In this document: in pieces, positions 1 through 24,625 of the stretch
How the letters are laid out: every line of letters starts with the position of its first letter
How positions within the stretch are numbered: position 1 is the first letter of the stretch
Source of the DNA: a virus
DNA: 24,625 nucleotides
IMG/VR virus record: IMGVR_UViG_3300035670_005553
Span: 1-24,625 of that record
Reading direction: 5' to 3' (one strand)
Notes under the pieces: model-generated
What the model saw: only the letters and a program-made list of their open reading frames with translations
Told to the model about the DNA's origin: nothing
Database searches by the model: none
Translations under genes and position numbers: made by a program

Positions 1-117
1 CAGATTCTCGGTCTAGCGCTGGTAAGCGTAGGGGCTGGTATGTTCAGCTTGCCCGCAGGCATCATTGTCGCGGGCGTGGCGCTTGTGCTTATAGGTTTAG
101 GGTTGGATAACGACTAA
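1..117 (+). CDS. C-terminal end of a small membrane protein (partial, 5' end outside window)
   Basis: Frame 1 is open from the first base to a TAA at 115-117, giving 38 residues of which almost all are hydrophobic or small (ILGLALVSVGAGMF, then GIIVAGVALVLIGLGL) followed by the polar tail DND. It reads as two short membrane-spanning hairpin segments or one long one. The stop codon overlaps the portal ATG (TAATG), so the two genes are translationally coupled. A small transmembrane protein between terminase and portal is common in actinophages, but its role is unknown. The full length cannot be judged because the start lies upstream. Confidence 0.75.
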   Translation, partial: QILGLALVSVGAGMFSLPAGIIVAGVALVLIGLGLDND

Positions 118-1480
118 TGCTGCGTAACATCTTTGAGAAAAGGGCTATCTCCTACCAGACAATCTGGGGCTCGGGCGATATTCCCGAATTGCAGACCAAT
201 GCGGGCACTTTGGTCAATCAGGACACGGTTTTTACTGTAAACGCCATATTCGGTGCTGTCAGCCTCATTTCAGACACAATCAGCACCCTGCCCGTCGATT
301 CTTACATCCGCAGAGACGGCGCTCGCCTTCCTTGGCGGCCTCGCCCAGCTTGGGTGACTAAGCCCGATGTGGACACAACCAAAGAAGCTTTCTACGGCGC
401 GACCATTGTCAGCCTCTTACTCGACGGCAACGCTTTTATTCGCATTTACCGCAACGGCAGCGGCGAAGTTGTCAATCTTGTAGTTCTCAACCCGCTAGAG
501 GTAGAAATCAAGCGAAATGGCCTTGGGCGCGTAATGTTCAAGGTAACGGGCGAAAGAAACCTACTTTCTTCAGATGACATGATTTTTATTCCAGATGTAG
601 TCAAGCCGGGACACATTAGGGGCGTAAGCCGCGTAGAGGCGTTGAAGGAGAACTTCGGTCTAGCTCGCGCACTGGAGAACTATGCTGCTCGGTTCTTCGG
701 CGGTGGAAGCCAGACTGCTGGAGTTATCGAGGTTCCCGGTACTACGCCTATCACCGCCGAGCAAGCCAAGGCCATGGCAGATGCTTTTGACTCCAGACAC
801 CGCGGATGGAGCAGGGCACACAAGACTGCCGTAATTTCAGGCGGCGCAACCTACAAACCTACGAATGTTCCGAATGACCAAGCGCAGTTCTTGGACTCAC
901 GCCGAATGGCTGTAGAGGATGTGGCTCGCGCCTTTAACATCCCGCCTCATCTCCTAGGCCTCAGCGAGACCGGCATGAGCTACGCCAGCGTGGAGCAGAA
1001 CAACCTCGCTTGGGTGACTCACTGCCTCCGCCCTATAGTGCAGAAGCTCGAGAGCGCCCTCAGCTACCTGCTACAGAAGGAAACGGGCAATGACCGCGTA
1101 TTTGTCAAGATGAACCTCGATGGGCTTATCCGCGCCGACATCAACACCCGCATGACCGCCTACAGCATCGGGCTTCAGTCGGGCTTCCTCACCATCAACG
1201 AATGCCGAGCCCTAGAGGACCTGCGCCCAATCGATGACGAGATGGCTGACACTGTGCGCGTACCACTGGCGAATGTGAACCTCGACGACTCAGCAGTCAC
1301 CGCAGACTTTACCAAGATTCAGATGGCCCAACGACTGATTCAGGTGGGCTTCGAGCCTGCTGCCGTCATGCAGGCCCTAGAGCTCCCGAATATCGCTCAC
1401 ACAGGTGCGCCTTCGGTCCAGATACAGCCACTCGCACAGATTGACCCTAACAACCCCCAGTCCGTTTATCAGGTGGAGTA

Positions 1481-1481
<1 letters not shown>
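117..1481 (+). CDS. Phage portal protein, HK97 family
   Basis: The 454-aa product has the size and sequence character of HK97-type portals (Phage_portal family), the dodecameric ring at the capsid vertex through which DNA is packaged and to which the tail connects. Recognisable stretches are an N-terminal NAIFGAVSLISDTISTLP helix (about residues 42-59), the GNAFIRIYRNGSGEV strand region (about 104-118), and the typical FNIPPHLLGLSE followed by YASVEQNNLAWVTHCLRP (about 273-307). The start is fixed by the 1-nt overlap with the upstream stop. The stop overlaps the next ATG in the same TAATG manner. No defects are seen. Confidence 0.95.
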
Positions 1482-5076
<3,595 letters not shown>

Positions 5077-5080
<4 letters not shown>

Positions 5081-5277
5081 GAATAGAAATTGATGATTTG
5101 AATTGCATAAGAATTTATCATGACGAGAGCGATGTCCCTTTCTTAGAACAACCTTATTGGCCCGACCAGACCCCTTGGGTATCTAGAGAACAAGCACAAG
5201 TTTGGGCTGAACAATATGTTGCTCATTTGCTTAATTCAGAAGAAAATGACCCGCCATCGTTTACAGTAGTGAAATGA
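5077..5277 (+). CDS. Small phage protein of unknown function (66 aa)
   Basis: The ATG at 5077 overlaps the upstream TGA as ATGA, and its own stop overlaps the next ATG the same way, which decides the start over a GTG at 5062. The product is acidic, with the segment VPFLEQPYWPDQTPWVSREQAQVWAEQYVAHLL. A Trp/Pro-rich turn followed by an amphipathic helix of this kind recurs in short phage proteins encoded near fibre genes. There is no signal peptide or membrane segment. A fibre-assembly or chaperone role is possible but only suggested by the neighbours. Confidence 0.8.
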
Positions 5278-6317
5278 AAGTCGCTGTTTACTCAATAGCT
5301 AAAAACGAAGAACAATTTGTAAAACGCTGGGCGGAATCCGCAAAGGAAGCCGACCTAATACTTCTTGCCGATACTGGCTCTACAGATAACACAGTCAAGA
5401 TAGCCAAGCAACTTGGGGTGCGAGTAGAAACAATAGAGGTCAAGCCATGGCGCTTTGATGTAGCCCGCAATCTCTCTTTGGACTTTATCCCGCAGGATTA
5501 TGACTTGTGCATTGCGCTTGACCTTGACGAAGTGTTACAACCCGGTTGGCGACAGGCTCTAGAAAAGACCAGCCGTAAATCTACAAGAATTCGGTACGAA
5601 TATATCTGGTCGTGGAATGACGATGGCAGTCCGGGGGTAACTTATGGCGGGGATAAAATACACAAGCGAAAAGGCTATTTCTGGAGGCATCCAGTACATG
5701 AGGTTTTGACCTCGAAGATGCCAGAGGTGCAGGAGTGGGTGGACTTGCAGATTCATCACTATCCAGACAGTTCAAAGCCTCGCAGCCAGTACCTCCCCTT
5801 GCTAAAAGTGGCTGTAGAGGAGGACCCAGAAGATGACAGGAACGCTTACTACTATGCACGGGAACTGTTCTTCTACGGGGATTATGCAGAATCAATAATT
5901 CAGTTCAAAAGACATTTAGGGTTACCTAAAGCATTATGGGCTCCCGAGCGAGCTGCTTCAATGCGGTACTTAGCCAAGATGGAAAAAGAAAACACAGAAT
6001 CTTGGTTGCTTAAAGCTTGTGCGGAAACTCCGCATCGCAGAGAACCTTGGGTTGAGCTAGCTGAGTATTACTACAGCAAACAAGACTGGGTAGCAACGCT
6101 AAACGCCGCAGAGCGAGCCCTGTCAATAACAGAGAAGCCTTTAGAGTACCTTTGCGAGCCTAGAGCTTGGGGCTCATTGCCTCACGATATTGCCAGTATC
6201 GCAGCTTGGTATGTCGGTACAATTAATAGAGCGGCAGCTCACGCTAAGAAGGCTTTGGAGCATGAGCCAACTAATGAGAGAATTAAAGGTAACTACGAAA
6301 TGATGAGGATTGCGTAA
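5274..6317 (+). CDS. Family 2 (GT-A) glycosyltransferase with C-terminal helical repeat region
   Basis: The 347-aa protein begins with a classical GT2 Rossmann-like segment: MKVAVYSIAKNEE, then ADTGSTDNTV (32-41), and the metal-binding DXD as ALDLDE (Asp83 and Asp85). After about residue 180 it becomes alpha-helical with TPR-like spacing (AYYYARELFFYGDYAESI, WVELAEYYYSKQDWVATLNAAERAL). This architecture is common in phage and bacterial GT2 proteins. It would transfer a sugar from a nucleotide donor to a protein or glycan; the acceptor is unknown. It sits directly after the fibre genes with ATGA overlap and before the protease, so a virion protein made in the same operon is a reasonable acceptor. 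Confidence 0.85.
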   Translation: MKVAVYSIAKNEEQFVKRWAESAKEADLILLADTGSTDNTVKIAKQLGVRVETIEVKPWRFDVARNLSLDFIPQDYDLCIALDLDEVLQPGWRQALEKTSRKSTRIRYEYIWSWNDDGSPGVTYGGDKIHKRKGYFWRHPVHEVLTSKMPEVQEWVDLQIHHYPDSSKPRSQYLPLLKVAVEEDPEDDRNAYYYARELFFYGDYAESIIQFKRHLGLPKALWAPERAASMRYLAKMEKENTESWLLKACAETPHRREPWVELAEYYYSKQDWVATLNAAERALSITEKPLEYLCEPRAWGSLPHDIASIAAWYVGTINRAAAHAKKALEHEPTNERIKGNYEMMRIA

Positions 6318-7574
6318 GTGCCTTATTTCATTACTAATAACTCTGACGAATGCCCAAGGTGGGCAGTTATCAAGTCAGATGGCGAAGTAATAGGTTGCCA
6401 CCGCACAAAGCAGTCTGCCGTGAATCAAATGGTCGCTATATCTTTAGAAGAAGGCATTGAGCCCGGTGGCGAGCGAGATGTTGAGCCCGAAGAAGAACGC
6501 CAAGTAAACCTAAACCCGCCTGCATACATGCGAGCCTCGGCACGAAGAGGGCTTGCCTACTATGAAGATGGGAAGGGAGGCGACGGCCTTGTATCAAGAA
6601 CCATCCGAGAAGCAAGGGCTATGGCAGCGGGCAATGTTACGGCTGACAAATGGGTCAGAATCCGCGCTTGGATTGCTAGACACCTCGTGGACCTTGATGC
6701 TCCAGCCGCACAGCCAAGCAATGACAACTTTCCTAGCCCCGGTGTGGTTGCCATGCTCCTTTGGGGTGGCGGGGCTTCAAAATCCTCCGCAAGACGAGCT
6801 TTAGCCTATGCCGAGGGCGTGGTTGCTAGACTAGAAGAAGAAAACGAAGGTCGTGCGAAAGGCGAGCTAGTGAGCAAACTAGAAATTCGGACTAATCTGA
6901 CCGACATCGAGGTCAGGGAAACCGAAAGCGGGTTTACCTTCGAGGGCTACGCTGCGGTATTTAACAGCCCCTCAGAACCTCTCCCATTTATTGAGCGTGT
7001 AGCTCCCGGAGCCTTCAAGCGCTCCCTACAGACTCGCAACGATATTAAGTTGCTTTGGAACCACGACCCCGGCGCCATTCTTGCTTCCACCCGTGGCAAG
7101 ACCCTGAGCCTGACTGAGGATAGCAAGGGCCTATTTGTTCGAGCAGAGCTCGCTCAGACGAGTTACGGGAAAGATGTCAAGGTGCTTCTGGAGCGCGGAG
7201 ATGTTGATTCGATGTCGTTTGGGTTCAGCGTTATCAAGGACACTTGGAGCAATGACGGCAGCGAGCGCACCCTAAACTCGGTCAGACTCCATGAAGTCTC
7301 AATCGTGGGCGCTCCTGCATATACGGCTACTTCGGGCACGACTTCGGTTAGGGACCTTGATGGAGCTGAAGCCGAGGCGGATGTGCTACAGGATGCACTG
7401 CTCAAGCTCGAGACTGGACAAAAGCTTTCGGGCGATGAGTCAGAGATGCTTACTCGGATTATTAGCCAGCTATCTCCAGAAAAAGAGGTAGTTGTAGAGG
7501 CCGAGGATAAAGGCAATGTCGAGCTTCTAGCGCTCAAGAAAAAGAAGCTAGAGCTTTTGATGAAGGGTTACTAA
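6318..7574 (+). CDS. HK97-type prohead protease with large N-terminal extra domain
   Basis: GTG start immediately after the upstream TAA. Residues about 188-345 form the S78 prohead protease domain: FEGYAAVFN, IERVAPGAFKRSL, LLWNHDP (His249), DSMSFGF (Ser300) and LHEVSIVGAPAY (Glu326). These fit the His, Ser and acidic residues expected of this family. It cleaves the scaffold or delta domain from capsid subunits during maturation. The 418-aa length is about twice the usual; residues 1-180 hold an additional region with YMRASARRGLAYYEDGKGG, KWVRIRAWIARHLVDLDAP and MLLWGGGASKSSARRALAYAE. The C-terminal tail (350-418) is charged and helical and may act as scaffold. Confidence 0.92.
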   Translation: MPYFITNNSDECPRWAVIKSDGEVIGCHRTKQSAVNQMVAISLEEGIEPGGERDVEPEEERQVNLNPPAYMRASARRGLAYYEDGKGGDGLVSRTIREARAMAAGNVTADKWVRIRAWIARHLVDLDAPAAQPSNDNFPSPGVVAMLLWGGGASKSSARRALAYAEGVVARLEEENEGRAKGELVSKLEIRTNLTDIEVRETESGFTFEGYAAVFNSPSEPLPFIERVAPGAFKRSLQTRNDIKLLWNHDPGAILASTRGKTLSLTEDSKGLFVRAELAQTSYGKDVKVLLERGDVDSMSFGFSVIKDTWSNDGSERTLNSVRLHEVSIVGAPAYTATSGTTSVRDLDGAEAEADVLQDALLKLETGQKLSGDESEMLTRIISQLSPEKEVVVEAEDKGNVELLALKKKKLELLMKGY

Positions 7575-7750
7575 TGACTTTGAGCAAAGCTGAAATCAAG
7601 AAGGTCATTCTTGACATTGCGGGCAACCCCGAATCAGGTGTAGTTTTTGAGCTTGCAGATGACTGGGCTCAAGCAATTTCCGACCTCATCTCTCCCCCCG
7701 GCGGGTCGGAAAAAGAGACTCGCGTTATTAAGCCTTCCGAGTTAAGGTGA
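7574..7750 (+). CDS. Small hypothetical protein (58 aa)
   Basis: ATG at 7574 overlaps the protease stop as TAATG and the frame is open to a TGA at 7748-7750. The product begins MTLSKAEIKKVILDIAGNPESG and continues with an acidic amphipathic segment (VFELADDWAQAISDLI), then a polar tail. The coupling and the protein-like composition support a real gene. Short proteins at this place, between protease and capsid, are frequent in HK97-like phages; some are head-associated, but no domain is recognisable here. Confidence 0.72.
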   Translation: MTLSKAEIKKVILDIAGNPESGVVFELADDWAQAISDLISPPGGSEKETRVIKPSELR

Positions 7751-7754
7751 GTCT

Positions 7755-7803
7755 CCCCTAGCGGGGTCTTTGTGGCTTTCTTCCCCGCTAGGGTTCGGGG
7801 GAA
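7755..7803 (+). promoter_or_regulatory. Structured leader of the major capsid gene: competing hairpins
   Basis: CCCTAGCGGGG at 7756-7766 and CCCCGCTAGGG at 7783-7793 are perfect 11-bp inverted repeats separated by 16 nt. The right arm can instead pair downstream (TTCCCCG 7781-7787 with CGGGG and GGAA within 7796-7803), and the left arm can fold on itself (CCCC-tagc-GGGG, 7755-7766). The structures exclude one another. No clean U-tract follows, so this may be a weak terminator, attenuator or RNA-processing signal separating the protease operon from high-level capsid expression. Confidence 0.55.
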
Positions 7804-7892
7804 CTCCTAGTAAACTTGTATCAACGGAATTGTGAGTTAGCTCTGCCGTTATTGAGTTGCGTGTTAGCACCACTCACTTACTAAATAAACTA

Positions 7893-7898
7893 AGGAGA
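7893..7898 (+). promoter_or_regulatory. Shine-Dalgarno site fixing the capsid start
   Basis: AAGGAG followed by a 3-nt spacer and ATG at 7902. This is one of the strongest ribosome binding sites in the window and rules out the in-frame upstream TTG at 7857 as the start of the capsid gene. Confidence 0.8.
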
Positions 7899-7901
7899 CT
7901 C

Positions 7902-9068
7902 ATGTCTGACTCATTTGTGAAGTCACAGCAAGAGGTCCGTGCTAACCTTACCGAGCAGATTCGCGATGTTATCGAATCCGCCGAGAAGGAAGGCCGTGGA
8001 CTCGATGCGGCTGAGCTAGAGAAGATTGACCGAATCGAAGCCGACATCCGTCGCGCTGACGAGGCAATCTCTGTTGCTAAGCGAAACGAGGAGCGCAAGC
8101 TCGAGGCTTCTGTAGCCGCCAAGGGATTCATTCCTTCGGTTGAGGTTATGGATGACTCAGCTACCCTGCGTTCCATTGCAAGAGGCGAAATCCGCGAATA
8201 CAGCTTCGCGCCTGAACAGCGTACTCTTGTAAACTCCGACAACACCGTTCCCAAGTCGTTCTACGACGAGGTATTCGCTGTTGCTCGTCTGGTTGGCCCG
8301 ATGCTGGATGTATCCCAGATTATCAACACCACCTCTGGTGAGTCGCTGACCGTACCTACCCTGACTCAGTACAGCACGGCAACTCTGGCGACTGCTACTG
8401 CAACGATTGGTGTCTCGGACCCTATCTTCAGCAGCATCACCCTGAACGCCTACAAGTACGCTCACTTGCTGCAAGCAAGCAACGAGCTGGTAGCCGATGC
8501 AGGCTTCCCGCTGGCTTCGTTCCTTGCTGAGCAGGCTGGAAACGCCCTTGGCTTTGCTGTGAACGCAGCTCTGACCACTGGCGATGGCTCGGACAAGCCA
8601 AATGGTGTTGTCACTGCCGCTGGCTCGGGTATCACTGGTGCAACTTCGGCAACTGGAACCTTCACTGCCGATGACCTCATCAACCTTCAGTACACCCTTG
8701 ATGGCGCTGCTCGTCGTCTGCCCGGTGTTGCTTACATGGCAAACACCAGCACCCTTGGCAAGATGCGTACCCTCAAGAATGGTGATGACACCTACCTGTA
8801 CGCTGTGAATGTCGGCGCTCCCGACACCTTCGCTGGCTTCCCAGTTCTGGAGAACCCAGCAATGGCCTCGGTCGGAACTGGCAACAAGTCGGTTCTGTTC
8901 GGTCACATGCCTTCGTACAAGGTGCGAATCGCTGGCGGCGTAAACATTGCCTCCAGCACCGACTACGCGTTCAATCAGGATGTCACCACTTGGCGCGTAC
9001 TGCTCCGAGTTGATGGCGACCTGACCCACGCTGGTCACATCAAGTACTTCATCGGTGGCGCAAGCTAA
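7902..9068 (+). CDS. Major capsid protein, HK97 fold
   Basis: The 388-aa protein starts at the ATG behind AAGGAG. Residues 1 to about 85 are charged and helical (QQEVRANLTEQIRDVIESAEKEGRGLDAAELEKIDRIEADIRRADEAI), matching the delta scaffolding domain that the protease would remove. The rest is a Phage_capsid-type HK97 fold: VNSDNTVPKSFYDEVFAVAR, the GESLTVPTLTQYSTA segment, YAHLLQASNELVADAGFPL with EQAGNALGFAVNAALTTGDGSDKPNGV, and the C-terminal GHMPSYKVRIAGGVNI plus the DVTTWRVLLRVDGDLTHAGHIKYF strands. It builds the icosahedral shell. Its codon use is the most GC-biased of the window, as expected for the most expressed gene. It is flanked by its own structured leader and a strong terminator. 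Confidence 0.95.
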   Translation: MSDSFVKSQQEVRANLTEQIRDVIESAEKEGRGLDAAELEKIDRIEADIRRADEAISVAKRNEERKLEASVAAKGFIPSVEVMDDSATLRSIARGEIREYSFAPEQRTLVNSDNTVPKSFYDEVFAVARLVGPMLDVSQIINTTSGESLTVPTLTQYSTATLATATATIGVSDPIFSSITLNAYKYAHLLQASNELVADAGFPLASFLAEQAGNALGFAVNAALTTGDGSDKPNGVVTAAGSGITGATSATGTFTADDLINLQYTLDGAARRLPGVAYMANTSTLGKMRTLKNGDDTYLYAVNVGAPDTFAGFPVLENPAMASVGTGNKSVLFGHMPSYKVRIAGGVNIASSTDYAFNQDVTTWRVLLRVDGDLTHAGHIKYFIGGAS

Positions 9069-9082
9069 CCTTTGAAATAGGT

Positions 9083-9120
9083 CGAAACCCCCTAGAGTGC
9101 AGGTTCTCTAGGGGGTTTCG
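9083..9120 (+). terminator. Strong intrinsic terminator after the capsid gene
   Basis: CGAAACCCCCTAGAG (9083-9097) pairs perfectly with CTCTAGGGGGTTTCG (9106-9120) around an 8-nt loop, giving a 15-bp stem whose 3' arm contains TTT. The A-run of the 5' arm makes it potentially bidirectional. It insulates capsid transcription from the sugar cassette. Confidence 0.88.
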
Positions 9121-9121
9121 C

Positions 9122-9133
9122 TATACTGTGGGT
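9122..9133 (+). promoter_or_regulatory. Leaderless promoter of the glycosyltransferase cassette
   Basis: TATACT at 9122-9127 is followed by exactly 6 nt and then ATG at 9134, with no Shine-Dalgarno sequence. This TANNNT-N6-ATG geometry places the transcription start on the A of the start codon, as in actinobacterial leaderless mRNAs. No good -35 hexamer is visible because the position falls in the terminator stem. Inferred from sequence only. Confidence 0.65.
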
Positions 9134-10324
9134 ATGACAACCTGCGAACAACTTGATGGCGTTATATCAATCGCCAGTAACACAATCGGTAGCCCAACGG
9201 GTTACGGAATGCAAGGAGAGCTGCTTACAAAGGAGCTTATCCGCCACGGGCTCAAGGTAGCCAATCTCAGCAACTATGGCCTTGAGGGCTCAATCACCAC
9301 CCTCAAGGTAGGAAAGCACGAAATTGCTCACTATCCAAGGGGCTACCAGCTCTATAGCGATGATGTCATCGGCTTATGGCACAGCCACTTTGCCAGTCAA
9401 TTCCCAAACAAGAAGTCTGTGGTTTTAGGCCTCTACGATGTTTGGGTCTGGAACAACATGCAGTATGACGGCGACTTTATTGCTTGGGTCCCGCTAGACC
9501 ACATCACCCTACCTCCAGCAGTAGCGCATTTCTTGAAGAAAGACAAGGTGCGCCCTGTAACGATGGCTCCGCATGGTCAGCGCCAGTTGCAAGAAGCAAA
9601 CATTGACTCAACCTACATCCCTCACATGGTCGATACGACCGTAATGAAGCCCACCAAAAAGATATTTGGTCAGGACACTCGGGAATACATGGGACTGAGC
9701 AAGCACGACTATCTAGTGACCATGGTTGCCGCGAATAAAGCAAATGGCGGATTCTTCCACCGTAAAGCCTTTGCTGAGAACCTGCTGGCCTTTAGCTTGT
9801 TTGCAAAGACCCGCCCAAACGCAAAGCTTTACATTCACACCGAGCCATCGGCGGTTTATGGGGGATTCAACCTCCCCGTGCTACTTCAGTCGGTTGGATT
9901 GCAGCCAGAGCAGGTTTTGTTCCCTCATCCAGTTACTTATAGAACGGGATACCCTTCAGAAGCCCTAGCTGCCTTTTACACGGCCTCAGATGTCGTCTTG
10001 AGTGTTTCCTATGGGGAAGGCTTCGGAGTGCCTCAGATGGAGGCTCAGGCCTGCGGTTCTCGCGTAATCACCTCAAATTTTGCTGCCAGCCCTGATTTAG
10101 CGGGTCCTGACTCTTGGTTGGTCGATGGACAGCCGTTCTGGGATGAAAAACAAGCGGCCTTCTTCCAGATTCCGCACATTCCATCAATCGTCAAGGCGCT
10201 AGAGCAGGCCTACGAGTCAGAGCGAGGCACAAGCGAGTCCTCAATCGAGTTTGCCAAGCAGTTCAGTGTGCGAAATGTTTTTGACAACATGTGGCTACCC
10301 TACCTGCGGGACTTCTTCGCATGA
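9134..10324 (+). CDS. Family 4-like (GT-B) glycosyltransferase
   Basis: A 396-aa protein from the leaderless ATG at 9134 (a GTG at 9128 is also in frame). The C-terminal half carries the GT-B donor-site signature: YTASDVVLSVSYGEGFGVPQ then MEAQACGSRVI, with Glu295 and Glu303 in the E-x7-E arrangement of retaining GT4 enzymes. The N-terminal half has a GSPTGYGMQGELLTKELIRHG loop-helix, where acceptor binding usually occurs. It is cytoplasmic, with no membrane segment. The stop overlaps the next ATG (ATGA). Donor and acceptor are unknown; the nucleotide-sugar enzymes further down the operon suggest an aminodeoxy-sugar donor. Confidence 0.88.
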   Translation: MTTCEQLDGVISIASNTIGSPTGYGMQGELLTKELIRHGLKVANLSNYGLEGSITTLKVGKHEIAHYPRGYQLYSDDVIGLWHSHFASQFPNKKSVVLGLYDVWVWNNMQYDGDFIAWVPLDHITLPPAVAHFLKKDKVRPVTMAPHGQRQLQEANIDSTYIPHMVDTTVMKPTKKIFGQDTREYMGLSKHDYLVTMVAANKANGGFFHRKAFAENLLAFSLFAKTRPNAKLYIHTEPSAVYGGFNLPVLLQSVGLQPEQVLFPHPVTYRTGYPSEALAAFYTASDVVLSVSYGEGFGVPQMEAQACGSRVITSNFAASPDLAGPDSWLVDGQPFWDEKQAAFFQIPHIPSIVKALEQAYESERGTSESSIEFAKQFSVRNVFDNMWLPYLRDFFA

Positions 10325-10968
10325 TTCCAGTACTCGGCGTTCCTGTTCTAAAGAATCACGAGCGGTTACAGCGAGCACTAGACCGCATTGACTATCCGGT
10401 AGAGCGGCTAGTCATTGTGGACCAGTCGGGCGAGGAAAACTGGCGACCAGAAAAGCCTGCCATGGTTACTAACATGACTGTGCTTAACTTTCCACATGCG
10501 ATGGGGGTAGCCCCGTCTTGGAATATCATTATCAAGGCGACCCCGTTTGCCCCGTACTGGCTATTTATCAACGACGATGTAGTACCGCAAGCGGGGTCGT
10601 TCAAGATTCTTGCTGAGGCAGCTCGCACAGATGCCATAGTTATCCCGACAGTCGCTCGGTTCTCTTTCTTTACTATTGGCGAAGAAATCATCAGAGATGT
10701 CGGAATGTTTGATGAGCGTTTCTATCCGATGTATTACGAGGACTCGGAGTACCTAAATCGCATGGCAGCCTTCCAGCGCCCCGTCATAGAGATTCAGTGC
10801 CCAGTACACCACGACACATCAAGCACAATCCACGCTGACGGTTATGCACCAAAAAACAACATAACTTTCCCCAGATTGCACGAATACTACATGTCAAAGA
10901 TTTCGCGCAAGGACTATAGTGAAGGTGGTTGGAGCCTCAAGGTGAGGCGAGACAATAGCTGGGACTAA
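10321..10968 (+). CDS. Family 2 (GT-A) glycosyltransferase, short form
   Basis: ATG at 10321 overlaps the upstream TGA as ATGA; an in-frame upstream extension exists but lies inside the previous gene. The 215-aa product shows GT2 features: MIPVLGVPVLKNHERLQRAL, a VIVDQSG strand (31-37), WLFINDDVV with the metal-binding Asp-Asp at 85-86, and the acidic FYPMYYEDSEYLNRMA where a GT2 catalytic base is expected. It is short for the family, a bare catalytic domain. It probably adds a sugar in the same pathway as the GT4 gene. Stop and next start overlap as TAATG. Confidence 0.85.
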   Translation: MIPVLGVPVLKNHERLQRALDRIDYPVERLVIVDQSGEENWRPEKPAMVTNMTVLNFPHAMGVAPSWNIIIKATPFAPYWLFINDDVVPQAGSFKILAEAARTDAIVIPTVARFSFFTIGEEIIRDVGMFDERFYPMYYEDSEYLNRMAAFQRPVIEIQCPVHHDTSSTIHADGYAPKNNITFPRLHEYYMSKISRKDYSEGGWSLKVRRDNSWD

Positions 10969-11771
10969 TGAAAATATTGATTTTGGGCTCGACTGGGATG
11001 CTTGGGCACAAAGTAAAAGAAGCACTTGCTGACTTAGACCCTATCTGCCCGACTCGAAATGAGTTCAACGCACTAGCGCCCAATCTTTCAAAGTATGAAT
11101 TAAAGAGGGGGGATTATGTCATCAACTGCATCGGCGCAATCCCGCAAAAGGTCACAAATCACATAGAAATGGTTGAAGTTAATTCAATTTTTCCGCGCTG
11201 GCTTGCAGAGAACACTGAAGCAAAAATCATTCACATCACGACAGATTGCGTTTTTAACGGCAAGGTCGGATATTACGCAGAGACAAGCCCACACACGGCA
11301 TCGGATATTTACGGCAAAAGCAAATCGCTTGGCGAGGTTACTGCTAAGAATGTGATGAATCTGCGTTGCAGCATTATTGGAGATGACCCTCGTTCTAAAG
11401 CCTCTTTATACGAGTGGGTTCGCAATCAGCCAGAGGGCGCAATCATAAGCGGATATCTTGACCACACTTGGAACGGGGTAACAACGCTTGCTCTATCAAG
11501 GATTATTGGTGGCATTATTCGGTTCAATCGGTTTATGGCTGGAGTCACGCACATTGTCCCTATCGGGCAGATGAGCAAGAACCGGCTAATAAAACTAATT
11601 ATTGAGCACATAAATCGTCAGGACATAAGCGTACAGCCAAGAATTACAGGAGAACGAGTCAATCGAACATTAATGACTCGATTCCCAGAAACGAATAAAG
11701 ATTTGTGGAAAGTTGCTGGGTATGACAGTATTCCTAGCATAGAGAAACTCTTGGGAGAGATGCATGACTAA
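10968..11771 (+). CDS. RmlD-like sugar-nucleotide 4-keto reductase (SDR)
   Basis: The 267-aa protein has an N-terminal Rossmann fold with GSTGMLG (7-13), an INCIGAIPQK segment, ITTDCVFNG with Thr91-Thr92-Asp93, and the catalytic YGKSK (Tyr115, Lys119). This is the RmlD_sub_bind family, which reduces 4-keto-6-deoxy-sugar nucleotides with NAD(P)H. The pairing with a 4,6-dehydratase of the UDP-GlcNAc type in the next gene resembles the WbvB/WbvR pair that makes UDP-L-RhaNAc in Vibrio O-antigen, more than the dTDP-rhamnose route, because no rmlA, B or C is present. Substrate assignment is inference. The gene is AT-rich relative to the capsid gene. Confidence 0.82.
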   Translation: MKILILGSTGMLGHKVKEALADLDPICPTRNEFNALAPNLSKYELKRGDYVINCIGAIPQKVTNHIEMVEVNSIFPRWLAENTEAKIIHITTDCVFNGKVGYYAETSPHTASDIYGKSKSLGEVTAKNVMNLRCSIIGDDPRSKASLYEWVRNQPEGAIISGYLDHTWNGVTTLALSRIIGGIIRFNRFMAGVTHIVPIGQMSKNRLIKLIIEHINRQDISVQPRITGERVNRTLMTRFPETNKDLWKVAGYDSIPSIEKLLGEMHD

Positions 11772-12741
11772 ATACCTGATTACTGGTGGCACTGGCTCAT
11801 TCGGTCGCACAATGACTCGGTTTATTCTTGCTAAACCCGGAGCTGAGGTTGTTGTCTTTAGCCGCGACGAAGCCAAGCAAGATGAGATGCGACATGAGTT
11901 TAATAATCAGCGCCTCTCGTTTATAGTGGGCGATACAAGGGACTACAGGGCTATCTACAAGGCGCTGAAGGGCGTTGATAGGGTCTTTCATGCGGCAGCG
12001 CTAAAGCAAGTACCTAGCTGCGAGTTCAATCCTATGGAGGCCGTCAAGACAAACATAGAGGGCTCTGCCAATGTACTTGAAGCCGCGATTGAGCAGGAGG
12101 TAAATTCGGTCGTGGTTCTCAGTACTGACAAGGCGGTCTATCCGGTCAATGCTATGGGAATCTCAAAGGCAATGATGGAAAAGGTTGCTTTGTCTTATGC
12201 CCGCCAGCAACAGGACACGCGCATTATGGTAACGCGATACGGCAATGTGATGTATTCGCGGGGCTCTGTAATCCCTTTGTTTATTAATCAGATTCGGTCT
12301 GGCAACCTAACAATTACTGACCCAAACATGACTCGGTTCTTAATGAGTCTTGACGATTCTGTTGATTTAGTACAACGGGCATGGGAACTTGGTAATAATG
12401 GAGACTTGTTTGTCCGAAAAGCTCCAGCGGCGACTATTGGCACGATTGCGGAAGCGGTACAGGAAATCTTCGGGAAGGCCGAGTCTGTATTTACGATTGG
12501 CGCTCGCCATGGAGAAAAGTTACATGAAAGCTTGCTCTCCGCAGAGGAGAGGGCGACAGCCCAAGAGGTTGTGCAGTATTACAGGGTTCCGCTTGACCAA
12601 AGAAACCTGAACTATATAACAAGCAAGCCCATGATTCTTGGTGAGGCTTACACAAGCGAGAACACAAATCGTCTTGATGTCGAGGCAACGAAAGAACTAA
12701 TCTTGAGACTCCCCGAGGTGCAAAAAGCACTGTCAAGGTAA
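11764..12741 (+). CDS. UDP-GlcNAc 4,6-dehydratase (5-inverting type), CapE/WbjB/FnlA-like
   Basis: The 325-aa protein is an extended SDR with GGTGSFG (8-14), FHAAALKQVPSCEFNPMEAV, STDKAVYPVNAMGISKA (Ser120-Asp122-Lys123; Met131 and Lys135, with the usual Tyr of YxxxK replaced by Met as in the FlaA1/CapE group) and RYGNVMYSRGSVIPLF. The C-terminal part (APAATIGTIAEAVQEIFG, GARHGEKLHESLLS, YYRVPLDQRNLNY, RLDVEATKELIL) is diagnostic of the WbjB/CapE/FnlA branch. These enzymes convert UDP-GlcNAc to a 4-keto-6-deoxy-L-hexosamine nucleotide. It overlaps the reductase by 8 nt. No C2-epimerase gene is visible here, so an L-talo- or L-rhamno-configured product is more likely than UDP-L-FucNAc. Confidence 0.9.
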   Translation: MTKYLITGGTGSFGRTMTRFILAKPGAEVVVFSRDEAKQDEMRHEFNNQRLSFIVGDTRDYRAIYKALKGVDRVFHAAALKQVPSCEFNPMEAVKTNIEGSANVLEAAIEQEVNSVVVLSTDKAVYPVNAMGISKAMMEKVALSYARQQQDTRIMVTRYGNVMYSRGSVIPLFINQIRSGNLTITDPNMTRFLMSLDDSVDLVQRAWELGNNGDLFVRKAPAATIGTIAEAVQEIFGKAESVFTIGARHGEKLHESLLSAEERATAQEVVQYYRVPLDQRNLNYITSKPMILGEAYTSENTNRLDVEATKELILRLPEVQKALSR

Positions 12742-12750
12742 GATTGACTC
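12739..12750 (+). promoter_or_regulatory. Leaderless promoter of the connector/tail operon, overlapping the upstream stop codon
   Basis: TAAGAT at 12739-12744 begins with the TAA stop of the dehydratase gene and is followed by 6 nt (TGACTC) and ATG at 12751. There is no ribosome binding site. Geometry is identical to the box in front of the GT4 gene. It would restart virion-gene transcription after the sugar cassette. No convincing -35 element is visible. Confidence 0.6.
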
Positions 12751-13341
12751 ATGGCAATTAGCAACGGATATACGACTCTTGTAGAGGTCAAAAATATCTT
12801 GCGCCTGACTGACAGCATTGATGATGCCCTCCTAGAGACCTGCATTGAGAGCGCCAGTAGGCAGATTGACACTCACTGCGAGCGCGTTTTTACTTCTAGC
12901 ACTGGCACTCGGGTTTACACGCCCAGAGATTCCTACACCTGCGAGATTGACGACCTAGTGTCTTTGACTTCTTTAGAGAGCTCAACGGATGGCGACAGCT
13001 TTGATGTTACTTGGGGCGTGAACGACTATCAGCTGATGCCCCTAAACGGCTATGTAGGCGGGCTACAGCGCCCTTACGACCTGATTGGGGCCATTGGGGA
13101 CTTGGTGTTCACCACGCTCGGCATAGAGGCTACTGTGCGCGTTACAGGGACATTCGGCTGGAGCGCAGTGCCTACCGATATTCGTCAGGCCTGCAACCTT
13201 ATTGCCATTCGCCAGTACAAGCGCTATGATTCGCCTCTTGGAGTTGCTGGATTCGGGGACCTAGGCGCTATCAGGGTAAGCCGCTTCGACCCTGATGTAG
13301 AAACCCTATTAAGCCCTTATCGTAAGCTGCGGTTTGCTTAA
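12751..13341 (+). CDS. Head-tail connector (adaptor) protein
   Basis: 196 aa. The N-terminus LVEVKNILRLTDSIDDALLETCIESASRQIDTHCERVF is the helical signature of phage head-tail adaptor proteins of the gp6/gp15 type that dock beneath the portal. The middle is beta-rich, and the C-terminus (VPTDIRQACNLIAIRQYKRYDSPLGV then RVSRFDPDVETLLSPYRKLRFA) is characteristic of actinophage connectors. It starts directly at the leaderless promoter and overlaps the next gene by TAATG. Confidence 0.88.
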   Translation: MAISNGYTTLVEVKNILRLTDSIDDALLETCIESASRQIDTHCERVFTSSTGTRVYTPRDSYTCEIDDLVSLTSLESSTDGDSFDVTWGVNDYQLMPLNGYVGGLQRPYDLIGAIGDLVFTTLGIEATVRVTGTFGWSAVPTDIRQACNLIAIRQYKRYDSPLGVAGFGDLGAIRVSRFDPDVETLLSPYRKLRFA

Positions 13342-13745
13342 TGGCTGAATTAGCCAACATCCGTGCTGGCATTGCTCGCAACATGGGCAAGGTCCCGGGG
13401 CTGCGTACTAGCGCTGAACTAATTGACAGTCCAAATCCGCCTATGGCTGTTATCGGCCTAGATACAATCGACTACGATGGCGCTTTTCAGAATGGCCTAA
13501 CTACTTACAACTTCACCATCACGGTGATTGTAGGAAGGGCTGCTGAGAGAGAACAGCAACGCAAGCTTGATTCGTACCTGCTCCCGGTCGGCACTTTTTC
13601 GGTGAAGTCTGCGGTAGAATCAGATAGAAGTCTAGACGGTGAGATTTATGACCTGCGGGTCATAAGCGCGAACTCGATAGGCTCAATAACAATAAACGAC
13701 CAAACATATCTGGCAGCCGAGTTCTCGGTTGTCGTCTATGCATAA
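13341..13745 (+). CDS. Tail terminator / tail-completion protein
   Basis: A 134-aa alpha-beta protein in the canonical slot between connector and tail tube. Features: N-terminal helix LANIRAGIARNMGKVPGL, then PPMAVIGLDTIDYDGAF, TTYNFTITVIVGRAAEREQQRKLDSYL and the C-terminal strand YLAAEFSVVVYA. These match the small ring proteins that cap the tail tube and bind the connector (lambda gpU-like role). Assigned mainly by synteny and length; the sequence is divergent. Confidence 0.72.
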   Translation: MAELANIRAGIARNMGKVPGLRTSAELIDSPNPPMAVIGLDTIDYDGAFQNGLTTYNFTITVIVGRAAEREQQRKLDSYLLPVGTFSVKSAVESDRSLDGEIYDLRVISANSIGSITINDQTYLAAEFSVVVYA

Positions 13746-13754
13746 GGAGCTAAA

Positions 13755-14168
13755 TTGGCTAAATATGTGGTGACGGGAACTACCGTCAAGCTCAATGGGA
13801 CTGACATTTCTAGTTCCTGTGCCCGAGCTGAACTTGTAATCAACTCTGCTGATGTCGATGTAACCGACTTTGGCAGCGCAGGCTGGACTGAGGTCATTGG
13901 TGGCTTAAAGTCCGGAACTGTGTCCCTCGACTTCCACAGCGACTTTGGCGCAGGTGCAGTTAGCACCCTGCTTCAGCCGCTTGTTGGAACCATTGGCACC
14001 GTAGTGCTCATTGCAGGAAATGGAACCGCCGCCAGTGGCTTGACACCTGCATATACGGCTACCTGCCTCATCAACAGCTTCACCCCCGTGTCGGGTGCTG
14101 TGGGCGACCTCGCCACCTTCTCGGTGTCGTGGCCTACCTCTGGCTCCGTATCTTACGCAACTGCTTAA
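13755..14168 (+). CDS. Major tail (tube) protein
   Basis: A TTG start at 13755 is chosen because AAGGAG lies 5 nt upstream (13744-13749). The 137-aa protein is beta-rich: VVTGTTVKLNGTDIS, ELVINSADVDVTDFGSAGWTEVIGGLKSGTVSLDFHSDFGAGAV, and YTATCLINSFTPVSGAVGDLATFSVSWPTSG. The pattern of a modified strand pair followed by G-D-L-A-T-F-S-V-x-W-P is typical of actinophage major tail proteins that stack as hexamers to form the tube. The strong SD with a rare start codon in an abundant protein is notable. Confidence 0.88.
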   Translation: MAKYVVTGTTVKLNGTDISSSCARAELVINSADVDVTDFGSAGWTEVIGGLKSGTVSLDFHSDFGAGAVSTLLQPLVGTIGTVVLIAGNGTAASGLTPAYTATCLINSFTPVSGAVGDLATFSVSWPTSGSVSYATA

Positions 14169-14176
14169 GGAAAATA

Positions 14177-14431
14177 ATGAGAATCAACCTGCAACTCACT
14201 TTTGCCGACAAAACTGAAAAAGAAATTACTGCCAACGCAGCGGATTTGGTTGCCTTTGAGGACAAATTCAACCTATCCATCGCTGCCCTTGGTGGCGGAG
14301 AACCTCGCCTGAGCCACTTGCTTTACATTGCATGGCACAGCGAGACTCGCACCAAGGGAACCAACCTCTCCTTCGAGGAATGGTGCAGCACTGTAGAGGC
14401 AGTGGGTGAATCACCTAACGACCCAAAATAA
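14177..14431 (+). CDS. Tail assembly chaperone, short form (lambda gpG equivalent)
   Basis: ATG at 14177 lies behind AAGGAAAA and gives an 84-aa protein: MRINLQLTFADKTEKEITANAADLVAFEDKFNLSIAAL, then HLLYIAWHSETRTKGTNLSFEEWCSTVEAVGE. Its position between tail tube and tape measure, size, and the slippery heptamer at its last codons identify it as the G-type chaperone that keeps the tape measure soluble and recruits tube subunits. The upstream in-frame extension to 14129 lies inside the tail tube gene and is rejected. It ends CCA AAA TAA. Confidence 0.88.
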   Translation: MRINLQLTFADKTEKEITANAADLVAFEDKFNLSIAALGGGEPRLSHLLYIAWHSETRTKGTNLSFEEWCSTVEAVGESPNDPK

Positions 14432-14456
14432 AGGGTCTGGGCGATAGTTCCGCCCA
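14422..14456 (+). promoter_or_regulatory. Programmed -1 ribosomal frameshift site with downstream stem-loop
   Basis: The heptamer C CCA AAA (14422-14428) is a canonical X XXY YYZ slippery site in register with the G frame, one codon before its stop. A 9-nt spacer leads to a 6-bp stem, TGGGCG (14438-14443) with CGCCCA (14451-14456), around a 7-nt loop. Slippage joins the frames of the chaperone pair. Confidence 0.85.
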
Positions 14457-14577
14457 CTGGTTCATTGCAGGACTAGCCGTAGAGACAGGCATCTCTCCCC
14501 GAGAGTTGATTGCTCTAGACGACAGGATGCTCTGGACTATGTATAGATGGTTGGTCGCCAAAAATACTCCCAAGTAG
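14428..14577 (+). CDS. Frameshift-encoded T region of the tail assembly chaperone (gpGT equivalent)
   Basis: Reading in the -1 frame from base 14428 gives 49 codons to TAG at 14575-14577: IKGLGDSSAHWFIAGLAVETGISPRELIALDDRMLWTMYRWLVAKNTPK in segments, with no start codon of its own. The fused protein, join(14177..14428,14428..14577), would be 133 aa. The HWFIAGLAVETGISP and DRMLWTMYRWLVAK segments are what one expects of the T domain that contacts the tail tube protein. In lambda and most siphoviruses the fusion is made at a low ratio to the short form. Confidence 0.87.
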   Translation: MKGLGDSSAHWFIAGLAVETGISPRELIALDDRMLWTMYRWLVAKNTPK

Positions 14578-14583
14578 CACTAG

Positions 14584-14604
14584 CGCCCCGCAAGGGGCGT
14601 TTTT
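14584..14604 (+). terminator. Intrinsic terminator after the tail chaperone genes
   Basis: CGCCCC (14584-14589), a GCAA tetraloop, and GGGGCG (14594-14599) followed by five T residues. Stem, stable GNRA loop and U-tract are all classical. It closes the connector-to-chaperone operon before the tape measure block. Confidence 0.88.
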
Positions 14605-14615
14605 GCTTTGTCGGG

Positions 14616-14639
14616 TAAAATTGACTAGAAGTAAGGCGG
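14616..14639 (+). promoter_or_regulatory. Promoter and ribosome binding site of the tape-measure operon
   Basis: TAAAAT at 14616-14621 fits an actinobacterial -10 box and follows the terminator directly. A start near 14628 would give a leader of about 16 nt containing AGGCGG (14634-14639), 4 nt before the TTG start at 14644. The block TAAAATTGACT is nearly identical to TAAGATTGACT at the connector promoter. No -35 is obvious. Confidence 0.45.
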
Positions 14640-14643
14640 AATC

Positions 14644-15462
14644 TTGGCATATCAACTTTTAGGAGCCTCATTTATTGGGCTTTTTGTTAATGCCGCTAGG
14701 AGCTCTTGGACTGCGACTGCCGCTCGCGCTTCTATTTTTTCAATGCCTGCCTTCAGCGCAGAGCAAATGCTGAGTCCCAATGCTGTAGCTCAGATAGAAA
14801 TTACTAATTATCGACAGCTAATTGCCGTGCTAAAAAGAGTTGCTCCGGACCTAGAAAAAGAATTTAGGAAGCAATCTCGCAAGCTTGGAGTAGCCCCAAA
14901 AAGGGAAGTAGTAAAAAAAATACGAGGCATCGGTCCTCACGGGCCATTCGGTCGTACACGCCGACCCGGAAGAAACTTTGATGGCTGGGATACTCAAAAT
15001 GGTCGTATTTCATGGACTGTCAATGGCAAGCAAAATCGACCCTATGACCAAGTAAAGCTTGACACAAGAAAGCGCACCCGAAACAAAGACTTACGAAGGC
15101 TAGAAGCCGGAGAGGGCGGAACCTTGGGCGTTGTACGAATCCGGGTTATGTCTGCCCCAACAATCATTGCGGATATTGCTGGAGCCAGCAGGCGCTATTA
15201 CTTTAACCGTGGCAAGATGGAAACAGATGATTACCAAATTAATTATTTTGGTAAAGGCGTTATTACCCGAAAACACAAAATCAATCCAATGAACTCCATT
15301 CGGTTTGTTCAAAGATTGAGCAATAGGGGCAAAGGCGGTCCAGCGAAGAGAGCTTCACGCTATGCGTACCCCGCAGTTGAAAAAGCCATGCCGCAATTTA
15401 AAAAAGAGTTTCAACCAGTCCTAAGCTCGACTGTCATTAAATTGAACGCATTGATGAGGTAG
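14644..15462 (+). CDS. Basic phage structural protein, possible HK97 gp10-like tail-completion protein
   Basis: The 272-aa product starts at a TTG with AGGCGG upstream; no better in-frame start is seen. The first 40 residues include a hydrophobic stretch (LLGASFIGLFVNA), odd for a virion protein. From about residue 50 the helix ITNYRQLIAVLKRVAPDLEKEFRKQSRKLG resembles HK97 gp10-type neck proteins; the remainder is strongly basic (GRTRRPGRNFDGW, DTRKRTRNKDLRRLEAGEGG) and ends in a helix VEKAMPQFKKEFQPVL. In most siphoviruses such a gene precedes the tail tube, so its place between chaperone and tape measure is unusual. Base composition is AT-richer than the previous operon. Confidence 0.6.
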   Translation: MAYQLLGASFIGLFVNAARSSWTATAARASIFSMPAFSAEQMLSPNAVAQIEITNYRQLIAVLKRVAPDLEKEFRKQSRKLGVAPKREVVKKIRGIGPHGPFGRTRRPGRNFDGWDTQNGRISWTVNGKQNRPYDQVKLDTRKRTRNKDLRRLEAGEGGTLGVVRIRVMSAPTIIADIAGASRRYYFNRGKMETDDYQINYFGKGVITRKHKINPMNSIRFVQRLSNRGKGGPAKRASRYAYPAVEKAMPQFKKEFQPVLSSTVIKLNALMR

Positions 15463-15465
15463 CAG

Positions 15466-17586
15466 ATGTTTAATTCCTTAATCCTTAACATCCTTTCGGT
15501 TTTCAAATCGAACGGCGTTCAGGCTGCTCAAAAAGCACTTGGTGGGCTTGGTGGGCAATTAGGTAGGCTCGCTACTCAGGCAGGAGCCGCGGCAGGAGCG
15601 TTTGGTGCTTTTGGTGCAATAACTGGAGCAAGTCAATTCTTCCAAAACGCCGCTGACCAAGCACAGCAGTTAGAGCGCAATATGGCTGCTGTTAATCAGG
15701 TTTTCCAAGAACAATCTAATAAGATGCGTGGCTATATCAAAGGTGTTGAAGGCTATGGTCTAGCGCAAGCTGAAGCCGCTAAGGCTACCGTATTTATTGG
15801 TTCGGTACTTAAGCAATCTGGGTTCAGTCTTGAAGAAACGGCTAATCTTACTCAGATTCTTACAAATCGAGCTGTGGACCTAGCCACAACTTATGGTTAC
15901 GATGTGCAAGAAGCCCTAATGGGCATGACTGCTCTCTTCCGTGGAGAATATGACCCGATTGAAAAATTCGGTGTCGCTATGAAGCAAAGCGAAATTAACT
16001 CTGAGCTTGCAGCGCGAGGATTAGAAAAGCTTGAGGGAGCAGCAAGGCGTTACGCCGAACAACAAATCCGTGTTCAATTATTGCTTGAACGGAGCTCTGA
16101 TGCCGCAGGAGCCTTTGACCGACTGCAAGGAAGTTTGTATGTAAGCACTAAAAAGCTTGAGGCGGTATTTAATAATTTCTTAGCTAATGCTGGAGAGCCA
16201 CTTCAAGATGGACTTGCTGAAATCAATAATGTACTTACCTCCGTTATTGAAAGCAGCGGTCCTGAAATTGTTGAGGTTTTTGAAAGCCTCGGAACAACAA
16301 TCTCAAATATGACTCCAATGATTGAAGATGCTGCAACAGCGTTTTTCAATCTACTTGGCACATTCCAACAAATTATCGACCTTATCAACCTGTTTGGTGG
16401 GCCTTTATCGGGCATTGCAACAAATCTTGATGCAATCGCCACGGGGACTGAGAGATGGTCCTTAATTCTGGACTTTTTAACTTTGACCATAACTGACTAT
16501 GGGCGACAAATTGATAAAGAAATAGCAAGACTCCCCTTCTTGGCTGATGCTATCAATTTTGTAAGAGATGCTTATGAGGGCTGGCTGGGCAATGGGGACA
16601 AACTGGATGAGGGCTTGAGAAGAGAAATCGATGTATTAAAAGCACGAAATGGAATTCTTGATGCGGCAGGATTAGCAAGTACCGAATTTGCAGAAGTAAA
16701 TAGAGGGAAAGTAGCTCTAGCTCTTGCAGCCAGTGAAAGAGCGCTAAGAATGAACGCTCTTGCGGCACAAACATACATGCAAAGTTATGTGCAGCTTGTT
16801 GCAATAGGAGCAGCAACAAATCCTTTTACAGTAAATGAGCCTTTCAAATACACTCTGCCAAGACTCACAGGCGGCAGTACAGCAAAAGCGGCTGACCCTA
16901 TCAAGGAATTTTTTAGCAAGCTTAAAGAAGAAGTCCGAAAACAGAAAGCTTTGCTCAAGCTTGAATCTATGGGAGCTTCGGAATCTGTCATAGAAACTAT
17001 ACTCGGGGCTTCAAATTGGGAAGCGGTTTACAAAAAAATTGCTGATGGTGGCAAGAAGGCTCTCGATGAGGTCACAAAGCTTATCAAGCGAGGTTACGAC
17101 TACGCTCAGGCGCAAAAGGAAAAGCTAAAAGCACTTAAAGATTCGGTCAAGGATGCAGTAAGCGGGATTGCTGATAACTTACTTGGGGCCTTCAACCTCA
17201 AGGACTTTGGCAAGACCACTGGCGAAATAGTCTCAAACATGCGCAAGATGGTCGAGCGCATCCGCGCCTTCAAAGACGAAGTTACTCGGTTGGCAAAAGC
17301 TGGGCTCAATCCTCAACTGCTACAGCAGGTCTTAGCAATGGGGCCTATGGAGGGTTTGTCATTTGCTCGCGCGTTGCTAGCTGGCGGCAACATAGGCGAG
17401 CTCAATTCGCTTTACGGCCAGGCTACTAGCCTTGCGCTAGAGGCTGGGCGTGGCATTGTCAGCGCGCAACAGAACTACTACATTACGGTAAATGGTGGCG
17501 TTGGGGACAAAAAGACCATTGGCGCTGCTATCGTAGAAGCAATCAAGGCATACGAGCGAACTTCGGGTATTGGCTGGAGAGCCTAA
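15466..17586 (+). CDS. Tape measure protein
   Basis: The 706-aa protein is the longest gene of the tail block apart from the fibre and follows the chaperones. Its N-terminus is small-residue and helix-rich (NGVQAAQKALGGLGGQLGRLATQAGAAAGAFGAFGAI), then the tape-measure core GYGLAQAEAAKATVFIGSVLKQSGFSLEETANLTQILTNRAVDLA and LMGMTALFRGEYDPIEKFGVAMKQSEIN (about 105-190). Coiled coils and a hydrophobic patch near 280-340 follow. It sets tail length; the rule of about 1.5 angstrom per residue gives roughly 100 nm. The 5' three quarters are AT-richer than the last 400 bp, suggesting mosaicism. It overlaps the next gene as TAATG. Confidence 0.92.
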   Translation: MFNSLILNILSVFKSNGVQAAQKALGGLGGQLGRLATQAGAAAGAFGAFGAITGASQFFQNAADQAQQLERNMAAVNQVFQEQSNKMRGYIKGVEGYGLAQAEAAKATVFIGSVLKQSGFSLEETANLTQILTNRAVDLATTYGYDVQEALMGMTALFRGEYDPIEKFGVAMKQSEINSELAARGLEKLEGAARRYAEQQIRVQLLLERSSDAAGAFDRLQGSLYVSTKKLEAVFNNFLANAGEPLQDGLAEINNVLTSVIESSGPEIVEVFESLGTTISNMTPMIEDAATAFFNLLGTFQQIIDLINLFGGPLSGIATNLDAIATGTERWSLILDFLTLTITDYGRQIDKEIARLPFLADAINFVRDAYEGWLGNGDKLDEGLRREIDVLKARNGILDAAGLASTEFAEVNRGKVALALAASERALRMNALAAQTYMQSYVQLVAIGAATNPFTVNEPFKYTLPRLTGGSTAKAADPIKEFFSKLKEEVRKQKALLKLESMGASESVIETILGASNWEAVYKKIADGGKKALDEVTKLIKRGYDYAQAQKEKLKALKDSVKDAVSGIADNLLGAFNLKDFGKTTGEIVSNMRKMVERIRAFKDEVTRLAKAGLNPQLLQQVLAMGPMEGLSFARALLAGGNIGELNSLYGQATSLALEAGRGIVSAQQNYYITVNGGVGDKKTIGAAIVEAIKAYERTSGIGWRA

Positions 17587-18746
17587 TGGCAACAAAGGTT
17601 GAATTCGGTTTCAACAAAGATGACAGTGGCAACTATATCTACAATGACATCTCAAACTTTGTGCGCTCGGTAAGCATAGGCCGAGGGAAGTCCACAGAAC
17701 TTAGCGGCTACAACGCTGGGAACTGCACAATAGCCCTGAACAACCACGAGCGTACTTTTGACCCCTCTTACCCAGATAGCCCCTACAACGGTCAAATAGT
17801 GCCCACTGGAGGGTTGCGGGTAATTGTTGATGATGAGCAAATCTTTGAGGGCATCATCAATGATTGGAATCTGACTTATGACCTGAGCGGAGACAGCCTT
17901 GCTGAAGTCACTGCTAACGATGCCTTCATTCAGCTAACCAATCAAGCCCTGACCGCGCACACAGCAAGCGTGGAGCTGACAGGCACTCGCATCAATTCGG
18001 TCCTTAGCCGAACCGAAGTAGATTGGCCTGTGGCTAAACGACAAATTTCGGTTGGCGCATCTACTCTGCAAGACGATGTGGTATCAGACGGCACAAATGT
18101 CCTCAGCTATTTGCAGACTGTCGAGATGTCAGAACCGGGCAGGTTATATGTTGATAGATTCGGCAACATCGTTTTTAAAGACAAGAACGATGCCCTGTAT
18201 GAAACGACTTCTAACTTTAGCCGGACAAACCTAAGCCCAAATCCATCATTTGAATCCAGCACAGCTACTTGGATACTCGACTCTGGCTCATTGAGCCGTT
18301 CTACTGCTGGCAGTGGCGCTGTGATTGAATACACGGAAACTGACATAACAAATGCGGGAAGCGCCTATGGCAGCTTGGCAGGCAGCGCATATCAGAACTT
18401 CAACGCCGTTGGCAATGCCACTTACACAGCAAGCCTTTATGCAAAAGCAAGCTCTGGCACTGTTGAGCTAACTTTCATCGGATATCAGTCAATTGCAGGT
18501 AGCGCTTATGACTTGTCTGCAAGCACTGTAGCGACATTGGGCACTGCTTGGACTCGATATGACATTAGCTGGCGAACTGAGCCCGATTACATCTATGGGC
18601 GAGTGGGTATTTCTTCAACTGGCGGGACTGCTGAGGTTGATGCAGTTCTTATTGAGCAAAGTCCAGTTATAGGCTTTTACTTTGATGGCGACATAAAACC
18701 GACAGACACAGAAACCACAACCTATGTCACGGAGTGGAACACCTAA
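17586..18746 (+). CDS. Minor tail / baseplate protein with C-terminal carbohydrate-binding-like module
   Basis: 386 aa. Residues 1-200 show the actinophage minor-tail pattern: VSIGRGKSTELSGYNAGNCTIALNNHERTFDPSY, VTANDAFIQLTNQAL and the GRLYVDRFGNIVFKDKN hinge (186-201). After residue 212 a module begins TNLSPNPSFESSTATW and runs through AYQNFNAVGNATYTASLYAKASSGTVEL and WTRYDISW to VDAVLIEQS, a jelly-roll of the CBM4/9 type often found in phage tails. The protein ends soon after and the next gene continues the minor-tail domain. A role at the tail tip binding host cell-wall glycan is inferred. Confidence 0.82.
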   Translation: MATKVEFGFNKDDSGNYIYNDISNFVRSVSIGRGKSTELSGYNAGNCTIALNNHERTFDPSYPDSPYNGQIVPTGGLRVIVDDEQIFEGIINDWNLTYDLSGDSLAEVTANDAFIQLTNQALTAHTASVELTGTRINSVLSRTEVDWPVAKRQISVGASTLQDDVVSDGTNVLSYLQTVEMSEPGRLYVDRFGNIVFKDKNDALYETTSNFSRTNLSPNPSFESSTATWILDSGSLSRSTAGSGAVIEYTETDITNAGSAYGSLAGSAYQNFNAVGNATYTASLYAKASSGTVELTFIGYQSIAGSAYDLSASTVATLGTAWTRYDISWRTEPDYIYGRVGISSTGGTAEVDAVLIEQSPVIGFYFDGDIKPTDTETTTYVTEWNT

Positions 18747-20149
18747 TGGCATTTGCAACTTACACAAACGGCGCAACTCGCGATGGCTTTTCTTTCAACG
18801 GTTTTCAGCCGCCATACAAAATCGGGCGAGCATTTACAATGCCAACCATTTCAGGTCGTAATGCTCCGGGCAAAACAGGTACAGCCGCACAGCCATGTTT
18901 AATAACTGAAGTTACCATTCATGTAAATGGCAAGGATACATCCAGTGCCAATACGCAGTTTGCAGTTTGGAACTCTAACGGAACTGGTGGCGCATACTCA
19001 AGTTCCTTTAACCTCCCCTCAACATCAAGCTCAGATGCGAGCGCTGTTTCTCGAAGCCTAAGTAAAACAGCCTTTGGCGGAACGGGCTACATTGTTGGCT
19101 TTACAAAGCGAAACTCAGAAACATTTACTTGGGATGAGGACAACAACTTTGGCGGAAGCATCATCCGTGACAACAACAGCTCGGGCGGGGACTTCCGCAA
19201 CGATGGGACATACGACTCTGGGTCGCTGATATTTAGCGTTGATTACAATGTCTTGCCAACAGCCCCTTCTGGCTTGTCTGCAACGCCGAGCGGAACTACT
19301 ATCTCCCTAAGCTGGAGCGCTCCGTCAAGCGATGGTGGTACATCTATAACTGGCTACCGAGTTCAGCGCTCGACAGACAACGCCAACTGGACAACGCTTA
19401 AATCAAACAGTGGCTCAACGACTCGCAGCTACACCGACAGCGGGCTTACCGCGGGCACGACTTACTACTACCGAGTAGCTGCACACAACGCAGTCAGCGA
19501 AGCCCACGGAAGCACTTACAGCGGGCCTTATTCGGCTTCTGCTAACGCACAGATTTCAGCGCCAGTTGTAAATAGCGGAGCTACCTCCACCATTGACATT
19601 TCGGTTGATAATCCAGCCCCGACTTTTTTTGAATTTTCTGACTCAGAAAACGGCATTGGATTCAATCAAATTCAAATTACCTATGGCTCTGAAAAGCTAT
19701 ATAACAGAGTCGTAGCAACCCGCGTTGGAGGAGAGCCACAGACCGCGGATGCTGTGCCAAGCCAAGAAGTTTATGGCATAAGAACATACGAAATTAGTGG
19801 CCTGCTCAACAACAGCGACTTTGGGGCAATTAGCGCAGCAGCCGAGATGCTCTACTTTTTCTATGAGCCCGACTTGCGAATCGAAGCAATTGGCGTAGAA
19901 CTTGCAGACAAAAGCCCAGAAGATAAAGTAGCCATACTAACGCTAGACCTTGATGATGCTATTTCGGTCAGCTTTACTCCCAACGGCATTGGCGACCCAA
20001 TAATTACTGAAGGTCGAATCATAGGCATTGACCATCAAATAGGCTTAGATAGCCACAGGGTCACATTTAGGCTACAAAGCGCCAATGTGGTTGTATTCAC
20101 CCTTGACGACGAAATCAACGGCATCCTCGACGAGGACTTGCTCGGTTAG
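18746..20149 (+). CDS. Minor tail protein with fibronectin III domain and the C-terminal half of the split tail-tip protein
   Basis: The start is set at ATG 18746, which overlaps the upstream stop (TAATG), not the ATG 12 nt upstream. 467 aa: residues 1-168 are a beta-rich region of unknown family; 171-268 a fibronectin III domain (PSGLSATPSGTTISLSWSAP, ITGYRVQRSTDNANWT, LTAGTTYYYRVAAHNAVS); 285-467 a tail domain (FNQIQITYGSEKLYNRVVATRVGGE, VYGIRTYEISGLL, ILTLDLDDAISVSF, GRIIGIDHQIGLDSHRVTFRLQ). In other actinophages that last domain normally follows the YVDRFGNIVF segment found in the previous gene. Confidence 0.8.
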   Translation: MAFATYTNGATRDGFSFNGFQPPYKIGRAFTMPTISGRNAPGKTGTAAQPCLITEVTIHVNGKDTSSANTQFAVWNSNGTGGAYSSSFNLPSTSSSDASAVSRSLSKTAFGGTGYIVGFTKRNSETFTWDEDNNFGGSIIRDNNSSGGDFRNDGTYDSGSLIFSVDYNVLPTAPSGLSATPSGTTISLSWSAPSSDGGTSITGYRVQRSTDNANWTTLKSNSGSTTRSYTDSGLTAGTTYYYRVAAHNAVSEAHGSTYSGPYSASANAQISAPVVNSGATSTIDISVDNPAPTFFEFSDSENGIGFNQIQITYGSEKLYNRVVATRVGGEPQTADAVPSQEVYGIRTYEISGLLNNSDFGAISAAAEMLYFFYEPDLRIEAIGVELADKSPEDKVAILTLDLDDAISVSFTPNGIGDPIITEGRIIGIDHQIGLDSHRVTFRLQSANVVVFTLDDEINGILDEDLLG

Positions 20150-20160
20150 AATAGGTACAA
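20147..20160 (+). promoter_or_regulatory. Possible leaderless promoter overlapping the upstream stop
   Basis: TAGAAT at 20147-20152 begins with the stop codon of the minor tail gene and precedes ATG 20161 by 8 nt. Transcription would begin at or 1-2 nt before the start codon. The spacing is slightly longer than at the two clearer sites, and only a weak AGG lies in the gap, so this is less certain. Confidence 0.4.
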
Positions 20161-20880
20161 ATGGCTACTAAAACCTTTACCCCTTTTACTAAGCTCACCG
20201 CTGCTGAGGTAAATCTCTACTGCACAAATTTGGGCTTGCGTGAGGTTATTGAGTACACCTCGGCTGGAACATCTACTTTTACTAAGAACAGCTATGAGTG
20301 GTTGCGAGCTGTGCGTGTTCGAGTTGTCGGAGGTGGTGGAGGGGCTGGCGGAGTAGCTGGCGGAACAGGAAACGCTGCTGGAGGAGGCGGCGGAGGAGGG
20401 CATTACGCCGAGTCATTTATTACTGACATTGCGTCAATGAGCACTGCTGTTTCGATTGTTGTAGGCGCAGGTGGCGCTGGTGGGGCTTCTGGAGCGAACA
20501 ATGGCTCTGCGGGCGAGTCAAGCTACTTTGGTTCATACGCAAGCGCAGCGGGTGGCCCCGGGGGAGACGGCATGTCGGCTACAACGGGAACCACTAGAGC
20601 AGATGGGGGCCGTGAGGCCAGCTTCTCGGCAACTGGCGACATAACAATTCAAGGCGCATTTGGTGGAGCCGGAGTCGTCTTAAGTGGGGCTGGATTTACT
20701 GGTGGAGATGGTGGCGCAAGCATTTTAGGCAATAACAAAAGCGGAAGAACCACAACGGGAGCGGGCAGCACTGGAACGCTATATGGGGGCGGCGGAAGTG
20801 GCGCACTTGCCTTGTCAAGCACCAGCAATGCTGGAGGCTCGGGCGCAAATGGAATTGTAATTATTGAGCTATATTCGTAG
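20161..20880 (+). CDS. Glycine-rich tail protein, probable adhesin
   Basis: 239 aa. Residues 1-50 form a helical/strand base (FTKLTAAEVNLYCTNLGLREVIEYTSAGTSTFTK) and the rest is a glycine-rich domain with VRVRVVGGGGGAGG, NAAGGGGGGGHYAE, IVVGAGGAGGASGANNGSAGESSYFGSYA, AAGGPGGDGMS, LYGGGGSGA and GGSGANGIVIIELYS. Runs of glycine in loops ending in a short hydrophobic strand recall the polyglycine-type folds of phage adhesins such as T-even-like gp38. It is the last virion gene before lysis, an expected spot for a receptor-binding protein. Function is by resemblance only. Confidence 0.75.
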   Translation: MATKTFTPFTKLTAAEVNLYCTNLGLREVIEYTSAGTSTFTKNSYEWLRAVRVRVVGGGGGAGGVAGGTGNAAGGGGGGGHYAESFITDIASMSTAVSIVVGAGGAGGASGANNGSAGESSYFGSYASAAGGPGGDGMSATTGTTRADGGREASFSATGDITIQGAFGGAGVVLSGAGFTGGDGGASILGNNKSGRTTTGAGSTGTLYGGGGSGALALSSTSNAGGSGANGIVIIELYS

Positions 20881-20887
20881 GAAAAAC

Positions 20888-21136
20888 ATGTCTGACACTG
20901 AATCAACCCCACATGTCAAGGTCACACTACAGACTCTTTATGACAAGCAGCTAGAGAACCAGAAGCTTCTTGTTGAGACCCTTGCTAAGCTTGAGGCCAT
21001 GGCAGATGTGCCTGAGCGCTTAAGGGCTGTTGAGCTGCGTCAGGCTAGGACTGAATGGATTGAGCGAGTGGCTTATGTGGCGCTCGCTTCTGGAGTTACC
21101 TCGTTAATTGGAATGATGATAGGAATGGCAAGATGA
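20888..21136 (+). CDS. Small membrane protein, holin-type or lysis accessory
   Basis: ATG 20888 is preferred over TTG 20864 because AGGA lies at a good distance. 82 aa: residues 8-58 are a charged amphipathic helix, likely coiled coil (TLQTLYDKQLENQKLLVETLAKLEAMADVPERLRAVELRQARTEWIERV), and 62-80 a single transmembrane segment (AYVALASGVTSLIGMMIGM). This XhlA-like layout is common beside actinophage endolysins. Stop and next start overlap as ATGA, coupling it to the endolysin. Confidence 0.75.
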   Translation: MSDTESTPHVKVTLQTLYDKQLENQKLLVETLAKLEAMADVPERLRAVELRQARTEWIERVAYVALASGVTSLIGMMIGMAR

Positions 21137-21594
21137 GCTGGAGACACCCGTTTAGCAAGTCCACAATTACCTCACGCTGGGGTTCAATGCGTAATCGCAA
21201 GACTCCGCATCGTGGGCTTGATTATGCGCCGGGCGACAAAAAGGTCATTCCCGCTGTCGCTGATGGCGAGATTGTATTTGTTGGATGGTCGGACTGCCTT
21301 GGCTGGGTGGTTGTGCAAAAGTGCCAAGCAAGCGATGGCAAGACCGTGTTTGTCGGCTACTGCCACTTGAGAAGCAAGGTTAGCTGGTACAAGGTTGGCG
21401 ACTTCCGCAGGGCGGGCGAAGGCATCGGCAAAGTGGGAAATACGGGGTCTTGTAGCCGCGGCGCTCATTTACACCTAACGACTGGCCCTAAGATTGATTC
21501 CGTCTTTAGAGGAACAACTTGGAACCCCGAGAAACTTATTGACGAACAAATCAAACGATGCGCTAACTGCGCTGGTTGCTGCAAGAAAGGATAA
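21133..21594 (+). CDS. Endolysin, M23 (LytM-type) zinc endopeptidase
   Basis: The 153-aa protein is a bare M23 domain: TSRWGSMRNRKTPHRGLDYA with the H-x3-D zinc ligands (His26, Asp30), GWVVVQKC strand, GYCHL (His78, probable catalytic His) and GAHLHLT with the second ligand pair (His112, His114). M23 enzymes cut peptidoglycan peptide crosslinks. There is no separate cell-wall-binding domain and no signal peptide, so release needs the neighbouring holins. The tail carries four cysteines in eight residues (CANCAGCC), an uncommon addition that could bind metal. Alternatively it could act as a virion-associated lysin, but the holin context favours lysis. Confidence 0.9.
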   Translation: MSWRHPFSKSTITSRWGSMRNRKTPHRGLDYAPGDKKVIPAVADGEIVFVGWSDCLGWVVVQKCQASDGKTVFVGYCHLRSKVSWYKVGDFRRAGEGIGKVGNTGSCSRGAHLHLTTGPKIDSVFRGTTWNPEKLIDEQIKRCANCAGCCKKG

Positions 21595-21596
21595 AC

Positions 21597-21800
21597 ATGC
21601 TCCACCTTACTCCCGAAGTCCGTCGCCACATTTACACCATCGCGATTGCCTTTGTTCCACTGCTAGTCACCCTTGGCGTAATTGCTGAGGATGTCGCTTC
21701 GCATGTACTCAACATATTCGCTGCTGTCTTGGCTGTAGGTAGCTCCGTTCTGGCCCGTGCCAATGTGGCCCCGACACTCCCAGAAGAGCACGAAGAATAA
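21597..21800 (+). CDS. Holin-like protein with two transmembrane segments
   Basis: ATG at 21597 follows AAAGGA (21586-21591). The 67-aa product has transmembrane segments at about 12-30 (IYTIAIAFVPLLVTLGVIA) and 35-53 (SHVLNIFAAVLAVGSSVLA), a short N-terminal basic stretch (VRRH) and a charged C-terminus (LPEEHEE). Size, hairpin topology and adjacency to the endolysin fit an actinophage holin. The in-frame start at 21576 would overlap the endolysin gene and lacks support. Confidence 0.8.
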   Translation: MLHLTPEVRRHIYTIAIAFVPLLVTLGVIAEDVASHVLNIFAAVLAVGSSVLARANVAPTLPEEHEE

Positions 21801-21801
21801 T

Positions 21802-21830
21802 TTGCATAGTTGTGACAGTTATGTCATAAT
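21802..21830 (+). promoter_or_regulatory. Promoter with embedded palindrome after the lysis genes
   Basis: TTGCAT (21802-21807), 17-nt spacer, CATAAT (21825-21830). Within the spacer lies the perfect palindrome TGACA-N4-TGTCA (21813-21826), overlapping the -10 box, a likely operator. Directed rightward, toward a terminator 40 nt further on. Confidence 0.5.
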
Positions 21831-21836
21831 GTAAAT

Positions 21837-21905
21837 GGTTGTGGTTGCTCCCTTCCTATCGGTTAGTGCCCCGCAGGTTCCCTCTCTTCATCCTGCGGGG
21901 CTTTA
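21837..21905 (+). ncRNA. Candidate short RNA between promoter and terminator
   Basis: A transcript initiated 6-7 nt after CATAAT (21825-21830) would be about 70 nt and consist mainly of the terminator hairpin. The only frame within it (from ATG 21835 or GTG 21841) gives a low-complexity 35-37-aa peptide without a ribosome binding site. Evidence is only the promoter-terminator pair. Confidence 0.3.
21868..21905 (+). terminator. Intrinsic terminator between convergent lysis genes and whiB
   Basis: GCCCCGCAGG (21868-21877) pairs perfectly with CCTGCGGGGC (21892-21901) around a 14-nt loop, followed by TTTA. It serves rightward transcription; on the other strand it lies just past the whiB stop (21903-21905), so it can stop both. 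Confidence 0.82.
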
Positions 21906-22163
21906 CCTTTCTGAGGGAGATGTCCCGCCCCAAATGCCAGACTGCTGATTAGTCGTCACGGCATATTCGTAACAATCATGCTTAATTGGGCAAGTGCTAC
22001 ACAGCGCTTTAGCTGACCTAGTAGCTGTTAGCTTTAATTCAGGGTCCACAATATCTTCGGGAAAAAACAAAGTTGGCGCACTTTCACAGGGGACTCCACC
22101 TGCTTTTTTTATTAATCTAAGCAATTTGTAATAACCTTGCTCAAAATGTCCGGGCTGTGCCAT
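21903..22163 (-). CDS. WhiB-family iron-sulfur transcription factor
   Basis: The 86-aa minus-strand product has the WhiB cysteine set C26, C55-x2-C58-x5-C64 (CESAP ... ALCSTCPIKHDC) and the turn GIWGGTSPSER, which in the family contacts the sigma-A C-terminal region beside a [4Fe-4S] cluster. WhiB proteins are essentially confined to actinobacteria and their phages, so this fixes the host phylum. Phage WhiB proteins such as TM4 WhiBTM4 can interfere with host WhiB2 and cell division or superinfection. It is the only leftward gene here, divergent from the recombinase with overlapping promoters, suggesting a regulatory switch role. Confidence 0.95.
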   Translation of the reverse strand: MAQPGHFEQGYYKLLRLIKKAGGVPCESAPTLFFPEDIVDPELKLTATRSAKALCSTCPIKHDCYEYAVTTNQQSGIWGGTSPSER

Positions 22164-22187
22164 AGTATGAGCCTAGACGAGAGGAAG
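22163..22187. promoter_or_regulatory. Overlapping divergent promoters of whiB (minus) and the recombinase operon (plus)
   Basis: Rightward: TAGTAT (22163-22168) with a start near 22175 and the site GAGGAAG (22181-22187) before ATG 22192. Leftward: TAGGCT (complement of 22170-22175), 6 nt, then the whiB ATG (complement of 22161-22163), a leaderless layout. The two -10 boxes are 1 nt apart on opposite strands, so the promoters should exclude each other. Confidence 0.55.
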
Positions 22188-22191
22188 CATA

Positions 22192-23073
22192 ATGTTGCGA
22201 TTTACGCCAAAAGAGCTGAACAACGCAAAACTGATTGGAACCTTTGAGGCAGGGTCTCAAGAGTGGCATCAGGCCCGTGCAAAGGGCATTGGTGGCTCTG
22301 AGATAGGCACGATTATGGGTTTGAATCCATGGGAGTCTGCCTATGCCCTATGGGCCAAGAAGTGCAAGCTCATCCCCGAAGAAAAGGTCGATAACTGGTC
22401 GATGAGATTCGGTCGCGCTTTCGAGGAGCCCATTCTCAAAATGTGGCAAGAGGAACACCCAGACTGGGAGTTATTTACTACAGGCACTTATCAAGATGCA
22501 TCTCTGCCGTGGCGCATTGCTAACCCCGATGCTATTGCCCGCCATCTAAAGACTGGCAACCTTATGGTCATTGAGGTTAAGACCGCTAGGGGGACATGGG
22601 ATGAGACTCCGGCGGCCTATCGAGCACAACTCCTCTGGTACATGGACATTCTCGGGATTGAGCGTGGTGTGATTGTTGCTGTAGCTGGCTGGAACTGGGA
22701 GGAGCGATACATTGACTACGACCGCTTTGAGTGCGAGGTCATGCGTACGATGGCTGCGAAGTTCTGGGCACAGGTGCAAACGGTTGAGCGCCCCGACTGG
22801 GATGGCTCAGAACAGACCTATGAAGTGGTCAGAAGGCAGCATCCCGAGATTGATGGCAGCACTGTTGAGATTGGCGAGCTGGCAGACGAGCTTAAGGAAG
22901 CCGAGACCAGCTACGAAAACGCCAAGGAAAAATTTAACAAAATTCGGTCCAAGGTGCTTTATGCGATGGGCAATGCCAAATACGCCGTCAAGTCACTCGA
23001 CCAAAAGAACTCCGTTGTAGTAGCCTCTAGACAGGCTAGAGCAAATGGAGCGCCATGGCTAGTGGTGAAATGA
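22192..23073 (+). CDS. YqaJ / lambda Exo-like viral recombinase (5'-3' exonuclease)
   Basis: 293 aa. The PD-(D/E)XK core is complete: SQEWHQARAKGIGGSEIGTIMGLNPW (22-47), FGRAFEEPI with Glu78/79, NPDAI (Asp113), VIEVKTA (Glu128, Lys130) and YRAQLLWYM (Gln146). This is the YqaJ family, alkaline exonucleases that resect double-stranded ends for single-strand annealing recombination. Residues 235-270 are a coiled coil (ADELKEAETSYENAKEKFNKI). It opens the rightward early operon behind its own promoter and SD. An annealing protein partner would be expected nearby. Confidence 0.93.
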   Translation: MLRFTPKELNNAKLIGTFEAGSQEWHQARAKGIGGSEIGTIMGLNPWESAYALWAKKCKLIPEEKVDNWSMRFGRAFEEPILKMWQEEHPDWELFTTGTYQDASLPWRIANPDAIARHLKTGNLMVIEVKTARGTWDETPAAYRAQLLWYMDILGIERGVIVAVAGWNWEERYIDYDRFECEVMRTMAAKFWAQVQTVERPDWDGSEQTYEVVRRQHPEIDGSTVEIGELADELKEAETSYENAKEKFNKIRSKVLYAMGNAKYAVKSLDQKNSVVVASRQARANGAPWLVVK

Positions 23074-23321
23074 TTGAAATTGCCATTGGAGATACAGTCT
23101 CGGTGGTAAAAGATGACACAACGGTTATAGGCCGAGTCTGCGGGCTCAAGCTCAATGGCAACAATCTAGATTTCATTTGGATAGAAAACATGCCTGAGCC
23201 ATTTGAAATTGACGATGGCTGGCGAGTAATGAATAATCACACCGTAGAAACCCAAGCACAAATAGATGCCCTAAACGCTTTGTTGGAGGGCGAGGAGGAG
23301 GAGCAAGATGGCGAGGTTTAA
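23055..23321 (+). CDS. Small acidic hypothetical protein
   Basis: 88 aa from ATG 23055, preceded by GGAG; an alternative ATG at 23070 overlaps the upstream stop as ATGA and would give 83 aa. The body has a beta pattern (IAIGDTVSVVKDDTTVIGRVCGLKLNGNNLDFIWIENM), perhaps a small barrel such as a Tudor or SH3-like fold, and ends in an acidic tail (LLEGEEEEQDGEV). The gene overlaps both neighbours, so it belongs to the recombination operon. No family is recognised. Confidence 0.75.
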   Translation: MASGEMIEIAIGDTVSVVKDDTTVIGRVCGLKLNGNNLDFIWIENMPEPFEIDDGWRVMNNHTVETQAQIDALNALLEGEEEEQDGEV

Positions 23322-23799
23322 CCTTGACGATTACGAGACCGTAGAAGAACGCATTAAGCGCTTTTACAAGGCACATCCAGACGGGCGCATTGGAACTTAT
23401 TGCGAGCTGGCTGGCGCAGATGGCAAGTGGCTATTTAAGGCAATCATTTACCTAAATGCCCAAGAGCAGGAGAAGGGCACAGCAAAGGCGACAGGTTACG
23501 CTAGTGAGACCGAAGGTGGCCCCCAGTCAGAATGGAAAGCAGAGCTCGGAGAGACGAGCGCCATCGGTCGCGCCTTGGCTAACGCTGGATTTAGTGGCAA
23601 CAAAAGAGCTAGTCGCGAGGAAATGAAAAAAGTCGCAAAAGCCGAAGAACCGAAAGACTGGTCGGCAATGGCGGCTAAGTTAGAAGATGTTGAAGCGTTG
23701 CGACAACTCTGGGCCGAGGCGAAAGCTGCCGGGGCTCACGCATCCGTACTAGCGAAGATAAAGAGCCGTGCCGAAGGACTACAGAATAACGCGAGCTAG
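23308..23799 (+). CDS. Phage protein of unknown function, candidate single-strand annealing partner of the exonuclease
   Basis: ATG 23308 sits behind a GGAGGAGGAG ribosome site. 163 aa: MARFNLDDYETVEERIKRFYKAHPDGRIGTYCEL, WLFKAIIYLNAQEQEKGTAKATGYASE, ELGETSAIGRALANAGFSGNKRASREEMKKVA, then a charged helical tail. The first three segments are a conserved pattern in actinophage early genes, and the E-T-x-x-I-G-R-A-L motif recalls Erf/Rad52-like annealing proteins. Placement 2 genes after a YqaJ exonuclease fits that role, but I cannot confirm the fold; a single-strand binding role is equally possible. Confidence 0.7.
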   Translation: MARFNLDDYETVEERIKRFYKAHPDGRIGTYCELAGADGKWLFKAIIYLNAQEQEKGTAKATGYASETEGGPQSEWKAELGETSAIGRALANAGFSGNKRASREEMKKVAKAEEPKDWSAMAAKLEDVEALRQLWAEAKAAGAHASVLAKIKSRAEGLQNNAS

Positions 23800-23803
23800 T
23801 GTC

Positions 23804-23980
23804 ATGGAGGTCACTGAGGCCTACATAGCGGCACATATGCGCGGTCAAAAAGAACTGACATTGTTTTGGCGAGCTGTACTTTTAGAAAGGATGTCTGAAA
23901 TTGGCAATGCCCTCACAGATAATTCAAGAGCTGCAAGAACTGACGGCGATGAGCCGAACAGGGGTCGAGGCGCTATATGA
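23804..23980 (+). CDS. Small hypothetical protein (58 aa), overlaps the next gene
   Basis: ATG 23804 lies 5 nt after the previous stop. The first 32 residues (MEVTEAYIAAHMRGQKELTLFWRAVLLERMSE) form a plausible amphipathic helix; the rest, where it overlaps the next gene by 74 nt in another frame, looks like low-quality coding sequence. It may be genuine, or its 3' part may be only a by-product of the next gene's frame. No family recognised. Confidence 0.5.
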   Translation: MEVTEAYIAAHMRGQKELTLFWRAVLLERMSEIGNALTDNSRAARTDGDEPNRGRGAI

Positions 23981-24230
23981 AGCTGAAAACGAATTGGCTG
24001 AAAAAGAGCATGAACTCGATGTTGTCGAAAATAAAGCTTTTATTCAAGCACAAGGGACTGTAGCTGATAGAACCGCTCTAGCCCGTCTAGAAAGCGCTCA
24101 GATGCGTTTTGAGAGGGATTTAGCCCGTGCTAAGGTAAATCGTATCAAAATGAAGCTCAAGGTCTTAGAAAGCCAAATAATGGCTAATGCGACCATGAGC
24201 AAGATTCTGCAAGCGGAGATGAAGCTATAG
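23907..24230 (+). CDS. Coiled-coil phage protein of unknown function
   Basis: About 107 aa from ATG 23907 (an in-frame TTG at 23901 is possible). It is almost entirely helical: MPSQIIQELQELTAMSRTGVEALYEAENELAEKEHELDVVENKAFI, TVADRTALARLESAQMRFERDLARAKVNRIKMKLKVLESQIMANATMSKIL. Charged heptads with Leu/Ile/Met suggest an oligomeric coiled coil. Similar proteins sit between recombination genes and HNH endonucleases in other actinophages. A DNA-handling accessory role is guessed from neighbours only. Confidence 0.8.
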   Translation: MPSQIIQELQELTAMSRTGVEALYEAENELAEKEHELDVVENKAFIQAQGTVADRTALARLESAQMRFERDLARAKVNRIKMKLKVLESQIMANATMSKILQAEMKL

Positions 24231-24241
24231 ACCAGTACATT

Positions 24242-24577
24242 ATGAGAGCCCTGCGCAAGCGGGATTCGCACTGTTGGCACTGCGGTGAAACAGAAGATTT
24301 AGTGCCACATCATCGCAAGAACCGTCAGATGGGCGGGTCTAAATCGAAAGAGCTTAGAGGCTATCCAAACCTTATTCTCGTCTGCGCTATTTACAACGGA
24401 CAGATGGAATCCGACAGCCGAATAGCCCAAAGAGCGAGAGACTACGGGCATAAGCTCAGTTCTTGGGACAATACCGACGACCCTGTTTTTGATGTTGCAG
24501 AACAGCAATGGTATGTGCTGGATGAAAAAGGTAACAAAAAGATAACAAGTGAGCCCGGTTTATCACTTTTTGATTGA
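24242..24577 (+). CDS. HNH endonuclease-like protein
   Basis: From ATG 24242, 111 aa. The HNH core is CWHCGETEDLVPHHRKNRQMGG (Cys11, Cys14, His23, His24) followed by NLILVCAIYNGQMESD (Asn43, Cys48, Asn52). The second zinc knuckle has Tyr where many relatives have Cys. The fold would be a beta-beta-alpha-metal nuclease. No ribosome site precedes the ATG, and the in-frame codons before it (DEAIDQYI) look protein-coding, yet only non-standard codons such as ATA at 24227, 6 nt after GGAGAT, could start there. It could serve recombination or packaging, or be a free-standing mobile nuclease. Confidence 0.82.
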   Translation: MRALRKRDSHCWHCGETEDLVPHHRKNRQMGGSKSKELRGYPNLILVCAIYNGQMESDSRIAQRARDYGHKLSSWDNTDDPVFDVAEQQWYVLDEKGNKKITSEPGLSLFD

Positions 24578-24608
24578 CTTGTCCTAAATAGCGTGTAATC
24601 TCTCTCGC
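24574..24608 (+). promoter_or_regulatory. Promoter with -35 and -10, leaderless geometry, for a gene beginning at 24609
   Basis: TTGACT (24574-24579), 16-nt spacer, TAATCT (24596-24601), 7 nt, ATG. No ribosome site fits in the gap. This is the best complete promoter of the window, and the -35 overlaps the stop codon region of the HNH gene. Confidence 0.6.
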
Positions 24609-24625
24609 ATGAAAGAGAGAACGCT
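24609..24625 (+). CDS. Start of a further gene (partial, truncated by window end)
   Basis: ATG at 24609 begins a frame MKERT that runs off the window. It is called only because a full promoter ends exactly 7 nt upstream. Nothing can be said about its product. Confidence 0.4.

Follow-up and report, generated by a model that had tools for sequence, protein, structure and literature searches.

We identified a variable glycan locus between the major capsid protein (MCP) and connector genes of a phage lineage, which probably serves virion glycosylation with a phage-made sugar donor and whose expression is probably tied to morphogenesis. The analysis was computational throughout and was centered on a stretch of 24,625 nucleotides (the window), the incomplete contig IMGVR_UViG_3300035670_005553, known from sequence alone. 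In the window, the capsid gene is followed by a GT4-type glycosyltransferase (GT1), a second glycosyltransferase (GT2), an RmlD-like reductase and a CapE/WbjB/FnlA-like dehydratase (FnlA-like), and then by the connector gene (Table 1). The four middle genes are translationally coupled, with an ATGA overlap at the GT1/GT2 junction, a TAATG overlap between GT2 and the RmlD-like gene, and an 8-nt overlap between the RmlD-like and FnlA-like genes. A previous sequence-only reading had described four coupled genes of these families between capsid and connector, inside the virion operon. The overlaps and family matches agree with this description, as do the MCP upstream and the gp6-type connector downstream, and the family assignments were upheld by Pfam, PHROG, NCBIfam and fold searches.

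Table 1. Features of the glycosyltransferase slot and its surroundings (positions in the window).
Feature	Position	Strand	Remarks
HK97-type MCP gene	7902..9068	+	ATG 7902; PF05065 4e-52, phrog_10
Capsid-mRNA terminator-like hairpin	9083..9120	+	-30.3 kcal/mol, z -6.8; equivalent post-MCP hairpin in relatives
Hairpin loop UGCAGGUU	9098..9105	+	Complementary to two gene starts (GT1; gene after tail tube)
-10 box TATACT, predicted GT1 leaderless-type promoter	9122..9127	+	TANNNT-N6-start in 114/139 relatives
GT1, GT-B, GT4-type glycosyltransferase	9134..10324	+	Start ATG 9134 (mechanical ORF begins earlier, GTG 9128); PF00534; EX7E motif; model pLDDT 90
Target site 1, AACCTGCG, GT1 start	9139..9146	+	Capsid loop pairing: 7 Watson-Crick + 1 G-U
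GT2, GT-A fold glycosyltransferase	10321..10968	+	phrog_29879 2e-35; model pLDDT 83.5
RmlD-like SDR reductase, predicted 4-keto reductase	10968..11771	+	PF04321 5e-14; YxxxK motif conserved
CapE/WbjB/FnlA-like UDP-GlcNAc 4,6-dehydratase/5-epimerase (predicted)	11764..12741	+	PF02719, PF08485; 4j2o 8e-111; Met-for-Tyr signature
-10 box TAAGAT, predicted connector leaderless-type promoter	12739..12744	+	Connector promoter in 111/121 relatives; overlaps stop codon of FnlA-like gene
gp6-type head-tail connector gene	12751..13341	+	Right border of slot; PF05135, phrog_442
84-aa gene after tail tube	14177..14431	+	Placed by synteny
Target site 2, AACCTGCA, start of gene after tail tube	14186..14193	+	Perfect 8-nt capsid-loop complement

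We surveyed 108 distinct related MCP-connector slots. The same GT1 occupied the first position in 102 of them, including that of the isolated Pontimonas phage phiPsal1; because the remaining six slots lacked it, GT1 is dispensable. It was not found elsewhere in the GT1-less records, which are fragments. By sequence comparison, GT1 is a near-core gene of the lineage and the downstream part alone is swapped: GT1 was followed by GT2 and a cytidylyltransferase, a methyltransferase, other glycosyltransferases, SDRs or nothing, and further fillings among relatives included GT17 and TOD1-like proteins. These fillings appear to be sugar-building. Similar arrangements occurred in other phages, such as Microcystis phage Mae-JY09, which has GT1 (HMM 4e-89) and an SDR between the MCP and adaptor genes and whose MCP escapes detection by the MCP HMM of the lineage, and S-CBS4, in which a glycosyltransferase, GT2 and a methyltransferase lie between portal and protease. 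Glycosyltransferase genes were thus co-located with virion genes in 102/108 slots plus these two phages. In effect, this lineage keeps a glycosyltransferase almost as a member of the head operon and exchanges the sugar-making genes that follow it in the manner of a serotype locus. Special co-evolution of GT1 and MCP was not detected by distance correlation (Spearman 0.31 for GT1 vs MCP distances, 0.44 for connector distances); GT1 tracks MCP no better than the connector does.

The lineage is a large group of small, uncultured tailed phages, and their hosts are probably aquatic Microbacteriaceae. We infer this from a WhiB gene and from phiPsal1 (MG835450), the only isolated relative, whose host is an aquatic actinobacterium; a search of genome contigs with the MCP for a host or prophage revealed no relative. 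The phiPsal1 slot (MCP, group I glycosyltransferase, SAM methyltransferase, GT2, neck) resembles that of the window in position, flanking genes and homologous GT1 (50%) and GT2 (35%). However, it carries a minus-strand methyltransferase instead of nucleotide-sugar enzymes.

Both borders of the slot contain a predicted promoter. In leaderless actinobacterial promoters, a TANNNT box precedes the start codon by ~12 nt (PMC3160421, PMC3898074), and the predicted promoters ahead of GT1 and the connector gene match this pattern, each box lying exactly 6 nt ahead of ATG. Among relatives, 114 of 139 distinct GT1 starts showed the TANNNT-N6-start spacing, compared with MCP 0/133, protease 0/111, tube 1/105, cytidylyltransferase 0/62 and GT2 9/111. 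Because of this difference, the spacing before GT1 is, at the level of sequence, not due to chance. Both flanking promoters were conserved whatever genes filled the slot. The previous reading had pointed to these two boxes as promoter-like; their positions were right, and their spacing is conserved in relatives. A generic sigma-70 scan gave nothing above shuffled expectation at the window promoters, a misleading null because these promoters have no -35 element, and a generic terminator scan was likewise at shuffle expectation.

The loop of the capsid-mRNA terminator hairpin is complementary to two gene starts: one belongs to GT1, the other to an 84-aa gene that follows the tail tube. The latter had no match in a PHROG search and, by its position, may be a tail assembly chaperone. 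The complementarity showed extensive covariation (z ~13 at GT1 and ~13 at the gene after tail tube), and nothing comparable was detected at 13 control sites. Covariation has preserved the complementarity in ~10 types of loop, even where insertions of hundreds of bases intervene; natural loop/target versions include GUAGGUU/AACCUAC, GCAGGUU/AACCUGC and CUAGGUU/AACCUAG. Such covarying complementarity to translation starts is one property by which a base-pairing regulator is recognized, and we consider it fairly likely that the capsid loop acts on the translation starts of both genes in this way. It is conservation that provides the evidence, and not energy alone, because some of the most stable 12-nt duplexes that the loop could form within the window involve unrelated internal sites with the same energy. 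At G/U positions of the loop, 11 G-U changes were found vs 6 transversions; these changes are few, and a transition bias is possible. In the simplest form, abundant capsid mRNA would repress translation of GT1 and the post-tail-tube gene in trans, so that the level of capsid message would determine how strongly a coating enzyme and a tail-assembly gene are translated. The capsid loop was also retained in GT1-less loci. This persistence first looked contrary to pairing and was resolved by the second target, which remains after the tail tube. Pairing was absent from a clade comprising L013, L028 and L060, from L206/L218/L288 and from phiPsal1, whose own capsid loop does not pair with its own GT1. 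A clade with GT1 as the only slot gene (L015/L018/L019) kept the pairing with the tail target only.

It is possible, if doubtful, that the three sites are instead recognized by a DNA-binding regulator, as a stoperator-like asymmetric motif, with no RNA pairing involved. Co-evolution of such a regulator with its sites could also produce three-site covariation, and G-U-compatible changes are in no more than modest excess. However, one copy is always located in the hairpin loop and always antisense, longer loops have longer matched stretches (L253, L034, L035), and the position of the site moves from leader to coding part or back among relatives (L033, L185, L188, L191), all of which argue against such a motif. 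A DNA operator with fixed spacing was ruled out, as the loop-target distance varies widely. Short antisense pairing at translation starts is shared with phage-encoded and 3'-UTR-derived base-pairing RNAs (reviewed in PMC12197685) and, according to the accessible portion of its report, with CisR (PMC13250501). The candidate element differs from these known RNAs in that it lies within the capsid mRNA, as the loop of its terminator, and in that its predicted targets are late phage genes. An Rfam search with the element gave no match, and we found no equivalent described in the literature. If true, loop pairing would represent an unrecognized viral coordination of capsid, coating and tail assembly through what is probably the most abundant late message, that of the capsid, and natural variant pairs would allow it to be tested with simple reporters.

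With regard to the acceptor, virion glycosylation, which was also the leading idea of the previous reading, is still the leading prediction, based on slot position and the sugar-building fillings. GT1 would add the first sugar to a virion protein, most likely the capsid and possibly a tail protein or collagen-like fiber; GT2 would extend this sugar, and the last genes of the slot would supply or decorate the donor. Phage glycosyltransferases make capsid and tail-tube glycans in mycobacteriophages, e.g., Che8 (gp110), Corndog (gp38) and Myrna (Freeman et al. 2023, as cited in PMC12363180, PMC12619734 and PMC11256854). In the Che8 relative Maravista, these genes are near the genome 3' end and not capsid-adjacent (PMC11256854), and the accessible portions of these reports describe neither donor genes nor a variable slot. 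Chloroviruses, which glycosylate their capsids autonomously, are similar in carrying both glycosyltransferases and nucleotide-sugar enzymes (PMC4691112). They differ in being eukaryotic giant viruses that use GDP-sugars and whose genes are not in one compact post-capsid slot.

Rather unlikely is a role in host-surface remodeling, in which cell-wall glycopolymers would be altered, superinfection blocked or progeny freed, and the serotype-like variability of the slot would follow host wall diversity. The GT2 model also matches RmlT and TarP, two wall teichoic acid transferases, the cytidylyltransferases that fill some slots are similar to enzymes making teichoic-acid precursors, and the cell wall of Pontimonas contains unusual sugars, with wall glycosyltransferases gained by horizontal transfer (PMC6106888). 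This role is, however, less consistent with the head-operon position in 102/108 loci and on an unrelated capsid, or with a capsid-loop control site common to GT1 and the tail gene. In addition, lysogeny, under which serotype conversion would pay most, was not apparent in phiPsal1 (PMC6106888). For virion glycosylation, natural slot variants make the function of phage virion glycans outside animals testable by comparison.

The RmlD-like/FnlA-like SDR pair was a rare filling, found in the window and in one relative (L077); another (L170) had RmlD and no FnlA. Window and L077 proteins were 81% identical for GT2 vs 47% (RmlD-like) and 58% (FnlA-like), and so these genes have not recently moved together. 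No donor of the pair was identified: bacterial RmlD-like relatives were only ~30% identical, and viral ones outside the lineage were no more than 43% identical. The previous reading had regarded the cassette as apparently able to be expressed and exchanged as a unit and had proposed a synteny comparison. A predicted promoter is indeed present on each side and glycosyltransferase genes stay in the head cluster, but no four-gene exchange unit was seen, as GT1 is present in 102/108 slots and the downstream part alone is swapped. That the four genes form a freely mobile unit of recent insertion, as the rarity of the pair and the GC content of the RmlD-like gene (44% vs 51–55% in GT1, capsid and connector) might suggest, is therefore very unlikely, since synteny already largely refutes it and both L170 and the identities to L077 argue against joint movement. 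Also very unlikely is phage DNA glycosylation against restriction, with GT1/GT2 sugars on modified bases, as proposed for freshwater actinophage glycosyltransferases (PMC10202952): in this incomplete record, the scanned ORFs included no recognizable base-modification gene, cytidylyltransferase and methyltransferase fillings suit glycan building better, and the head-operon position is late.

The predicted donor follows from the two SDR enzymes. The FnlA-like protein showed full-length similarity (residues 4–323) to 4j2o (8e-111) and CapE 3vvb (5e-102). In Ab-WbjB, Met replaces the catalytic Tyr while Asp-Lys is kept (D125/K126/M134, PMC5774825); the window protein has the same signature (T121 D122 K123 and M131). 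Its best NCBIfam family was the TIGR04130 equivalog with 414 bits, and because this is below the 730-bit cut-off, we designated it FnlA-like and not FnlA. The RmlD-like protein scored 56.6 bits against TIGR01214 (cut-off 224) and is, by sequence, a relative of RmlD but not RmlD. Bifunctional WbjC/CapF C3-epimerase/C4-reductases have ~370 aa, a second (cupin) domain and a match to NF047837; the RmlD-like protein (267 aa) had RmlD_sub_bind/Epimerase matches only and none to NF047837. In the scanned ORFs we found no C3-epimerase (cupin) domain of the WbjC/CapF type and no recognizable 2-epimerase, and for this reason we do not predict UDP-L-FucNAc, the standard end product. Starting from host UDP-GlcNAc, the FnlA-like enzyme would make a 4-keto-6-deoxy-L-sugar, whose C4 the RmlD-like enzyme would then reduce to give UDP-2-acetamido-2,6-dideoxy-L-hexose, of L-RhaNAc/L-PneNAc rather than L-FucNAc type, as donor for GT1 or GT2. 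Virion glycosylation with this donor, on a putative acceptor, is our best reading. The cassette had been called self-contained, which holds in part: it carries donor-synthesis genes but needs host UDP-GlcNAc, and no 3- or 2-epimerase was recognized in the scanned ORFs. The locus resembles the WbjB-WbjC-WbjD/CapE-CapF-CapG pathway to UDP-L-FucNAc (PMC5774825) in having an FnlA-like enzyme with the Met-for-Tyr signature beside a predicted 4-keto reductase, and differs in that this reductase is a short one of RmlD type, which lacks the C3-epimerase domain, and in that no C2-epimerase was found.

Catalytic motifs are intact in GT1, RmlD-like and FnlA-like proteins. GT2 had no match in a Pfam search, and its GT-A fold is predicted from the model. 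GT1 scored 33.8 bits against PF00534 (cut-off 26.4), matched phrog_2170 and has an EX7E motif with invariant E295/E303; its model matches MshA and, as the best PDB fold match, chlorovirus B736L, consistent with a GT4-type GT-B enzyme. The folds of both enzymes, GT1 and GT2, are generic, with matches that include cell-wall and small-molecule glycosyltransferases.

The record, which is 24,625 bases long, classed as linear in IMG/VR and probably a fragment, encodes in its head part a portal, a collagen-like protein, a TPR-linked GT2, a prohead protease and an HK97 capsid, followed by a hairpin. GT1, GT2, RmlD-like, FnlA-like, connector, tail terminator, tube and further tail genes come after it, and neighbouring cassette genes share 1–8 nt. 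The promoter-like boxes that the sequence-only reading had placed on either side of the cassette were confirmed, as both have leaderless spacing to an ATG; the TAA of the second doubles as the FnlA-like stop codon. Leaderless actinobacterial genes carry TANNNT ~12 nt ahead of the start (PMC3160421, PMC3898074). Since TATACT then lies exactly 6 nt upstream, at this spacing, the GT1 start codon is most likely ATG 9134 and not GTG 9128. A WhiB-like regulator is consistent with an actinobacterial host. The collagen-like protein and the TPR-linked enzyme, both upstream of the protease, are possibly a separate fibre-glycosylation pair.

Features of the window
Feature	Position	Remark
Collagen-like protein	1837-4065	Thr-rich
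Third, TPR-linked glycosyltransferase	5274-6317	phrog_13126
Capsid hairpin loop	9098-9105	UGCAGGUU, 8 nt
-10 box TATACT	9122-9127	6 nt before ATG 9134 of GT1
Loop complement, first GT1 codons	9139-9146	
-10 box TAAGAT	12739-12744	6 nt before connector ATG, spacing as at GT1
Loop complement, start of gene after tail tube	14186-14193	perfect, 8 nt
WhiB-like regulator	21903-22163 (-)	PF02467

Capsid- and GT1-protein scans plus alignments yielded >200 related loci, some overlapping. Apart from the isolated Pontimonas phage phiPsal1 (MG835450), which is no longer available (PMC6106888), these are uncultured contigs, often fragments, chosen by similarity. Among 108 distinct capsid-to-connector intervals (slots), a GT1 homologue came first in 102; five were empty and one held GT2 only. 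The most frequent filling was GT1-GT2-cytidylyltransferase (38 slots), whose last member best matched glycerol-3-phosphate cytidylyltransferase, under that family's strict cut-off. GT1-MptE-like-GT2 occupied 12 slots, GT1 stood without further genes in 10, and other fillings included methyltransferase, GT17-like, TOD1-like or SDR-epimerase genes. Further ones, judged by eye, were sulfotransferase-like (locus L223), UDP-sugar dehydrogenase-like (L206) and HNH insertions. The RmlD-FnlA pair was found in the window and in locus L077; the L170 slot had an RmlD-like gene (6840-7634) without the dehydratase, and this reductase may rely on a 4-keto sugar supplied by the host. Because varied genes follow a GT1 that is so regularly present, GT1 is near-core and the genes behind it are the exchangeable module. 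The proposal that the four-gene cassette is swapped as one unit is not supported.

Both slot borders were the same whatever the filling: hairpin and leaderless promoter on the left, and on the right the connector promoter (111 of 121 loci). The latter junction was precise, the preceding stop codon overlapping the connector -10 at offset 0 or +5 in 43 loci. Around GT1, some loci carry additional short genes, of which several lie on the minus strand, or insertions encoding HNH-like endonucleases (L040, L041, L047-L059, L217, L038, L068), which suggests an insertion hotspot.

The capsid hairpin loop was complementary to the first GT1 codons, and the two covaried among 110 nonredundant relatives (GUAGGUU/AACCUAC, GCAGGUU/AACCUGC, AGACUAGGUU/AACCUAGUCU, UGGUUGAU/AUCAACCA, GUAGGGU/ACCCUAC), even where several hundred nt were inserted (L040, L047-L059). 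Protein coding does not account for this, since the motif stands in two reading frames (ATG GCA AAC CTA and ATG ACA ACC TAC). A search for other loop complements turned up another, even more regular target where the gene that follows the tail tube begins; this target also covaried (L070, UGGAGGUU/AACCUCCA; L033, UGGUUGGU/ACCAACCA) and was displaced into the leader in some loci. When loop-target pairings were permuted among loci, 0/4000 permutations reached the observed values for GT1 starts (z 13.1, 55% strong matches) or tube-next starts (z 12.9, 88%); 13 control sites at starts or ends of other genes gave z -1.4 to 1.6 and ≤3% strong matches. With one representative per loop type, a partial guard against shared ancestry, the observed sum was unreached in 200 resamples x 500 permutations. 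Matched duplexes were 2-3 kcal/mol stronger than unmatched ones.

Complementarity involving the loop, with covariation, was seen in ~100 relatives and was absent from one clade and from phiPsal1. The loop was mostly kept in loci without GT1, as the tail target predicts. Rfam gave no family match, and the parts consulted of a review of phage RNAs (PMC12197685) describe nothing comparable. By sequence comparison, the loop element is conserved, covarying, placed in a hairpin loop and specific to two sites among those tested. Most likely it works at the RNA level, either in trans or over long range in cis, and would block initiation at both starts. Recognition of the same asymmetric motif by a DNA-binding protein is a live alternative because G-U evidence for RNA pairing is weak. 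Whether it is read by RNA or protein, GT1 has this control element in common with both a capsid gene and a tail gene, which speaks for a part in virion morphogenesis rather than in changing the host wall. All results were derived from sequence, and the glycan acceptor, SDR-pair product and pairing effect are predictions.

GT1 belongs to the GT-B enzymes and keeps the EX7E motif intact; its confident structure model (pLDDT 90) best matched chlorovirus B736L and MshA. The fold of GT2 is GT-A. The FnlA-like protein shows the WbjB/CapE signature with Met for Tyr but scores under the strict FnlA cut-off. Its homologue in OR849864.1 / OR844989.1, labelled Staphylococcus phage, is 53% identical; these labels or assemblies may be doubtful. 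The RmlD-like protein fails curated cut-offs for both RmlD and WbjC/CapF, and domain and curated-family scans found no C3-epimerase domain in it. Because no 2-epimerase was recognisable among the scanned ORFs, pathway knowledge predicts a UDP-2-acetamido-2,6-dideoxy-L-hexose of RhaNAc/PneNAc type, for which WbvB/WbvR-type pathways are the model.

The GT1 arrangement recurs on another capsid background, since in Mae-JY09 (L143, 6959-10228), whose capsid the MCP HMM of the lineage did not detect, a gene of the GT1 family and an SDR gene lie between capsid and adaptor. The cyanophages Mae-JY09 and S-CBS4 (L145, 5845-8208) have a similar glycosyltransferase layout within their head gene clusters.
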